Assembly (NCBI GenBank): GCA_913058335.1
Contig: CAJXPX010000004.1
Coordinates: 1-64,000, forward strand
DNA: 64,000 nt
Direction of reading: 5' to 3'
Origin: an uncultured Hyphomonadaceae bacterium
Lineage (GTDB): Bacteria; Pseudomonadota; Alphaproteobacteria; Caulobacterales; Maricaulaceae
Numbering within the stretch: the first letter of the stretch is position 1; each line of letters opens with the position of its first letter. The notes below the pieces were generated by a model. That model was not told where the DNA came from. It saw only the letters and a list, made by a program, of their open reading frames with translations, and did no database searches. Position numbers and translations under genes: made by a program. Shown one piece after another: positions 1 to 64,000 of this stretch.

Positions 1-1702
<1,702 letters not shown>

Positions 1703-1853
1703 ATTTCAGATTGTTTCTTGGCCAAGCTAGCAGCCGCTAGCGAACAAGAAACGTTGGCGCTCATACGCGTGGACATATATGTTCCAGTTTACTGGCATGT
1801 TCATGTAATGATTGCTGGACGATATCTTTACTATTTAATTTCTGACATGCATT

Positions 1854-1971
1854 GACCGGGTGGTTATTGCGTGACGTCCCCACCCGATCCCATTCCGAAC
1901 TCGGTCGTTAAGCGTCACAGCGCCGATGGTACTTTGTCTTAAGGCACGGGAGAGTAGGTCGCTGCCCGGTT
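1854..1971 (+). rRNA. rrf: 5S ribosomal RNA
   Basis: The roughly 118-base segment has complementary ends (ccgggtggtt at the 5' end, ctgcccgg at the 3' end). It contains the highly conserved 5S block 'cccgatcccattccgaact' and the 'gccgatggtact' helix. It sits directly after 23S as expected for an rrn operon. The exact ends are estimated to within a few bases. Confidence 0.93.
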
Positions 1972-2015
1972 TATACATTTCAGAAACATCCTCCATAACG
2001 AAAATTAACATAATC

Positions 2016-2041
2016 AGCGTCGCGCAAGCGGCGCTTTTTTT
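2016..2041 (+). terminator. Intrinsic terminator of the rRNA operon
   Basis: An 8-bp stem (agcgtcgc / gcggcgct, one G-U pair) closes a GCAA tetraloop and is followed by a run of seven T. It lies about 45 bases after 5S and would end rrn transcription before the polymerase gene, so the downstream tRNA-fMet needs its own promoter or readthrough. Confidence 0.85.
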
Positions 2042-2140
2042 GTGCTTAAAATCTAGGCCTTCTCTCATTCAGATGTTGTGACTTAAGTGTAACGCTAATT
2101 AAAATAGGAATTATATCCTTTCCACTCGACTCCCCACTAT

Positions 2141-2155
2141 GTTCCTCTTATGTTC
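2141..2155. promoter_or_regulatory. LexA box (GTTC-N7-GTTC)
   Basis: The bases read GTTC, seven bases, GTTC, which is exactly the direct-repeat SOS box of alphaproteobacteria. It lies 29 bases upstream of the ATG of a translesion-polymerase-like gene, a classical LexA target. The second copy in this window, at 32511, has the same form, which strengthens both calls. Confidence 0.85.
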
Positions 2156-2184
2156 CTTTGGCTTTCAGGATAATAGAGGCAAAT

Positions 2185-3513
2185 ATGAGAATTTTAGACA
2201 ATATAAGTAGTCTCTATATCGATTTTGATGCTTTTTTTGCTAATGTGGAAAAGCAGCTTAATCCTGATACATGGCATTACCCTGTTGGGGTGACGCCTTT
2301 TCCTTCCGAACATTCCAGCCTTATCGCCCAGTGTTACGTCGCTAAAGCCTATGGGCTACATCGCGGGATGAAAGTGAGTGAAGCCAAGGTTATCTGTCCT
2401 GATCTTCGCGTTATAACGGCCCGGCACAATGTGTATGTAGAAATACATCATAAGATCATTGCGGCTATTGAAAAACATATTTCAGTCAAGAAAGTTTGGT
2501 CTGTTGATGAAATGGAATGTGATTTTGGAGCGCGGGATGATGAGTCTTGTCTCAGTCTGACCCGAAAAATAAAGGCGCAGATTGCCGAGGACATCGGGCC
2601 CCATATTACGCCATCAATTGGTCTTTCTTCCTGTAATTTATTAGCAAAAATCGCAGCAGAAATGAAAAAGCCCAACGGGTTTGAAGTTCTTCACCCACGG
2701 GACCTGCCAGGGAAGTTGCTGGAAGTCCCCTTGCGGGACATTCCGGGAATCGCGACGAATATGGAGCTGCGACTGAATCGTGCCGGAATCCAGACAATGG
2801 AAGACTTCTGGAATATCTCCGCCAAGCAAGCCCGGGCAATCTGGCGAAGTGTTGAAGGCGAGCGAATTTGGTGGATGATTCATGGGTATCCGGTCGAGAA
2901 AATCCCTCCTAAACGGTCAATGTTTGGCCATAGCCGTCAACTTTCAGGGGAGTGGACAACGCCGAAACGGGCTGAAGATTGCCTACGCCTCCTCACAGCG
3001 CAGGCGGCGCGCCGAATGCGTAAAGAAGGATTTTTGGCAACGAAGCTGAATATTTCCCTTCGAACTCTAGATGAAAATAGAATTTCCAAAGAAGTACGCT
3101 TTTCTCCGGCGCGGGATGATTACACTCTGTTGCGAAAAATGCGCATGGCCTTCTGGGCATGTCTCGACATGGCTCAATCAGACCGGCTGCGCTTTGCGCG
3201 GCCTGGCACCCTCAGGGTGAGGCAGGTTCACATCACCTTGCATGGCCTCACAACGAAGGGGGCTTTTACCGACAATCTATTTTCAAAAACAGAAGATCGG
3301 AAAAAGCAGGATAATCTTAGCCGGCTCTCTGATGTCATTGATCAAACAAATCAAAAATACCAAAGTAACATTTTAACAATAGGGCCACAGGAGCAACCCC
3401 CGGGGGATTATGCCGGCGGAAAAATAGCCTTTGGCCGTATTCCGGATGCGATGGCCTATGCAAAACGGGTGCAATTAAACGGAAAGGATAAACGCCGCCC
3501 CAAAGCGTCTTAA
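2185..3513 (+). CDS. Y-family (DinB/UmuC-like) translesion DNA polymerase
   Basis: This is a 442-residue Y-family polymerase expected to bypass DNA lesions at stalled forks. The N-terminal palm motif YIDFDAFF (about residues 11-18) supplies the first metal-binding aspartate (D13). The second catalytic pair is D108-E109 in SVDEMECDF, a variant of the usual SIDEAFLD. A helix-hairpin-helix segment follows near residues 190-215 (DIPGIATNMELRLNRAGI), and a basic little-finger-like region ends the protein. I chose ATG 2185, preceded by an AGAGG ribosome site, over an upstream in-frame TTG at 2158 that would sit right beside the LexA box. The motif variant suggests a lineage-specific branch and not classical DinB. 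Catalytic acidic residues are all present, so activity is plausible. Confidence 0.85.
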   Translation: MRILDNISSLYIDFDAFFANVEKQLNPDTWHYPVGVTPFPSEHSSLIAQCYVAKAYGLHRGMKVSEAKVICPDLRVITARHNVYVEIHHKIIAAIEKHISVKKVWSVDEMECDFGARDDESCLSLTRKIKAQIAEDIGPHITPSIGLSSCNLLAKIAAEMKKPNGFEVLHPRDLPGKLLEVPLRDIPGIATNMELRLNRAGIQTMEDFWNISAKQARAIWRSVEGERIWWMIHGYPVEKIPPKRSMFGHSRQLSGEWTTPKRAEDCLRLLTAQAARRMRKEGFLATKLNISLRTLDENRISKEVRFSPARDDYTLLRKMRMAFWACLDMAQSDRLRFARPGTLRVRQVHITLHGLTTKGAFTDNLFSKTEDRKKQDNLSRLSDVIDQTNQKYQSNILTIGPQEQPPGDYAGGKIAFGRIPDAMAYAKRVQLNGKDKRRPKAS

Positions 3514-3593
3514 CCTCTGTAAAAAGTCTGAAAGAATAAGGATTTAGGGCTTGAAGGAGTGAACGCGGAGCCCTATATCACGCTTCTCATTGA

Positions 3594-3670
<77 letters not shown>

Positions 3671-4031
3671 ATCACAATCCTTTTAATGATCCTTTCTCAA
3701 AGAATTAGCTCTTGAATAGGCTGTCAGGGGCGCGTTCTCTACAGGGCAATTTGCCAATTAGGGTTCAAAGGCATTGGTTTCATTGAAATAATTTCCAAGA
3801 CTATCGGCAATTACCATCTCCTCTCATCGGATTTGAGACCGTCTAAATTTGGTATAGCGCTCCCAAACAGAGGTGATGCGGCGAGTAAAATTCTACTTTA
3901 GATCAGGGGCTGAACCTTGACGAGACTTTACATCAAAGCCTTTGGGAGCGACCCGTTTAAATCGCGCTCCGGAACACAAAGACAAGATGGGCGTTTTTCT
4001 CACACTCCCCAAATTCACATGGAGAAATAAA
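3671..4031. other. Intergenic region before the aldo/keto reductase gene
   Basis: About 360 bases with no supported gene. Short reading frames here lack ribosome sites and family resemblance. A GGAG ribosome site at 4021-4024 serves the next gene, so its promoter must lie in this stretch. I could not assign convincing -35/-10 boxes. Confidence 0.5.
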
Positions 4032-5156
4032 ATGGTATCCAGACGCGACTTCATTGAAAAGGCTTCAGTCGGAGCCGCAACCATAGCTGCCGCCCCTATA
4101 TTGATGGGGGGCGCTCAAAAGGCGCAGGCCCAAGCGAGCGCTCCTGTTTTTGAACAATCCAACCGGACAAAAGGCGGGAAATGGCGCTCCAGATTTCGGT
4201 TAGGGCAGGGCGGCGCACCAATAGGCGGCTCCAGCGGAATAGGTCTGAGTGATGAACAGGCCTTGGCAACTTTAGCCAGTTCCTGGGACTCCGGCATGCG
4301 ATTTTATGATACATCTCCTTGGTATGGACTCGGATTAAGTGAACGCCGTTTTGGAATGAGTCTGCATCGTAAAGTCAAATCAGACTATGAACTTTCAACC
4401 AAAATCGGACGCCTTTTAACGGCGGCGCCAACCCCGCCTGAAACGGCCTGGGCCGAAGCGGATTCGTTCGATTACACATATGACTACAGCGCGGAAGCCA
4501 CCCGCCGCTCCGTCGAAGACAGCCTGCAACGTCTTGGCATTTCCGCGATTGATGTCATATTCATTCATGACCTCTCACCTGATAATGGCGATTTCACAGG
4601 CTCGGATTATGAAGATTACATGCAGCAAGCCATTCAGGGAGCGATGCCGGAATTGACGAAAATGCGCGAAGAAGGCCTGATCAAAGGCTGGGGTATGGGC
4701 GTCAATACATTGGACCCCATATTGCGCTGTAATGAAGCCGCCGATCCGGATTTGCATCTGGCTGCCTGTCAATACACTCTGATGGACCATGCCGAATCCT
4801 TGGAGAAACTTTTTCCGAGTTGTGATCACCGCGGTATATCTATTGTCGTCGGTTCTCCTTTGAATAATGGGTTTCTGGCCGGAGAAAACCGATATAATTA
4901 TAGCGGCGAAATTCCCGAAGGGTTCAAAGCAAAACGTGCCCGTATGGCGGCCATAGCCAAATCTCACGGCACAGACCTCCGCACCGCGGCGCTGCATTTC
5001 TGCTCTGCGCCCGAAACCGTTTCGACGATTATTCCGGGGGCAAATAAACCGATCCAACCGCGCGAAAATGTAAAGTCCATGCAGACCGATATACCGGCCG
5101 ATTTATGGGCAGAATTAAAGTCTGAAAAACTGATTTCGGAGAACGCCCCAGTTTAA
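4032..5156 (+). CDS. Tat-exported aldo/keto reductase family protein
   Basis: A 374-residue protein. The N-terminus SRRDFIEKA followed by a hydrophobic, alanine-rich stretch and AQA at about residues 31-33 is a twin-arginine signal, so folded export to the periplasm with cofactor is expected. The rest matches the aldo/keto reductase TIM barrel: FYDTSPWYGLGLSERRFG carries the catalytic-site Asp/Tyr, TKIGR the strand with Lys, and IHDL the His. The closest family type I recognise is the D-threo-aldose/L-fucose dehydrogenase group. Start chosen at ATG 4032 because GGAG lies 8 bases upstream and the Tat signal begins there; the frame is open further upstream without a ribosome site. The substrate cannot be told. 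Confidence 0.85.
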   Translation: MVSRRDFIEKASVGAATIAAAPILMGGAQKAQAQASAPVFEQSNRTKGGKWRSRFRLGQGGAPIGGSSGIGLSDEQALATLASSWDSGMRFYDTSPWYGLGLSERRFGMSLHRKVKSDYELSTKIGRLLTAAPTPPETAWAEADSFDYTYDYSAEATRRSVEDSLQRLGISAIDVIFIHDLSPDNGDFTGSDYEDYMQQAIQGAMPELTKMREEGLIKGWGMGVNTLDPILRCNEAADPDLHLAACQYTLMDHAESLEKLFPSCDHRGISIVVGSPLNNGFLAGENRYNYSGEIPEGFKAKRARMAAIAKSHGTDLRTAALHFCSAPETVSTIIPGANKPIQPRENVKSMQTDIPADLWAELKSEKLISENAPV

Positions 5157-5235
5157 CCCAAAGGAGGGCGCCTTAGGGGGCCTAACTCGTCTCTTCATCA
5201 AAGCGGACGTCTTTTATTAGGATGACCGCATAGCT

Positions 5236-5258
5236 AGCCTCCGAGATTGTCGGGGGCT
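5236..5258 (+). terminator. Terminator-like hairpin after the reductase gene
   Basis: A 9-bp stem (agcctccga / tcgggggct, one G-U) around a 5-base loop, about 80 bases after the stop codon. The T tract after it is weak (ctcttgctt), so it may be a poor terminator or an unrelated palindrome. Confidence 0.35.
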
Positions 5259-5343
5259 CTTGCTTCAATGAAACGATTCACATTCACGAAACTGCTCTTG
5301 AAGCGTCAAATTAAGGGCGGGGTCTTTCTCCCTCTGATACTTC

Positions 5344-5395
5344 CTAATTATCACTTTCATCTCTTCCTTCTAATTATCACTTTCATCTCTTCCTT
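5344..5395. repeat. 26-bp perfect tandem direct repeat (two copies)
   Basis: The 26-base unit beginning 'ctaattatcactttcatc' occurs twice head to tail (5344-5369 and 5370-5395) without mismatch. It is pyrimidine-rich and lies just upstream of a highly structured segment. No coding role is seen. A recent slippage duplication is the simplest explanation. Confidence 0.9.
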
Positions 5396-5423
5396 TTCAT
5401 TTGTTTTATTTTTTAACCGGTGT

Positions 5424-5549
5424 TGGAAAAAGGGGCTGTCTGCGAGGTGTGAGGATGAACGGGGAAACGTGGAAGCTTGGAATAGAGTTTTTACATCCCC
5501 ACGTCTTACGGTCGTAAGTCGAAAGGCCTCGCAGTAGCGTCTTTTTCCA
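5424..5549 (+). ncRNA. Candidate structured RNA, 6S-like rod fold
   Basis: The segment folds into a long interrupted rod. There is an outer 9-bp stem (tggaaaaag 5424-5432 with ctttttcca 5541-5549), a 3-bp step (gct/agc) and an 8-bp stem (ctgcgagg 5440-5447 with cctcgcag 5527-5534). Inside is an open region with an acgtgg/ccacgt helix (5467-5472 with 5499-5504) and a small hairpin, cttac-ggtc-gtaag, on the 3' side. A closing rod, central bubble and small 3'-side hairpin resemble 6S RNA, which mimics an open promoter to trap RNA polymerase. I cannot confirm the family by sequence. The strand follows from the placement of the small hairpin. No open reading frame here is convincing. Confidence 0.4.
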
Positions 5550-5870
5550 CTGAGGGCCGAAGCAGATAGTCGAGACGTGATCAGCTCTCCTCAGGCCGCC
5601 CAACTCACAAAGCGTTACCCTTGCTCGTCCAACGACAAACGCTATCCGATTACCAGTCAGTCAACGTGCACTTGACCTGCCCGCGCAATCGAAACATTTT
5701 TCAGTTAATCCAAAAGCGGGGCCTTTAATCCCGTCGATCAAACTAACACGTTTAATATAGCGCAGGAATTAAAGGTGAGGATCTATCTCTTGGTATTTTT
5801 GTAAGGAGTTGAAAAATATAAAGGTTTTAAAAAGATAAACACGGATCATCCTTCATCGCGATATTTAATC
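5550..5870. other. Gene-free stretch
   Basis: I see no supported gene here. Short frames have neither ribosome sites nor protein-like composition. It could hold the 3' end or promoter elements of the structured RNA before it. Confidence 0.4.
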
Positions 5871-5902
5871 TGTCATTCCCCGACTTGATCGAGGAATCCA
5901 TG
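5871..5902. repeat. REP-like palindromic element, copy 1
   Basis: The bases 'gtcattccccgacttgatc' followed by 'gaggaatcca' form an imperfect palindrome of the dispersed alphaproteobacterial type in which attcc-cga and tcg-ggaat arms flank cttga. A related element in opposite orientation lies about 100 bases downstream. Confidence 0.5.
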
Positions 5903-5994
5903 AGGTGAACTTTGCGCGGGAAGAAAATTCATGTTTTATCTTAAGAGCGAATAAAAAACAAAATGGAGAAATTCGAACATCTTGAAGCGGCCCC

Positions 5995-6028
5995 GTATGG
6001 ATTACCCGGCCAAGCCGGGTAAGGACGG
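5995..6028. repeat. REP-like palindromic element, copy 2 (inverted)
   Basis: The core tacccggc-caa-gccgggta is a perfect 8-bp palindrome, flanked by 'tggat' and 'aggacgg', which makes it resemble the reverse complement of the element at 5871. The two together form a facing pair typical of REP-type intergenic repeats. Confidence 0.5.
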
Positions 6029-6054
6029 AATATTATTGTTCCTCTTCCCGAATT

Positions 6055-6192
6055 TTATGATTTCATTTTCTTGCCCCCAATCGAAATTGACGACTTTCTT
6101 GCCTCGGCGGCCGCATCCGCTTTTTCCTGAGTTCTGTCTTTTTTGGGTTTTTTTGCTTCTTTATTCCCGCGTTGATTATTTCCTTTTGCCAT
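6055..6192 (-). CDS. Small basic conserved protein (MAKGNNQRGNKEAKKPKK type)
   Basis: A 45-residue protein that starts MAKGNNQRGNKEAKKPKK and ends in a Ser/Gly/Lys tail. I recognise the N-terminal pattern from a widespread family of tiny, lysine-rich hypothetical proteins in Proteobacteria; no function is known to me. Start chosen at ATG 6190-6192, because the open frame upstream of it has no resemblance to the family. High positive charge suggests nucleic acid or ribosome contact, which is inference only. The gene stands alone with its own transcription unit. Confidence 0.7.
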   Translation of the reverse strand: MAKGNNQRGNKEAKKPKKDRTQEKADAAAEARKSSISIGGKKMKS

Positions 6193-6464
6193 GACCGGAC
6201 TTTCTAATACCCGCTCGCGACCTGCAAAATGACAGGCTCTAGAGTTCAACTCCACAGGGGAGTTTGAGCGGAAAGCATATCCTCTGCTCAATTAGAAAAT
6301 TAGCAAGGGGGTTGCGCAGATACCAAAAATTGCCGGAGATGGATTGCCGGAATGGGGTTTCGCTATGACGCAGAAGGAAAAGTTGACGGGCAATGAGAAT
6401 CACGAACACAGTAAATTAAATATGAGAAGCATAAAATTAACAGCTTGGGGAGGTAGCAAATACT

Positions 6465-7127
6465 ATGAATGACTTACTAACTTTATCTTTCGAGTTACAA
6501 TCTGTTCTCGTGTTTGGCTACTTCGGCTATTGTATTGCCTCTATTGGGCACCGTTCAAGCCACACATTTGAAGATAGAGTTCTACAAATACTATCATTTG
6601 GCTTTATGAGTTTAGTGCTTTTTAAGTTTTTTCAGTGGTTGGCCAACTTATGCCCGCTATTTAATGGGGTAGTTATTCAAGATGTAATGGGAAAATTAAT
6701 ACAGGCTTTTATCATGCTAGTTTTTGCTATATTAATTTCGGCTATTTGGAAAACGAATGGCAAACGAATATTTAGTCAAGCTCTGAAAACTTTTGGTGTA
6801 ACAAACGAAGATGACTTCCCCTCAACTATAGCTTCAATCATCCATGGTCATTCCAAAATGACTTGGGACTATATTAATTTGCACATGAAAGATGGACGAA
6901 CAATTCAAAGTGATATGTCAATGCTGGGAGCTGGCAAAACTCCAGGAAATATTCCACTGCTTGACGACGAAGGCAATGTGGCGATCTATGTAACCAAAAT
7001 TTTTCGTTCTAATGATAATGGAGTTGATACTTTCAATCCCAAAAATGCTTCGGGTTCATTTAAATTAAATTATTATCCAAAAGAGCAAATAGACAGTTTA
7101 GAAATATGTTGGAGAGTGCCTACTTAG
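6465..7127 (+). CDS. Membrane protein, DUF6338-like
   Basis: A 220-residue protein with three hydrophobic segments (about residues 10-30, 45-65 and 78-95) and a soluble C-terminal half. That half contains the pattern WDYINLHMKDGRTIQ, then an ISO-like stretch DEGNVAIYVTKIFRS and a final acidic-Ile segment. I associate this layout with DUF6338 proteins: membrane anchor, then a 'W-x-LKDGR ... YL-evy' domain. Function is unknown. A GGGGAGG ribosome site precedes ATG 6465. Base composition is clearly more AT-rich than the neighbours, so acquisition by transfer is likely. It converges with a tiny frame at 7120-7293, overlapping by 8 bases. Confidence 0.6.
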   Translation: MNDLLTLSFELQSVLVFGYFGYCIASIGHRSSHTFEDRVLQILSFGFMSLVLFKFFQWLANLCPLFNGVVIQDVMGKLIQAFIMLVFAILISAIWKTNGKRIFSQALKTFGVTNEDDFPSTIASIIHGHSKMTWDYINLHMKDGRTIQSDMSMLGAGKTPGNIPLLDDEGNVAIYVTKIFRSNDNGVDTFNPKNASGSFKLNYYPKEQIDSLEICWRVPT

Positions 7128-7293
7128 TAGGCTTATTTGAGCCAGCGCTTTGAGAGCCACTTTGTCCTTGAGACGTAGTAGGGCTAGCAGAATTTTGACA
7201 ATTCCCTAAGCTATTATTTGGCTTGACAGTGACCTTTGGGCTGGAGCTGTCGCCAATATAAACTCTTTTACTGGATTTTGATTTTTCGGTCAT
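7120..7293 (-). CDS. Possible 57-residue Ser/Asn/Thr-rich peptide
   Basis: On the minus strand an ATG at 7293 opens a 57-residue frame starting MTEKSKSSKRVYIGDSSSP and rich in Ser, Asn, Thr and Gly, ending NKPTK. It overlaps the 3' end of the DUF6338-like gene by 8 bases in the opposite direction. No clear ribosome site precedes it. Low-complexity small proteins do occur beside DUF6338 genes, but the opposite orientation weakens that link. It may be a chance frame. Confidence 0.3.
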   Translation of the reverse strand: MTEKSKSSKRVYIGDSSSPKVTVKPNNSLGNCQNSASPTTSQGQSGSQSAGSNKPTK

Positions 7294-7396
7294 GCTTAAA
7301 ATATATAGACAAAAGAAAACAAATCAAGAACATAATAAAAAGATTTTCGAACCAACTAATAAGATGAACTCTTCCCTACTTGACCATTCCGTTAGA

Positions 7397-7591
7397 TTAC
7401 TCCCCAAACCCTGAACTATGACGCTTTTTTACGAAAATATCGAGCATATCTTCGGGGAAGGTATCGTTGTGAAGTTTGCCGTTTCTATCAAACCACTGGC
7501 AGGCCCACGCTTCGGCGTCTGCGCCTTTGATCGTCATTTTCGGTCCGCCGGATTTAAGGCGGACGATTTGGCCTATTTCGAAAATTTCCAT
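7397..7591 (-). CDS. DUF2158 (YodC-like) small protein
   Basis: A 64-residue protein with the family pattern: 'F-x-I-G-x-V-x-L-K-S-G-G-P-x-M-T' near the N-terminus and CQWFD near the middle. This is the DUF2158/YodC family, a small beta-rich fold of unknown function found widely in Proteobacteria. Length fits the family. It lies by itself between the AT-rich islet and lepA, on the same strand as lepA but with about 190 bases between, so co-transcription is uncertain. Confidence 0.85.
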   Translation of the reverse strand: MEIFEIGQIVRLKSGGPKMTIKGADAEAWACQWFDRNGKLHNDTFPEDMLDIFVKKRHSSGFGE

Positions 7592-7748
7592 TTTGGGACT
7601 TTCTGTCTCTAATTAATTGCGGGCGACTTTAGCGTAATCTCATGCGTAGTTGCGGCTTTTATCAGGCCTTATCAGTCGCAGAGATTTGGTATTTAACGGG
7701 TTCAGTAAAAACAAATGTGCATAATCCTTCGCGGCATAGCCGCTCCGG

Positions 7749-7794
7749 CGACTCGTTGCATTTAATCCCCCGGATTAAATGCGGTCACGAGTCG
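7749..7794. repeat. Long two-part palindrome overlapping the lepA stop codon
   Basis: An inner perfect 11-bp stem (gcatttaatcc 7758-7768 / ggattaaatgc 7772-7782, loop ccc) is enclosed by an outer perfect 8-bp stem (cgactcgt 7749-7756 / acgagtcg 7787-7794). The outer arm covers the last lepA codons and part of its stop. There is no T tract on the lepA side, so this is not a standard terminator. It may be a REP-like element or an mRNA 3'-end stabiliser. Confidence 0.8.
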
Positions 7795-9590
7795 TCCATT
7801 TTGAGCGCCGCGATAAAGGCTTCTTGCGGAATCTCTACCTTCCCGAATTGGCGCATCCGCTTTTTACCCTTTTTCTGCTTATCCAGCAGTTTGCGTTTCC
7901 GGCTGGCGTCTCCGCCATAGCATTTTGCGGTCACGTCTTTGCGCATCGCGGCAATAGTCTCGCGGGCGATGATACGTCCGCCAATCGCGGCTTGCACCGG
8001 GATTTTAAACATGTGGCGCGGGATGAGGTCTTTGAGCCGTTCCACCATTTGGCGTCCCCGGCTTTCGGCATTGTTTCTATGGACGAGCATAGAGAGCGCA
8101 TCGACCGGATCGTCATTGACCAAAATGCTCATCTTGACCAAATCGCCTTCGCGCAGGCCAATGCCTTGATAATCAAAACTGGCATAGCCTTTGGAAACGG
8201 ATTTCAAGCGGTCATAAAAATCAAAGACCACTTCATTGAGCGGCAGCTCATATTCGACCATAGCGCGTTGTCCAACATAGGTGAGCGCCGTTTGAATGCC
8301 GCGACGGTCCTGGCAGAGTTTCAAAATCCCGCCGAGATAATCATCCGGCGTCATAATTGTGGCTTTGATCCAAGGCTCTTCAATATGTTCGATGTTCATC
8401 ACATCCGGCATGTCGGCGGGATTATGAAGCTGGATTTGCTCGCCGTCGCGCATGCTTAAAGTGTAAACCACGGAAGGGGCTGTCGTAATAAGATCAAGGT
8501 CAAATTCACGCTCGAGACGCTCTTGAATAATCTCTAGGTGCAATAGTCCGAGGAAGCCGCAGCGGAAACCAAAACCGAGCGCGGCGGAGGTTTCCATTTC
8601 ATAGGAAAAACTGGCATCATTCAGGCGCAAACGGCCCATCGCGTCGCGCAAATCATCAAAATCCGCCGCATCGACGGGGAAGATTCCACAGAAAACCACG
8701 GGCTGGGCCGGTTTAAATCCGGGCAGGGCCTTTTCGGTCGGGCGTTTATCTTCGGTGACGGTGTCGCCCACGGCGGCGTCTGCGACTTCTTTGATAGAAG
8801 CGGTAAAGAATCCGACCTCGCCCGGCCCAACCGAGGCCACATCTGTGGGTTTGGGTTTGAAGACGCCGACTTTATCAACCGTGTAGCTCGCGCCCGTATT
8901 CATCGTGCGAATGCGCATGCCTTTTTTAATCGTGCCTTCCATAACGCGGAACAGCACGACCACGCCCATATAGGTGTCATACCACGCATCGACGAGCATG
9001 CCTTTGAGCGGCGCGTTCGCATCCGCTTCGGCGGGCGGGGGGAGGCGGCGCACAATCGCTTCTAGAACGTCTTCAATGCCAATGCCGGATTTCGCCGAAC
9101 ATTCCACCGCGTCTGAGGTGTCCAGACCGATGACATCCTCGATTTGGGCTTTCACTCTTTCTGTATCAGCGGCGGGTAAGTCAATTTTATTGAGAACCGG
9201 TACGATTTCGTGGTCATGGTCAATTGCCTGATAGACATTGGCCAATGTCTGTGCCTCGACCCCTTGGGAGGCATCGACAACAAGGATAGACCCTTCGCAG
9301 GCAGAGAGCGAGCGGGACACCTCGTAAGCAAAGTCAACATGACCCGGCGTATCCATCAGATTAAGGATATAGGTCTCGCCGTCTTTGGCATTATATTCAA
9401 GGCGAACGGTTTGCGCCTTGATGGTAATCCCGCGTTCTTTTTCAATATCCATATTGTCGAGCACTTGCTCGCGCATTTCCCGGTTCGTCAGCCCGCCTGT
9501 CACCGCAATCAGACGGTCGGCCAGAGTGGACTTTCCATGGTCAATATGGGCCACAATAGAGAAGTTACGGATTTTACTTTGATCGGTCAT
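7785..9590 (-). CDS. lepA: Translation elongation factor 4 (LepA)
   Basis: A 601-residue GTPase that acts on the ribosome and is thought to remodel stalled or post-translocation ribosomes. The GTP-binding motifs are in order at the N-terminus: [17 protein letters not shown] and NKIDLP. The EF-G-like domains follow, and the LepA-specific C-terminal domain ends in the lysine-rich [19 protein letters not shown] stretch typical of the family. Length is as expected (about 600). The gene runs away from katG, with the OxyR-type site lying between them. The final codons form part of a palindrome. Confidence 0.97.
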
Positions 9591-9674
9591 TGCGGGTTAT
9601 TTAGCGTAAGGCGTAAGAGAAGCAAGCACCCTCTGCTGTGCCAGCGCTTTGCGTAAGAAACCTCGCAATACATG

Positions 9675-11997
<2,323 letters not shown>

Positions 11998-12025
11998 ATC
12001 ATCTTATCAAAAGATAATTAATGTA

Positions 12026-12058
12026 AACCGCTCGCCCTTTTGGTCGGGCGGTTTTTTA
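12026..12058. terminator. Terminator between convergent katG and oxyR
   Basis: A 9-bp stem (aaccgctcg 12026-12034 with cgggcggtt 12045-12053, one G-U) followed by TTTTTTATTT. It lies 28 bases after katG and just before the oxyR stop codon, so it ends katG transcription. The short A run on the other side could give weak function for oxyR. Confidence 0.85.
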
Positions 12059-12059
12059 T

Positions 12060-12956
12060 TTAGAGCGATTCAGGCAATCCATCACGGATAATATCGGCCA
12101 AGGCTTGTATCGCCTTCTGTCTTGGGAAGCGTTTCCGATAGGTGAGATAAATCTGCCGCGAGGCGCCTGCATCCGTAAGCTTATGTGAAGAAAGATCCAT
12201 TTCGGAAATCCAGCCACCGCGCATGGCCAAAGCCGGGACGAGCGTGACGCCCTGTCCGGACGCGACAAGATTGATAAGCGTTTCCAAACTGGTGGCCCGC
12301 AAGCTTTGTTGTCTGCGTTTTTGCGCGGGACGGCAAATGGACAGCGCCTGATCCCTAAAACAATGCCCTTCGGTCAGCAAAAGGACGTCTTCATCCTTTA
12401 CGTCTGCCATGGACGCTTTTTCAAGACGTGCCAGTTCATGGTCCTTTGGAAATAATAGCCAGAAAGGCTCTACATATAGCTCTATCGCATGAAGACTATC
12501 GTCTATAGGGGGCGTCGCCAGAACCGCGACATCAAGATCCCCCATGACCAGAGCTTCGTTCAATCGATCCGTAATATCTTCGCGGTATTGGATCGTCATA
12601 TTAGGGAGGATCGTTTGGAGCTTTGCGACGAAACGCGGAATTAAATAAGGCGCAATTGTGGGAATAAGACCCAGCGATAAAGTCCCCGCCAGAGGATCTT
12701 GCGCCATAGCAGCCACGTCTTTTATCCGTTGCGCTGCGTCTCTGGCGTCCCGGGCGATCGCAATTATCTCCTTGCCGATCCCGGTCACGCGAATGCCTTT
12801 GTGACTTCGTTCAAAAAGGGTAACGCCCAATTCAGCTTCCAGTTTTTTAATTTGGCCTGATAAGGTGGGCTGGCTGACATTGCAGGCCTCGGCGGCTTGT
12901 CCAAAATGCCCAATATCGGCGACCGCGCAAATATAATCTAAATCTCGAAGGTTCAT
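12060..12956 (-). CDS. oxyR: Hydrogen peroxide-sensing regulator OxyR
   Basis: A 298-residue LysR-family regulator. The N-terminal winged helix-turn-helix (about residues 1-60) contains QAAEACNVSQPTLSGQIKKL. The sensor domain has the redox pair C199 and C208 in GHCFRDQALSIC, at exactly the numbering and spacing of Escherichia coli OxyR, so disulfide switching by peroxide is expected. It converges on katG. A near-perfect OxyR tetramotif begins 17 bases upstream of its start, which suggests autoregulation. Confidence 0.96.
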   Translation of the reverse strand: MNLRDLDYICAVADIGHFGQAAEACNVSQPTLSGQIKKLEAELGVTLFERSHKGIRVTGIGKEIIAIARDARDAAQRIKDVAAMAQDPLAGTLSLGLIPTIAPYLIPRFVAKLQTILPNMTIQYREDITDRLNEALVMGDLDVAVLATPPIDDSLHAIELYVEPFWLLFPKDHELARLEKASMADVKDEDVLLLTEGHCFRDQALSICRPAQKRRQQSLRATSLETLINLVASGQGVTLVPALAMRGGWISEMDLSSHKLTDAGASRQIYLTYRKRFPRQKAIQALADIIRDGLPESL

Positions 12957-12972
12957 ATAGGTAGCTTAGAGG

Positions 12973-13009
12973 ATAGAGAATAACTATCAAGATGATAGAA
13001 TCAATCGAT
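12973..13009. promoter_or_regulatory. Predicted OxyR autoregulatory site
   Basis: ATAG (12973), CTAT (12984), ATAG (12995) and CGAT (13006), each separated by exactly seven bases, match the OxyR consensus at 15 of 16 positions. It sits immediately upstream of the oxyR start codon. The rest of the roughly 310-base gap up to eipA (12957-13266) holds no gene I can support. Confidence 0.8.
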
Positions 13010-13266
13010 TATACAAACCGACTTCGAAACTATATAGTTTAAAGGGTGCTTTTAAAAGACGCACCTTATCTCAAGTTCCTTCCTTTGCTTGAGCCTTGAA
13101 CCCGAAACTTTGCAGCCCCCACAAAGTCTCGGGTTCGATATTTCCCAGCCTATTATCGACACTCCCGGACAGTTCTTCTTCACATTAACTCTTGCTCATT
13201 ACAGCGTATTTTTGTCTTTTATTAACTATAAGGACGGACGTTGACCTCAAATAAATGAGGCCCCTT

Positions 13267-13887
13267 ATGTTCCACTCCGTCTTGAAGTCTGTCACGACTT
13301 TTTCCGCCACTATTCTGCTGCTTTCCGCTTGCGCGACCGCGCCGAACAATCCCAACGCCAATAGCGATATCCGCAATGCTCAAGCCAAGTCAGAGGCTCA
13401 GGCAGAAAGTTATGATGAGAACGAAGTCGTCGCCGCGATTTCGACCCATCTTGGCGTAACCAGTGAAAGTGCGGCGTCTGCAATTGAGCGCTTGTTTAAA
13501 GACCGCGGCCGACCCACGGCTTATATTACGGGCGAAGAGGGCGGCGGCGCGCTGACCATTGGCGTGCGATACGGCAAGGGCACGCTCTGGATGAAAGATG
13601 GCCGCACAGAGGAGGTGTACTGGCAAGGCCCGACCATAGGTTTTGATGTGGGCGCCGAAGCCGGAAAAGTTTTTACCCTTGTTTACGGATTGGAAGATCC
13701 GGTAAATGTCTATCGGCGTTTCCCCGGCGTGGACGGCTCGGCTTACCTCGTTGCCGGTATGGCGATTAATTATCAGGCCGCGAACGGCATTACTCTCGCG
13801 CCTGTCCGCACTGGCGTCGGCCTCCGTCTTGGCGCTAATGTCGGCTATACGAGCTATACAAAAAAGCGGAGCATTCTGCCGTTTTAG
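13267..13887 (+). CDS. eipA: EipA-like envelope integrity lipoprotein (DUF1134)
   Basis: A 206-residue exported protein of the DUF1134 family; the Brucella member EipA supports cell-envelope integrity. A hydrophobic N-terminus ends in LLSAC with Cys at residue 22, a lipobox, so lipid anchoring is expected here. The conserved DUF1134 core follows: ITGEEGGGALTIGVRYGKG, then GFDVGAEAGK, then YRRFPGVDG. I chose ATG 13267, with GAGG at 13256-13259, over the ATG at 13255, which has no ribosome site. A terminator-like AT hairpin follows the gene. Confidence 0.85.
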   Translation: MFHSVLKSVTTFSATILLLSACATAPNNPNANSDIRNAQAKSEAQAESYDENEVVAAISTHLGVTSESAASAIERLFKDRGRPTAYITGEEGGGALTIGVRYGKGTLWMKDGRTEEVYWQGPTIGFDVGAEAGKVFTLVYGLEDPVNVYRRFPGVDGSAYLVAGMAINYQAANGITLAPVRTGVGLRLGANVGYTSYTKKRSILPF

Positions 13888-13901
13888 TCAGAGGCACATT
13901 T

Positions 13902-13926
13902 GATAAATCAACTGATTTATCGTTTT
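13902..13926 (+). terminator. Terminator-like hairpin after eipA
   Basis: A perfect 8-bp AT-rich stem (gataaatc / gatttatc) with loop aact, then gtttt. It lies 15 bases after the eipA stop. The stem is weak in GC. Confidence 0.5.
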
Positions 13927-13958
13927 AATGGGCCCTATATTTTGGGAGGCACAATCTA

Positions 13959-15254
13959 TTGCGTGTATTAGTTCTTGGCGGCTATGGACTGATAGGGCTG
14001 GCAGTTTCAAAACTTCTTTTGGAACAGGGAAAACAAGTTACCGGGTTGGCCAGATCTGCCAAAACAGGTAGAAAATTTCTTCCCGAGGCAAGTTGGATAT
14101 CAGAAGATATTTCCAAATTGACTAAACCCGAAGACTGGTCTGAAATTCTCAAAAATATTGATGCTGTTGTGAATGCTGCCGGTATTTTGCAAAATGGATT
14201 AAATGACAATGTCGCGGCAACACAGCGCGATTCAATCATGGCTTTGATCAAAGCCTGTGATCAGAATGGGGTTGAGCAATTTATCCAAATTTCTGCACCG
14301 GGCGCCACCAGCGCGGCACAAACCCTTTTTTACAAAACCAAGGGCGAAGCGGATGAGGCGTTGAAAAAAAGTCGTTTGAAGTGGACGATTTTAAGGCCCG
14401 GCCTTGTCATTTCGCCGAACGCTTATGGCGGAACAAGCCTGCTGCGTATGTTGGCTGCGTTTCCGCTCATTCAACCGCTGGTCATGCCAAAGGCGCTGAT
14501 TCAGACAGTCTCGGTTCACGATGTAGCTTATGCTGTTTCGGCCGCCCTTGGGAAAGATAGTTTGGCTGGACAAGATTTTGACCTCGTCGAAGAAAATGCC
14601 AAGACACTTACCGATTTAATTCTGAGTATTCGATCTTGGCTGGGGTTTTCCAAGCCCCTTTTTATAGTACCTCTCCCGAAATGGGTGGGAGGGGTCGTTT
14701 CAAAAATAGCTGATTTTGCAGGGTGGCTAGGATGGCGTTCGTCGTTGCGTTCTACATCTCTGAAAGTGCTCACTCAAAATGTTACGGGTGATCCGGCTCC
14801 TTGGAAATACGAGACGGGTCACGTCCCGCAAGGCTTGAAACGAACTTTGCAAGGACTTCCTTCAACCGCGCAGGAAAGACTCTATGCGCGTATGAAGCTC
14901 CTATTCCCTTTGCTCCTTTTTATCATGTCCGCTTTTTGGCTTACCTCTGGCCTAATAGGTATATTTCAACATGATAAGGCAGTGAAAGTTCTTGAGGGAG
15001 CCTTGCCTGAGACAGCGGCGATTACATCTGTTTGGCTGGGGTCTGTGATAGATATTGGCATCGGACTTTTGGTTCTGTTCCGGCCTTTGACCCGCCTTAT
15101 TAGTCTTTTTTCCGTGTTAGTGGCTGCGGGTTATCTCGCGGCAAGTGCCGCCTTGACGCCGCATCTTTGGGCGAACCCGCTTGGGCCAATGGTGAAAGTC
15201 TTTCCTGCTATTGCGCTCGCCCTCGTCATCGCGAGTTTGGCAGAGGAGAGATAA
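13959..15254 (+). CDS. NAD(P)-binding epimerase/SDR with DoxX-like membrane tail
   Basis: A 431-residue two-part protein. The first about 290 residues are an atypical short-chain dehydrogenase/NmrA-like Rossmann fold, with GGYGLIG at residues 7-13, a VNAAG segment, and a Y-x-x-x-K (YKTKG). The last about 125 residues hold four hydrophobic helices resembling the DoxX-like domain often fused to such proteins. It therefore probably acts at the inner membrane. Start is TTG 13959, preceded by GGGAGG; no ATG fits better. It is followed after 2 bases by a DUF2269 gene, a pairing I recognise from other Proteobacteria, so both are likely one operon. The substrate is unknown. Confidence 0.8.
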   Translation: MRVLVLGGYGLIGLAVSKLLLEQGKQVTGLARSAKTGRKFLPEASWISEDISKLTKPEDWSEILKNIDAVVNAAGILQNGLNDNVAATQRDSIMALIKACDQNGVEQFIQISAPGATSAAQTLFYKTKGEADEALKKSRLKWTILRPGLVISPNAYGGTSLLRMLAAFPLIQPLVMPKALIQTVSVHDVAYAVSAALGKDSLAGQDFDLVEENAKTLTDLILSIRSWLGFSKPLFIVPLPKWVGGVVSKIADFAGWLGWRSSLRSTSLKVLTQNVTGDPAPWKYETGHVPQGLKRTLQGLPSTAQERLYARMKLLFPLLLFIMSAFWLTSGLIGIFQHDKAVKVLEGALPETAAITSVWLGSVIDIGIGLLVLFRPLTRLISLFSVLVAAGYLAASAALTPHLWANPLGPMVKVFPAIALALVIASLAEER

Positions 15255-15256
15255 AG

Positions 15257-15724
15257 ATGTGGGTTGATTTTCTAAGATGGAGCCATGTCATCGGCGCCGC
15301 AGTCTTGCTCGGAACCGGTGCAGGTATCGCTTTTTTTATGGTCATGGCGCACCGCACAGGCGAGGTAAAACTGATTGCTCATACGGCCGGAATTGTTGTC
15401 GTCGCAGATTGGATTTTCACGGCTTCTGCTGTCATCATACAACCCATAACAGGGGTTTTGCTTGCGAAGTCTATCGGGTGGCCTTTAATGCAGGGCTGGG
15501 TGTTGTGGTCGCTTTTATTGTATATATTTGTCGGCCTGTTTTGGTTGCCTGTGGTCTGGATACAAAAACAGATGAGAGATTTAGCCCGGGACGCTTTGCG
15601 CAAAGGTCAGACATTGCCGGCACGATATTTCAAATTATATCGGATATGGTTTGCCTGTGGATTTCCGGCATTTTTTGCCGTTTTGGGGATTGTCTGGTTG
15701 ATGGTGTCAAAACCTGCTTTCTAA
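15257..15724 (+). CDS. DUF2269 integral membrane protein
   Basis: A 155-residue protein with four hydrophobic helices. The N-terminal FLRWSHVIGAAVLLGTGAG and the central IQPITGVLLAKSIGW match the DUF2269 family of small inner-membrane proteins of unknown function. ATG 15257 is chosen because it follows a GGAGAG ribosome site inside the end of the upstream gene. The spacing of 2 bases to that gene indicates translational coupling. The partner oxidoreductase suggests a joint but undefined membrane role. Confidence 0.85.
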   Translation: MWVDFLRWSHVIGAAVLLGTGAGIAFFMVMAHRTGEVKLIAHTAGIVVVADWIFTASAVIIQPITGVLLAKSIGWPLMQGWVLWSLLLYIFVGLFWLPVVWIQKQMRDLARDALRKGQTLPARYFKLYRIWFACGFPAFFAVLGIVWLMVSKPAF

Positions 15725-15797
15725 GAGTTTTTCTGAGACCTAGTTTAGATACATTTTTCACTTGTCAGAATTAGGGGGGAGGGTGTTAGTCTGACCC

Positions 15798-16418
15798 ATG
15801 GGAAATTGTTGCGAACCACAGGTCTTCACCGGACTCTCCAAAGGATATAAGCGAGCGCTTATTGCCGTTATTTTAATTAATGCGGTCATGTTCTTTGTTG
15901 AAATGGCCGCCGGGTTCTCATCTCAGTCACAAGCTTTAAAAGCGGATGCCCTCGATTTTGCCGGGGATTCTGTAACCTATGCGATTAGCCTCGCGGTCAT
16001 TGGCGCAGCGGTAAGAACGCGGGCCTTGGCCTCGCTTTTCAAAGGCGCATCTTTGGGGCTCATGGCTTTGGTCATTCTGGTGACAACAGGTCTGCGGTTT
16101 TTTGAGGGGGGTGCCCCGGAAGCTCACACAATGGGATTAATTGGCACGCTCGCCTTCTTGGCCAATATGGCAAGCGTACTTATTCTTTTGAAGTGGCGGG
16201 ACGGAGATTCAAATGTTCGCTCTGTTTGGCTCTGCTCGCGCAATGACGCCATCGGGAATATCGGTGTAATTTTAGCTGGCTTTGCGGTTGCCTTTACCGG
16301 GTCTGCTTGGCCCGACTTGATTGTTGCCGGATTAATGGCCGCAATATTCTTGAAGTCCGCCGCCTCGATCACGGCGCAAGCGAGAGCCGAATTGAAACAG
16401 ACCGAAAGCAAGGCTTAG
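15798..16418 (+). CDS. Cation-efflux (CDF) family transporter, short form
   Basis: A 206-residue membrane protein with about six hydrophobic segments. The CDF metal-site pattern is recognisable in KADALDFAGDSVTYAISL and in SRNDAIGNIGV, where an Asn-Asp replaces the usual His-x-x-x-Asp. An N-terminal NCCEPQ cysteine pair could bind metal. The protein lacks the C-terminal cytoplasmic domain of CzcD/YiiP-type exporters and is about 90 residues shorter. It probably exports a divalent or heavy-metal cation, but the changed second site leaves the substrate open. It converges with the homoserine dehydrogenase gene across 17 bases. Confidence 0.75.
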   Translation: MGNCCEPQVFTGLSKGYKRALIAVILINAVMFFVEMAAGFSSQSQALKADALDFAGDSVTYAISLAVIGAAVRTRALASLFKGASLGLMALVILVTTGLRFFEGGAPEAHTMGLIGTLAFLANMASVLILLKWRDGDSNVRSVWLCSRNDAIGNIGVILAGFAVAFTGSAWPDLIVAGLMAAIFLKSAASITAQARAELKQTESKA

Positions 16419-16435
16419 CCTAAGGCCAGCCGCGT

Positions 16436-18103
16436 TTATAAGTCGAGGGCCGAAATATCAAAGAGATCTGCCATCACCGATTCTGTTGTCGGCCAACGTC
16501 CTGCACCTTTGCCTCGAATGCGGTATTGATCGCCATCGTCAAAATCAAAGACAGCATGGGCCTCTTCGCCTTCGGCTTTCGCCAGGAAATTATTCAGGCT
16601 GAGGTCCTTTAAGTCCAGACGCGAAGAGAAGCCGTTTGAGTCTTTCCAGACTGTGGCGATACGTTTTATTGAGCCCTTTGGGGGGTCAGTGGGATTGAAA
16701 TTTTCAATCGAGTCACGGTGGATGTCGTCGATTGTGATTTCTTCGTCAAAGCCGAGCAACGCGACCAAAAGAATTTTTGCCCCCGCATCAGCTCCGTTCA
16801 CATCATTTGACGGGTCAGCTTCGGCAAACCCTTTTTCCTGCGCGTCAGCCAGAGCGTCTTCATAAGAACGTCCCTTGCTGATTTCCCCGAGCATAAAGTT
16901 AGTCGTCCCGTTGAGTAACGCCTGAACGCGTGTAATGCGGCCTTTTTCGCGTTTGCACATTTCCAAAACAGGCATACCGCCCCCGGCGGAGGCGGAAAAG
17001 AGTAGCTCTACACCTTTACTCTCCGCGAGATTAATTAAGTCGCGTCCGCCCTTGGCGATGGCCTGTTTATTAGCGCTGACGACATGCACGCCGGCCTCGA
17101 TCATGGCGCGCGTGTTGGAAAGCGCTGGCTCTATGCCGCCGGAAACGTCAATAAAAATATCAGGTTTAGCCGACAGAAGGTCGTCAAATTCAGTCGTCAT
17201 CATCTCAGGTTTATAGCCTTGATCGATATATTTCTCGATATCGCGGACCATGATTTTGGCCATCTCGAATTTCTCTGGGGAGGCTTTCATCCGCCGAAAT
17301 ACGCCGCCCCCGACGACGCCGCAGCCCATCATGGCCACACGTAGTTTCTTGGTTTTCGGAGCCGCAGAGAGTGCGCCTGTTTTCGGGCCGATGGTCGTAT
17401 AAAGCGGGAGGCCGGGCCGGCCGATGCGGAAAGATTGCTCGTGTCTTTTGGCAAATTCCAACGCCTTTGGCTCAATGAGGGGCCCGGCAACCTTGGCCAG
17501 ATCATCCCAACTTATATCACTGTAACGCTCAGGGCTTTCGCCGGATTGTTTCGGGTCGCGGGCATAAACGCCGTCCACATCTTTGAGAAGCAGGGCCGGA
17601 GAATTTATTTGTTCTGCTACAAAAAGAGCGGTCAAATCCGATCCGCCCTGACCGAGAAGGACCGTACGGTCTTTCTCGCCAATAGCGACATAGCCGGGCA
17701 TAACGACAATATCATGATCTTTAAGATCTTGGAGGAGCTGTTCGGAATCAAGCCCTGTTAGTTCGGCTTCTGTCGAGCTTCCCTTTGCTTTGAGCCCCAG
17801 ATCGCGGGCCTGACGGACAAAGGCCGGGGCGCCAATACGTTCCAGCGCAAGCGCCAAAAGGGCGGCGGAGCGGCGCTCGCCAAGTTGAATAAGCTCCGGG
17901 AGGTTTTTTGCTTGTCCCTCGGGGCCAACTCTTCGGGCTTCGGCTAATAAGACGTCGCTTTGGTCGCCCTGCGCGGACGTGACCGCCACCACATTCTGGC
18001 CCTGTCGGTAATGCCGGTAAATTTCTGAGGCGGCGTTCGTATAATCTTCAAGCGTCCGTAAAACGCTATGGCCAAAGTTGAGAACAATAACGGGGACAGG
18101 CAT
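16436..18103 (-). CDS. Aspartokinase-like domain fused to homoserine dehydrogenase
   Basis: A 555-residue fusion. Residues about 1-245 resemble the amino-acid kinase fold of aspartokinase: GQGGSDLTALFVAEQINSP near 151 and KDVDGVYARDP near 174. But the first motif reads VLNFGHSVL where active enzymes have a lysine in KFGGTS, so the kinase may be inactive. Residues about 253-555 are homoserine dehydrogenase, with the NAD(P) loop MGCGVVGGG, SANKQAIAKGG and the LLNGTTNFML signature. This half reduces aspartate semialdehyde to homoserine for Thr/Met/Ile synthesis. No ACT domains are present, unlike ThrA/MetL (about 820 residues), so classical feedback control is not expected. An Lrp-type gene lies just upstream on the same strand. 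Confidence 0.85.
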   Translation of the reverse strand: MPVPVIVLNFGHSVLRTLEDYTNAASEIYRHYRQGQNVVAVTSAQGDQSDVLLAEARRVGPEGQAKNLPELIQLGERRSAALLALALERIGAPAFVRQARDLGLKAKGSSTEAELTGLDSEQLLQDLKDHDIVVMPGYVAIGEKDRTVLLGQGGSDLTALFVAEQINSPALLLKDVDGVYARDPKQSGESPERYSDISWDDLAKVAGPLIEPKALEFAKRHEQSFRIGRPGLPLYTTIGPKTGALSAAPKTKKLRVAMMGCGVVGGGVFRRMKASPEKFEMAKIMVRDIEKYIDQGYKPEMMTTEFDDLLSAKPDIFIDVSGGIEPALSNTRAMIEAGVHVVSANKQAIAKGGRDLINLAESKGVELLFSASAGGGMPVLEMCKREKGRITRVQALLNGTTNFMLGEISKGRSYEDALADAQEKGFAEADPSNDVNGADAGAKILLVALLGFDEEITIDDIHRDSIENFNPTDPPKGSIKRIATVWKDSNGFSSRLDLKDLSLNNFLAKAEGEEAHAVFDFDDGDQYRIRGKGAGRWPTTESVMADLFDISALDL

Positions 18104-18232
18104 GACAAACTTTCCGCAATAAATGACAGCTTAAACAAACAGTGCGGTTAAGGCCGCCATCCCTTCAAGTCAACAAAAGCAACCTCAAAAGTGGCTGTCA
18201 CGGAAAGATTTTACCGTAAATGAAGCGGTAGG

Positions 18233-18727
18233 CTAATGGCGAGGCACAGCATTGCTGATTAGGTTTAAGGGGATCGCATTCGTGTCCTTGCTTTGGCGGA
18301 GGACAATTCGCGACTGGACATCTGAGATGAGGTCGATGGAGAGAAGCGTTTCACGCAAGAAATCTTCGTAAGAGTGCATATCTTTTGTCACAATACGCAG
18401 CATAAAGTCTACCGCCCCGGTCACGACGGCGCATTGGATAACTTCGGGCATTCGCGCTACAGAGTTTTCGAACTTTTCCATATTGGCGCGGTTGGGAAGC
18501 CCAAGTTTGACCGCGACAAACACTTCGAAATCCAGCCCAAGCTTAGAGCGGTTCAAAATCGTGACGCGGTTTTCGATAATGCCAAGTTCTTCCATACGCT
18601 TGATGCGGCGCCAGCAGGGCGAAGACGATAAACCGACCTGTTCGGAGATATCTGCAACGGATAATCCGGCGTTATTTTGTATTAAGTGAAGGATTTTGGC
18701 GTCGATGTTGTCAATAATTTCGGGCAT
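18233..18727 (-). CDS. Lrp/AsnC family regulator, likely BkdR type
   Basis: A 164-residue DNA-binding regulator. The helix-turn-helix LSVADISEQVGLSSSPCWRRIKRM lies near residues 20-43 and the C-terminal RAM/ligand domain follows (YEDFLRE, DLISDVQSRIVL). Start chosen at ATG 18727 with AGAGG upstream; an in-frame start 10 codons earlier has no family sequence. It is divergent from the branched-chain 2-oxoacid dehydrogenase operon across about 187 bases, the arrangement of bkdR with bkd genes. I therefore infer control of that operon by branched-chain amino acids. Confidence 0.88.
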   Translation of the reverse strand: MPEIIDNIDAKILHLIQNNAGLSVADISEQVGLSSSPCWRRIKRMEELGIIENRVTILNRSKLGLDFEVFVAVKLGLPNRANMEKFENSVARMPEVIQCAVVTGAVDFMLRIVTKDMHSYEDFLRETLLSIDLISDVQSRIVLRQSKDTNAIPLNLISNAVPRH

Positions 18728-18914
18728 GTGAACCTCTGATATTAAGAATTTACGCAAAAAATTAGCGTAAGTACCGTATTATAACTGTAAAGCGTTATGA
18801 TTATAGCGTGATTTTTGGATAAATTACATTCCAAAGTCAATCTTTCCGCAACGATTACGATGGATTGCACGTAAATGTGATAAGAATAACGCGATAATCG
18901 CTAGAGGGACGTAA

Positions 18915-20192
18915 ATGGGTCAGTCAGCTGAAAACAAAGCTCGAGCAGAGCGGAATCTTTCCAACCAATCAAAGCTCTTTGTACCGGAGCCGCAATTCCG
19001 TCCAGGGGACACGCCAGACTATTCCCATATATCCATCCCGACCAATCATTCCCCCAATCGACCGGACCCGCTTTGCGACGCACATGATACGGTCGAACAT
19101 GCCCTGAAACTTATTCGGGTACTTCGCTTTAACGGCGAGACAGAGGGAGAGTGGAAACCAGACCTCAGCGCCGATAAGATGCGCGAAGGCTTGCGCCACA
19201 TGATGCGCACCCGCGCGATGGATGAGCGCATGTTCACCATGCAGCGTCAGGGTAAGATGAGCTTCTATATGAAATCAACCGGCGAAGAAGCGGTCAGCGT
19301 CGGCCATGCCATGGCCCTACGCGACGATGACATGACTTTTCCAACCTATCGCCAACAGGGCATTTTGATTGCCCGCGGCGCGTCCATGAAGGAAATGATG
19401 TGTCAGGTTCTGTCCAATTCGGGCGACCCGCTGGACGGTAAATCCATTCCGGTTCTTTATTCTTTCAAAAAACACGGTTTCTTTTCCATTTCCGGCAATC
19501 TCGCGACCCAGCTTATTCAAGGTGTGGGGTGGGCCATGGCCGAAGCTTACAAGAATACGGACGGCATTGCCTCAGTGTTTACAGGCGAAGGCGCCACAGC
19601 AGAGGGCGATTTTCATTACGCGCTGAACTTTGCTTCTACTTACCGCGCGCCTTGCATTATTAACGTCGTCAATAATCAATGGGCGATTTCCAGTTTCCAA
19701 GGAATTGCAGCAGGACGCGGCGAGACTTTCGCCGCTCGCGGGACGGGCTACGGTCTTGCGACGTTGCGGGTGGACGGGAATGACATGCTGGCTGTCTATG
19801 CGGCGACGAAATGGGCGGCGGAGCGCGCCCGCAATGGCGGCGGCGCGACCATAATAGAACATTACACCTACCGCAAAGAAGGACATTCCACGTCGGATGA
19901 TCCGTCTAAATACCGCCCTGAGAATGAGGGGGATGTCTGGCCTTTTGGCGACCCGGTTGAACGGTTGAAAAACCACCTCATCCATATCGAAGAGTGGACA
20001 CAGGAAAAACATGACGCGCTGGCGGAAGAGTTGAAAAAAGAAGTGCGCGAAACCTTTAAGGCGGCTGAGGCCATGGGCTCTGTCGCCAATTCTACGCAGC
20101 TTCCTGACAATACGATGTTTGAGCAGGTTTACGAGACAGAGCCAGATCACCTTCTTCGTCAAAGAGAAATGTTTAAGGGGGAGATAGGCTAA
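18915..20192 (+). CDS. bkdA1: Branched-chain 2-oxoacid dehydrogenase E1 alpha
   Basis: A 425-residue thiamine-diphosphate subunit. It decarboxylates the 2-oxo acids of Val, Leu and Ile together with E1 beta. The TPP-binding stretch is GEGATAEGDFHYALNFA followed by NNQWAIS; substrate-loop residues GHSTSDDPSKYRP follow near residue 320. The family N-terminal extension is present, and the 'MQRQGKMSFYMKSTGEEA' segment separates it from pyruvate dehydrogenase E1. AGAGGGA precedes ATG 18915. Its stop overlaps the E1 beta start by one base (TAATG), giving coupled translation. The cofactor-regenerating E3 gene is not in this window. Confidence 0.95.
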   Translation: MGQSAENKARAERNLSNQSKLFVPEPQFRPGDTPDYSHISIPTNHSPNRPDPLCDAHDTVEHALKLIRVLRFNGETEGEWKPDLSADKMREGLRHMMRTRAMDERMFTMQRQGKMSFYMKSTGEEAVSVGHAMALRDDDMTFPTYRQQGILIARGASMKEMMCQVLSNSGDPLDGKSIPVLYSFKKHGFFSISGNLATQLIQGVGWAMAEAYKNTDGIASVFTGEGATAEGDFHYALNFASTYRAPCIINVVNNQWAISSFQGIAAGRGETFAARGTGYGLATLRVDGNDMLAVYAATKWAAERARNGGGATIIEHYTYRKEGHSTSDDPSKYRPENEGDVWPFGDPVERLKNHLIHIEEWTQEKHDALAEELKKEVRETFKAAEAMGSVANSTQLPDNTMFEQVYETEPDHLLRQREMFKGEIG

Positions 20193-21208
20193 TGGCTAAA
20201 ATGAGCATGATCGAAGCCATCCGTGATGCGATGGATGTAAAAATGACTGAAGATCGGGACGTCTTGGTTTTCGGCGAGGATGTCGGTTATTTTGGCGGCG
20301 TCTTCCGCTGCACAGCCGGATTACAGGAAAAACACGGGCTTCACCGCTGTTTTGATACGCCGATTTCCGAAGGCGGCATTGTCGGTATCGCTATCGGCAT
20401 GGCTGCAAATGGGTTGCGCCCTGTCGCGGAAATTCAATTCGCCGATTATATCTATCCTGCATATGACCAGATTGCGTCCGAAGCCTCGCGTTTGCGGTAT
20501 CGATCAAATGGAGACTTCACCGCGCCTCTTACTATTCGGACGCCTGTTGGGGGCGGCATTTATGGCGGCACAACGCATAGTCAGAGCCCGGAAGCCCTGT
20601 TCACACATATTTCGGGCTTGAAAACGGTTATTCCGTCCAATCCGTATGATGCGAAAGGCTTGTTGATTTCGGCGATCGAAGACAATGACCCGGTTCTGTT
20701 TTTAGAGCCAAAACGACTTTATAACGGCCCCTTTGACGGCGATCATCAGAAACCGTCCGTTGGATGGAAAAGCCATGAATTAGGCGAAGTTCCGGAAGGT
20801 CATTACACAGTCCCTCTGGCCAAAGCGCGTAAAATCACGGAAGGCAATGATCTGACGATCCTGGCTTACGGAACGATGGTTTGGGTCGCCGAGGCGGTCG
20901 TTAAAAATATGGGCATTAGCGCCGATGTCCTTGACCTACGGTCTCTCTTACCGCTGGATCTCGACGCCATTGTGGAGTCTGTGAAGAAAACAGGTCGCTG
21001 CGTCATAATCCACGAAGCGACCCGAACGTCCGGCTTTGGCGGAGAACTTTCCGCCCTTGTTCAGGAACACTGTTTTTATTACCTTGAAGCCCCAATTCAG
21101 CGCGTGACAGGGTGGGACACGCCCTATCCACATGCACAGGAATGGGCGTTTTTCCCGGGACAGAAACGCTTAACACGGGCCGTTAAAACTATTATGAAGG
21201 CCGCTTAA
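20192..21208 (+). CDS. bkdA2: Branched-chain 2-oxoacid dehydrogenase E1 beta
   Basis: A 338-residue partner of E1 alpha in the alpha2-beta2 decarboxylase. Family marks are FGEDVGYFGGVFRCTAGL near residue 27, DTPISEGGIVGIAIGMA near 55, IQFADYIYPAYDQIASEASRLR near 81 and the C-terminal transketolase-like region with DLRSLLPLD. Full length, cytoplasmic. Third-gene spacing to E2 is 3 bases, so all three subunits are made from one message. Confusion with pyruvate dehydrogenase beta is unlikely given the E1 alpha and E2 types next to it. Confidence 0.95.
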   Translation: MAKMSMIEAIRDAMDVKMTEDRDVLVFGEDVGYFGGVFRCTAGLQEKHGLHRCFDTPISEGGIVGIAIGMAANGLRPVAEIQFADYIYPAYDQIASEASRLRYRSNGDFTAPLTIRTPVGGGIYGGTTHSQSPEALFTHISGLKTVIPSNPYDAKGLLISAIEDNDPVLFLEPKRLYNGPFDGDHQKPSVGWKSHELGEVPEGHYTVPLAKARKITEGNDLTILAYGTMVWVAEAVVKNMGISADVLDLRSLLPLDLDAIVESVKKTGRCVIIHEATRTSGFGGELSALVQEHCFYYLEAPIQRVTGWDTPYPHAQEWAFFPGQKRLTRAVKTIMKAA

Positions 21209-21211
21209 ATT

Positions 21212-22747
21212 ATGGGCGAATTTATTTTCAAATTGCCGGATATTGGCGAAGGTGTTGTCGAAGCCGAAATTACGGCTTGGCATGTTTCCGTTGGCGACAA
21301 AGTCGAAGAAGATGCGCCTTTGGCGGATGCCATGACCGACAAGGCGACGATTGAGCTGACCTCACCCGTTGAAGGCGTCGTCAAATCCCTTGGCTGTGAA
21401 GAGGGCGATGTGTTTTCGGTCGGAGGCCATTTGGTTGTTTTAGAGACGGAAGGCGACGTTACGGCAGAGGAAGAAAAAACAGAAGACACGTCCGAAAATG
21501 ACACTTCAGAGAATTTGGAAAACTCTTCACCTGACACGTCGACGTCTTCCGGATCTGACGAGTTTATTTTCAAGCTTCCCGATATTGGCGAAGGCGTTGT
21601 CGAAGCCGAGATTACAGCTTGGCACGTCTCTGTTGGGGACGAAGTTGAAGAAGACGCGCCGCTGGCCGACGCCATGACGGATAAAGCTACGATTGAACTG
21701 ACCTCTCCGGTAAACGGTAAGATTTTGGCGCTAGGCTGTGAAGAGGGCGATGTGTTTTCCGTCGGGGGAAACCTTGTGACCTTAGAGATTGAAGGGTCTG
21801 CACCTACGCCGGAAAGCACCACGAAAGACATTCCGGAAAAAGTTGAGACATCTGTAAAGTCTTCGTCCCCAACGCCGAAGACGCCGTCAACGGCCAAGTC
21901 ATCTTCAGAGAAAGTACTGGCCAGCCCAGCCGTCCGCAAGCGCGCCATGGATTCCGGACTTGATCTATCGAAAGCAAAGGCCAGTGGCGGCGAAGGTCAG
22001 GTCACGCATAATGACCTTGATTTACTCGAAAAGGCGGTGGAGCCCGAAGACGGTGAAACCCGTATCAAAGTCATTGGCCTGCGCCGCGTAATCGCGCAGC
22101 GTATGCAGGAATCCAAACGTAACATTCCGCACTTCACCTATGTTGAAGAAATAGATGTCACCGAGCTGGAAGCCTTTCGGGCCCGCATCAATCAGAAAAA
22201 ATCTGACGACAAACCCAAGCTGACGGTTCTCCCGCTTATGATCCGGGCGATGGCTGTCTTACTCCGTGATTGGCCGCAATTTAATGCGCGTTATATGGAC
22301 GAGCAGGGTTATGTCTCGCAATTTTCCGATTTTAATCTGGGTATTGCGACGCAGACAGATATTGGTTTGGTCGTGCCTGTCTTGAAGAAAGCGCAAACCC
22401 TGTCCGTCTGGAAAATGGCAGAGGAGTTGAACCGCCTTGCCGAAGGCGCACGTAACAATAAGCTTAAACCCGAAGAAATGGGTGGCGCGACGACCACTCT
22501 TACCTCCCTCGGCCCCTTAGGCGGCATCGTAACGACACCTGTTATTAACCGGCCGGAAGTGGCAATTTTTGGCCCGAATAAAATCCGCCCTAAACTCGTG
22601 ATGGAAGAGGGTCAGGTAGTGGAGCGCAAAGTCATGAACTTCTCAGTCTCCTGCGATCACAGAGTGATTGATGGTTATGACGCGGCCAAAATGATGCAGG
22701 ACTTGAAGGCCTTATTACAAGACCCGCAAATGATGTTCCTGGCCTAA
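21212..22747 (+). CDS. bkdB: Branched-chain 2-oxoacid dehydrogenase E2 with two lipoyl domains
   Basis: A 511-residue dihydrolipoamide acyltransferase core. Two almost identical lipoyl domains stand in tandem, residues about 3-80 and 117-194, each with the MTDKATIELTSPV loop; the lipoylated lysines are K44 and K158. Acidic Ser/Thr-rich linkers follow both. A peripheral-subunit binding domain lies near 230-275 (ASPAVRKRAMDSGLDL). The catalytic domain ends with the acyltransferase motif SCDHRVIDGYD. Most bacterial BCKDH E2 proteins carry one lipoyl domain. The near identity of the two copies, also at the DNA level with a 342-base offset, suggests a recent in-frame duplication or gene conversion. 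Confidence 0.95.
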   Translation: MGEFIFKLPDIGEGVVEAEITAWHVSVGDKVEEDAPLADAMTDKATIELTSPVEGVVKSLGCEEGDVFSVGGHLVVLETEGDVTAEEEKTEDTSENDTSENLENSSPDTSTSSGSDEFIFKLPDIGEGVVEAEITAWHVSVGDEVEEDAPLADAMTDKATIELTSPVNGKILALGCEEGDVFSVGGNLVTLEIEGSAPTPESTTKDIPEKVETSVKSSSPTPKTPSTAKSSSEKVLASPAVRKRAMDSGLDLSKAKASGGEGQVTHNDLDLLEKAVEPEDGETRIKVIGLRRVIAQRMQESKRNIPHFTYVEEIDVTELEAFRARINQKKSDDKPKLTVLPLMIRAMAVLLRDWPQFNARYMDEQGYVSQFSDFNLGIATQTDIGLVVPVLKKAQTLSVWKMAEELNRLAEGARNNKLKPEEMGGATTTLTSLGPLGGIVTTPVINRPEVAIFGPNKIRPKLVMEEGQVVERKVMNFSVSCDHRVIDGYDAAKMMQDLKALLQDPQMMFLA

Positions 22748-22814
22748 TCACAGACTTACTTTTCTGCTTGGCAGACGCTCGCGTCTGTCCTATATGCCGC
22801 GCTTCGCACCGTAT

Positions 22815-22888
22815 GGTGGGGTAGCTCAGCTGGTTAGAGCGCAGGACTCATAATCCTGAGGTCGGGGGTTCAAGTCCCCCTCCCACTA
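22815..22888 (+). tRNA. tRNA with CAT anticodon, probably elongator Met
   Basis: A complete cloverleaf: acceptor ggtgggg/tcccact, D arm gctcagctggttagagc, anticodon loop ctcataa with CAT, and T arm ggggg-ttcaagt-ccccc. CCA is not encoded; the bases after A73 are CGG. CAT also serves tRNA-Ile2 (lysidine-modified), and I cannot exclude that identity. The initiator is excluded because C1/A72 is absent. Perfect 8-base inverted repeats (gcaccgta 22806-22813, tacggtgc 22887-22894) extend the acceptor stem on both sides. Confidence 0.9.
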
Positions 22889-23019
22889 CGGTGCGGATAT
22901 TTTCCTAATATGAATGTCTAAATTTTTGTGTTGAGCTATCGAAAATCCGATTGCCAAAAAGATGAAATTATTGGAAACTCCATTGAAGGGTTGCGGGGAA
23001 GCGCCTTCAGGAGAAATTT

Positions 23020-24132
23020 GTGCCAAGAAAAGGGCGTGAGCGCTTTGTCGAATTTGATGTAGCGGATAGATTTGCCGGGAAATTCCCGTCAATCGGCGTT
23101 CAAATCGCATTTGGACTTTTTTGTTTCATTTTTGCGGTGTTGGCGCGCACGCTTGTCGATGAGGTTTTCGCTGCGGCGGGGCCTTTTTCTCTGATATATC
23201 CTGCCATTCTTATCTCTACGCTGTATGGACGTTGGCCCTCTGGCGTGACAACTTTTATACTTGCTTTTCTCCACGCTTGGTACGTTGTCTTACCAGCCCA
23301 TTATTCCTTCTCATTCGAGACAGCAGGAGACGGCGCCCGTACTTTTGTAAATGGATGTGCGGCATTGTTTATTCTGCTTTTCGCCGAAATTTTCAGGCGC
23401 GGCATACGCCTCGCAACTCTTGAACGCGATCGTCAGTTAAAAACGACACAGATTTTAATCCGGGAGTTAGAACACCGAACAAGGAATAATTTTGCGATGG
23501 TGTCGAGCCTGCTGAATATGCAAAGCCGTGACCATCACTCCCAAGACGTTAAGCAAGCTTTGAAAATGGCGTCCTCCCGCGTGAATAGTTTTGCGGCTAT
23601 CCATGATTCAATTTACAGCTCACAGGATTTTCGCGAAGAGCTAGATGTTTCCAACTATCTCAATTCGCTTTGCGAAAACTTGCGGAAAGCCTTTTCCTCA
23701 AGCTCAAATATTGAAATCACTCTCTCAGCGGTCTCTTTTCAGATGGATAGGGATAAGGCCGTTGCCTTGGGTTTGATTCTCAATGAAATTGTGACAAACG
23801 CTATTAAGCATGCCTTTCCAGACGGTCGCAAAGGCACAATCCATATCTCTTTTAAAGCTGAGCCTGAACAAGCTTGGATCTTGTCTATCTCGGATAATGG
23901 GTGCGGTATGAAGACGCGTAAGGCAAAATCTTTAAACGTCAAATCTGAAATATCAGAGTCTTCTGCCAAAGCCGACCTCCAGCCCGCCGCCCGTAAAGGG
24001 GCTAAAAATGGATTAGGGACGCGGTTAACAAAAACATTCGCGCAAACCCTTAATGCACGCATCGAAACGAAAAGTTCAAAAGACGGGACTACTTTCAGGC
24101 TCATAGAAAATTGCGACGAGGAATCTGAATGA
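23020..24132 (+). CDS. Membrane HisKA_2-type sensor histidine kinase
   Basis: A 370-residue kinase. Residues about 25-130 hold three or four hydrophobic helices in the style of the DUF4118 sensor region. The phosphoacceptor block RELEHRTRNNFAMVSSLLNMQ near residue 148 is the HisKA_2 type, typical of alphaproteobacterial general stress and light signalling. The ATPase domain shows the N box NEIVTNAIKHAFP and DNGCGM; the G2 loop is NGLGTRLTK, and a low-complexity insert precedes it. Start is GTG 23020 with CAGGAG before it. No response regulator is adjacent, so the partner is elsewhere. Confidence 0.88.
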   Translation: MPRKGRERFVEFDVADRFAGKFPSIGVQIAFGLFCFIFAVLARTLVDEVFAAAGPFSLIYPAILISTLYGRWPSGVTTFILAFLHAWYVVLPAHYSFSFETAGDGARTFVNGCAALFILLFAEIFRRGIRLATLERDRQLKTTQILIRELEHRTRNNFAMVSSLLNMQSRDHHSQDVKQALKMASSRVNSFAAIHDSIYSSQDFREELDVSNYLNSLCENLRKAFSSSSNIEITLSAVSFQMDRDKAVALGLILNEIVTNAIKHAFPDGRKGTIHISFKAEPEQAWILSISDNGCGMKTRKAKSLNVKSEISESSAKADLQPAARKGAKNGLGTRLTKTFAQTLNARIETKSSKDGTTFRLIENCDEESE

Positions 24133-24199
24133 CTGCTTGGCTTTCAGGCCCTTTCAAAAGTTTAACCTGTCTTAAATAATTCAACATACCGTCGCTAAG

Positions 24200-24217
24200 T
24201 CGTCATGATTCTGACAC
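24200..24217. promoter_or_regulatory. Possible PHO box
   Basis: Two imperfect heptamers tcgtcat and ctgacac separated by four bases compare with the PhoB repeat CTGTCAT-N4-CTGTCAT at 5/7 each. The site is 60 bases upstream of the TonB receptor whose partner gene is a phytase, which makes phosphate control sensible. The match alone is weak. Confidence 0.35.
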
Positions 24218-24276
24218 GCAGGTGTCGTGAAAGTTTTGAATATCCCCGCTCAGTTATCAATTGAGGGGTTTTCTAC

Positions 24277-27123
24277 ATGTCACAATATCATTCGCGTCCT
24301 TTGCGTAAATTATTACTCACTTCATTGCCGGTTCTCGCTGTCGCTATCGCCTCGCAGGCTTCGGCCCAGTCGATTAGCGGTAAAGTTACAGATTCGACCG
24401 GAGACGCGCCCTTTGAAGGCGTGGTCATCAGCATTGATGATTTGAACCGGACGACCACGACGGACCGTTACGGGAATTATAAACTCTTCAATATCCCGCC
24501 CGGCAGCTACACTGTTACCTCCAGCTATATTGGGGCGGGCACGGTCAGTAATACGATTGACGTCCCCCCTGAAGGCACCGTTCTGGACATAATCGTTGGG
24601 GATAATGTTGACTATATCGATAACATAATTGTGGTCGGGACCCGCGCCGCTCAAGCAGGTGCTTTGAACCAACAACGGGCTGCAGACTCTATTTTGACGG
24701 TTATCGATTCTGACGGACTTGGAAACTTTCCGGACACAACCGTTGCCGACTCCCTCTCGCGCGCAGTGGGCCTGTCTATCGAGAACGATCAAGGCGAAGG
24801 GCGTTATGTCTCTATTCGCGGTATCAATACGGATCTGATTTCCTCTTCCATTAACGGTGTGCGCACACCGTCACCGGAAGATCGCCGCGGCGTTTTGCTG
24901 GACGGCGTGCCATCTGACTTACTCGATGGAATTGAAATTCAAAAATCACTGACGCCTGATGTGGATGCTGACAGTTTGGGCGGCGTTATCAATCTAAAAA
25001 CAATTTCCGCCTTTGATCGGGGCGGCGTTTATTTCCGGGCAAAGGCCGAAGGACGCTATAACGAAATTTCGGAGACGATTTCTCCAAAAGGCACGCTGAC
25101 TTACTCGAATGTTTTTGGCGAACGCTTGGGCGTAGCGCTATCGGCAAACTATCAGGACATGGACATCGAATCCCACAATAATGAGACAGGAAGCTGGGGC
25201 TTTGATGAAGAGGCCGGTGAGTTTTTTCTTAACGATGATTATGAGCAGCGTTGGTATGATATTGACAGGGAGCGAATTGGCTTGGTTGGTAATTTCGACT
25301 TGGACGTAAACGAAAATACCCGTCTCTATCTGCGAACCTTATTCAATAATTATACGGATGATGAGATCAGAAACAAATTTGAGTATAAAGACCTTGATGA
25401 CGGGATGGCGACCTCGCCTTCCTCTTCGTCAGTCCCTATTAATGAGGTCGACACCGAAGTCCGGAAACGTAAGGAAGTGCGCCAAATCCAGACTTACGCT
25501 TTGGGCGGCACCACCGAAATTGAGACCTGGAAATTCGAGTATGAAGGCGCCTACGCTTACGCCGAGGAAGATGACAGCGATAACCACGATGTCGCTTTCA
25601 GATATGAAGATATTCAAGACAATAATGTCGGTGACCTGTTATTTGATACCTCAGACCCGCAACAGCCCTTATTGAGCGGAAGCGATGCGCTAAGTTCTAT
25701 CTTTATGCCGTCTAACTATCTGCTCGATTCCTTCGAGGAAGAGCGGTCCATAAATCAGGATACGGAACTGAGTGCTAAGCTGGATATTTCTAAAGAGGCG
25801 CTTTTGGGGAATATGCAGGTCACTTGGAAAGCCGGCGCGAAAATTCGGGATCGCGAGAAAATCCGTGATGTGAATCTCGATATTTATAGCGGCGCGGAGG
25901 ACATAAACCTGTCCGGTTTTGTCGGAAACGAGTTTATCGATAATTGGCGCCTTGCCAATCCTATGCCAGCCTATCCGGACGGAAATCAGACAAACAGTCT
26001 TCGCGGAAACGCTCAGGGCAATCTGGAGTTTGAGGATGATGATTCAAACTTTGGCAGCCTATCTGAAGATTTTGAGGTCAATGAACAAATCCTGGCGGCC
26101 TATGGCATGGGAACGTTTAGAATAGGCGACGCCACAATCGTCGCCGGGGCCCGCGTCGAGCAGACCAATATTGATATGACAGGGAATAATTACGCGGAAG
26201 AGGCCGATATTAACGATGTCACCGTTCTGAATTATGAAAACGATTACACGAACTTCCTTCCGAGCCTGAATGTTAAGTATGACTTCACCGACAAGTTGAT
26301 TGGCCGGGCGGCCTATTACGCCGCTATAGTGCGTCCAGGGTTTGGCGACATGGCGCCGTTTGCCCGCCTGAATGATGACGAGGATGAGGCGGAGATCGGC
26401 AATCCAAGCCTTCAGCCTTATGAAGCGGACAATTTCGATCTGGCCTTGGAATTCTATCCCTCCAGCCTGTCTGTCCTATCTGTTGGCGGGTTTTACAAAA
26501 CAATTGATAATGCTATTTATCAAGCCACATTTGATGTTGGAAACGAGCCTGGGCAGATCGATCTCTCTAGTTTGAATGCGGCCCAGCTTTTGACTGTTGA
26601 AGAAATAACCACTTCTATAAATGTGGATACTGTCGATCTTTACGGTGTTGAGTTTAACTTTGTTCAGGACCTTAATGTGGTCAGCGAAGTTCTGGATGGT
26701 TTCTTGCTTTCAGCCAATCTTACACTCACAGAATCCGAAGCAACTATCCCGGACGGTGAGGGTTTTCGCGATGTGCCATTCCTCAAACAGTCCGATTCAG
26801 TTTGGAATGTGGCTTTGGCGTATGACAAGGGCCCTTGGGATCTCCGCGTTTCAGCCAATTATCGCGGAGATTATCTGGATGAGTTAACCTCTGAAGGGGA
26901 TCCGGGCGATCCGGAATACGGAAACCTTGATCGATATACGGACGGTCGTTTGATGGTCGAAGCTTCAGCAAAATATAAAGTTACAGATAGTCTTCAAGTC
27001 TATCTGGAGGGTAAGAACCTGACGGATGAACCGGAATATTACTATTTCGGGGATGAATCGCGTCTATCACAATATGACGAGTTCGGCACAAGCATCATCT
27101 TCGGTGCGCGCTTCACTTATTAA
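24277..27123 (+). CDS. TonB-dependent outer-membrane receptor, Caulobacter/Xanthomonas type
   Basis: A 948-residue receptor with a signal peptide (about residues 1-30, ending ASA). A carboxypeptidase-like beta-sandwich domain follows (residues about 31-110, with YGNYKLFNIPPGSYTV). The plug domain contains ADSLSRAVGLSIEND, RYVSIRGINTDL and the DADSLGGVINLKT end. A beta-barrel closes with the aromatic FGARFTY terminus needed for outer-membrane insertion. It imports a ligand using TonB energy. The phytase-like lipoprotein 11 bases downstream suggests inositol phosphates or related phosphate compounds as ligand; this is inference from context. GAGG upstream supports ATG 24277. Confidence 0.92.
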   Translation: MSQYHSRPLRKLLLTSLPVLAVAIASQASAQSISGKVTDSTGDAPFEGVVISIDDLNRTTTTDRYGNYKLFNIPPGSYTVTSSYIGAGTVSNTIDVPPEGTVLDIIVGDNVDYIDNIIVVGTRAAQAGALNQQRAADSILTVIDSDGLGNFPDTTVADSLSRAVGLSIENDQGEGRYVSIRGINTDLISSSINGVRTPSPEDRRGVLLDGVPSDLLDGIEIQKSLTPDVDADSLGGVINLKTISAFDRGGVYFRAKAEGRYNEISETISPKGTLTYSNVFGERLGVALSANYQDMDIESHNNETGSWGFDEEAGEFFLNDDYEQRWYDIDRERIGLVGNFDLDVNENTRLYLRTLFNNYTDDEIRNKFEYKDLDDGMATSPSSSSVPINEVDTEVRKRKEVRQIQTYALGGTTEIETWKFEYEGAYAYAEEDDSDNHDVAFRYEDIQDNNVGDLLFDTSDPQQPLLSGSDALSSIFMPSNYLLDSFEEERSINQDTELSAKLDISKEALLGNMQVTWKAGAKIRDREKIRDVNLDIYSGAEDINLSGFVGNEFIDNWRLANPMPAYPDGNQTNSLRGNAQGNLEFEDDDSNFGSLSEDFEVNEQILAAYGMGTFRIGDATIVAGARVEQTNIDMTGNNYAEEADINDVTVLNYENDYTNFLPSLNVKYDFTDKLIGRAAYYAAIVRPGFGDMAPFARLNDDEDEAEIGNPSLQPYEADNFDLALEFYPSSLSVLSVGGFYKTIDNAIYQATFDVGNEPGQIDLSSLNAAQLLTVEEITTSINVDTVDLYGVEFNFVQDLNVVSEVLDGFLLSANLTLTESEATIPDGEGFRDVPFLKQSDSVWNVALAYDKGPWDLRVSANYRGDYLDELTSEGDPGDPEYGNLDRYTDGRLMVEASAKYKVTDSLQVYLEGKNLTDEPEYYYFGDESRLSQYDEFGTSIIFGARFTY

Positions 27124-27134
27124 GGAGAGAGATT

Positions 27135-28208
27135 ATGACAAACAACTATATTAGTAAGGCCTCTAAGGGTTTGACAACAAGTTTGCTCTTCGGACTTGCG
27201 TCCTGCGCCACCATAGAGGCAGAAGCGCCCTATGTGGCTCCGACAGAAGGCATGTTTCCTGTCACCGCGGCGTTTGAAACGCCAATCGTCGGCAGCGCGG
27301 GAGACTCTGCCGACGATCCGGCAATTTATGTCCACCAAAGCGGCAGCGGTTTCATCGCTGGCACTGATAAACAATTCGGCCTTCATATTTATACTTTGGA
27401 CGGAGACGCCAGAGAGTTTTTCCCGCTCGGCACATTAAATAATGTCGATTTACGGGAAAACTTCAGGGTCGGCGGAACGCCTTACGTCCTTCTGGTTGCC
27501 AGTAATGATGAGAAAAAGAATATTACGGCCTTACTATATAATGCCGAAACAGATGAGTTTTTACCGGAAATGACGGCTGAACTCCCGCTTGAGCCGATGC
27601 CTTATGGGATTTGTTTGGGGCAGGTTGGCTCGGATTATCATGTCGGCATAACGACGAAAGAAGGTGTCTTTTATCAATACGCTCTTGTTTACGGAGCCGA
27701 GGGCTTCGCCGTTTCAAAGTTGCGAGAGTTCCCGACAGGCACAAAAACGGAGGGCTGCGTGTTTGATGACAGAACACAAGCTCTATATATCGCTGAAGAA
27801 ATGGGAGGTCTCTATCACTATCCCGCAAATCCGGCTGACGGGGTGGCCCGGACCGTAATTGGCCGGCCCGGACAATACGGCCTTATGGGTGACCTTGAAG
27901 GTGTGACAGTTTATCCGGAGGGCGATGAAGGCGGCTACCTGATTGTGTCCTCCCAAGGAAATAATAGCTATGTCGCTTTCACCCTGCCGGATTACCAGTT
28001 TAAAGGTCAGTTTGAAATTGCCGAAGGCGCTGTGGATCGTACCACAGTGACTGACGGAATTGACGTCACGGCGAAATCAACAGAGCGTTTTCCAAAAGGG
28101 TTTTTCGTCGTTCAGGATAATCAAAACTCTGAAGATGCGATAGAAGGTCAAGAAAAGCAGAATTTCAAGGTCGTGGACTGGCGCGAAATTGAGGCCGGAT
28201 TGAAATAG
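27135..28208 (+). CDS. Beta-propeller phytase-like lipoprotein
   Basis: A 357-residue exported protein. LASC with Cys near residue 24 is a lipobox. The mature part matches beta-propeller phytases (3-phytase): DSADDPAIYVH near residue 56, GTDKQFGLHIY, NNVDLR, GICLGQ, EGCVFDD, LYIAEEMGGLYHY, DLEGVT and SSQGNNSYV. These acidic and loop residues bind calcium and phosphate in known members, so release of phosphate from phytate is the expected reaction. Together with the TonB receptor it forms a capture-and-hydrolysis unit. A strong hairpin terminator follows. Confidence 0.9.
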   Translation: MTNNYISKASKGLTTSLLFGLASCATIEAEAPYVAPTEGMFPVTAAFETPIVGSAGDSADDPAIYVHQSGSGFIAGTDKQFGLHIYTLDGDAREFFPLGTLNNVDLRENFRVGGTPYVLLVASNDEKKNITALLYNAETDEFLPEMTAELPLEPMPYGICLGQVGSDYHVGITTKEGVFYQYALVYGAEGFAVSKLREFPTGTKTEGCVFDDRTQALYIAEEMGGLYHYPANPADGVARTVIGRPGQYGLMGDLEGVTVYPEGDEGGYLIVSSQGNNSYVAFTLPDYQFKGQFEIAEGAVDRTTVTDGIDVTAKSTERFPKGFFVVQDNQNSEDAIEGQEKQNFKVVDWREIEAGLK

Positions 28209-28231
28209 GTTCAGTAATTCCGCTAAAAAGA

Positions 28232-28252
28232 AAGCCGCCTTTGAGGCGGCTT
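28232..28252. terminator. Terminator between phytase and regA
   Basis: A perfect 9-bp stem aagccgcct / aggcggctt with loop ttg, flanked by A-rich bases on the left and TTATTTCATTTT on the right. It lies between convergent genes and may serve both. Confidence 0.75.
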
Positions 28253-28296
28253 ATTTCATTTTATACGCTGATTTACCTTGGACAATACGCTGTGAT

Positions 28297-28842
28297 TTAC
28301 CTCGGGGCGCGCTTCGCGAGAATTCGCTGTAAAGTTCGTCTGTGCATATTTAAACGTCTCGCCGTCTCGGAGACATTCTTTCCGCAAAGTTCGTAAACCC
28401 GCTGGATATGTTCCCATCTCACGCGGTCGGCGCTCATTGGGTTTTCCGGCGGCTCTGGGGTTTCCCCTTTGCTGGCGAGCAGGGCTTTGCAGACATCATC
28501 GGCGTCGGCGGGTTTGGCCAGATAATCCACGGCGCCGCGTTTCACCGCAGAGACGGCTGTGGCTAAATTCCCGTAACCTGTGAGCATCACCATGCGGCAA
28601 TCAGGCCGGGTTTTATGGAGAAGGTCAATAACGTCCAAGCCGTTTCCGTCATCAAGCCGCATATCCAGGACAGCAAAGGCAGGAGGGTTAGCACTGGCGA
28701 GCGCTTTGGCTTCGGCCACCGTTTCAGCGGTTGTGACCGTGAAGCCGCGCTGTTCAAGGGCGCGGCCCAGCCGGGTTCGAAAAGGGCCGTCATCGTCAAG
28801 AATTAACAGGCTGGCATCGTCCGGCAGGTTATATTCAGTCAT
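28297..28842 (-). CDS. regA: Redox response regulator RegA/ActR/PrrA
   Basis: A 181-residue response regulator with the acidic pocket DDD near residues 16-18, phosphoacceptor D60 (AVLDMRLDDG) and KPAD for the conserved lysine. The DNA-binding end reads NVSETARRLNMHRRTLQRILAKRAPR, nearly invariant in RegA proteins. It controls respiration, carbon and nitrogen genes in response to the quinone pool. It follows regB on the same strand with about 130 bases between, and the senC gene lies on the far side of regB, the usual reg/prr neighbourhood. Confidence 0.96.
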   Translation of the reverse strand: MTEYNLPDDASLLILDDDGPFRTRLGRALEQRGFTVTTAETVAEAKALASANPPAFAVLDMRLDDGNGLDVIDLLHKTRPDCRMVMLTGYGNLATAVSAVKRGAVDYLAKPADADDVCKALLASKGETPEPPENPMSADRVRWEHIQRVYELCGKNVSETARRLNMHRRTLQRILAKRAPR

Positions 28843-28974
28843 ATTTCAGGTCTCATCCTTTTTGACTCGCTCTCTATTGGCGATCTTTCTAATAAAACTT
28901 CTTACGTCTTACCCTATTATTGAGACTTATGGCAGGGTGAAAAAGGGTAAACTGATATGCATTGGTTGGGGCTC

Positions 28975-30321
28975 TTAAGGTCCCGGCGGCGCTATAAGTA
29001 TTTTTCGGGGCCATTTTGCTTCAACCCGCGCTCCGCCAAGCGGCGCCCGAGTAAACCGCACCGTCCCCCCTGTCCGTTCTATTAGAGTGGAAGCGATGAA
29101 CACGCCCAGCCCCAACCCGCCGGCGCGTTCCGGTTTGGTTTTTTGTCGATTTCTCATAGTGACATAAGGTTGCCCGAGCCGCCCCAATATTGTCGGCTCA
29201 AAGCCCGGCCCATCATCATCGATGGTCAAGGTAATATAATCTTCGGTCCAATGTCCGGTGAGGCTGACTTGATCGTGGGCGAAATCAACGGCGTTTTCGA
29301 CAAAGTTTTTCATGGCGTAAACCAGCTCCGCTTGTCGACGAAGGGCCGGTTCAGGGCCGACTCCGCCCGTTTCAATCGCAATGTCCGGTTCGATATCAAT
29401 GAAAGGCTCAGCCGCTTCTTCGAACAAATCCTCAATAGAAAGTTGATCATGGATGGCGTCGCCTTCATCACCCCGTAAAGACAGCTGCTCCAAAATGGAA
29501 CGGCACCGTTGGGCTTGGGATAATAAAAGTGCGGCGTCTTCCGACAGGGATGATCCTTCGGGAATTTCGCGGCTCATTTCTTTCGCCACGACCTGTATGG
29601 TCGCGAGAGGCGTTCCGAGCTCATGCGCGGCCGCAGCAGCAAGACCGCCCAGCGCCGAGAGTTTGTGTTCATGGGCCAGCAGGGTTTCGGTGGCGGCCAA
29701 AGCCGCGGCCATTTTCCGGCTCTCTTTTGTCGCTCTCCAGGCATAGAGTGACGTAAAGATGGAGCCGACAATAATCGCGACCCAAACCCCGAGGCGGAAT
29801 AATAGCGGCAAATCCAGCGGAGAGGCGGGGTCCCAAGGGAGGGGGCGGTAATGGAAAACCAAATAGAGCGACAAAACGGTCGCTAGGCTTGCGAGGGTCA
29901 AGAGGACAGGTTTAGATAATGTTGTGGCACTGGTTACAACCGGGGCCAGAAAGAGAAGGGCGAAGGGGTTAGTTATTCCGCCGGTCAGCCAGAGCAGCGC
30001 GGCAAGTTGGATAATATCAAAGCCAAGTTGCAGCAGCGCCTCCATATCAGCCACGCGGCGATCCAGCGGAGACAATGTGGTCAACGCCAGATTGACCATG
30101 ACACTTGTTCCAACGACAATAGAACAGGCGAGCGCCGGAAGAGGGTAGTTAAAAATCTGGCTGACAATTAACAGCGCCAGAGCCTGCCCCCCAATGGCGC
30201 CCCATCGCAATAGAACCAATGTATATCGCCGCAAACGACCCATAGACCGCGCGGGCCGTTTGGGCGGGTCAGCCATCTCAACAAGGCCAAGCGGCAGGGT
30301 CGGGTCTAGAGTTGCGCTCAC
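28975..30321 (-). CDS. regB: Redox sensor histidine kinase RegB/PrrB/ActS
   Basis: A 448-residue membrane kinase. Six hydrophobic helices fill the N-terminal 190 residues and include GGITNPF (114-120), the heptapeptide linked to ubiquinone sensing. H233 in HELGTPLA is the phosphoacceptor; C273 in QRCRSIL corresponds to the redox-active cysteine of RegB. The ATPase domain has NFVENAVDFA, DDDGPGF and GGLGLGVF. It phosphorylates RegA. It is divergent from senC across about 170 bases, where shared regulation is likely. Confidence 0.96.
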   Translation of the reverse strand: MSATLDPTLPLGLVEMADPPKRPARSMGRLRRYTLVLLRWGAIGGQALALLIVSQIFNYPLPALACSIVVGTSVMVNLALTTLSPLDRRVADMEALLQLGFDIIQLAALLWLTGGITNPFALLFLAPVVTSATTLSKPVLLTLASLATVLSLYLVFHYRPLPWDPASPLDLPLLFRLGVWVAIIVGSIFTSLYAWRATKESRKMAAALAATETLLAHEHKLSALGGLAAAAAHELGTPLATIQVVAKEMSREIPEGSSLSEDAALLLSQAQRCRSILEQLSLRGDEGDAIHDQLSIEDLFEEAAEPFIDIEPDIAIETGGVGPEPALRRQAELVYAMKNFVENAVDFAHDQVSLTGHWTEDYITLTIDDDGPGFEPTILGRLGQPYVTMRNRQKTKPERAGGLGLGVFIASTLIERTGGTVRFTRAPLGGARVEAKWPRKILIAPPGP

Positions 30322-30494
30322 CGTTTTGTCTTACCATGCGCTAGTTTCAGCCCACGCGCTAATTTCAGAGCGTCAATCTGACAGGTCAGGAGGGATAGTG
30401 TGCAGGCCATATTTAGTCTATACGCGGTTGGAGCAGGCTTGGATATGCTAAGCCAAAAAAACTTTGACGACGACCTTACTCTCAGGGAACAATT

Positions 30495-31115
30495 ATGCCT
30501 TTTGTTAAATTTGCGATGGCGAGCCTTGCCGTATTGAGCCTTTCGGCGTGTGGACAGTCCGACGGGGCCTCAACCCGTTCTGGACAGGCGGGGACAACCG
30601 TCACTTCTGGACAGGCAGATATTGGCGGCGCTTTTTCTCTGGTTAATCAGGACGGCGAGCGCGTGAGCGAAGAGGCCCTGATTGGAAAACCGCATCTGAT
30701 CTATTTCGGGTTTACCTATTGCCCGGATGTCTGCCCGACAGCTTTACAGAAAATGGGGCAGGCGCAAAACCTTTTGGGCGAACAAGGTGATGATATTGGT
30801 TATGTTCTGATCAGCGTGGATCCTGAGCGGGATACAGCTGAAACTTTGTCTCAATATGTCGAGGCCAATGGATTTCCCGAAGGATTGCAAGGCTATACGG
30901 GTACGCCGGACGAAATTTCCGCCGTAAAAGCCGCCTATAAAGTCTATGCCACTAAAGTGCCGACACCGGACAGCGCCGCAGAGTACACGGTCGATCATTC
31001 AGACATTATGTATTTGATGGGCGAAGATGGAAAATTTGTTGATTTTTTCTATGGCCGCAGCACACCGGCGGAAATGTCGGCGCGTGTTAAGGCGCTTTTG
31101 GAAACGGGGGCTTAA
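30495..31115 (+). CDS. senC: SCO1/SenC copper chaperone for cytochrome oxidase
   Basis: A 206-residue thioredoxin-fold lipoprotein (LSAC, Cys 19). Copper ligands C76 and C80 in GFTYCPDVCPTAL and H168 in VDHSD are all present. It delivers copper to the CuA site of cytochrome c oxidase and may feed redox signals to RegB. Length fits the family. A ribosome site agggaac lies before ATG 30495. Its place next to regB is the classical reg/prr order with senC (prrC) divergent from the sensor. Confidence 0.93.
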   Translation: MPFVKFAMASLAVLSLSACGQSDGASTRSGQAGTTVTSGQADIGGAFSLVNQDGERVSEEALIGKPHLIYFGFTYCPDVCPTALQKMGQAQNLLGEQGDDIGYVLISVDPERDTAETLSQYVEANGFPEGLQGYTGTPDEISAVKAAYKVYATKVPTPDSAAEYTVDHSDIMYLMGEDGKFVDFFYGRSTPAEMSARVKALLETGA

Positions 31116-31158
31116 ATCGAGTCAAGTTCCCGTAAGTTCTAGAAAGAGCGCGGGCTTG

Positions 31159-31734
31159 CTATCTATTCCCGCCGGGCACCCATTTGACATCCGCTTCGCC
31201 TTGATCATTCGTCCAGCGGGCCGCAACAAAGAGAAAATCCGAGAGGCGGTTTAGATATTGTATTGCTTGGGGATTGACCTCGTCCACTTCGCCTAAAGCC
31301 ACACAAATGCGTTCTGCACGACGACAGACCGTCCGGGCCTGATGCAAATAGGCCGCGGGGGGGTGTCCGCCCGGAAGAACAAAGCTCTTTAAGGGTTGCA
31401 GATCTTCATTCAGATCGTCCAGTTCTTCTTCGAGGCGGGTAACTTGGCTTTCTACCATTCGCAGAGCATATTCGCTATCCGCTTCACCTTCTTTCGGCAG
31501 AGGCGTTGCTAAATCCGCGCCGAGATCAAACAGATCATTCTGAATGCGCGACAGGCTGTCATCAAGCTTGCGGTTTTCCAGATGCAAGCGAACCAGCCCG
31601 ATAACAGCGTTGGTTTCGTCGACATCGCCGTAAGCTCTGACGCGTATGGCCGATTTGGACAGGCGGGATCCGTCCACTAGACCTGTCGATCCATCATCTC
31701 CGGTGCGGGTATATATCTTGTTGAGTTTGACCAA
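31159..31734 (-). CDS. pduO: Cob(I)alamin adenosyltransferase, PduO type
   Basis: A 191-residue enzyme that makes adenosylcobalamin from ATP and reduced cobalamin. Family marks: KIYTRTGDDGSTGLVDG at the N-terminus (ATP loop), RVRAYGDVDETNAVIG, then FVLPGG, RRAERICVAL and QYLNRLSDFLFVAAR in the helical bundle. Full length. It lies 3 bases after a small twin-helix membrane protein gene, a pair often seen in alphaproteobacteria. No cobalamin riboswitch is evident upstream. Confidence 0.95.
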   Translation of the reverse strand: MVKLNKIYTRTGDDGSTGLVDGSRLSKSAIRVRAYGDVDETNAVIGLVRLHLENRKLDDSLSRIQNDLFDLGADLATPLPKEGEADSEYALRMVESQVTRLEEELDDLNEDLQPLKSFVLPGGHPPAAYLHQARTVCRRAERICVALGEVDEVNPQAIQYLNRLSDFLFVAARWTNDQGEADVKWVPGGNR

Positions 31735-31737
31735 GGA

Positions 31738-31938
31738 TTAGGCTCTCGTTTTGACGTAAACTGTTAAAATAAGAAGGCCAATGGCAATGGCTTGACCGAC
31801 AATTCGGCGGCGCATCCAAATGTTGGATTTCTCCCGATCTCCGGTTTTTTTCCCGCCCATGGATTTAGCCCCCATGACGAGCGTAAATAGAACATAAAGA
31901 AACGCAGCAAGTGTGAGCGCGTATAAAATATAGAGCAT
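31738..31938 (-). CDS. Twin-transmembrane-helix small protein (HIG1-like)
   Basis: A 66-residue protein with two hydrophobic helices (about residues 1-22 and 45-64) and a basic, polar link GAKSMGGKKTGDREKSNIWM. This matches the alphaproteobacterial twin transmembrane helix family, distantly like the HIG1 domain of respiratory supercomplex factors. ATG 31938 is chosen because AAGGAGAG stands just upstream; the longer frame begins with unrelated sequence. It is co-transcribed with the adenosyltransferase gene, separated by 3 bases. Role unknown. Confidence 0.8.
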   Translation of the reverse strand: MLYILYALTLAAFLYVLFTLVMGAKSMGGKKTGDREKSNIWMRRRIVGQAIAIGLLILTVYVKTRA

Positions 31939-32112
31939 CAGGCTCTCCTTACAATTTTGCCGACCCTTATAAGGCTTAATCCACCAGAGGGCAGGGATAA
32001 AATTGCGACCAATTCGCTTGTCCACAATTTACTCTGTATCCTCCCATAGCAGGGAAGGCTTTGACACGATACCAGAGCTTTCCATAGGATTTTTTAGGAT
32101 AAAGAGGCCAAT

Positions 32113-32379
32113 ATGATTTCCGATGCAGACCGCGCTGACCAAATGGGTCAGGCTACCCGCGAAAAACTAAAACAATTTATCGCCCGTATAGAACGGCTGG
32201 AAGCCGAAAAGGCCGAGCTGGCGACCGATATCCGCGAAGTCTATTCCGAAGTGAAAAGCTTTGGCTTTGACACGAAAGTTATGCGCAAGGTTGTGTCCTT
32301 ACGTAAACAAGATGAATCAGAACGAGCAGAGCAGGAAGCGTTGCTTGATATGTATATGGAAGTCGTCGCTGACCAATAG
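32113..32379 (+). CDS. gapR: GapR nucleoid-associated protein (DUF2312)
   Basis: An 88-residue coiled-coil protein: REKLKQFIARIERLEAEKAELATDI, then YSEVKSFGFDTKVMRKVVSLRKQD, then a short acidic helix. This is the DUF2312 family; Caulobacter GapR clamps around overtwisted DNA ahead of replication and transcription and stimulates type II topoisomerases. Full family length. Two 14-base near-identical direct repeats (actggggcg-t/c-cata, 32398-32425) follow the gene. The next gene, downstream on the same strand, has its own SOS promoter. Confidence 0.92.
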   Translation: MISDADRADQMGQATREKLKQFIARIERLEAEKAELATDIREVYSEVKSFGFDTKVMRKVVSLRKQDESERAEQEALLDMYMEVVADQ

Positions 32380-32510
32380 GGGTCTTTATCTGACCTTACT
32401 GGGGCGTCATAACTGGGGCGCCATAAGCTTTTGAAGGTTTATTTGCGTCCGTTAAACTTTTCCTTTCGAGAAAGATAAATTAAACGCCTATACTTCTTAA
32501 CAAATTAAGT

Positions 32511-32525
32511 GTTCCGCTTCTGTTC
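32511..32525. promoter_or_regulatory. LexA box (GTTC-N7-GTTC)
   Basis: A perfect GTTC-N7-GTTC direct repeat 21 bases upstream of the ATG at 32547. A TATACT hexamer at 32489-32494 lies 16 bases before it, so LexA bound here would cover the start of transcription. This is the same form as the box before the translesion polymerase at 2141. Confidence 0.8.
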
Positions 32526-32546
32526 CATTTCTGTTAAACGGCGCCT

Positions 32547-33185
32547 ATGTCCGATTATGACAAGCAAAAGTGGCAAGCGGAGCAGGCCGCGCGGGATGAA
32601 GCCCAAACGGCCTTTCGTGATAAAATGGCTAAAGCGCGGGAGCGCTCGGCTCGTAATGCCCGCCGCAAGGTTGCCAGACTCCATGCTAAATTGACCGAGC
32701 TTGGCCATATTAGCGATTTCGAGGATGAGTTTGGGGAGAGTGTGCTGGAGCGGCTCGAAACTTATGGCTCCGCTTTTCACGATCCGGAAAAAGGCCGCGC
32801 AGGTGACGCGCTATCTCTGGCACAAAAGCAGGTCGTATCGCGCATGAATAAAAAGGTCAAAGAGCTCAAAGCGAAGAAAAACGCTGAGAGCTTAGAGGAG
32901 GATCCGGAGTCAGATTATAGTCGCTCGGCCAGAAGCTGGGACTCAAAACCGAAAAAGGGTTTGGGCTCTAAAAAAGGATTTGGACGGAAAGACTATTCAC
33001 CGCGGGTCAGGCAGATTGAAGAGGATATGCCTGAAGAACAGGCTGCGAGAAAACCGGAGGTGGATTTCAGCGATCCAAAAATAGAGCCTTTTCTGCCGGA
33101 ATATGTACCGGAATCCCCGAAAACGCCCAGCGCTAAAAGCCGCCCTAAAAAACCGTTTCTTCGCTTAGTTGGCTCTGAAGACTGA
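32547..33185 (+). CDS. SOS-boxed charged protein of unknown function
   Basis: A 212-residue soluble protein that I do not recognise. Residues about 1-60 are a charged helix rich in Lys, Arg, Ala and Gln, and a coiled coil is likely. Residues 60-125 look like a short folded helical part (DEFGESVLERLETYGSAFHD, LAQKQVVSRMNKKVKELK). The rest is Lys/Pro/Ser/Glu-rich and probably disordered, with KKGLGSKKGFGRKDY and a terminal PFLRLVGSED. No membrane segment, no catalytic motif. No clear Shine-Dalgarno, so translation may be weak or leaderless-like. The perfect LexA box points to induction by DNA damage; a DNA-binding or division-checkpoint role is conjecture. Confidence 0.75.
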   Translation: MSDYDKQKWQAEQAARDEAQTAFRDKMAKARERSARNARRKVARLHAKLTELGHISDFEDEFGESVLERLETYGSAFHDPEKGRAGDALSLAQKQVVSRMNKKVKELKAKKNAESLEEDPESDYSRSARSWDSKPKKGLGSKKGFGRKDYSPRVRQIEEDMPEEQAARKPEVDFSDPKIEPFLPEYVPESPKTPSAKSRPKKPFLRLVGSED

Positions 33186-33186
33186 T

Positions 33187-33213
33187 AACAAGCAGAGCAA
33201 AGTCGCTTGTTTT
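33187..33213 (+). terminator. Terminator-like hairpin after the SOS-boxed gene
   Basis: A 7-bp stem aacaagc / gcttgtt with an 11-base loop, then ttta. It begins right after the stop codon of the gene at 32547. Confidence 0.45.
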
Positions 33214-33221
33214 AGGTACGC

Positions 33222-33256
33222 GCAAAAAATAACCCGCCCCACTTTCGTGGAACGGG
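33222..33256 (-). terminator. Terminator of the acidic EF-hand gene
   Basis: Read on the minus strand, a 10-bp stem (cccgttccac / gtggggcggg, two G-U) closes a GAAA loop and runs into TTATTTTTT. It lies about 25 bases after the EF-hand gene that ends at 33280. Confidence 0.85.
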
Positions 33257-33279
33257 ATATTTGTCAGGAGAGACAAATC

Positions 33280-34494
33280 TTAGTTAGGCTCAGAGTCAGT
33301 TTCTAAATCAGTTTCAACATCAGATTTAATATCAAGATCTACTTCTGAGTCGTCTTCAAGAGTCATATTCTCTTGCAACTCTATGTCACTTTCCATCTCG
33401 GAATCCACCACAGGGTCTGTGTCTTCCAGAATAGGTGTCTCTGGCGCATCTGGCACGGAAAATTCAGTGTCATAAGAGGTTTCGGTGTCACCTGAAACCG
33501 CATTCTCGGTGGGATCGATGTTAAGCTCGGAATCTTCTACCTGCGGAGAATCTATAGTGACTTCTGTGTCCGACACGACCTCATTATCAAGGGCCGGGTT
33601 GTCGAGCATCGGCTCGGCATCAGGCGAAATATTGCTCTCAGTATCAATCTGTGGCGCAATATCCGATGACTCCATCACAGGGTCAGGCTCTGATAGAGTA
33701 TCCGGTTCCAAGGCGAACTCGTTCTCATCAATTCCTATATCCGTTTCGGTCTGAATTTCCATTTCAGTGTCGGTTGTCTCATCCGTCAGGGCTGAGTCCG
33801 AATCGGTCAGGGGGTCATTTTCGAAGGTCTCGACCTCTATGTCGCCATTATCCGTCGTAACGTCCATATCCGTGGTATCGTCCATGGTTTCAACATCCAT
33901 GGCGTCATTTTCCATTTCCATGTCTTCTTCTAATTCCATGGCATCTTCTTCTAACTCCATGGCATCTTCTTCTAATTCCTCAATGCCTTCTTCCACTTCC
34001 ATAGTATCATCGGCCGTCATGGCGTCATCAGTCATAGACTTTTCGTCTTGCACCTGTGGGTCATTTTGGATTTCGGTCTCAGTGTCCAACTGGACTTGAG
34101 TTTCGGCATTTGGGGTTTCATCAAATTCATTGACAACCACACCAGAGTCTGAGGACTCGACGGCCCCTTTTACGTCCGTGGAGTCGGAAGGCATGACAAC
34201 AACAGAGTCCGTTTCCAGAGCATCAACTTCACCTTTTACAGCAAAAGAGTTTTCATATTGATCGGAGGTAAAGCTTTCGCTTCCACCGGAAATCACGTTA
34301 AACTGACGTTGAGCGTTAGTGAGAGTTTTTCCTTTTTCCTCTTTATGCTTTGCGAATTCGGAAAATGATACTTGCCCATTGGCGTCGGCATCAAGTTCAG
34401 AAAATGTCGGAGGTGTGCCCCCGGCGAAAGCGCTGGACGCACCTAATATAGCCGTAAGGGCCATTGCGATGGACGTTGATTTTAAATAATTCAT
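33280..34494 (-). CDS. Exported, strongly acidic EF-hand protein
   Basis: A 404-residue protein with a signal peptide (residues 1-24, ending AFA). One clear EF-hand calcium loop follows: D35-A-D-A-N-G-Q-V-S-F-S-E46. A short globular part to about residue 90 resembles the two neighbouring EF-hand proteins (LTNAQRQFNVISGG, FTSDQYENSF). The remaining about 300 residues are extremely acidic and low in complexity, made of Asp, Glu, Thr, Ser, Val and Met. Within them MELEEDA repeats come from a 21-base unit repeated near 33915-33990. Start chosen at ATG 34494 with AAGGA upstream. A calcium-buffering or matrix protein is a reasonable guess; no enzyme motif is present. Confidence 0.8.
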   Translation of the reverse strand: MNYLKSTSIAMALTAILGASSAFAGGTPPTFSELDADANGQVSFSEFAKHKEEKGKTLTNAQRQFNVISGGSESFTSDQYENSFAVKGEVDALETDSVVVMPSDSTDVKGAVESSDSGVVVNEFDETPNAETQVQLDTETEIQNDPQVQDEKSMTDDAMTADDTMEVEEGIEELEEDAMELEEDAMELEEDMEMENDAMDVETMDDTTDMDVTTDNGDIEVETFENDPLTDSDSALTDETTDTEMEIQTETDIGIDENEFALEPDTLSEPDPVMESSDIAPQIDTESNISPDAEPMLDNPALDNEVVSDTEVTIDSPQVEDSELNIDPTENAVSGDTETSYDTEFSVPDAPETPILEDTDPVVDSEMESDIELQENMTLEDDSEVDLDIKSDVETDLETDSEPN

Positions 34495-34643
34495 TTTGAA
34501 ATCCTTTCTTAGCAGCAAACACCCCCAGTTGAGTGTGTATCTGATAGTACAATGCCCGAAACGCCGCTTTGTTGCGTTAAAAACTCGTTGGGTTAAGGCG
34601 ACAATTAGGCAAAAATTATGGACGGTTTAAATCTAATCGGAAA

Positions 34644-34668
34644 TAAAAAAGCCCGCCATGGGCGGGCT
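34644..34668 (-). terminator. Terminator of the second EF-hand gene
   Basis: On the minus strand a stem gcccgcc / ggcgggc with a 3-base loop is followed by TTTTTTATTT. It lies about 30 bases after the stop codon of the gene at 34697. Confidence 0.85.
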
Positions 34669-34696
34669 GGAGTAAATAGGATTAATTCACGGGGGT

Positions 34697-35584
34697 TTAT
34701 TTATCGCCCCAGACTTTCATTTGCGGATTAGAACTTTTCTCTAGATCTGTTTCAGCTCCGGAATTGGTCATATTTGACTCTTGTTCTGGATTGTTCATCT
34801 GATTGAGGCCGGCCGGATTGTTATCCATAGGCATGTTCATGGTCTCCGCCGCTTCCATATCAGAATTGACTGAGCCCGATGAAGAAACCCGAGCTTGAGA
34901 ACTTGATTGCGTTCGATATGCAGGTTGGTTCAGAACATCGCTAGACTGCGCCATTTGATACTGATCTGCGCTAAGCATCGCTTTCCCACCGCTCAAACGC
35001 GTAAACTCCTGAGCGAGTTGGGTCATGCTGGAGACGCCCTGTGATTTTCGCATTTTGCTATATTCTTTAAAGCTAACATTGCCATCTGAATCGGCGTCCA
35101 ACTTTGCAAAATCACCGTACTCAGCATTCATCATAGCCGAAGTTCCCGCTGTCGTGCGGGTCGTGTTATTTAGGGACTGCGAGCTGTTCATGGTGTCTGG
35201 CGACATCATTTTATCGCCTTTGTCCTTCATGCCTTTATCTTTCATGCCTTTATCTTTCATGGAAGTCTTCGATTTATTCATTTTGTGGTCTTTATAAGCC
35301 TTCATGTCGAATTCTTCGAAATTTTCCATGCTGATAGTGGTTTGCTCACCTGCAAGACGAGTGAATTCCTGAGCGGCATCTGACGCAGTCACGCCATGGG
35401 CTTCACTGAAGTCTGCAAATTCTGTAAATGTCAATTTGCTATCGCTATTGGCATCAATTTTCATAAACACATCTTTTTTAGACATGTCGGCTTTTTCACC
35501 TTCCATATGAGACGATGCATAAGCCGGGGCCGCAAGTAAAACGGCGGAAAGAGCGGCGATGGCGGCGGAATTACGATAGGTCAT
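34697..35584 (-). CDS. Exported two-EF-hand protein
   Basis: A 295-residue protein with a signal peptide (about residues 1-23, ending AYA). Two modules of about 65 residues each hold a calcium loop and the same follow-on: DANSDSKLTFTEF then AAQEFTRLAGEQTTISMENF, and DADSDGNVSFKEY then LAQEFTRLSGGKAMLSADQY. Between them is a Lys/Met-rich linker with KDKGM repeated three times. The tail is Asn/Met/Ser-rich and likely disordered. The modules match those of the genes on either side, so the three arose by duplication. AAGGAG precedes ATG 35584, and a long hairpin lies just upstream. Confidence 0.82.
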   Translation of the reverse strand: MTYRNSAAIAALSAVLLAAPAYASSHMEGEKADMSKKDVFMKIDANSDSKLTFTEFADFSEAHGVTASDAAQEFTRLAGEQTTISMENFEEFDMKAYKDHKMNKSKTSMKDKGMKDKGMKDKGDKMMSPDTMNSSQSLNNTTRTTAGTSAMMNAEYGDFAKLDADSDGNVSFKEYSKMRKSQGVSSMTQLAQEFTRLSGGKAMLSADQYQMAQSSDVLNQPAYRTQSSSQARVSSSGSVNSDMEAAETMNMPMDNNPAGLNQMNNPEQESNMTNSGAETDLEKSSNPQMKVWGDK

Positions 35585-35607
35585 TGAAATCTCCTTTTAT
35601 TATTATG

Positions 35608-35666
35608 TGACGGTCGCAGAAAAAACAGTTTGAAGGGGGAGGAATGTTTTTCGCCTGCGACCGTCA
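35608..35666 (-). promoter_or_regulatory. Long hairpin upstream of the two-EF-hand gene
   Basis: A perfect 12-base inverted repeat (tgacggtcgcag 35608-35619 with ctgcgaccgtca 35655-35666) continues inward with aaaaaca/tgttttt (35621-35627 with 35645-35651), leaving a small bulge and a 17-base loop. On the minus (mRNA) strand the loop carries CCTCCCCC, able to pair with a Shine-Dalgarno sequence. It ends 24 bases before the start codon. It could be a leader structure controlling translation, a DNA operator or a separate small RNA. Confidence 0.6.
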
Positions 35667-35712
35667 TATAAAGAACGAGGCGGGCACGTAATCGTTTCAT
35701 TAAATGTCTGCA

Positions 35713-35746
35713 AGAAACCAAGATTAAAAAGAAACCAAGATTAAAA
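35713..35746. repeat. 17-bp tandem direct repeat (two copies)
   Basis: The unit 'agaaaccaagattaaaa' is repeated with a 17-base period between the second and third EF-hand genes, just after the stop of the third. It is probably a slippage duplication of the message 3' end. Confidence 0.85.
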
Positions 35747-35765
35747 AGAGAAGACACCTAGAAAG

Positions 35766-36152
35766 TTACTCGATGGGAATGGCCTCATATCCGTAAATGG
35801 GTTCCTCTTTGACGTCTTGCACCTCTGACAAAGGTTGCGGTCCTAAGGGGATAGCCGCTTTAGGTGTATTTTTTGGTTTGAGGGCATAGGCTTGACCCTC
35901 CATCAAAAGCGCCAAGTTTAATTCGTCCTCTGTCAGGACGGCGTCCCCTTGGGCCGCGCGAACAAAATCCTGCGCCGCCTCGGTGGCGGAAACGCCTTGG
36001 GCCCTGGCATAGGCTTGATATTCAGAGAAATTCACGCGGCTATCAGAATTCGTATCAAGGTCAGAGAAATCTTTAGGAAGATCCCCAGCCAAGGCCGTCC
36101 CCGTTAAAGTCAGCGAACTTAAAAGGGCTAAACAATAAACAGGTAAACGCAT
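35766..36152 (-). CDS. Exported single-EF-hand protein
   Basis: A 128-residue protein with a signal peptide (about residues 1-22, ending ALA). One calcium loop DTNSDSRVNFSEY is followed by the module seen in the next two genes: ARAQGVSATEAAQDFVRAAQGDAVLTEDEL. A proline-rich tail ends in EEPIYGYEAIPIE. It is the shortest of the three paralogues and may represent the ancestral module. The gene sits first in the trio on the minus strand, about 180 bases before the next, so separate promoters are likely. Function unknown beyond probable calcium binding. Confidence 0.78.
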   Translation of the reverse strand: MRLPVYCLALLSSLTLTGTALAGDLPKDFSDLDTNSDSRVNFSEYQAYARAQGVSATEAAQDFVRAAQGDAVLTEDELNLALLMEGQAYALKPKNTPKAAIPLGPQPLSEVQDVKEEPIYGYEAIPIE

Positions 36153-36309
36153 GATGCCGTCCTCTCGGATTAAACCCGGTACTCATCGGGCAGGAGATTA
36201 AGTTTGGCACTGATAGCATCAAAAAAATAGGGCCGGATTGCGGCAGACCCCTCTTTGAAAGCTTACAATTCAGACAGGATAGAAGCTCTGGTCAATAGAT
36301 TGTGCTAAG

Positions 36310-37791
36310 TTATGCAGAACGTACATCGTCCACATCCAGAGCATGCTCGCGAACCTTGCGGTAAAGCGTTGAGCGTCCAATTCCCAGTCGCCGGGCAATT
36401 TCGCTCATATGTCCAGAGTAATTTTCGATGGCGAATTGAATGAGGTCGCGCTCTACATCTTCCAAGCTCCGAAGGTGGCCTTCGCGGTCAAGAAGGTGAA
36501 CAGCTTTGTCGACTTCTGAAGGCGTTGGCCTTAGCGTTTCCCGGCTTTTCGTTAATGAGGCCGAATCAAACTTCGGCGCGGCGGAAGCTGACGAATCTGA
36601 CAGAGAGGGGGCGAGACCGGTAATTTGCGGAAAGTCCTGTGGGAACAGAGTCTCCCCATTTGATAATATCATCGCCCGGAAAATCATATTTTCCAATTGT
36701 CGGACATTCCCTTTCCACTCGTAATTTTGAAGCAACTCAATCGTTTCACGAGCCGCGCCGGAAACATTCAGACGCTCTTGAGCGTTAAAACGCTTGATGA
36801 AATGCTCTATCAGGGCGGGGATATCTTCGCGGCGGTTACGTAGAGGCGGAACGGCAATCGGAAAGACATTCAACCGATAATAAAGGTCTTCTCGGAAAGA
36901 GCCGTCAGAGACACAATCTTGGAGGTCACGGTTCGTCGCGCTTATAATCCGGACATCGACCGGGGTCGGACGTTTCGCGCCGACCGGATCGACTTCTCCT
37001 TCTTGAAGGACGCGCAGGAGCTTAACCTGCATATCCAAGGGCAGCTCGCCGATTTCATCCAAGAAAAGCGTTCCCGTATGGGCTTCTTGGAATTTCCCTA
37101 AATGTTTAGCGTTTGCCCCGGTGAAGGACCCTTTTTCGTGGCCGAATAAAATACTTTCAACCAGATTTTCAGGAATAGCCCCACAGTTTACTGTAATGAA
37201 AGGTCGTCCCGCCCGGTCCGAGGCGCCTTGAATGGCACGCGCAATCACTTCCTTCCCGACTCCGGATTCTCCCGTGATCAAGATAGGAATATTGGCTTTC
37301 GCGCCGCGTTCGCCCATGGCGACAACCGTGCGCATCGCTCCGGCATTGCCGATCAAATCATCAAATTGCAGACTGCCCGCCGACGTTTTTTTTAATCGGG
37401 TGACTTCGGTCACGAGCGTATTCATTTCAAGCGCGTTGCGGATGGAGACGATTATGCGTTCAGGTGAGGCAGGCTTAACGATAAAATCGCGGGCGCCTGC
37501 TTTCATGGCATTGACGACCGTTTCGATAGAGCCTTTCGCTGTTAGCACAATAACGGGGAGGTCGGGGCGTTTAAGCGCCAGCTCATCCAACGTCTCCATT
37601 CCGTCGCGACCCGGCATAACCAGATCCAGCAACATAACATTAACCTTGTCCGAATTGGCGCCAAGCGCGATTTCCAGAGCCCCGTCCCCGTTATCGGCTT
37701 GTAGAGTGGAAAAACCACTTTTCTCGACCACGGCCTGTAAAAGGCGTCTTTGGGTCGGGTCATCATCCACAATCAAGACAGTTTTGGCCAT
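36310..37791 (-). CDS. Sigma-54-dependent response regulator (NtrC family)
   Basis: A 493-residue activator. The receiver domain (residues about 1-120) has DDD, the phosphoacceptor in LLDLVMPGRDG and KPAS. The AAA+ domain (about 145-385) has Walker A GESGVGKE, the sigma-54 contact loop GSFTGA, Walker B LFLDEIGELPL and an arginine-finger region. The C-terminus is a Fis-type helix-turn-helix (MSEIARRLGIGRSTLYRKVREH). It activates promoters read by RpoN when phosphorylated. ATG 37791 is preferred to TTG 37794, having AGAAGG upstream. No kinase is adjacent, and the target genes are unknown. Confidence 0.92.
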   Translation of the reverse strand: MAKTVLIVDDDPTQRRLLQAVVEKSGFSTLQADNGDGALEIALGANSDKVNVMLLDLVMPGRDGMETLDELALKRPDLPVIVLTAKGSIETVVNAMKAGARDFIVKPASPERIIVSIRNALEMNTLVTEVTRLKKTSAGSLQFDDLIGNAGAMRTVVAMGERGAKANIPILITGESGVGKEVIARAIQGASDRAGRPFITVNCGAIPENLVESILFGHEKGSFTGANAKHLGKFQEAHTGTLFLDEIGELPLDMQVKLLRVLQEGEVDPVGAKRPTPVDVRIISATNRDLQDCVSDGSFREDLYYRLNVFPIAVPPLRNRREDIPALIEHFIKRFNAQERLNVSGAARETIELLQNYEWKGNVRQLENMIFRAMILSNGETLFPQDFPQITGLAPSLSDSSASAAPKFDSASLTKSRETLRPTPSEVDKAVHLLDREGHLRSLEDVERDLIQFAIENYSGHMSEIARRLGIGRSTLYRKVREHALDVDDVRSA

Positions 37792-38071
37792 CAAAATACC
37801 TTCTACTCATAAATTTGTCAGCCCTCCCCAAAGGGATAGGAGACGCCGGGGGGTGTTCGTAAGAATATGGGACAAACAGGTGAATATTTGGCCAAAGGAA
37901 AGGGTTAGCAGGGAGTTAAATACAATTTTGAGGAAAAATATGCCCCTATAGGGCTTTGGCGCTATTGTCGGCTAGAGAGCCGCATGATAGCACAAGCGAA
38001 ATTTTGACCTCGTCCAACATAACTGGACAATGGGGTTGGCAAACGGAAAAATAAGACTTCAGGAAAGAAAA

Positions 38072-38374
38072 ATGGCAGCTGGTTCTTCAAATTACAATCG
38101 CGGTGAAATGAACGTCAAAGCTCAATCCGGCACATTTGGCGGGTTTATGGGCATGACTAAATATGGCGGCGCATTGGTGGCTCTTATTGTTCTCATGCCG
38201 ACTTTGGTTTTTGCGGTCGGGGTGAGCTGGTTTAACGCTCTGGTTATTAGTGTCGTGGTTGGATTTCTAATTGGTTTGGCGCTTAAGTTTAAAGCCATGT
38301 GGTATGTGATATTGGTCGGACTTGCCTTTTTTGTGGGTATCATCTCATTCTTGTTGAGCCTGTTCGGGGGGTAA
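38072..38374 (+). CDS. aa3-type cytochrome oxidase subunit IV-like membrane protein
   Basis: A 100-residue protein. The N-terminal half (NYNRGEMNVKAQSGTFGGFMG, then one helix) matches the bacterial aa3 oxidase subunit IV family, which usually ends after that helix at 45-70 residues. Here two further hydrophobic helices follow (about residues 53-97). The gene precedes the pnt operon, a neighbourhood I know from other alphaproteobacteria. Start at ATG 38072, with AGGA upstream. The extra helices could mean a fused or specialised form, or a related membrane protein with another job. Confidence 0.75.
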   Translation: MAAGSSNYNRGEMNVKAQSGTFGGFMGMTKYGGALVALIVLMPTLVFAVGVSWFNALVISVVVGFLIGLALKFKAMWYVILVGLAFFVGIISFLLSLFGG

Positions 38375-38446
38375 CCCATTTTTTGCCCAAAGCCGCAAAA
38401 GCGGATCGGGCCGATAGATTAAGACTTTAATCGAAGGGGATTTGTC

Positions 38447-39706
38447 TTGCATATAGCCGTCATAAAAGATTCCGGGCCAGCCGAGCACCGCGTTGCCGCG
38501 ACGCCGGATACAGTCAAAGGATTCGTGGCCGCAGGCCATAAAATCACCGTCACCAAAGGCGCTGGAGCCGATGCCGATTTCGCTGACGCTGCCTATAAAG
38601 AGGCAGGGGCAACCCTTGCGGCCAGTAATGCGGCCTGCGTTAAAAATGCGGATATTGTTTTTTCTGTAAATGGCGCGGATGCCAAATTGGTTGGAAGCCT
38701 TAAAAAAGGCGCCGGAATTACCGGAGCCATGAGCCCGACCGATAACCCGAAATATGCTCAAGCCTGTGCCAAAGCAGGTGTCACGGCTTTTGCTCTCGAT
38801 TACATTCCTCGTATTTCCCGCGCACAGGCGATGGACGTGCTGTCTTCGCAGTCAAACCTTTCAGGTTATCGCTCTGTCGTCGAAGCCGCCGGAATTTACG
38901 GCCGCGCCCTGCCAATGATGATGACCGCGGCGGGCACAATCGCTCCGGCCAAAGTTTTTGTCATGGGCGCAGGCGTGGCGGGATTACAGGCGATTGCAAC
39001 ATCGCGCCGTCTCGGCGCTGTAACGACGGCGACTGATGTTCGCCCGGCTGCCAAAGAGCAAGTTGCCTCCCTCGGCGCAAAATTTGTCGCCGTGGAAAAC
39101 GAAGAATTCAAAGCGGCGGAAACCTCTGGTGGATATGCCAAGGAAATGTCGCCGGAATACCAAAAGGCTCAGGCTGAGCTCACGGCGTCTCATGTCGCCA
39201 AGCAGGACATTGTCGTTACCACGGCTCTCATTCCCGGACGCCCGGCGCCGAAATTGATTGATAAAGCCATGTTGGATTCCATGAAGCCCGGCTCTGTCAT
39301 TGTTGATCTGGCTGTAGAGCGCGGCGGCAATGTCGAAGGCTCTAAAAAAGGCGAAATCGTCACAACCAAAAACGGCGTTCATATTGTCGGCTATCTCAAC
39401 TGGCCATCCCGTATGGCGGCGGATGCGTCCAACATGTTTGCCCGTAACCTCAAGGCTTTCTTGCCTTTGGTCACGTCCGAAGACGGAGCTTACACGCCGG
39501 ATTGGGATGACGAAATTATTAAAGGCTGCGCCCTGACTAAAGATGGCGCTGTGGTGCATGAGCGTTTGCTAACGCTGACAGAAACGGCAAAAGCGCCGGC
39601 CGCAAAGAAGCCTGCCGCAAAGAAGTCCGCTGCCAAGAAGCCCGCTGCAAAAACGCCCGCTGCAAAAAAAACAGTGGCTAAAAATACCGGCAAGAAGAAA
39701 GGGTAA
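38447..39706 (+). CDS. pntAA: NAD(P) transhydrogenase subunit alpha part 1
   Basis: A 419-residue soluble NAD(H)-binding part (domain I) of proton-translocating transhydrogenase, which makes NADPH from NADH using the proton gradient. Marks: HRVAATPDTVKGF at the N-terminus, SQSNLSGYRSVVEAA (the RQD-loop region), VMGAGVAGLQAIATSRRLGA for NAD binding and LIPGRPAPKLI. Start is TTG 38447 with GAAGGGGA before it. The last about 38 residues are an unusual Lys/Ala/Pro tail (repeats of PAAKK), like histone H1 tails, not part of the family. Next gene 3 bases on. Confidence 0.93.
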   Translation: MHIAVIKDSGPAEHRVAATPDTVKGFVAAGHKITVTKGAGADADFADAAYKEAGATLAASNAACVKNADIVFSVNGADAKLVGSLKKGAGITGAMSPTDNPKYAQACAKAGVTAFALDYIPRISRAQAMDVLSSQSNLSGYRSVVEAAGIYGRALPMMMTAAGTIAPAKVFVMGAGVAGLQAIATSRRLGAVTTATDVRPAAKEQVASLGAKFVAVENEEFKAAETSGGYAKEMSPEYQKAQAELTASHVAKQDIVVTTALIPGRPAPKLIDKAMLDSMKPGSVIVDLAVERGGNVEGSKKGEIVTTKNGVHIVGYLNWPSRMAADASNMFARNLKAFLPLVTSEDGAYTPDWDDEIIKGCALTKDGAVVHERLLTLTETAKAPAAKKPAAKKSAAKKPAAKTPAAKKTVAKNTGKKKG

Positions 39707-39709
39707 AAT

Positions 39710-40039
39710 ATGACTTTCGCTCTCATCATGGCGGGAGGCGCCGCCGTCAGCCCGATCGTTTTTCAACTGACTATTTTCGTTCTGGCGATTTTCGTCGGGT
39801 ATTATGTTGTCTGGTCGGTCACGCCCGCCCTTCACACGCCGCTTATGGCCGTCACCAACGCGATTTCATCCGTGATTATCGTGGGCGCTTTGATCGCCGT
39901 TGCGGCCGGGGCGCAAGGCGGCTCTCCCGTCTCGACCTGGACCGGCGCGATTGCCGTGGCGCTTTGCGCCGTCAATATTTTCGGCGGCTTCCTTGTCACC
40001 CAGCGTATGCTTGCCATGTATAAGAAGAAGGCGAAATAA
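39710..40039 (+). CDS. pntAB: NAD(P) transhydrogenase subunit alpha part 2
   Basis: A 109-residue membrane subunit with an N-terminal helix and three more hydrophobic segments. FVGYYVVWSVTPALHTPLMAVTNAISSVIIVGAL is the conserved stretch of the proton channel part carried by split PntA in alphaproteobacteria. Split AA/AB/B organisation is usual in this class. Spacing of 2 bases to pntB supports one operon. The short Lys-rich end MYKKKAK is cytoplasmic. Confidence 0.94.
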   Translation: MTFALIMAGGAAVSPIVFQLTIFVLAIFVGYYVVWSVTPALHTPLMAVTNAISSVIIVGALIAVAAGAQGGSPVSTWTGAIAVALCAVNIFGGFLVTQRMLAMYKKKAK

Positions 40040-40041
40040 TC

Positions 40042-41454
40042 ATGCCTCACCTCTCTGCTAATCTTGCCGCTGTCCTATATACGATCTCAGCGGTCCTCTT
40101 CATTCTTGCCTTGCGGGGGCTAAGCTCCCCTGAAACGTCCCGCCGCGGGAATTATTACGGCATGGTCGGTATTGCGATTGCAATTGTGACAACCTTCTTG
40201 GTCGCCGGTATGGGCGGAACAGGTTTCCTATTCGCTGGAGCTGGCCTTGCGGTCGGCGGTGTGGCCGGCGCGGTGATTGCGAAGAAAATTCCGATGACGG
40301 ATATGCCGCAACTCGTTGCGGCGTTTCACTCCTTGGTCGGTTTGGCGGCGGTTCTCGTGGCTGTCGCAGCGTTTTTCTCGCCAGATAGTTTCGGAATCCT
40401 CACAGACGACGGCACTATCAAAGCCGGGAGCTTGCTCGAGTTATCCCTCGGCGCGGCCATTGGCGCGATTACCTTCTCAGGCTCTGTCATCGCCTTTGCC
40501 AAGCTAAACGGGAATATGTCCGGCGCGCCGATCATGCTGCCCTTCCGTCACCTGATTAATATCGCTCTTGGCCTCGGCGTGGCTGTGCTCATTGGGATGT
40601 TGATGAAATCCGGCGGTTCGGATCCGACAATCCTCTGGAGCCTTGTTGCTATCACCTTTATTCTCGGTTTTCTGCTTATCATTCCGATTGGCGGCGCGGA
40701 TATGCCCGTCGTAGTCTCCATGCTCAACAGTTATTCCGGCTGGGCCGCGGCCGCGCTTGGTTTTACACTGGGCAATATGGCGCTTATCGTGACCGGCGCG
40801 CTGGTTGGCTCTTCGGGCGCCATCCTGTCCTACATCATGTGTAAAGCCATGAACCGGAGCTTTATTTCCGTCATTCTTGGCGGATTTGGCGGCGATACCT
40901 CCTCCGCCGCAGGCGGCGATAAAGAACAGCGCCCGTTCAAACAGGGCTCTGCCGAAGACGCGGCGTTTATTATGAAAAATGCGTCGAAAGTTATCATCGT
41001 CCCGGGCTATGGCCTCGCCGTGGCGCAAGCTCAACACGCCATTCGCGAAATGGCTGACACGCTGAAAGAAGAAGGCGTCGATGTGGTTTACGCTATCCAC
41101 CCCGTCGCGGGCCGGATGCCGGGCCATATGAACGTGCTCCTCGCCGAAGCGAATGTCCCTTATGATGAAGTGTTCGAGCTGGAAGACATCAACTCCGAAT
41201 TCTCAAATGCGGATGTGGCGTTTGTCATCGGCGCGAATGACGTGACCAACCCGTCGGCAAAAACAGACCCGGCAAGCCCGATTTTCGGCATGCCTATTCT
41301 GGATGTCGATAAAGCCGCCACAGTCCTCGTCGTCAAACGCTCTATGTCCACAGGCTATGCCGGTATCGACAATGACCTGTTCTATGAAGACAAGACCATG
41401 ATGCTCCTGTCAGACGCGAAAAAGATGGTCGAGAGCATTATTAAAACGCTTTAG
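40042..41454 (+). CDS. pntB: NAD(P) transhydrogenase subunit beta
   Basis: A 470-residue subunit with nine or so membrane helices (residues about 1-270) and the NADP(H)-binding domain III. Marks: AFHSLVGLAAVLVA, MPVVVSMLNSYSGWAAAALGF, IIVPGYGLAVAQAQHAIREM for the dinucleotide fold, HPVAGRMPGHMNVLLAEANVPY and the terminal MLLSDAKKMVE. Full length. A strong terminator lies 40-75 bases after the stop and closes the operon. Confidence 0.96.
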   Translation: MPHLSANLAAVLYTISAVLFILALRGLSSPETSRRGNYYGMVGIAIAIVTTFLVAGMGGTGFLFAGAGLAVGGVAGAVIAKKIPMTDMPQLVAAFHSLVGLAAVLVAVAAFFSPDSFGILTDDGTIKAGSLLELSLGAAIGAITFSGSVIAFAKLNGNMSGAPIMLPFRHLINIALGLGVAVLIGMLMKSGGSDPTILWSLVAITFILGFLLIIPIGGADMPVVVSMLNSYSGWAAAALGFTLGNMALIVTGALVGSSGAILSYIMCKAMNRSFISVILGGFGGDTSSAAGGDKEQRPFKQGSAEDAAFIMKNASKVIIVPGYGLAVAQAQHAIREMADTLKEEGVDVVYAIHPVAGRMPGHMNVLLAEANVPYDEVFELEDINSEFSNADVAFVIGANDVTNPSAKTDPASPIFGMPILDVDKAATVLVVKRSMSTGYAGIDNDLFYEDKTMMLLSDAKKMVESIIKTL

Positions 41455-41491
41455 GGATGGCTTAGTCCAATTCTGAATTTAAAAATTAAAT

Positions 41492-41530
41492 ATACGTGCC
41501 TATGGTTCACCCTAAGGCGCGTATTTTTTT
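41492..41530 (+). terminator. Intrinsic terminator of the pnt operon
   Basis: A 10-bp stem (atacgtgcct / aggcgcgtat, one G-U) followed by TTTTTTT. It lies just after pntB and before the oppositely directed DUF3008 gene. Confidence 0.85.
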
Positions 41531-41553
41531 GAATTGGGGCGACCCGAACCAAC

Positions 41554-41739
41554 CTAATCCTCAACGTGGTCCGGTAAATTCTCGCGCTTAGTCGAGGCCA
41601 TGTCGTCTAACTCTTCCTCGGTCATTGTCTCATACATTTCGACGGACGCGCCTTGGAGTTCGCTTTTCTTGATTTCTCCGCGTTTGGCAGAGAGCGCCGC
41701 GCCGGCGGCCTTTTGTTGGGCTTTTGATTTGGCTTTCAT
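41554..41739 (-). CDS. DUF3008 small basic protein
   Basis: A 61-residue protein: MKAKSKAQQKAAGAALSAKRG, then KKSELQGASVEMYETMTEEEL, then ASTKRENLPDHVED. This is the DUF3008 family, a small, charged, conserved protein of unknown function. ATG 41739 is chosen because family members begin at this Met with the KAKSKAQQKA pattern and GGAGACC lies just upstream; the frame is open further upstream. It is divergent from the ABC exporter genes, sharing a short promoter region. Confidence 0.85.
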   Translation of the reverse strand: MKAKSKAQQKAAGAALSAKRGEIKKSELQGASVEMYETMTEEELDDMASTKRENLPDHVED

Positions 41740-41819
41740 ATCGGTCTCCTTGGATAGAAAACCTGTTTCCATTCTATTTGGTTCCAACCTTCGACAGAGA
41801 CCTTGTCAGAGGGATTTCA

Positions 41820-42812
41820 ATGACGTTAAAGACCTCTATGTCTACATCCCCTCTCTCTCTTCAAAATGTCTCCAAAAGCTTCGGCGGAAAATCCGCCGTG
41901 AAGGATGTTAGCTTTACAATTAAACGCGGCGAAGTGGTGGGGTTTTTAGGCCCGAACGGAGCCGGTAAAACGACGACGATCCGTATGGCGCTCGGCCTCA
42001 TCCCGCCGGACATGGGCGATGTGGCGTTGTTCGGGGAAAAGCCCGGTGAAAACGCCTTTGGGCGGATTGGGTTTTTGCCCGAAGAACGCGGGCTTTACAA
42101 AAAGCAGACCGCCCGCGAAAGCATCGCCCATATGGCGCGCCTCAACGGTATCGGGAAAAAAGAGGCTTTCACCCTCGCCGATGACCTATTGGACCGCTAT
42201 GGTCTGTCAGAGGCCAAACGCAAAAAGAACAAAGACATGTCCAAAGGCATGGCGCAGAAGGTTCAGCTTCTCTCTGCCATCGCGCATGATCCGGAATTTT
42301 ATATTCTGGACGAGCCGTTTTCCGGCCTCGACCCCGTCAACCAACGCGTGCTTGAAGGGATTGTCAGCGAGATCGCCGGACGCGGCAAAACCATTATTTT
42401 CTCGACTCATGTGATGGAACATGCCGAGCGTCTCTGTGACCGGATTATCCTGATGGGGGGCGGCCAAGTTGTCTTTGACGGCTCCACAGAAATGGCTTTG
42501 TCCAAAGCGCCGCGCCGTATGGTAATCGCCTCGGAGGATGACAGATTACTGGAAATCGTCAGGCCCTTTGCCGAAGACGTAGAAAAGCGCCGGGACGGGG
42601 GATTAAACGTGATACTAAAAGAAACCGCACAGAGCCAAGCCGTTTTAGAGCGTTGCGTTGCTGAAAAAATTAAGCTCACCCAATTTGAGCCGAAACAACC
42701 GACTTTGCATGAGGCTTTCGTGGCGCTGGTCGGAGATGATGTTCGCGCCGATTTAAAAGCCGATATGGCACATGACCTTGCGCAGACCAATCCCGCTCAA
42801 GAGGAGGCATAA
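41820..42812 (+). CDS. ABC transporter ATP-binding protein (NatA-like)
   Basis: A 330-residue ATPase. Walker A GPNGAGKTTT near residue 47, Q-loop region GFLPEERGLYKKQ, signature MSKGMAQKVQ (variant of LSGGQ), Walker B YILDEPFSGLDP and switch STHVMEH are all present. The extended C-terminal part is typical of the NatA/DUF4162 exporter group. The permease follows after 2 bases. ATG 41820 is chosen for its AGAGGG ribosome site. The substrate is unknown; NatAB-type exporters move sodium, drugs or peptides. Confidence 0.88.
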   Translation: MTLKTSMSTSPLSLQNVSKSFGGKSAVKDVSFTIKRGEVVGFLGPNGAGKTTTIRMALGLIPPDMGDVALFGEKPGENAFGRIGFLPEERGLYKKQTARESIAHMARLNGIGKKEAFTLADDLLDRYGLSEAKRKKNKDMSKGMAQKVQLLSAIAHDPEFYILDEPFSGLDPVNQRVLEGIVSEIAGRGKTIIFSTHVMEHAERLCDRIILMGGGQVVFDGSTEMALSKAPRRMVIASEDDRLLEIVRPFAEDVEKRRDGGLNVILKETAQSQAVLERCVAEKIKLTQFEPKQPTLHEAFVALVGDDVRADLKADMAHDLAQTNPAQEEA

Positions 42813-42814
42813 AG

Positions 42815-44290
42815 ATGTCATTTCTGCCTGCTGTTAATTTACGCCGCACCTTCCTTATCGCTCGCCGGGATTATCTTGGCTATATCAAGACATGGGGATT
42901 TTGGATTTCCTTCTTGATGCCTTTCATCGGCATGGGGTTTGGTATTGGTTTTGCCACGCTCGACGTGGAACTGTCGCCGCCGCGATATGAAACTATTCTT
43001 GATGAAACGGGTCAATATGCCGACGGCATTTTGGCCTTGCACGAGGAAAAGCAGAGGAGGAAGGTCGAGCTTTTAATTAATGGATTAGGCTCTACTCTCA
43101 TGTCTGATGAGCAAGAATCCGATATTCGTGAGACCTTGCAACAGGACGGGTCAGTAGCGGCCAGAGCGCAAATTGAACAGAACATCCCCTCTCTGAAAGG
43201 GCAATTAAAATCCCTAAACAGTAATGTTAATTTTGTTGACCCCCCCGCTCAGACGTTAGAGGCCTCACAAGCATATTTGACGGGCGAGAGACTCCTCCAA
43301 GTGGACGGCAAAGCCCGGCCTTTAGACGGTCTCCTCTATATTACCCAAACAGAGGACGGACCCAAAGCGGATTATTGGTCCAAGAATATAAATGCCCCTG
43401 ACCTGAAGAACTTGGCAGGAGACTATTTTGAAAGCCGCGCAGAGGAGAATTACCTCGCAACCGGGAATTTGACGCGCGAAGGATTAGCGGCGGCCAAGAA
43501 AGGCCGCCTGGAAGTGGAAAGTTTTGATCCAACCAAAGTCGCCAATGAAACAACCTCCCAAGCTGTGTCAGATGCAGATAAAGTGCCTTATTATGTTGCG
43601 GCCGCGCTGTCGGGTTTCCTATGGCTTTCGGTCTTTTCCGGCGCGTATATGCTGCTTACCTCTATGCTCGAAGAAAAGTTGAATAAGCTCCTTGAAATGA
43701 TGCTGGCATCGACCCGCTTTTCCGAAATTATTTTCGGGAAGCTTCTGGGAGTGGCAGCCCTAACCCTGACAGCAATGGCGCCCTATATCCTCTTGGCAAT
43801 CTTCGCCGGTACAGCGATAGCTCTTAAAGGCGACAGTGAAATGACGCAGGCCTTCGCGCAAAGTTTCACGCCGAAACTTCTCATCTTTTTCTTCATCTTT
43901 CTCATTTTGGGTTATATTTTTTACGGGGCTTGCTTTATCGCGCTCGGCGCACTTAGCCAATCTATGCAAGATGCACAAACCATGACTACTCCCATTGTTA
44001 TTGTGTTGACGCTCTGCGTACTGGTCGTGCCTCTGGGCCTCGCCACGCCGGACAGTCCTTTATTGCGACTGGCCAGCCTCTTTCCGCTATCGGCGCCTTT
44101 TGCGGTCCTCGTGCGGCTGCCGTCTGACCCCCCGCTCTGGGAGCTTATTTTATCTGCGGTTCTTCTCGCTCTGCTTTCACTTGGCGTGGTCTGGACTGCG
44201 GGCCGTGTCTTCCGCTACGGCGTGCTGTCCGGCTCCGGCATGAGCGCGATGACCGGCTGGTTTAAACGGACCATATTGCGACAAAGCTAG
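42815..44290 (+). CDS. ABC-2 type permease (NatB-like)
   Basis: A 491-residue membrane protein. One helix near residues 22-45 is followed by a large extracytoplasmic domain (about residues 50-255) and then five or six helices to residue 475. The order matches NatB/YhaP-like ABC-2 exporter permeases. SMLEEKLNKLLEMMLAS at about residue 290 is the conserved coupling segment. Together with the upstream ATPase it forms a full exporter as a dimer. Substrate unknown. Confidence 0.85.
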   Translation: MSFLPAVNLRRTFLIARRDYLGYIKTWGFWISFLMPFIGMGFGIGFATLDVELSPPRYETILDETGQYADGILALHEEKQRRKVELLINGLGSTLMSDEQESDIRETLQQDGSVAARAQIEQNIPSLKGQLKSLNSNVNFVDPPAQTLEASQAYLTGERLLQVDGKARPLDGLLYITQTEDGPKADYWSKNINAPDLKNLAGDYFESRAEENYLATGNLTREGLAAAKKGRLEVESFDPTKVANETTSQAVSDADKVPYYVAAALSGFLWLSVFSGAYMLLTSMLEEKLNKLLEMMLASTRFSEIIFGKLLGVAALTLTAMAPYILLAIFAGTAIALKGDSEMTQAFAQSFTPKLLIFFFIFLILGYIFYGACFIALGALSQSMQDAQTMTTPIVIVLTLCVLVVPLGLATPDSPLLRLASLFPLSAPFAVLVRLPSDPPLWELILSAVLLALLSLGVVWTAGRVFRYGVLSGSGMSAMTGWFKRTILRQS

Positions 44291-44357
44291 GCCGCGGTGT
44301 CGCATAATCTGCGGCATAAAGTGACCAAGAGGTGACAGAGCGGCCCTGCCGTCCTAT

Positions 44358-45056
44358 ATGGGATCTATGACCGAAACAGGCCCATCTCCTCGTGAGCGTA
44401 TATTACAAGCGGCCCTGCCTATGGCCGCGTTCGAAGGATGGACGGATAAAATGCTCCGCCAGTCTGTCAAAGCCGCTGGATTGCCGGACGGCGCCGAAGC
44501 TCTTTATTTCCCAGAAGGTGCGCTTGATTTACTGGCCTATTGGTCAGAACAGTTAAATAGGAAAACAGAACAGGCAATGGCCGCGCTGGACATTGAAAAT
44601 ATGAAAATCCGGGACCGCGTGACGCAAGGCGTTCTGGCAAGATTAGAAGCAATTCATCCCTTTGAAGAAGCGGCGCACCGCGCTTTGTCTCGCTTGGCGC
44701 TTCCAGATACGCTTTTGGGCGGACGGCTTAGCGGGCCGGGCCAGCTCTGGGCGGCGGCGGATACAATTTGGCGCGCCATTGGCGACACTTCGACGGACGC
44801 GAATTATTATTCCAAACGGACAATTCTGTCGGGCGTTATCGGGACGACCCTGCCAGTTTGGCTTAACGATGACGACCCTGATAAATTGAAGGGGCGCGAG
44901 TTCCTCGACGCCCGAATTGCAAACGTCATGCAGTTCGAAAAATTTAAATGGCAGCTTAAATCGAAAAGCAAAGACTGGCCGAGCCCGGCGAGCGTTTTAG
45001 GCTCTCTGCGTTATGGCGGACTGCCAAAGTTCAAACGCCGCAGACGGCGCGGATAA
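44358..45056 (+). CDS. COQ9 family protein
   Basis: A 232-residue protein of the COQ9 family, which presents lipid-bound intermediates to the ubiquinone hydroxylase step. The TetR-like N-terminal helices (RERILQAALPMAAFEGWTDKML) are followed by the COQ9 domain with LYFPEGALDLL, WRAIGDTSTDANYYSKRTILSGV and FLDARIANVMQFEK. An Arg-rich end (FKRRRRRG) is unusual but short. MTETG at 44367 is an alternative start three codons in. The gene stands alone. Confidence 0.92.
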   Translation: MGSMTETGPSPRERILQAALPMAAFEGWTDKMLRQSVKAAGLPDGAEALYFPEGALDLLAYWSEQLNRKTEQAMAALDIENMKIRDRVTQGVLARLEAIHPFEEAAHRALSRLALPDTLLGGRLSGPGQLWAAADTIWRAIGDTSTDANYYSKRTILSGVIGTTLPVWLNDDDPDKLKGREFLDARIANVMQFEKFKWQLKSKSKDWPSPASVLGSLRYGGLPKFKRRRRRG

Positions 45057-45092
45057 AAAATGCTGCACCCTCTCTTTGTGTCTATGGTGTGA

Positions 45093-46166
45093 CTATGGCA
45101 CGACCCGATTGACATGTGCCATTTTACGGCCCGCTCTAGCTTCTTTTTTCCCGTATATATGAAGGAAAGTGTTGTCTTCACGGGCCAGATTTTGCCAATC
45201 ATTCACATCTTCGCCGATTAGATTAGTCATAACAACGCCGTGTTTTGGATCCGTGCTGCCGAGAGGCCATCCGGCTACCGCGCGGATGTGTTGCTCAAAT
45301 TGATCCGTACAGCCCGCATCTTGCGTCCAATGACCTGAATTATGAACCCGTGGGGCAATTTCATTGACTAACAGGCTACCGTCCTCAAGTTCGAAAAACT
45401 CGGTGGCCATAACTCCAACATAATCCAGAGCTTCCATAATGCTTTGGGCGAGAGTTTTGGCATGTCCCAAATCCCGAGGCGCAGGGGCTGTGCTGGTGTG
45501 TAAAATATGATTCTTGTGAACATTTTCGACTAACGGATAGGCCGTCATTCGTCCGTCCACGCCTCTGGCGCAAACGATAGAAACTTCGCGTATAAAGGGG
45601 ATGAAGGCTTCGACAATAACGGGATGTGCCCCAAGTGCTTCCCAAGCGTTTTCTATATCGGTCTCATTTTGAAGGATCGCCTGACCTTTACCATCATAGC
45701 CAAACCTACGTGTTTTTAGGACGCCGCTCCCGCCGAGGCGGCGCAAAGCCCGTTTTAAATCAAATATGTTTTCAACAGTTTCAAAAGGGGCAACAGGGAC
45801 GCCGGCCTTTTCGGAAATAAATTTCTTTTCAGTCAATCTGTCCTGCGCCACATTCAGACAACTCGCGCTCGGATAAAGGGGTTTCAATCGCGCGGCTTCC
45901 AAAGCAGTTTCAGCTGGAATATTCTCAAACTCATATGTCAGTACGTCGCAGCCATCTGCGAAGGCCTTCACGGCGTTTAAATCGTTATAGTCTGCTTGCA
46001 TATAGCTATGCGCGACTTGGGCGGCGGGACTGTCTCCGCCAGTGGGCGCGAAAATATGAGTTTTCAAACCAAGCCGCGCCGCCGCGAGGGCCAGCATCCG
46101 GCCCAGTTGGCCACTTCCAAAAATTCCAATGATAGAGCCGGGCGGGAGAGGGAAGCCTGTTTGCAC
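45093..46166 (-). CDS. purK: N5-carboxyaminoimidazole ribonucleotide synthase
   Basis: A 357-residue ATP-grasp enzyme of purine synthesis that carboxylates AIR on N5 using ATP and bicarbonate. Marks: IGIFGSGQLGRMLALAAARLG near the N-terminus, TYEFENIP, LKTRRFGYDGKGQ, VEAFIPFIREVSIV, and VNEIAPRVHNSGHWTQDA. The product goes to PurE, encoded immediately upstream with 3 bases between the genes. Full length. Confidence 0.95.
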   Translation of the reverse strand: MQTGFPLPPGSIIGIFGSGQLGRMLALAAARLGLKTHIFAPTGGDSPAAQVAHSYMQADYNDLNAVKAFADGCDVLTYEFENIPAETALEAARLKPLYPSASCLNVAQDRLTEKKFISEKAGVPVAPFETVENIFDLKRALRRLGGSGVLKTRRFGYDGKGQAILQNETDIENAWEALGAHPVIVEAFIPFIREVSIVCARGVDGRMTAYPLVENVHKNHILHTSTAPAPRDLGHAKTLAQSIMEALDYVGVMATEFFELEDGSLLVNEIAPRVHNSGHWTQDAGCTDQFEQHIRAVAGWPLGSTDPKHGVVMTNLIGEDVNDWQNLAREDNTFLHIYGKKEARAGRKMAHVNRVVP

Positions 46167-46169
46167 GTC

Positions 46170-46661
46170 TTAACCCTTGGGATCGTGAGCAACTGACTGG
46201 GTTTGCTCGGCGCGCCAGTCATTGAGGCGCTTGGCAAGAGCGTCATCCGACAGGGCCAAAATAGAGGCGGCGAGTAGGGCGGCATTTTTCGCGCCGGACT
46301 TACCAATTGCCAAAGTGCCTACGGGGACGCCGCCGGGCATTTGCGCAATAGATAAAAGACTGTCCATGCCCGAAAGGGCTTTACTTTCAACGGGGACGCC
46401 TAAAACGGGAAGAGGCGTCATGGACGCTGCCATGCCCGGTAAATGCGCCGCGCCGCCCGCGCCGGCAATAATAACTTTATGGCCCGCCTCAGCGGCGCCT
46501 GTTGCAAAATCATATAATCTTTGAGGGGTTCTATGGGCCGAAATCACTTTAGCTTCATAGGCTATCTGCAAATTATCCAGAATTTTGGCGGCATGTTCCA
46601 TGGTCGGCCAATCGGACGTCGAGCCCATAATAATGGCGATAGGAGCAGTTTTAGCGGTCAT
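46170..46661 (-). CDS. purE: N5-CAIR mutase PurE
   Basis: A 163-residue class I Pur[20 protein letters not shown] near the N-terminus, [13 protein letters not shown] with the catalytic His, and [15 protein letters not shown] are all intact. It converts N5-CAIR to CAIR in purine synthesis. Co-transcribed with purK (3-base gap). No PurR-type or riboswitch structure is evident in the roughly 175 bases before it. Confidence 0.96.
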
Positions 46662-46836
46662 GACTTTGCAGTCCCCATAAGAGTGGCTGGAAAGCGATAT
46701 CTTCTAAAGGATGGCCCGCGAGAATCCAACCGACATTTTTAATCTGTTTACGTTTCCTTTAGACCGCCTCTTTTCCGTTTCTTAACTCTGGGCGGCTAAA
46801 GACGAGAGGACATTATTTTTCAGGAGACCCCATCCT

Positions 46837-47478
46837 ATGCCACTTAGCCGCGTTTCCAGCGCTTTAAATGAAGCCAGCTTTCGCGCGATTGACCGGACAG
46901 GTGTAACGGAGTCCCAGCTCAGCCAAGACAATATATCCCTTCAAGCGGAAATTACGCGGCTTCGTCACCGGGTTTTAGAGCTAGAGCGCGCGGCGGATAC
47001 GGACCCCCTTGTACCCGTTTTCAACCGCCGGGCCTTTATGCGCGAAGTGACGCGGGCTCAAACAGTTATGGAGCGTTATGATATGGTGAGCTCGCTCATT
47101 TTCTTTGATCTGAACGGGTTTAAAGCTATCAATGACGCTCACGGTCATACGGTGGGGGATAATTTGCTTAAGGCTGTCGGCGATGTTTTGCTTAACGGTG
47201 TCAGACAATGCGATATGGTGGCGCGCCTCGGCGGTGATGAGTTTGGCGTCCTCTTGTTTAAATCGTCGCCGGAAATTGCTCGCGCGAAAGCGTCGACCCT
47301 ATCGTGCCGAATGAGAGAAGAACGAATCTTCACCGGAGATCGATATGTCAATATTTCCGCGTCATGGGGAGTCGCGCGGTGTGATCCCGGCATTCCGGCT
47401 GACGAAGTCTTACATCAGGCTGACCAAGCAATGTATGAGGCTAAACGCGCCCGCCCAAATCAGCTCCAGACCGCCTAA
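46837..47478 (+). CDS. Small diguanylate cyclase (GGDEF)
   Basis: A 213-residue cytoplasmic GGDEF protein that should make cyclic di-GMP. The N-terminal about 50 residues hold a coiled coil (NISLQAEITRLRHRVLELERAA) instead of a sensor. The catalytic core has DPLVPVFNRRAF, FFDLNGFKAIND and ARLGGDEFGVLL. An inhibitory RxxD site (RQCD) lies five residues before GGDEF, so product feedback is expected. AGGAGACC precedes ATG 46837. The signal controlling it is not visible. Confidence 0.92.
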   Translation: MPLSRVSSALNEASFRAIDRTGVTESQLSQDNISLQAEITRLRHRVLELERAADTDPLVPVFNRRAFMREVTRAQTVMERYDMVSSLIFFDLNGFKAINDAHGHTVGDNLLKAVGDVLLNGVRQCDMVARLGGDEFGVLLFKSSPEIARAKASTLSCRMREERIFTGDRYVNISASWGVARCDPGIPADEVLHQADQAMYEAKRARPNQLQTA

Positions 47479-47717
47479 GCAATGATGTCCGGCGTGATTT
47501 GGTTTTCCAGATAGACAATCTGATCTTTCATTGAGAGTTTTACTTTTTTCATGCGGCGCAGTTTAAGCATATCGGCGGCCCCGTTTTCCGATAAAGCCTT
47601 GATTTCATCATCAATCCGTCGATGTTCCGCGCGCAAACGATTAAGCAGAACTTGTAGCTCCGCTTGGGTTGGCTCTAATGTTTCATCATTGTCGGCGTCT
47701 GGTGTCTCGTTTGACAT
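47475..47717 (-). CDS. DUF465 protein, copy 1
   Basis: An 80-residue helical protein: an acidic start, then LLNRLRAEHRRIDDEIKALSE and the family core LKLRRMKKVKLSMKDQIVYLEN. DUF465 (YdcH-like) proteins are short helical hairpins of unknown role, often encoded in pairs. It converges with the GGDEF gene, overlapping its end by 4 bases. A second DUF465 gene lies 137 bases away, divergent. Confidence 0.88.
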   Translation of the reverse strand: MSNETPDADNDETLEPTQAELQVLLNRLRAEHRRIDDEIKALSENGAADMLKLRRMKKVKLSMKDQIVYLENQITPDIIA

Positions 47718-47854
47718 TAGATTTTAATAAAGACTTCCGTGGAAATGGGCAAGCTGAACAGGGTTTAATGTCAGAAATTGAATTCAATTAAGACTCGTGA
47801 AAAGTTTTGTGCTATAGAAAAGAGGCTTAAGTCACCTAACCTAAGGAGATGTGA

Positions 47855-48028
47855 ATGGCATTATCAGCGCATTTGACCCAACTAAATTCGAAACACGCCT
47901 CGCTGGAGCAAAAGATCCAGGACGAAATGCGAAGTCCCATGCCCGATCATTTGCGAATATCACAGCTCAAAAAGCAAAAACTACAAATTAAGGACGAGAT
48001 CTCAGACAAACAGGTTCTAGTCTCTTAA
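47855..48028 (+). CDS. DUF465 protein, copy 2
   Basis: A 57-residue protein: MALSAHLTQLNSKHASLEQKI, then QDEMRSPMPDH, then LRISQLKKQKLQIKDEIS. This is a compact DUF465 (YdcH) member; the pattern 'L-x-x-L-K-K-x-K-L-x-x-K-D-E-I' is typical. AAGGAG sits 7 bases before ATG 47855. It is divergent from copy 1 and followed by a strong terminator, so it is its own transcript. Confidence 0.88.
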   Translation: MALSAHLTQLNSKHASLEQKIQDEMRSPMPDHLRISQLKKQKLQIKDEISDKQVLVS

Positions 48029-48053
48029 ATTTCTTAGATTTGATGTTATACGG

Positions 48054-48080
48054 GCTCACCCTTTGCGGGTGAGCTTTTTT
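48054..48080 (+). terminator. Intrinsic terminator after DUF465 copy 2
   Basis: A perfect 8-bp stem gctcaccc / gggtgagc with loop tttgc, followed by TTTTTT. It separates the DUF465 gene from the dehydrogenase gene that begins 14 bases on. Confidence 0.92.
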
Positions 48081-48093
48081 ATTGGGAGGCACT

Positions 48094-48903
48094 ATGTCTG
48101 ATCAGGTTTTTATTGTTACAGGGGCCGCGCGCGGTATTGGATTTGCCTGCGCACAGCGCCTGGTTGAGGATGGCCACCGCGTCGTTCTGGCGGATATGGA
48201 TACAGACCAAGGCTATCGCGCAGGCGAAGAACTGGCAGAGGGCACGGACCGTGCGGTCTTTGTGGAATGTGACGTGTCTGACAAATTGGAAGTGCATAAT
48301 TTGATCGCTGAAACTTTGGGCGCGTTTGGACGAATAGATGGACTGGTCAATAATGCCGGTATCGCCATAAAAGGCGGTGCGTTGGATATGAGCGTAGAAG
48401 ATTTTGACCGCAATCTGGCTGTAAACCTTCGCGGCGCGTTTTTAATTTCCAAAGCCGTGGCCAAACATATGGTCAAAGAAATAGAAGACCGCGAAGATAG
48501 ATCCCGTTTGTCTGACCGCCCTTACGCTATCGTCAATATGTCCTCTATCAATGATACGGTCGCGATACCCGATTATCTTGCCTACACAGTTTCCAAAGGC
48601 GGCTTGCTACAAATGACGAAGGCGATGGCGTTGGAGCTCGCGCCTTATGGCATTCGCGTGAATGCAATTGGTCCCGGATCCGTCAAGACGGATATGCTCG
48701 ACGGGATTGCCGGAAATGAAGACGCTATGGAGAAAATTTCAGCGCGCACGCCTCTGGGCCGGTTGGCTCTACCGGATGAAGTGGCGAGCGTGGCGTCTTT
48801 TCTGCTTTCAGAAGATGCAAGCTATATTACCGGGCAATGTATCTATGTTGATGGCGGGCGGTTGGCGCTTAATTACACAATGGAGAAAAAAACGCTCTCA
48901 TAA
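48094..48903 (+). CDS. Short-chain dehydrogenase/reductase
   Basis: A 269-residue classical SDR. The NAD(P) loop TGAARGIGFA is at residues 9-18, NNAG near 86, catalytic Ser in NMSSIND and Y-x-x-x-K in YTVSKGG; the end reads YITGQCIYVDGG. GGGAGG precedes ATG 48094; an in-frame TTG at 48082 lies inside the preceding terminator region and is not used. The substrate is unknown; sugar or acyl dehydrogenases share this pattern. The last codons also form the stem of a terminator for the opposite operon. Confidence 0.88.
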   Translation: MSDQVFIVTGAARGIGFACAQRLVEDGHRVVLADMDTDQGYRAGEELAEGTDRAVFVECDVSDKLEVHNLIAETLGAFGRIDGLVNNAGIAIKGGALDMSVEDFDRNLAVNLRGAFLISKAVAKHMVKEIEDREDRSRLSDRPYAIVNMSSINDTVAIPDYLAYTVSKGGLLQMTKAMALELAPYGIRVNAIGPGSVKTDMLDGIAGNEDAMEKISARTPLGRLALPDEVASVASFLLSEDASYITGQCIYVDGGRLALNYTMEKKTLS

Positions 48904-48909
48904 GAGCGT
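48885..48909 (-). terminator. Terminator of the AAA/DUF6638 operon inside the SDR gene end
   Basis: On the minus strand a 7-bp stem acgctct / agagcgt with a 4-base loop is followed by TTTTTTCTCC. It lies 11 bases after the DUF1523 stop and overlaps the last codons of the convergent SDR gene. Confidence 0.75.
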
Positions 48910-48919
48910 CTTGATAAAC

Positions 48920-49570
48920 CTATTTTCGGGGTTTGGTGGTCCCGAAAATTTTCCTCCAGCCGCGTCCAATCGCTGACCCGCGTTTTGACAAAGCCTCTCC
49001 GGCCTCATCAAACTCTTCCCCCAGCCTGTCCGTGATGGGATCGACATTTTTTGTTTTCCACCGATTAACCGTCCGCAAAGTCAAGAAGACAAGCAAAGCA
49101 ATAAGACCGAGAAAGACAATATTGAACCAAGGGATTAGCAGAGCGTCAGGCCCGCTGACTTTTTTGATAGAGGTCGCGTTCGGAAAGATTGAAAACAGTT
49201 TTATTCGCCAGCCATAATGACGAACCGCCACCCATTGGTCTTTGTCTCGGGCGAGATTCGCGGCATTGCCAGACACATCGCTGCTGTCGAATTTGAAATA
49301 AGGCGGGAAAGACCAGCCTGTATCCTCGTTTCGATAGGTCATAGAACGTCCATTTTTCTTGACCGTATAAATGAAACGCACATCTCGGGTCATTTGCGCG
49401 TTTGTACCAACATCGGGCCTATCCCAAAACGGCGAGACATCAGAAATGTCCATACGCTTCACATCGGTATCGACAATCTGAACGATGTCTCGGTCAGGCA
49501 GATAATAATGCGCAAGAACGGCCACGATGATAAAGGCCAAAAAGGCAAAGAACCATTTAACTGTTTTCAT
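48920..49570 (-). CDS. DUF1523 membrane protein
   Basis: A 216-residue protein with an N-terminal helix (residues about 4-22), an extracytoplasmic domain and a second helix near 148-168. The domain has the DUF1523 pattern: TRDVRFIYTV, MTYRNEDTGWSFPPYFKFDSSD, then WVAVRHYGWRI. The cytoplasmic tail is basic. Function is unknown. It is the last gene of a seven-gene minus-strand operon and lies about 30 bases after the previous gene. I know DUF1523 as a neighbour of DUF6638 and AAA genes in Rhodobacterales. Confidence 0.85.
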   Translation of the reverse strand: MKTVKWFFAFLAFIIVAVLAHYYLPDRDIVQIVDTDVKRMDISDVSPFWDRPDVGTNAQMTRDVRFIYTVKKNGRSMTYRNEDTGWSFPPYFKFDSSDVSGNAANLARDKDQWVAVRHYGWRIKLFSIFPNATSIKKVSGPDALLIPWFNIVFLGLIALLVFLTLRTVNRWKTKNVDPITDRLGEEFDEAGEALSKRGSAIGRGWRKIFGTTKPRK

Positions 49571-49600
49571 AAGACTCTCCCGAAATCATCTGGCCTAAAT

Positions 49601-49867
49601 TTATCCATATTGCGCCAGCCAGGCCAAGCCTGCAAAAATAGCGAGAGGGATAAAATAGATTCCTAAAAGCATTTTAGGACGAATGGAGCGATTATATTGC
49701 CGTAAGCCCCGTTCCACGAAATCCTGTTGGCTCTCAACCGTTTCTTGTTTGTGATATTCACTGCGCAGCTTTTGCCGCTCTCGTACATTCGCCGTGACAC
49801 TTAGCACGGCGTAAACCGCACTTAGAATGGCGAAAATAATGACGATATTTCTTATCCAGCCGACCAA
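49601..49867 (-). CDS. Small two-helix membrane protein
   Basis: An 88-residue protein with a helix at each end (about residues 4-25 and 66-85) and a charged middle with RERQKLRSEYHKQETVESQQDFVERGL. Start is TTG 49867, two bases after the DUF6638 stop, with GGGGAATTAAA before it. I do not recognise a named family, though the position in the operon is probably conserved. Both helices suggest a hairpin in the inner membrane with the charged loop facing the cytoplasm. Confidence 0.75.
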   Translation of the reverse strand: MVGWIRNIVIIFAILSAVYAVLSVTANVRERQKLRSEYHKQETVESQQDFVERGLRQYNRSIRPKMLLGIYFIPLAIFAGLAWLAQYG

Positions 49868-49869
49868 AT

Positions 49870-51318
49870 TTAATTCCCCTTACCCTTTTTTGATTTTCGA
49901 AAATTTTTCTTGCGGTAGTCTTTATAGAGCTCTCGAAAATCCTCGTCTTTTTCATTATGGGGTTTAAGTTTGTAAAGGCCGTCTTTCACAGACGCTTTTC
50001 CCCAAGGGTTTGAAAATTCTGTTTTGAGCTTAGGTTCGGGTTCTTCCATAGCGGGTTCATCACCGAACAGGGCCTCCCGCGCGCCAACCTTATCCATCGC
50101 ATATTCCTGCGCCAGAAAGTCAGAGACATAGTCTTTCTTCGACTCCGGCCAGCTTCGATAGGCCTCATAGAAAAGCGCTTTATGACAGATAAAGAGCTGC
50201 CGAAAGTCAAGGCGGGAGAGGTCGGATAAAAGCATATTCACCAGATCGCGATTTTGATGCTGGCTAGAGCGTAAGCAATAGAAAAAGGCTGGGTGCGTTG
50301 GGCCCATTTTCGGAGGACGCCCGCCCATACTGGCCCAGCGCCAGACGTCCATCAGTCCGTGAAATTCTTCCGGCATATCTTCGGCAAACCGGCGCTCCAA
50401 ATGTCGAATGTTTTGACGTGATAATCCGCCAAGATCATGGCCTTGTTCGGCTGCGACAGTGATGGTGATGAAATCCAGCTTTTGCTTGATGATGGCTGCG
50501 GTGGACTGGTTAGGCGCTTGAACAATTAATTCGCTCAGATCTTCATCACGCAGGAAATCTGCAATGTCTTCGCGATCGTCAAAGGTTAGAATTTGCTCAA
50601 TCGAGAGGTCGTCCAAGCCTTCAACCCGTTCCCGCGCAATGACAGTGGGGGTCTCTGCATCCCGGAAAATATAGACTCCGCCAAAATGGCTCGTATAATA
50701 ATTCCCTTGAGCATAAGTCTTATTGTCGAGCGTCACAGGGTTACGCTGAATATTGCCTGTGCGTTTGGCCAGCTCAATCATTTGCGCGATTAAGACATCG
50801 TCCCACCAGGCATCGTCTTCTATTATGAATTGATCTATTTTCTCAGAAAGCTCATGCGCCTCCGCGACATGCTCGGCAATCGTATCGGCTTCGATTTCGA
50901 TCTGATTGATGTGCAGGAGATCAGAAGGCGACGATATATGAAAGACCGAATTCATTAATTCCCCGGCCACAGCCTCGCGCGCGGTCAGGGCAAAAAGCTG
51001 ATTTTCATTTTCCTGAATATAGCGCCGCAGGATAGAGCGGGAGGTCGAAAACTGTGAATTCAGCAAGGGGGCTTTCATCTGCTCCGTGCTGAGCAGGATG
51101 AACATCTGATTACATCCTTTGGGATTCAGATAGAGCGTATCGCCAAACTCATCCCCGATTTCGGGTGAATAGCCGACCATGTCGATATGAAATTCCGTCA
51201 GCGTCGTCTCTCGGTCAATGAGGTGTTTCAAGGCGCGGTTATAACGCTCCACCAGAACCGGAGAGGACACTTCAATCAAATTGCCGAACATCAGGCCTTT
51301 TTTGACGAGACGCATCAT
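49870..51318 (-). CDS. DUF6638 protein
   Basis: A 482-residue soluble protein. The N-terminal LVKKGLMFGNLIEVSSPVL, the GYSPEIGDEFGDTLYLNP and FILLSTEQ stretches, and LVNMLLSDLSRLDFRQLFICHK toward the end match the DUF6638 family as I remember it from Rhodobacterales. The last about 70 residues are Lys/Glu-rich and likely disordered. No catalytic motif is evident. Its start overlaps the stop of the preceding membrane-protein gene by 4 bases, so translation is coupled. It belongs with the AAA+ ATPase encoded two genes upstream. Confidence 0.75.
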   Translation of the reverse strand: MMRLVKKGLMFGNLIEVSSPVLVERYNRALKHLIDRETTLTEFHIDMVGYSPEIGDEFGDTLYLNPKGCNQMFILLSTEQMKAPLLNSQFSTSRSILRRYIQENENQLFALTAREAVAGELMNSVFHISSPSDLLHINQIEIEADTIAEHVAEAHELSEKIDQFIIEDDAWWDDVLIAQMIELAKRTGNIQRNPVTLDNKTYAQGNYYTSHFGGVYIFRDAETPTVIARERVEGLDDLSIEQILTFDDREDIADFLRDEDLSELIVQAPNQSTAAIIKQKLDFITITVAAEQGHDLGGLSRQNIRHLERRFAEDMPEEFHGLMDVWRWASMGGRPPKMGPTHPAFFYCLRSSQHQNRDLVNMLLSDLSRLDFRQLFICHKALFYEAYRSWPESKKDYVSDFLAQEYAMDKVGAREALFGDEPAMEEPEPKLKTEFSNPWGKASVKDGLYKLKPHNEKDEDFRELYKDYRKKNFRKSKKGKGN

Positions 51319-51641
51319 GTTTTGAGCCTGAGACGATGAATGAATAGCCCTAAAAGGAGCGCCGCAATCAACTGAGCTATGGGAGGTTGAAATGCGTATG
51401 CTAAGGCGGAAGGAGTGTCTTGATTAAAAAATGAATGCCGTGTCTTAAATTGACTAAACGCATGAATTGCGTTGATAATGAATAGTGTCGCCCCGCCAGT
51501 GCCGATGGATACTAATAAGCTAGTCTTAGAGCTTGTAAGGCTGAAAAATTTTGGCACCTGAAATGCGACCCAAACACTTAATAAGACAAGCAGAGAAAAC
51601 CAAAAAACAAGCCAGGTAATTTCATGTGGTATTGGCATCAC
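51315..51641 (-). CDS. Three-helix membrane protein of the AAA operon
   Basis: A 108-residue hydrophobic protein with helices near residues 8-27, 40-60 and 85-102. No family recognised. It overlaps both neighbours by 4 bases (ATGA junctions), so it is translated together with the AAA+ ATPase before it and DUF6638 after it. A membrane anchor for the complex is a reasonable inference. Confidence 0.7.
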   Translation of the reverse strand: MMPIPHEITWLVFWFSLLVLLSVWVAFQVPKFFSLTSSKTSLLVSIGTGGATLFIINAIHAFSQFKTRHSFFNQDTPSALAYAFQPPIAQLIAALLLGLFIHRLRLKT

Positions 51642-53590
51642 CTCTTCTCTCCCAAATACCGCTTTTTCGCTTCTTCCTGCCGCCCATAGTCCCGCACCAT
51701 ATTCTCAATCGCGATTTCATCTGACTTATCGGCGTAGCGAAATTCTGAGTCGGCGTAGCGGTTGATTTCCTGAATGACCATGTCGACCGTGATCGGTTGG
51801 GACAGGTCGGCGATCATTTTTTTCTTGGTGTCATAATCTTTGGTCAGGAAGAGATCGGGTCTTTCCATCCATTCATCGGGGAGTTCGAAATCCATGGCGC
51901 GGACTTTGACCGCGTCGGTGATATTTTTAATCGCGCGTCCGGTGAAGCGGGAATCGGCTTCCTGAATGCCCTTCAAATAGGTGCCGAGTTTGGCAATGGT
52001 GTCGAGCTTGCCAATGTCCTTGGAGACTTTGTCATAGACCTTAATCAGGCCGTCCTCTTTCGGACGGGCATAGCTGTCATAGCTCGCGGCAACGGCTTTT
52101 TTAATTTGCTGCGCGGCGAAGAGGTCATGTTTGCCAACGGGAATATCGTGGTTCTTGCCCATTAAGAGGTGGAGAATGTCGATATAGTCCTCTCGCGTTT
52201 GCGGCCCATCCACCAGGAACCTCGCGCCCGCGCGCTGGCGCAGCGCGTCATCCACATTTTCGGGATAGTTGGAAAACATACCGAAGGTGCAATTCCCGCG
52301 CACTACCGTATTTGCGCCGGCAAAGCTTTCCATCAAGACGGCGGTGATTTCGAGCTGACCGGCAGAGGACTGGCGGTCGCCGCGTTTTCCTGCGAGCTGG
52401 TCAATATCGTCAATCGTGCCAAAGCCGATGACGTTGGGGTCAATCACATTATTGATAAAGGCCTTGGCGTTTTGCGCGGATTTCCCCTGATAGCTGTCGA
52501 TGGAATCGGTGGACAGGTTCTGATAGCGGAAGGCATAGCCTGCATTGGCGCAATATTCTGAGATTAACCCGGCCATCATCTGGATGAGGGTGGTCTTCCC
52601 CGTTCCCGGCGCGCCGTCGCCCATAAAGGTAAAGATAAACCCGCCAAGCTCGGCAAAGGGATTTAATTTCCGCTCGAAATCATAGGCCATCAGCATTTTG
52701 GACAGCTTCATGGCCTGATATTTTGCAATATGGTTGCCGACCACTTCATGCGGTTTTTTAAACGTCATGGTCAGCTTGGAGCTTTGCGCGCGGGCAAAGG
52801 GCGTAAAGCCGTTAATGTCGAAATTATCGGCTTCGACGCGGTAGCTGACAGAGGTAAAGGGTTTCAGGCGGGGCAGGTTTGCGGCGCGCAGCGCGACCTT
52901 GTCCATCAATTTTTCGAGGAAAGCTGTGACTACGGGGACGAGCTTGTCTTCGCTGTCTACAAACAGCGCTAAATCCTGATCGATTTCCCATAGCGCGCCA
53001 GTGAGCGCGAGCTGCGCATTATCTGTCAGGACTTCTTCGACATCACTGATTTCGGCGTTCAATTCCGACCCGTCCGCATGGGCAGAGGATAAGAGGAAAC
53101 TCGCCATATTGGCAAAGACATGGAGGCTGATCACGGCGGAGGCGGCAAGGCCTTCGGTGAACTCGGCTTGTTTGCCCGCGGGAAGCTTGCCTTGAAGGTT
53201 CTCTGTCATCAATGCGGAGAGACCCGTCTGTTCGGCATATTGATCCGAGACCAGCAAAGCTGTTGCAAGCGCGCGGCGAAGGCTGTGCAGCACATTGGCT
53301 TGTTTCGGACTGATAAGGCTATCGCCGTCATCGGCGTTTTCTACGCGGGCGATTAAATGGACGCCTTCGGGGCGGGCTGTGGATTGCGTCACAAGGCCGG
53401 GTGTGGTGGAACGAAACCGGCGGCGCGTGCCGATACCCGGGGAACGCTCTTTGGACGCCGCAGATCTGACGTCCTGTTTTTTCGCCAGACGCGGGGTGTG
53501 ATCAAAGCCGTCCAAAAGCTGCTCCGCCGCCGCATATTTTTCGCGGATTTGCGCTTCTTTTAATTCCATCAAATTACCGGAGTCCGACAT
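51638..53590 (-). CDS. AAA+ ATPase of the DUF6638 operon
   Basis: A 650-residue ATPase. Residues about 1-310 form an all-helical N-terminal region with no motif I know. The AAA+ core follows: Walker A GAPGTGKT (326-333), a Walker B-like GFGTIDDID near 389-397 with Asp-Asp instead of Asp-Glu, sensor 1 in FGMFSNYPENVDDAL and RQRAGARF with candidate arginine fingers. Helical lid sequences follow to the end. It is soluble. It probably remodels the operon partners. Seven bases separate it from the gene before, and it overlaps the next by 4. Confidence 0.85.
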   Translation of the reverse strand: MSDSGNLMELKEAQIREKYAAAEQLLDGFDHTPRLAKKQDVRSAASKERSPGIGTRRRFRSTTPGLVTQSTARPEGVHLIARVENADDGDSLISPKQANVLHSLRRALATALLVSDQYAEQTGLSALMTENLQGKLPAGKQAEFTEGLAASAVISLHVFANMASFLLSSAHADGSELNAEISDVEEVLTDNAQLALTGALWEIDQDLALFVDSEDKLVPVVTAFLEKLMDKVALRAANLPRLKPFTSVSYRVEADNFDINGFTPFARAQSSKLTMTFKKPHEVVGNHIAKYQAMKLSKMLMAYDFERKLNPFAELGGFIFTFMGDGAPGTGKTTLIQMMAGLISEYCANAGYAFRYQNLSTDSIDSYQGKSAQNAKAFINNVIDPNVIGFGTIDDIDQLAGKRGDRQSSAGQLEITAVLMESFAGANTVVRGNCTFGMFSNYPENVDDALRQRAGARFLVDGPQTREDYIDILHLLMGKNHDIPVGKHDLFAAQQIKKAVAASYDSYARPKEDGLIKVYDKVSKDIGKLDTIAKLGTYLKGIQEADSRFTGRAIKNITDAVKVRAMDFELPDEWMERPDLFLTKDYDTKKKMIADLSQPITVDMVIQEINRYADSEFRYADKSDEIAIENMVRDYGRQEEAKKRYLGEKR

Positions 53591-53597
53591 TTATATC

Positions 53598-54731
53598 CTA
53601 GCTATAACTTAAAATTTTTGTATTTTCGCCCACGACATATTTGCGCGTGCCTTGGAAAGCCTGTGCGTTTTTTTCTTCGAGCACTTGGTAGGCGCGGTGG
53701 GGCAGAATGACCGCACGCTGGGTTTCAGTTGCGCCGCTCTCCGCTCCGCCAAGAAACTTATCTAATTTATATATTTGTCGCGTGGCTGTTTTGAAAATAC
53801 CGGTTTTCTCTACCATTGTGTCCTCTGACAGGAGCGATTCCACAGTCCAAGCGAGGGCCCAATCGCTGCCTTCTTGGTGGCTGGCATCGGCTAAGACATC
53901 GCGAATTGGGCCGTGCTGTTCGGTGAAATCATGGCTATACATGGGTCCGAGGTGGAACCGCCGAAGCAATTTCGGGTGAAGCGTGTCAAAATCCGTATCA
54001 AAGCCTTTAGCGATAGTCAGGAGTTTTAGCCCGGAAACGGCCTGCGCCATCAAATGACTTTGAACGCGAGGCCAGCGTCTTTCGTCATGGGGCAGGGCGC
54101 GAGAGGCCGTATCTTCCAACTCCATTAAATAAATCGCGGGAAGGTTCGTTTGGCTGTCATAAGCCGCCCAATGGACGAGGTAACTGCGCCGTCCGCTATT
54201 CATATCTTTACCGACCCAGACAATTTGGGGGTGGTTTTGCGTCAGGAAGAGGTTTTCTTCTGCCAAACATTCATAATAAATCCGCTGGCTCATCGCATAT
54301 TGAAGCTGCGTCGGGGACGAGCGCTGCGTCAGGATATGGTTGACCATATCTTTCTTCAGACGGTCCTGAGCGGGCAGTGACTTTAAATGTTTTTTGGCTT
54401 GGGTGGCATCCGACGCCATTTGCAACACTTCACCAAAGACCGGAAAACCGCTTTCGGTTTTATCTATGCTCATGCCGCTCGGCTCCGATCCTCCGATCCG
54501 GTGGGACATCAGGAATTTATAAGACAGAGCGGTGAATGTATGGGTGAGCGAGTCGAGATAAGTCAGAAGAATTTTGGCTTCTGCGGTGGTTATCAGTTTT
54601 TCTTTATTGGAGAGGATAGTCACCTCGGAAAGGTGACTCATTATCCGTTCAAACTTTGCGAAATAGCGCCGGGTCGCCCGGGCGCTATCGAGCATTTTAT
54701 GATCGAATTGTAGGTCTTGAACGACAGACAC
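53598..54731 (-). CDS. Unknown protein of the AAA operon
   Basis: A 377-residue soluble protein that I do not recognise. It is largely helical for the first 150 residues, then mixed, with HPQIVWVGKDMNSGRRSYLVHWAAYD and LPHDERRWPRVQSHLMAQ as the most motif-like parts. Start is GTG 54731 directly after the TAA of the coiled-coil gene, with no bases between, so it is coupled to it; GGTGG lies inside that gene's end. A product that works with the AAA+ ATPase is expected from position alone. Confidence 0.7.
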   Translation of the reverse strand: MSVVQDLQFDHKMLDSARATRRYFAKFERIMSHLSEVTILSNKEKLITTAEAKILLTYLDSLTHTFTALSYKFLMSHRIGGSEPSGMSIDKTESGFPVFGEVLQMASDATQAKKHLKSLPAQDRLKKDMVNHILTQRSSPTQLQYAMSQRIYYECLAEENLFLTQNHPQIVWVGKDMNSGRRSYLVHWAAYDSQTNLPAIYLMELEDTASRALPHDERRWPRVQSHLMAQAVSGLKLLTIAKGFDTDFDTLHPKLLRRFHLGPMYSHDFTEQHGPIRDVLADASHQEGSDWALAWTVESLLSEDTMVEKTGIFKTATRQIYKLDKFLGGAESGATETQRAVILPHRAYQVLEEKNAQAFQGTRKYVVGENTKILSYS

Positions 54732-55820
54732 TTATTGACCACCACCTTGACCATAGGCATTGGCATCATGCTTCTCGACAATTTTTTCAAATCGCCGGGC
54801 AAACCGCTCATCTGCCTTGGCTTTTTCTTCGAGCACTTTACGGGCAAAGACAATGTGGTCTTCGTGAGCTTCCATCATTTCGGCCATTTTATTATTAGTG
54901 GCCGCGCCGATGGCAGACATAGCGACTTGCGCTTCTTTATCTGTGGCCACACCAATTTCGTTGATTTTATGTGCGACATCTTGTTGTTGCGCCGTTTTCA
55001 AGGATTTGGACAAGGCATCATAAAGAATGACACGTTGCTTCGTGTCAGTTTGCAACTTGTTAATCAGCACCATTTGCGTGGCGGCTTGGTTTTGTAAACT
55101 ATCGACCCAAGTTTTTCCCTTTTCGATATATCGTTCCAGCGTCTGCGACTCGGCCAGTTTGACTTGTTCTTGTTGGGCGAGGTCATTGTAATTGGCGTTG
55201 ACGGCGGCCAGCTCGCTTTCCAATTTGGCACGTTTCTTGGCGTCCTGCTCCACCGCAAGCTTGCCTTCAAGCTCGATAATCTTCGGATCCATAGACAGTA
55301 GCTCGGCTTTGATGTTCTCCAAAGTCGTGACAGCGGCTTCGCGGTTTGTCAGGGTCGTGCCAAGATTGGCCTGAACTTGATCTTTGTGCATGTTCAATTG
55401 GTTCAACTGATCCTGAAGCATAGTTTGGATCGTGTTGGATTTGGAAATCAGATCCTGAAGCTTGTCTTCAATAGACGCTGTTCTGATCCTCTCAGAGCGC
55501 AATGACTCCGATCTTTGTTTGGAAAAGAGACCCACAAACTTTTCCCAGCCTGTTCTATCGCGCATGGCGTCAAAATCTTTGGAAAAGCCGGACGTAACAT
55601 CGTCAAGGCCCAGAATTAGCTCGGCGATATTGGCGTTCATTGTATCCGCATGGGCATGGACGTCGTCCAATGACGCATTTTCGATATCTATGGTGATATC
55701 AGAGCCCATTTCCATTTTTTGCCGCGCTGTGTCTATCTTTGAAGATAGAGCGCTGATTTTGGTTTGAGCTTCTGCAACTTCTTTTTTGGACTGTTCGATT
55801 TGGGTCTCGAAATTGGACAT
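54732..55820 (-). CDS. Long coiled-coil protein heading the AAA operon
   Basis: A 362-residue protein that is helical throughout: a coiled coil about residues 1-45, a mid part with GWEKFVGLFSK near 98, and a long coiled coil about 115-270, rich in Gln, Leu, Asp and Lys. The C-terminal part has FARKVLEEKAKADERFARRFEKIVEKH. There is no signal peptide or membrane segment. The order of short coil, GWEKF segment and long coil recalls TelA-like or PspA-like proteins only loosely. ATG 55820 is chosen because GGGGGG stands right before it. First gene of the operon. Confidence 0.75.
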   Translation of the reverse strand: MSNFETQIEQSKKEVAEAQTKISALSSKIDTARQKMEMGSDITIDIENASLDDVHAHADTMNANIAELILGLDDVTSGFSKDFDAMRDRTGWEKFVGLFSKQRSESLRSERIRTASIEDKLQDLISKSNTIQTMLQDQLNQLNMHKDQVQANLGTTLTNREAAVTTLENIKAELLSMDPKIIELEGKLAVEQDAKKRAKLESELAAVNANYNDLAQQEQVKLAESQTLERYIEKGKTWVDSLQNQAATQMVLINKLQTDTKQRVILYDALSKSLKTAQQQDVAHKINEIGVATDKEAQVAMSAIGAATNNKMAEMMEAHEDHIVFARKVLEEKAKADERFARRFEKIVEKHDANAYGQGGGQ

Positions 55821-55959
55821 CGTCCCCCCTTTCACTGTGATTGTTCTGCCTATTAGACATAGGTAGAATTTTAGGATTTACAATCTAAAACCGTTCGAAA
55901 ATTCGTCGGCTTTATGGGGGGTATCGACGATTTCCCGTGGAATTACACGGAGAAAGTAT

Positions 55960-56514
55960 TTACGAAAAAAATGCCAGAAAAATGAAAATAATTGTCCCGA
56001 TAGCGAGCGCGATGGACGTTTGGCGACGATAGGCGGGCGCTAAAAATCCTACTAATAGTCCGCCAAAGACAACAAGTATCAAACCAATAGCGACAAGTTT
56101 TTGATATAGTTTAAACAAAGAGGGGCCGTGGCCTTTGTGAAGTTCCATCAAACGGCCTTGGAGGTCAGGAACTTTGCGCGTGGCGGTTAGTCCGTCTGGA
56201 GTTTGTCTGAATTCCAAATGAGTCCGCGACGTTGGCCGCAATTGAATAACTGCGCCGCGATTGCGGATATATTCAAAGGATTGGTCAATGTCTGCAGAGG
56301 CGAGGAGTGCGCGCACATCGGCGTCTAAACGAGGGCTTTCGAAGTTCAGTGTGGCTCCAGAGGGTAATGGGACGGGCTCAGATTTGAAAGAACCGCTATT
56401 GCCTAATAAATAAAGCCCGCCGGAGACAGCAACAAGTAGAAAGGCAGGCGCCAAAAAGCCGGCAAACCATAAATGGGCTAAAACGAAGAGACGGCGGGCT
56501 TTCAGAGAGGTCAT
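55960..56514 (-). CDS. PepSY-associated membrane protein
   Basis: A 184-residue protein. An N-terminal helix RRLFVLAHLWFAGFLAPAFLLVAVSGGLYLLG, an extracytoplasmic PepSY-like part and two helices near residues 138-184 match a short PepSY_TM arrangement, as in membrane reductases linked to iron uptake or redox. Conserved His in LAHLW and ELHKGHG could hold haem. The gene stands alone. Its exact role is unclear. Confidence 0.7.
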   Translation of the reverse strand: MTSLKARRLFVLAHLWFAGFLAPAFLLVAVSGGLYLLGNSGSFKSEPVPLPSGATLNFESPRLDADVRALLASADIDQSFEYIRNRGAVIQLRPTSRTHLEFRQTPDGLTATRKVPDLQGRLMELHKGHGPSLFKLYQKLVAIGLILVVFGGLLVGFLAPAYRRQTSIALAIGTIIFIFLAFFS

Positions 56515-56575
56515 ATTGGGCTTTCAATATATATTTCTATTAAGATTAGAGCTTAGTAGAGCGTTGGAGAGGGTA

Positions 56576-57235
56576 TCAGGCGTCAAATTTCCCTGCCATG
56601 ACGGCATCAATTATCCGGCAGGCCCCTTTAAAGGCTTCGTCTATTGAGAGGTGGGAACTATCAAGGTAATGAGCGTCCTCTGCGGGTTTTAGTGGCGCGT
56701 CTTTGCGGCCCATATCACGCGCGTCGCGCTCTTGAAGTTGGGCGAGTACGGTCTCAAAGCTAATCTCTTCGCCATATCCGAGTAATTCCTTGTGGCGGCG
56801 CTCTGCCCGGATTTCTGGCTTCGCGTCCACATAGAGTTTAACATCGGCGTCAGGGCAGATAACGGTCCCGATATCGCGCCCGTCCAAAACAGCGCCCTGA
56901 TCGGCAAAATCCCGTTGAAGATCAAGCAGCGCGGCGCGCACGGCAGGATGAACTGCGACTTTTGAGGCCGCCGCCCCGATGGGGCCGCTTTTCAGGGTTG
57001 GGTCAGAAAGCATTTCATCGAGATTTCTTTTTCCGAGGGATTTCGCCGCTTTGGAGGCGTCTTTTTCTATATCAGGATCCCCTCCGGCATCGAGCGTAGC
57101 CTTTGCCGTGGCCCGGTAGAGCTTGCCCGTATCCATATAGGCGAGGCCATAATGCGCCGCCAAACGTTTGGCGAGCGTGCCTTTGCCAGACGCAAAGGTT
57201 CCATCAATCGCGATTATTTTCGGTGTCTCGGTCAT
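56576..57235 (-). CDS. cmk: Cytidylate kinase
   Basis: A 219-residue kinase that phosphorylates CMP and dCMP. P-loop IDGTFASGKGTLAKRLA near the N-terminus (TFAS instead of the common PAGS), LAYMDTGKLYR, LDGRDIGTVICPDADVKLYVDA and QERDARDMGRKDAPL are present. It follows aroA with a 4-base ATGA overlap, the usual aroA-cmk operon. Full length. Confidence 0.96.
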   Translation of the reverse strand: MTETPKIIAIDGTFASGKGTLAKRLAAHYGLAYMDTGKLYRATAKATLDAGGDPDIEKDASKAAKSLGKRNLDEMLSDPTLKSGPIGAAASKVAVHPAVRAALLDLQRDFADQGAVLDGRDIGTVICPDADVKLYVDAKPEIRAERRHKELLGYGEEISFETVLAQLQERDARDMGRKDAPLKPAEDAHYLDSSHLSIDEAFKGACRIIDAVMAGKFDA

Positions 57236-58581
57236 CTTTCAATATGTGCCCCAAGCGAGGCCATCAAGTCAAAGAAAGTCGGAAAACTTGTTGCAATCAT
57301 CGCCGCGTCATCAATTCTGACAGGGTTTTTTGAGGCCAGACCCAGAACCAGTGCGCTCATGGCAATTCTGTGGTCGTGATAGGTCTTGATTGTGCCTCCG
57401 CCTGCGGGCGGTTTCCCGGCGCCGCCTGTGACAGTCATGCCATCCTGCGTTTCGCTCACTGTGACGCCGTTTTCTGAGAGAAGGGCCGTCGTCGCCGCAA
57501 TCCGGTCGCTCTCTTTGACCCGCAATTCGCCGATTCCCTTCATAAGGGTTTTCCCGGTGGCGAACGCGGCGGCGACTGCCAAAATAGGATATTCATCAAT
57601 CATGGAGGCCGCTCGGCTTTCCGGTACGGTCACGCCGTTCAGGCGAGAATGTTTGACGTGAATATCGGCAATTGTTTCCCCGCCGGATTTCCGAAAGTTA
57701 TCCGCTCTCAAAAAGGCTCCCATCTCGTTGAGCGTGTCAAACAATCCCGTTCGGGTCGGGTTCATCATGACATTTTCAACTAAAATATCCGAGCCGGGTG
57801 TTATCAGGGCGGCGATAATCGGAAAGGCGGCAGAGGACGGGTCTCCGGGCACTTTTATTTTCGTAGCTTTCAGCCGGGCCGGGCCGGTGACGCTGATATG
57901 ATTGCCCTCTGAATTGGTTTTTACCTCTACAGGAACGCCAAAGGCCCTTAACATATTCTCGGTGTGGTCCCGTGTCGCAACGGGTTCAATGATTGTGGTT
58001 ATTCCTTTGGAGCCAAGCCCCGCGAGAAGTAGGGCGGATTTTACCTGCGCTGAAGCGTGGGGCGGTCGATAATTTATCGGTTTAAGAGCGCCGCTGCTTT
58101 GGAGCGAGATGGGAAGGCGGCCCGGCTCTCCAGCTTCTGTCGTGCGGGCCTCGGCGGAGACTCCCATTTCCCGGAGCGGATCCAGAATGCGGTTCATGGG
58201 CCGAACGGACAGTGAGGCGTCGCCTGTAAAACGCGCCGAAAGTTTATACCCCGCTGCCGCGCCCATAATCAGGCGCACACCCGTTCCCGCATTGCCGCAA
58301 TCAACGTCTTCGGCGGGAGAAGAAAACCCTTTGGCCCCAACCCCTTCAATGCGCCATGTGCCTTTATCGTCTTCTGTGATCTTTGCTCCAAAGGAGCGCA
58401 TCGCGCCAACAGTGGATAATATGTCTGCGCCGCGCAATAAATCCGTCACTTCTGTGACGCCTTCCGCCATAGCCCCGAAAATGATCGCGCGATGGGAGAT
58501 TGATTTGTCTCCGGGGGCTTTCACAGTGCCCTTCAGGCCCTTTGAAGGGGTAGAGGTTGCGGGGGTGGCGAGTGAGGACAT
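57232..58581 (-). CDS. aroA: 3-phosphoshikimate 1-carboxyvinyltransferase (EPSP synthase)
   Basis: A 449-residue enzyme of the shikimate pathway. VKAPGDKSISHRAIIFGAMAEG near residue 18, DCGNAGTGVRL near 89, RPMNRILDPLREMG and ELRVKESDRI near 340 are all intact. It joins PEP to shikimate-3-phosphate. Start chosen at ATG 58581; the frame is open upstream but carries no family sequence. The product overlaps cmk by 4 bases. A TIGR02300-type gene is divergent. Confidence 0.96.
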   Translation of the reverse strand: MSSLATPATSTPSKGLKGTVKAPGDKSISHRAIIFGAMAEGVTEVTDLLRGADILSTVGAMRSFGAKITEDDKGTWRIEGVGAKGFSSPAEDVDCGNAGTGVRLIMGAAAGYKLSARFTGDASLSVRPMNRILDPLREMGVSAEARTTEAGEPGRLPISLQSSGALKPINYRPPHASAQVKSALLLAGLGSKGITTIIEPVATRDHTENMLRAFGVPVEVKTNSEGNHISVTGPARLKATKIKVPGDPSSAAFPIIAALITPGSDILVENVMMNPTRTGLFDTLNEMGAFLRADNFRKSGGETIADIHVKHSRLNGVTVPESRAASMIDEYPILAVAAAFATGKTLMKGIGELRVKESDRIAATTALLSENGVTVSETQDGMTVTGGAGKPPAGGGTIKTYHDHRIAMSALVLGLASKNPVRIDDAAMIATSFPTFFDLMASLGAHIER

Positions 58582-58749
58582 ATAACAGCCTGACATCCAT
58601 TGGCGGTTGACTTGAATAGCCGAGCCGCTAAGACGCGGATTGACCAGCGGGAGACGGGTTTTACAACGCCCATCCATCCACGCAACAAAAATATTTTTTA
58701 TCGCAGAGCGGCGCAATCCACACTCTGTGAAAGAGGAAGGACCGACCCT

Positions 58750-59220
58750 ATGGCGAAGAAGGTTGATTTAGGCACCAAACGTGTTTGCCCGGAATGTGAT
58801 GCAAAATTTTATGATCTCGGTAAGGATCCGGCCCTTTGCCCGATCTGTGCGACGGAAACCGCTTGGGACCAATTTGTTGTGGCGCCCATCCTGCCGTCCT
58901 CTCAACTGGCCCCGGAATCTAAAAACGAAGACGATGACGACGACGATGAGGATGATGAAGATAAAAAAGATGTCGATGAGGATGATGTCGACGAAGAAGA
59001 AGAAGCCGCGAAAGAGCTAGAGCTTGACGGAGACGATATGGCCGTTGTCGGTGGTGCATCTGGGGATGATGATGATGACAAGCCTGGCTATGACGGTTAT
59101 TCCGAAGATGAAGACGAAGATCAAGATGCCGCTCTTGTCTCTGACGATGACGACGACAATGAAATGCCGCCGCCTGACGATGCTGATGAAGATGATGAGC
59201 CGGAAGAGATTGAAATCTAG
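58750..59220 (+). CDS. TIGR02300/FYDLN-type protein with zinc ribbon and acidic tail
   Basis: A 156-residue protein. KKVDLGTKRVCPECDAKFYDLGKDPALCPIC is the FYDLN-acid domain (TIGR02300) with a CxxC/CxxC zinc ribbon. The remaining about 100 residues are almost wholly Asp and Glu with short Gly/Tyr breaks. Family members share an acidic tail of variable length. Function unknown; a regulator or chaperone that binds basic partners is a guess. Start at ATG 58750 with GGAAGGA upstream. Divergent from aroA. Confidence 0.88.
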   Translation: MAKKVDLGTKRVCPECDAKFYDLGKDPALCPICATETAWDQFVVAPILPSSQLAPESKNEDDDDDDEDDEDKKDVDEDDVDEEEEAAKELELDGDDMAVVGGASGDDDDDKPGYDGYSEDEDEDQDAALVSDDDDDNEMPPPDDADEDDEPEEIEI

Positions 59221-59317
59221 TCAGCCCTCATTTTGACGAATTAAATTCCGCAGGACGGCATTTGCCGTCTTGACCGCTCCGGTGCCGGAGATTAAACGGC
59301 GCAAACCTATCCTGAAA

Positions 59318-59393
<76 letters not shown>

Positions 59394-59414
59394 GAGGTTC
59401 GTACGCCGAACCTC
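59394..59414 (+). terminator. Terminator-like hairpin after tRNA-Ala
   Basis: A perfect 8-bp stem gaggttcg / cgaacctc begins at the base after CCA and is followed by ggatttcatatttt. A second GC-rich palindrome (agcgccgc / gcggcgcc near 59482-59511) follows and may end the SET gene on the other strand. Confidence 0.55.
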
Positions 59415-59516
59415 GGATTTCATATTTTCCAAATTCCCGCCCTCGCCAATGTTTTGCGCATTGGGCGCTTCCCGAAATGGAAAGCGCCGCCCTTCGGCGA
59501 GATGCGGCGCCACATA

Positions 59517-59933
59517 TTATGCGAGCACAGGTTCTTTTTTCGCCATTAAAGGCAGAAGAGAGGGAAGTAATTCGTGTGACGGATCAAATTCCGAATAATC
59601 GCAGAGAATTTCCTCGCCTTTCTGAATGTCACGGGTCGCATAACCGACGACGATTTCTTTGAAGTCAGAATTAGGATTTTTCGAGTGGTTCATGAAACGA
59701 CCATTATCGGCTTCCAGAACCAGTGTTTCTGGCTGATCATGTAACGGATAAGCATAGCGAGTCATGAATTCTTGCATGTGAGGTGGAAACTCTTTCATTT
59801 GAGAGGCATCAACCAGACGGTCGAATTTTGTATCAAGTTTCCAGATGAGGTCGCCCGTTTTAATAGTCTCAGCAGCGAACACCCCAACCCCTTCAATGCC
59901 GCTTGGCGCGACAAAGCTACGAATAAGCATCAT
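59517..59933 (-). CDS. SET-domain protein
   Basis: A 138-residue protein consisting of little more than a SET domain. The marks are GVGVFAAETIKTGDLIW near the N-terminus, RFMNHSKNPNSDF near residue 80 (the NHS motif that binds S-adenosylmethionine) and GEEILCDYSEFD near 108. SET proteins methylate lysines; bacterial single-domain forms have few known targets. No post-SET cysteines are present. MLIRSF, one codon on, is an equal start. It stands alone. Confidence 0.85.
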   Translation of the reverse strand: MMLIRSFVAPSGIEGVGVFAAETIKTGDLIWKLDTKFDRLVDASQMKEFPPHMQEFMTRYAYPLHDQPETLVLEADNGRFMNHSKNPNSDFKEIVVGYATRDIQKGEEILCDYSEFDPSHELLPSLLPLMAKKEPVLA

Positions 59934-60110
59934 TGTATTTGGTCTCCGGTAACAAAAAACCTAATGCAAAGCCGTTAGTCTGGGCGAGAGCTTCGCTTAT
60001 CCCGACTTGCTCGTTCTTTGTTCAGACCGTTATTTGATTCCCGTTTTAACGAATTGGCAAGTTAATTTTTATCGGATCAGGAAAACTATAACTCTTAAAA
60101 TTATGCCGGG

Positions 60111-61010
60111 TTAGTCCGCCATGCGATTAATAATCGCTTTGGCTTGCTTACTGATCTCCGGATGGATTTTAGCGTAAGCCATTACGGCTTCGAAATAGCC
60201 GATTTTACTACCGCAATCATAATCCTGACCTTCATATACAAAGGCGTGAAAACTCTGGTCGTCCATTAGCCGGGCCATGGCATCGGTAAGCTGAATCTCC
60301 CCGCCTGCGCCTGCTTCTTGGTCTTTCAGCAGACTCATTAGTTCAGGTTGCAAAATATAGCGTCCTGTAATTTTAAGGTTTGACGGCGCATCTTTTTCCG
60401 CCGGTTTTTCAACCATACCGTCCATTTGGATAAGATTTTTTGACCGGTAATCTTCTCCGGATTTGGGTTTGATAACGCCGTAGCTGGATACCCGGTCTTC
60501 CGGGACGGCGTCGACCGCAATGATATTGCCGCCGATCTCATTATAGACATCCATCATCTGAGCGAGGCAGCTTCGCTTGGACTGCACAAGAACATCCGGA
60601 AGGAGAACGGCAAAAGGTTGGTCGCCGACAATGTCACGCGCACACCAGACGGCATGCCCCAAACCTTTGGCGGCCTGTTGACGGACAAAACTCATAGAGC
60701 CTTCGCGCGGTTGTTTTGATTTTAACTCATCTAGAATTTCGTTTTTCTGCTTCCGCTCCAGTGCGTCTTCAAGCTCGTAAGCGCTGTCGAAGTAATCCTC
60801 TATGGCGCTTTTTTGACGGCCGGTAATGAAAACGAAATGCTCAATTCCGGCTTCCAAGGCCTCATCCACGACATATTGAAGGGCAGGGCGGTCCACCACC
60901 GGGAGCATTTCCTTTGGCACAGTCTTTGTGGCAGGAAGAACGCGCGTGCCGAACCCCGCAACGGGTAAAACAGCAATTCTGACGGGTTTATGCGGTTGGT
61001 CAGGGCTCAT
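60111..61010 (-). CDS. galU: UTP-glucose-1-phosphate uridylyltransferase
   Basis: A 299-residue nucleotidyltransferase making UDP-glucose. AVLPVAGFGTRVLPATKTVPKEMLPVVDRP at the N-terminus, QYVVDEALEAGIE, GLGHAVWCA and FAVLLPDV are all typical. It feeds the UDP-glucose dehydrogenase encoded 17 bases upstream, so UDP-glucuronate for exopolysaccharide or glycolipid is the likely output. Confidence 0.96.
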   Translation of the reverse strand: MSPDQPHKPVRIAVLPVAGFGTRVLPATKTVPKEMLPVVDRPALQYVVDEALEAGIEHFVFITGRQKSAIEDYFDSAYELEDALERKQKNEILDELKSKQPREGSMSFVRQQAAKGLGHAVWCARDIVGDQPFAVLLPDVLVQSKRSCLAQMMDVYNEIGGNIIAVDAVPEDRVSSYGVIKPKSGEDYRSKNLIQMDGMVEKPAEKDAPSNLKITGRYILQPELMSLLKDQEAGAGGEIQLTDAMARLMDDQSFHAFVYEGQDYDCGSKIGYFEAVMAYAKIHPEISKQAKAIINRMAD

Positions 61011-61027
61011 AATCGGCTTCCTATAAT

Positions 61028-62347
61028 CTAGACGGGCCGGCCTATATTGGCATAGGTGAAACCCTGCATTTTCATTGTTTCAGGACGGTAAATGTTCCGA
61101 AGGTCAATAATTATAGGCGTTTTAAGCAGAGATTTAATCCGCTGTAAATTCAGCGCTCTAAATTCGTCCCACTCCGTAATGATGACCAAAGCGTCCGCGC
61201 CGTCTATCGCTTCATAAGGGCCCTCGGTGTAAGTCACGTCAGAGAACAAATGCTTGGCCTCTTTCATGGCTTCCGGGTCATAGGCGCGAATGGTTGCTCC
61301 GCCATCTTGCAGTTTTGGAATGATTGTTAAAGACGGCGCGTCGCGCATGTCATCCGTATTTGGTTTAAAAGCGAGCCCCAGAACCGCAATGGTTTTGCCG
61401 GAAACATCTCCGTCCATCGTTTTTATGACTTTATCGGCCATGTTGAATTTACGTTTCTCATTCGCGTCGATCACGGCTTGGACGATGGTAACAGGCGTTC
61501 CGGCCTCGGTCGCGGTTTGGGTCAGCGCTAAAGTATCTTTTGGGAAACAAGATCCCCCATAACCTGGGCCGGCATGGAGGAATTTGGAACCGATACGTTT
61601 GTCCAATCCAATCCCGCGCGCGACTTCTTGCACATTGGCGCCTACGGCCTCGCAGAGATCTGCCATTTCATTAATGAAGGTAATCTTGGTCGCCAAAAAC
61701 GCATTGCCTGCATATTTGATAAGCTCAGACGTGCGGCGGCTCGTGAATAAAATAGGGGTCTCATTAATGAAGAGGGGACGGTAAAGAGCGCGCATTAAGG
61801 ATTTTGCGCGTTCGTTTTCTGTCCCGACTACAACTCTGTCCGGACGTTTGAAATCATCAATCGCGGCGCCTTCCCGGAGAAATTCTGGATTTGAGGCGAC
61901 AGCGTAACGCTCGGACTTAACGTGCTTGGCTATAATGGCTTCAACTTCATCCCCCGTTCCGACGGGAACGGTTGATTTCGTCACGACAACCGTAAATTCG
62001 GAATCTCCGGCCGCAATATTCTGAGCAATTTCTTCGGCGGCGGCATAGACGTAAGTCAGGTCAGCATGTCCATCGCCGCGTCTTGAAGGCGTTCCCACGC
62101 CGATAAAGACAGCATCTGCCCCGACCATAGCTTCGGATAAGTTTGTCGTAAAAGACAGTCGCTTGGCCCGGACATTTTTGGCAACCAGACTATCAAGGCC
62201 TGGCTCATAAATCGGAATGCCGCCTTCATTGAGTGTGTCTATTTTCTTAGGATCTTTGTCGACACAGATCACCTCATGGCCGAAGTCTGCAAAACAAACA
62301 CCGGACACCAAGCCAACATAGCCCGTACCTACCATCACAACACGCAT
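61028..62347 (-). CDS. ugd: UDP-glucose 6-dehydrogenase
   Basis: A 439-residue NAD-dependent enzyme that oxidises UDP-glucose to UDP-glucuronate. N-terminal GTGYVGLVSGVCFADFGHEV binds NAD; VVTKSTVPVGTG, GYGGSCFPKDT with the catalytic Cys, and GLAFKPNTDDMRDAPSL are intact. Full length. It shares an operon with galU. Confidence 0.96.
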   Translation of the reverse strand: MRVVMVGTGYVGLVSGVCFADFGHEVICVDKDPKKIDTLNEGGIPIYEPGLDSLVAKNVRAKRLSFTTNLSEAMVGADAVFIGVGTPSRRGDGHADLTYVYAAAEEIAQNIAAGDSEFTVVVTKSTVPVGTGDEVEAIIAKHVKSERYAVASNPEFLREGAAIDDFKRPDRVVVGTENERAKSLMRALYRPLFINETPILFTSRRTSELIKYAGNAFLATKITFINEMADLCEAVGANVQEVARGIGLDKRIGSKFLHAGPGYGGSCFPKDTLALTQTATEAGTPVTIVQAVIDANEKRKFNMADKVIKTMDGDVSGKTIAVLGLAFKPNTDDMRDAPSLTIIPKLQDGGATIRAYDPEAMKEAKHLFSDVTYTEGPYEAIDGADALVIITEWDEFRALNLQRIKSLLKTPIIIDLRNIYRPETMKMQGFTYANIGRPV

Positions 62348-62460
62348 ATGCTCTTTCCTTCTATTTATGCTCTTAGTGTGTTAAATGTGTCTATAGGGAA
62401 GAGACCCCCTGCGTCATAGCGCCATTTTGACTTTTTCGCATGAAAGCCTCTTATTAACAC

Positions 62461-63387
62461 ATGCCTGACGCTGACCTCAGTTTTCCGATGATATTGGCGT
62501 GGGCCGCGCCTCTTTTTGTCGTGAGCGTCGCTCTGGAATGGTTTTTTGTACATCGCAAAAAATGGGCCGGTCGGTACAATATGCGGGATGCTTTTGCCTC
62601 CATGACAATGGGGGTTGGGAATCTCGCCAGTGATTTGGTTTTTGGCTTTTTGAGTCTGGGCGTCTTGCTTCTGGCGTGGCGGTTTCGATTATTTGATTTG
62701 GGACACAGCCTTCCGATAATAGTTTTAGCTTTGGTTGCGCAGGATTTCGTTTATTACTGGAAACACCGGATTGCCCACCGAGTGCGCTGGTTCTGGAGCG
62801 CCCATGTCGTTCATCACAGCTCGGAACACTACAATCTCACCACAGCGCTAAGGCAGCCTTGGAATAACCATTTTACAGGGCATGTTTTGCTGTCGGTTCC
62901 TTTAGTCTTGCTTGGTTTTCATCCTCTTTTGATTGGGTTTGTCGCCAGTTTGAACCTGCTCTACCAATTCTGGATTCATACAGAGTCGATCCATAAAATG
63001 CCAAATTGGTTTGAGGCAATTTTCAATACGCCTAGCCACCACCGCGTCCATCACGGAACGAATCCTCAATATCTTGATATGAATTATGCTGGAATATTTA
63101 TCATTTGGGACAAATTATTTGGCACCTTTGTCGGCGAGCAGGATAACGTCAAAATCGCTTATGGTGTGGTCAAGCCGATTGAGACATTCAACCCGGTCAA
63201 AATCGCTTTTGTCGAGTGGGGAAATGTCTTCAAAGATGCGGCCGGAAAAGACCTTACTCTTCGCCAGAGGCTTGGCTATATTTTTGGCCCCCCGGGATAT
63301 TCTCATGATGGATCGCGGCAAACATCCGAAGATATCAAGCGGGACTTTTATGCCCGCCGGAGCGAACAGGATTACCCTAATCCGTGA
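62461..63387 (+). CDS. Sterol desaturase/fatty acid hydroxylase family protein
   Basis: A 308-residue membrane enzyme with four or five hydrophobic segments. The di-iron histidine boxes are in order: HRIAH near residue 102, HVVHHSSEHYN near 116, and HRVHHG near 197. The family hydroxylates or desaturates sterols, carotenoids or fatty acids; members also cleave ether lipids. The substrate cannot be told. The last 16 bases overlap the end of the convergent phosphatase gene. Confidence 0.9.
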   Translation: MPDADLSFPMILAWAAPLFVVSVALEWFFVHRKKWAGRYNMRDAFASMTMGVGNLASDLVFGFLSLGVLLLAWRFRLFDLGHSLPIIVLALVAQDFVYYWKHRIAHRVRWFWSAHVVHHSSEHYNLTTALRQPWNNHFTGHVLLSVPLVLLGFHPLLIGFVASLNLLYQFWIHTESIHKMPNWFEAIFNTPSHHRVHHGTNPQYLDMNYAGIFIIWDKLFGTFVGEQDNVKIAYGVVKPIETFNPVKIAFVEWGNVFKDAAGKDLTLRQRLGYIFGPPGYSHDGSRQTSEDIKRDFYARRSEQDYPNP

Positions 63388-64000
63388 AACAAGGCGCGTT
63401 GTTTGAGATTTAATCCTTTGGGAGATCCTACTTTAACAGTGTTGCCGCTCTTGCGCAGTGTAAAGGCCGCGGCTTCAAAGGCTTCATAGTCCCGGCTGAG
63501 TACCGTGCTGACGCCGACCATGCGGGCTTTGATGTTTTTTCGGCTCACGCTTAGATCAAGATAACCACTGACAAGAGCATTATAATAACGTGCATCGGCA
63601 TTCGATTGCGTGAGCAGCAAATTATGATCTGCCGTGGCATCCCCAAGATAAGCAAGCAGGGTCTGAGACGAGACGGAAGACGTCACTAATTCAATCCCGT
63701 ATTTATTGTCTTGATTTTCAGATTTTAGCTCATTGACCCAAAATTCATGCGCGTCTCCAGTCAGGACGACCATATCATTAACGTCGGCATTAGATAAAGC
63801 CTGGTAGAAATTTTCACGTGCGACCGGGTATCCGTCCCAGCTGTCTGGATAGACGGGCAAGGAATATTTCGACAATGTCAAAAAGGCCCGAACCCCGGCC
63901 CAGTCTTTTTCAATTTTTACAAGCGACGCTTCGTCAATATAAGGCGTAAAATCCGGGGTTAACAAACGTCCCATTATGACTTGATTGACGAGGAATCTCC
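63372..64000 (-). CDS. PhoD-like alkaline phosphatase, C-terminal part (runs off the window)
   Basis: At least 209 residues of the C-terminal part of a PhoD-type metallophosphatase. Upstream of MGRLLTPDF the frame stays open to the window end, reading RFLVNQVI, which fits the family's 'QQVLM'. PhoD marks include YPVARENFYQALSNADVNDMVVLTGDAHEFWVN with the metal-binding Asp and His, and YLDLSVSRKNIKARM. It hydrolyses phosphate esters in the periplasm in other members. The N-terminal signal lies beyond 64000. Confidence 0.85.
   Translation of the reverse strand, partial: RFLVNQVIMGRLLTPDFTPYIDEASLVKIEKDWAGVRAFLTLSKYSLPVYPDSWDGYPVARENFYQALSNADVNDMVVLTGDAHEFWVNELKSENQDNKYGIELVTSSVSSQTLLAYLGDATADHNLLLTQSNADARYYNALVSGYLDLSVSRKNIKARMVGVSTVLSRDYEAFEAAAFTLRKSGNTVKVGSPKGLNLKQRALFHGLG

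Follow-up and report, generated by a model that had tools for sequence, protein, structure and literature searches.

Seven closely packed genes, one of which encodes an AAA+ ATPase, lie in the window (the whole stretch of DNA analyzed here, 64,000 nt). Their arrangement raises the question of whether they encode one complex of fixed composition, and what such a system might do.

Organization of the operon in the window

All seven genes are encoded on the minus strand, from 55820 down to 48920 (coordinates are positions in the window). Core gene 1 encodes a coiled-coil protein of 362 aa (CC; 54732 to 55820, minus strand), core gene 2 a protein of 377 aa (UNK; 53598 to 54731, minus strand), and core gene 3 the AAA+ ATPase of 650 aa (AAA; 51638 to 53590, minus strand). 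The next gene encodes P0004 (51315 to 51641, minus strand), a protein of 108 aa with three predicted transmembrane (TM) helices. It occupies the position between AAA and the DUF6638 gene that is termed the slot below, and the genes found there are termed cargo. Core gene 4 encodes the DUF6638 protein of 482 aa (49870 to 51318, minus strand), followed by two lineage-specific tail genes for the 88-aa two-helix membrane protein TM2 (49601 to 49867, minus strand) and a DUF1523 membrane protein of 216 aa (48920 to 49570, minus strand).

The stop codon TAA of CC directly abuts the GTG start codon of UNK, and 7 bases separate UNK from AAA. The gene of the three-helix protein overlaps AAA by 4 bases (GTGA), or by 1 base if it starts with the ATG at 51638, and it overlaps the DUF6638 gene by 4 bases (ATGA). 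TM2 starts with TTG 2 bases after DUF6638, and DUF1523 follows after 30 bases. All seven genes, their place and these junctions (two 4-base overlaps, one stop-start junction and spacers of at most 30 bases) were seen as described in the initial annotation. An intrinsic-terminator-like stem-loop with a T-run lies 3' of DUF1523 (48886 to 48918, minus strand; -12.1 kcal/mol, z -4.65). It is absent from the listing of a consensus scan, which showed no excess of promoter-like sites (7 versus 8.6 in shuffled sequences) or terminator-like sites (10 versus 9.5).

Conservation and distribution of the operon

Gene order was compared in 95 distinct loci. By construction, this sample omits short loci at the same sites (L001, L024 to L066 and L087 to L126), and 2 duplicates and 19 incomplete loci were also set aside. 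The incomplete loci comprised 8 retrieved as TelA matches, 3 retrieved as CC only and 8 with DUF6638 but without AAA. Five of the last group end at a contig edge (L019, L165, L172, L174 and L189). For L145, L187 and L188, in which DUF6638-TM2-DUF1523 stands without an adjoining AAA gene, a contig cut alone is no explanation; two of these genomes carry AAA on a different contig, and the third yielded no AAA gene.

The order CC-UNK-AAA-DUF6638-TM2-DUF1523 was kept in 86 of the 95 loci, across families, so that the arrangement is not due to chance. Among the other nine, three are cut contigs and six lack one or both tail genes. TM2 was not found in L017, L067, L134 and L127 to L129, the last three of which carry the four-gene core CC-UNK-AAA-DUF6638 without tail genes. 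The same core occurs in Sinorhizobium and Vibrio, and no homologues of TM2 or DUF1523 were found in these loci. TM2 and DUF1523 are tail genes of Rhodobacteraceae and of the window's relatives. The initial annotation had proposed a candidate undescribed system around an AAA+ ATPase, and the synteny of these six genes, for which no published function was found, bears this out.

The distribution of the operon is patchy (8 of 385, 18 of 59 and 69 of 149 genomes; 9 of the 69 DUF6638 genomes, with edge or fragment matches, and 2 of the 18 were left out). A flanking homologue (E 1e-20) was common to 110 of 946 locus pairs, which indicates varied chromosomal contexts. In the AAA tree, the window's family falls among Rhodobacteraceae-type rows, and L133, from a genome of another class, groups with one Rhodobacteraceae-type row. 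Judged from sequence comparison, there are signs that the operon has spread horizontally. No record of the phage collection matched DUF6638 at an E value of 1e-5, and the 10 plasmid records with matches are all replicons of 0.88 to 4.6 Mb called non-mobilizable. A single tRNA was detected across 34 loci.

A hypervariable slot between AAA and DUF6638

Gaps of more than 250 bp were found between AAA and DUF6638 in 69 of 95 loci, compared with 22 of 92 for CC/UNK and 4 of 93 for UNK/AAA, and at neither of the two downstream junctions (0 of 89 each for DUF6638/TM2 and TM2/DUF1523). The slot measures at most 160 bp in 24 of 95 loci. Slot ORFs were called on the operon strand only, and the co-orientation of cargo is therefore partly assumed. 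The slot contains small membrane proteins, Mrr and DUF559 nucleases, putAbiC, AbiJ (AbiJ_NTD4) and proteins without a family. Matches of cargo to curated families reach E values down to 3e-33, with nuclease or Abi Pfam families (E ≤ 1e-3) present in only 9 loci; most cargo is small membrane proteins or lacks a family. One small membrane family, defined by single linkage, is common to 19 loci, and no relative of P0004 was found among the loci. In Sinorhizobium meliloti, the annotation places a protein with an endonuclease domain in the slot, along with a transposase. The AAA/DUF6638 junction is a hypervariable slot that holds small membrane proteins or larger, lower-GC genes, some of them of restriction or abortive-infection type, or is empty.

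In 28 of 53 slots with a single ORF, this ORF overlaps both neighbours by 1 or 4 bases. Since slot occupants in relatives show the same overlaps as the three-helix gene, overlap at this position is no proof of a fixed complex. The initial annotation had concluded from the tight coupling that the seven proteins are made in fixed ratios. This conclusion is not supported, because the three-helix gene is a slot occupant that is replaced or absent in relatives. A fixed seven-gene complex was rejected, since the loci yielded no relative of this gene and other genes stand in its place. The genes and tight junctions of the seven-gene unit are real, but its fourth gene lies outside the conserved unit. 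In 78 of 95 AAA genes (a raw count, uncorrected for chance), the final 18 nt, counted with the stop codon, contain a Shine-Dalgarno-like 4-mer.

Turnover and base composition of the cargo

Among 24 close pairs of loci (AAA identity of at least 85%, cargo on both sides), only 6 had a cargo family in common. Comparison of the window with L193, a locus of the same genus, revealed the same chromosomal site, with the flanking SDR and cmk genes shared at 87% and 78% identity. Homology between the two ends at 51651 and restarts at 51322, within approximately 10 nt of both slot edges. The slot is swapped cleanly between close relatives. Larger or soluble cargo has a GC content 9.7 points below that of the adjoining core and is lower in 32 of 36 cases; the GC content of the small membrane ORFs is not lower than that of the core (43 ORFs, p 0.25).

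The argument for cargo enrichment rests on the base rates of two Pfam families. Two putAbiC proteins were found in 47.5 kb of slot sequence versus one match across 25 genomes, whose listed sizes add up to about 98 Mb, and two Mrr_cat proteins in the same slot sequence versus six matches in these genomes. The 25 genomes are operon-bearing genomes behind the 95 loci; the putAbiC and Mrr slot cases come from other loci, and none of the putAbiC or Mrr matches in the 25 genomes sits in the slot. A PADLOC search compared 79 cargo proteins with 139 flanking ORFs. The cargo set consisted of P0004 and 78 of the 92 slot ORFs, selected for a length of 130 aa or more, or of 80 aa or more if two or more TM segments were predicted. 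For the flanking set, filtering 341 called ORFs on codon GC left 269; 145 of these were drawn, and 6 that lay antisense within the operon were removed. Cargo matched 11 families, the commonest with 3 members, and the flanks matched 7 families with one member each. Cargo showed no clear excess of matches over the flanking ORFs, and this control was not discriminating.

Properties of the core and tail proteins

AAA matches PF00004 with 45.7 bits (cut-off 21.2). Its motifs are Walker A (GDGAPGTGKTT), Walker B (IDDID), the sensor-1 residue Asn441 and the arginines Arg453 and Arg457. Walker A, the sensor-1 Asn and the Arg residues are conserved in 32 of 32 aligned sequences, as they are in classical AAA proteins of PF00004 (Vps4, fidgetin, katanin), which can likewise have a coiled-coil protein encoded next to them. 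Where those proteins have the catalytic Glu in Walker B, an Asp is found here: D394 and D395 are invariant in all 32 sequences, with IDDID in Vibrio and IDDVD in S. meliloti, and the Asp-Asp in place of Asp-Glu that had been read from the window alone extends to every aligned relative. A further difference is the approximately 320 residues upstream of the AAA domain, which contain no named domain; no MIT model was among the Pfam matches of AAA at E ≤ 1. A single-sequence search identified an i-AAA protease, fidgetin-like 1 and Vps4 as the closest solved relatives (E 4.5e-5 to 1e-3), and a profile search against solved chains gave no match at E ≤ 1e-5. Identification of AAA as a phage clamp loader (phrog_168, 3e-7), TRIP13 (1e-6) or CbbX (0.05) was rejected, with these weak matches read as a shared AAA domain only.

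Pfam searches gave no match above cut-off for CC, UNK, the three-helix protein or TM2. The DUF6638 and DUF1523 proteins match PF20343 (614 bits, cut-off 27) and PF07509 (212.5 bits, cut-off 23), respectively. CC has a mean column identity of 78% in a 31-row alignment and matches no Pfam family at E ≤ 1. The AlphaFold2 model of UNK (pLDDT 89.0, pTM 0.87) predicts a mostly helical N-terminal half and a beta-rich C-terminal half, and the model matched no PDB entry or viral model at E ≤ 1e-3. A second fold search indicated a weak likeness of residues 180 to 340 (approximately) to tunnelling-fold (T-fold) enzymes, whose fold is beta-beta-alpha-alpha-beta-beta, with Z scores of at most 5.0. Uricase, pyruvoyl-tetrahydropterin synthase and dihydroneopterin aldolase have a common fold, and all three were among the top-scoring weak matches (Z 5.0, 3.5 Å, 119 residues; Z 4.4, 2.7 Å, 87 residues; and Z 4.3, 2.8 Å, 98 residues, respectively), near the scores of fructose bisphosphatase (Z 4.6) and PhoU (Z 4.3). 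The DUF6638 model (pLDDT 79.4, pTM 0.73) matched no PDB entry at E ≤ 1e-3, and the second search aligned only 38 to 50 residues with Z scores of at most 4.7. Profiles of CC and DUF6638 gave no convincing match to solved chains (best E 0.079 and 0.089). No mention of DUF6638 was found in the papers searched; DUF1523 is mentioned in published papers. None of the core proteins received a named function from the family, fold and literature searches, in agreement with the initial view that no part of the operon has a known role.

The initial annotation had considered it plausible that a membrane-tethered ATPase acts on a coiled-coil filament or bilayer, a role that stays putative here. CC resembles TelA (PF05816) in its length, its richness in helices and an aromatic motif that precedes a long helical stretch. 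It differs in having no Pfam match, TelA included, and its profile score is suggestive but does not surpass that of a coiled-coil control: comparison by hhalign gave P values of 0.0022 (local) and 0.00097 (global), with Prob 13% and 9%, versus 0.0076 and 0.0037 for its own reverse. Other reversed controls gave P values of 0.1 to 0.6, and a narrower profile had earlier given Prob 0.3. No TelA match was found in the window's genome.

Evaluation of alternative explanations

The slot might be an artefact of gene calling, in which overlong spacers contain spurious ORFs. Repeat-derived ORFs that look spurious do occur (L148, L154, L155 and L178), and the slots of 5 loci contain only short ORFs. Against this stand the matches to curated families, the small membrane family of 19 loci, the break between the window and L193 at the gene edges and the annotated genes in the S. 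meliloti gap. The artefact is refuted for loci with family matches, and as a general explanation it is highly improbable. A further explanation is that a Vps4-like AAA disassembles a coiled-coil polymer at the inner membrane and that the cargo is irrelevant. This fits the single-sequence relatives of AAA, the high conservation of CC, the two membrane tail genes and the described neighbourhoods of PspA with AAA+ proteins, phage-shock and ESCRT-like (PMC11237479). As described in the available part of that paper, these also combine a coiled-coil protein, an AAA+ ATPase and membrane proteins in one operon. However, CC matches no PspA or Snf7 model, and its comparison by hhalign with 24 sequences of the PspA/IM30 family gave P values of 0.2 and 0.44, within the range of reversed controls. 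The assignment of CC as a PspA or ESCRT-III protein is not supported at the profile level. The window's genome has a near-full-length PspA match at another place (G000 C9), the tail genes are not general, the AAA profile retrieves no solved chain and the phage clamp-loader model scores equally. The available part of PMC11237479 does not name UNK or DUF6638, and the cargo slot is a feature of the present operon. We consider this explanation unlikely.

A third explanation, in which the core would act as a sensor of phage infection or membrane damage and the slot gene as its exchangeable effector, is possible, though we would not favor it. In CBASS and retron systems, effectors vary. A constant core with a variable membrane, nuclease or Abi gene resembles CBASS-type modular defence, and the variable gene in a constant position that such a system would have is seen at the AAA/DUF6638 slot. 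The patchy distribution, the signs of horizontal spread in varied contexts, the presence in the slot of defence-type families (putAbiC, Mrr, AbiJ_NTD4 and DUF559), small membrane cargo that could act on the bilayer and the frequent overlap with both neighbours agree with this explanation. On the other hand, no cyclase or known sensor was recognized in the present system. Cargo is optional, the slot being 160 bp or shorter in a quarter of the loci, and the very different occupants would require a common trigger, none of which is apparent. Neither the phage collection nor the PADLOC control lends support, and the core proteins gave only weak PADLOC matches in a search without cut-offs (AAA to TRIP13, 1e-6, and to IetA, 5e-4; CC to LmuB, 8e-4; TM2 to Mem_02, 3e-3; DUF6638 to PDC-M06B, 0.012). 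It is a tentative and rather doubtful proposal that the operon represents a new modular class of immunity or stress response. Its four-protein AAA+ machine would then be the constant sensor and motor, and plug-in effectors in the slot (membrane disruptors, Mrr, HNH or DUF559 nucleases and Abi or HEPN-type proteins) would be co-expressed with the core and possibly also armed with it.

The operon as a proposed landing pad

We moderately favor the explanation that the operon encodes an AAA+ remodelling machine which has spread horizontally, and that accessory genes use this operon as a landing pad. Gene order and knowledge of the AAA family suggest that the AAA ring may remodel CC or a CC-bound client, with UNK and DUF6638 as putative adaptors or scaffold and TM2 and DUF1523 as putative membrane anchors; the Asp-Asp Walker B may set a slow ATP turnover. 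An ORF landing at the stop-start overlap would be transcribed with the core, and the cargo could be translated from a ribosome site inside AAA, at its 3' end. Selection would retain useful passengers in the slot, defence genes included, and fast gain and loss of cargo would result in swapping. Insertion hotspots and nested defence genes have variable, lower-GC genes flanked by conserved ones. The slot resembles such accessory-gene hotspots in this respect and differs in lying inside an operon, often overlapping both neighbours, and in having no tRNA pattern.

These results describe a conserved AAA+ system, common to marine and plant-associated Proteobacteria and with no published function found, whose operon holds a natural slot for gene exchange. 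Should the slot genes depend on the core, the operon would represent a new modular system whose effectors could be found by reading one position across genomes. If they are independent of it, the operon would still be an expression landing pad, with boundaries located to within about ten bases in one same-locus pair, and the slot genes without a family would be candidates for new defence genes.

Organization of the operon

Analysis of the window revealed seven genes in series on the minus strand, running from position 55820 to position 48920. They encode a coiled-coil protein (CC), a second core protein (UNK), an AAA+ ATPase (AAA; PF00004), a 108-amino-acid protein with three predicted transmembrane (TM) helices (P0004), a DUF6638 protein, a two-helix membrane protein (TM2), and a DUF1523 membrane protein. 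Two neighboring pairs overlap by 4 bases, one pair meets at a stop-start junction, and the other three pairs are spaced 2, 7, and 30 bases apart; gene order and junctions are as given in the initial annotation. Only the AAA domain, DUF6638, and DUF1523 passed the Pfam cut-offs. A terminator-like hairpin, a stem-loop with a T-run (48886-48918), lies directly after DUF1523, the last gene. It separates the convergent SDR and DUF1523 genes and could serve both.

A scan for DUF6638 yielded 22 loci, and more were added from further genomes. With AAA and DUF6638 required, 95 distinct loci were kept, the window included. The synteny survey upheld the order CC-UNK-AAA-DUF6638-TM2-DUF1523 in 86 of the 95 loci, and the fourth gene of the window, located at the AAA|DUF6638 junction (here called the slot), proved variable. 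TM2 was absent from three loci (L017, L067, and L134), three consisted of the first four genes only (L127 to L129), and three begin at a cut contig. The seven-gene unit of fixed ratios that had been proposed was wrong in one gene, the slot gene, and this led to the main finding: a conserved operon around an AAA+ ATPase that contains a slot for swappable cargo.

Distribution

DUF6638 is patchily distributed. It was detected in 8/385 genomes of the class (7 of these over the cut-off), in 18/59 genomes of the window's family, in all five genomes sampled from its genus, and in 69/149 genomes of f25, a family of Rhodobacteraceae type in view of two of its loci that duplicate loci of such origin (L159 duplicates L022, and L179 duplicates L021). 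In f25 genomes lacking DUF6638, an AAA match at an E value of 1e-50 was found in 0/4. Distant four-gene cores (CC-UNK-AAA-DUF6638) occur in Sinorhizobium meliloti, Vibrio vulnificus, and V. parahaemolyticus. The S. meliloti core adjoins thymidine kinase, and the Vibrio cores (L256 and L257), on 0.88- and 0.93-Mb replicons, lie directly upstream of mfd. In a phylum-wide sample of 299 genomes, CC was found in 23 and UNK in 20; the three additional CC genomes carry a divergent CC-like gene (genus g445, L132:8713-9786, with similar sequence in L130 and L131), and the 16 to 20 kb fetched from them contained none of UNK, AAA, and DUF6638.

The cargo slot

The gap between AAA and DUF6638 exceeded 250 bp in 69/95 loci, compared with 22/92 for CC>UNK, 4/93 for UNK>AAA, and 0/89 for both DUF6638>TM2 and TM2>DUF1523 (Fisher P values against AAA>DUF6638 of 2e-11 to 4e-29, the loci not being independent). 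By our own simple scheme, with open reading frames (ORFs) called on the operon's strand only, the 95 slots held small membrane proteins (33), larger or soluble proteins (29), both kinds (4), or short ORFs only (5), and 24 had a gap of at most 160 bp. Single-ORF slots overlapped both neighbors by 1 or 4 bases in 28 of 53 cases. P0004 had no relative among the slot ORFs (phmmer, E value of 1e-3). Repeat-like intergenic sequence, seen in the slots of L148, L154, L155, and L178 and also in L127, yields spurious ORFs in some slots; judged from sequence, such repeats may mark or assist recombination. At the CC>UNK junction, one gap (L150:8887-9541) reads as an antitoxin-like and a toxin-like ORF, the second without a Pfam match, and small proteins of one or two TM segments occupy many others.

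Pfam analysis covered 79 slot proteins (P0004 together with 78 slot ORFs, out of 92, retained by a size filter). At an E value of ≤1e-3, it revealed DUF559 in three, Mrr_cat, putAbiC, and AbiJ_NTD4 in two each, and DUF3825 and a histidine-kinase-like ATPase domain in one each; the DUF559 members and L151 were assigned to families by clustering. Nuclease or abortive-infection families accounted for 9 of the 11 loci having any Pfam family, and the majority of slots had no such family. Matches to HNH in L155 (0.0012) and DUF4145 in L199 (0.0025) were under the Pfam cut-offs. In S. meliloti, the AAA|DUF6638 gap is occupied by an IS4-type transposase and a protein annotated as having an endonuclease domain. 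As a base rate, 25 operon-carrying genomes (~98 Mb by listed sizes) had putAbiC once and Mrr_cat six times, none in a slot, and the 95 slots, 47.5 kb in total, held two of each, all in genomes other than these 25. Hits to PADLOC models did not distinguish cargo from ORFs in the flanks. One slot family with two or three TM segments and the motif NExGDxLAG was present in six loci (L012, L081, L153, L160, L162, and L193), two of which (L012 and L153) matched putAbiC. Another, unassigned and of ~255 amino acids, was common to L013, L158, L164, and L166 and is a candidate new defence-like family.

Turnover of the cargo

Among close pairs of loci (AAA identity of ≥85%) with cargo on both sides, a cargo family, defined by single linkage, was common to 6/24; in six more close pairs, cargo was present in only one locus. 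The clearest swap was observed on comparing the window with L193, a locus from its own genus; both have the flanking SDR and cmk genes. Their DNA homology extends to window position 51651, breaks, and resumes from 51322; at the break, L193 carries ~760 bases encoding a 253-amino-acid protein of a different family. L194, L196, and L197, of the same genus, showed no match to these flanks in the 10.9 kb fetched. The GC content of larger or soluble cargo was on average 9.7 points below that of adjoining DNA (lower in 32/36), and that of small membrane cargo was not lower overall (24/43 lower; P = 0.25).

In three fragmented or incomplete assemblies, DUF6638-TM2-DUF1523 was found without AAA alongside. 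For L187 and L188, AAA was located on a separate contig of each genome; in L145, the three genes are immediately preceded by a gene read from its sequence as polA-like, and the genome, 77% complete, yielded no AAA. These layouts indicate that the operon can break at the slot.

Core proteins

The Walker A, sensor 1, and Arg residues of AAA are kept, and AAA should therefore bind ATP and probably hydrolyse it. At Walker B, Asp replaces the catalytic Glu in 32/32 AAA sequences, and likewise in Vibrio and S. meliloti. AAA proteins with Asp at this position may be slow or specialised. Mean column identity (row sets of 22 to 32) was highest for CC (78%) and AAA (76%), followed by UNK (60%), DUF6638 (51%), TM2 (48%), and DUF1523 (45%); the top conservation of CC and AAA fits a motor and its direct client. 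The predicted fold of UNK is confident and had no clear match among solved structures, its C-terminal half weakly resembling tunnelling-fold enzymes; the predicted structure of DUF6638 had no match. Since the tail genes (TM2 and DUF1523) are lineage-specific, the membrane tethering that had been proposed for the ATPase looks like an addition rather than the core of the mechanism. In one genome, two genes near the operon (L134:3099-4115) read from their sequence as PspA-like and as YiaAB-like, the latter with two helices.

Probable horizontal spread

A tree of 98 AAA proteins, built by a quick method and rooted at the midpoint, with flags on long branches, placed the sequences of the window's family inside a larger group also containing Rhodobacteraceae-type sequences. 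L133, from another class, pairs with L072 (support of 89; AAA identity of 78%) in a fork with a support of 99 that otherwise consists of Rhodobacteraceae-type sequences. A flanking homologue (E value of 1e-20) was common to only 110 of the 946 pairs formed by 44 loci. Horizontal transfer of the operon is the simplest reading.
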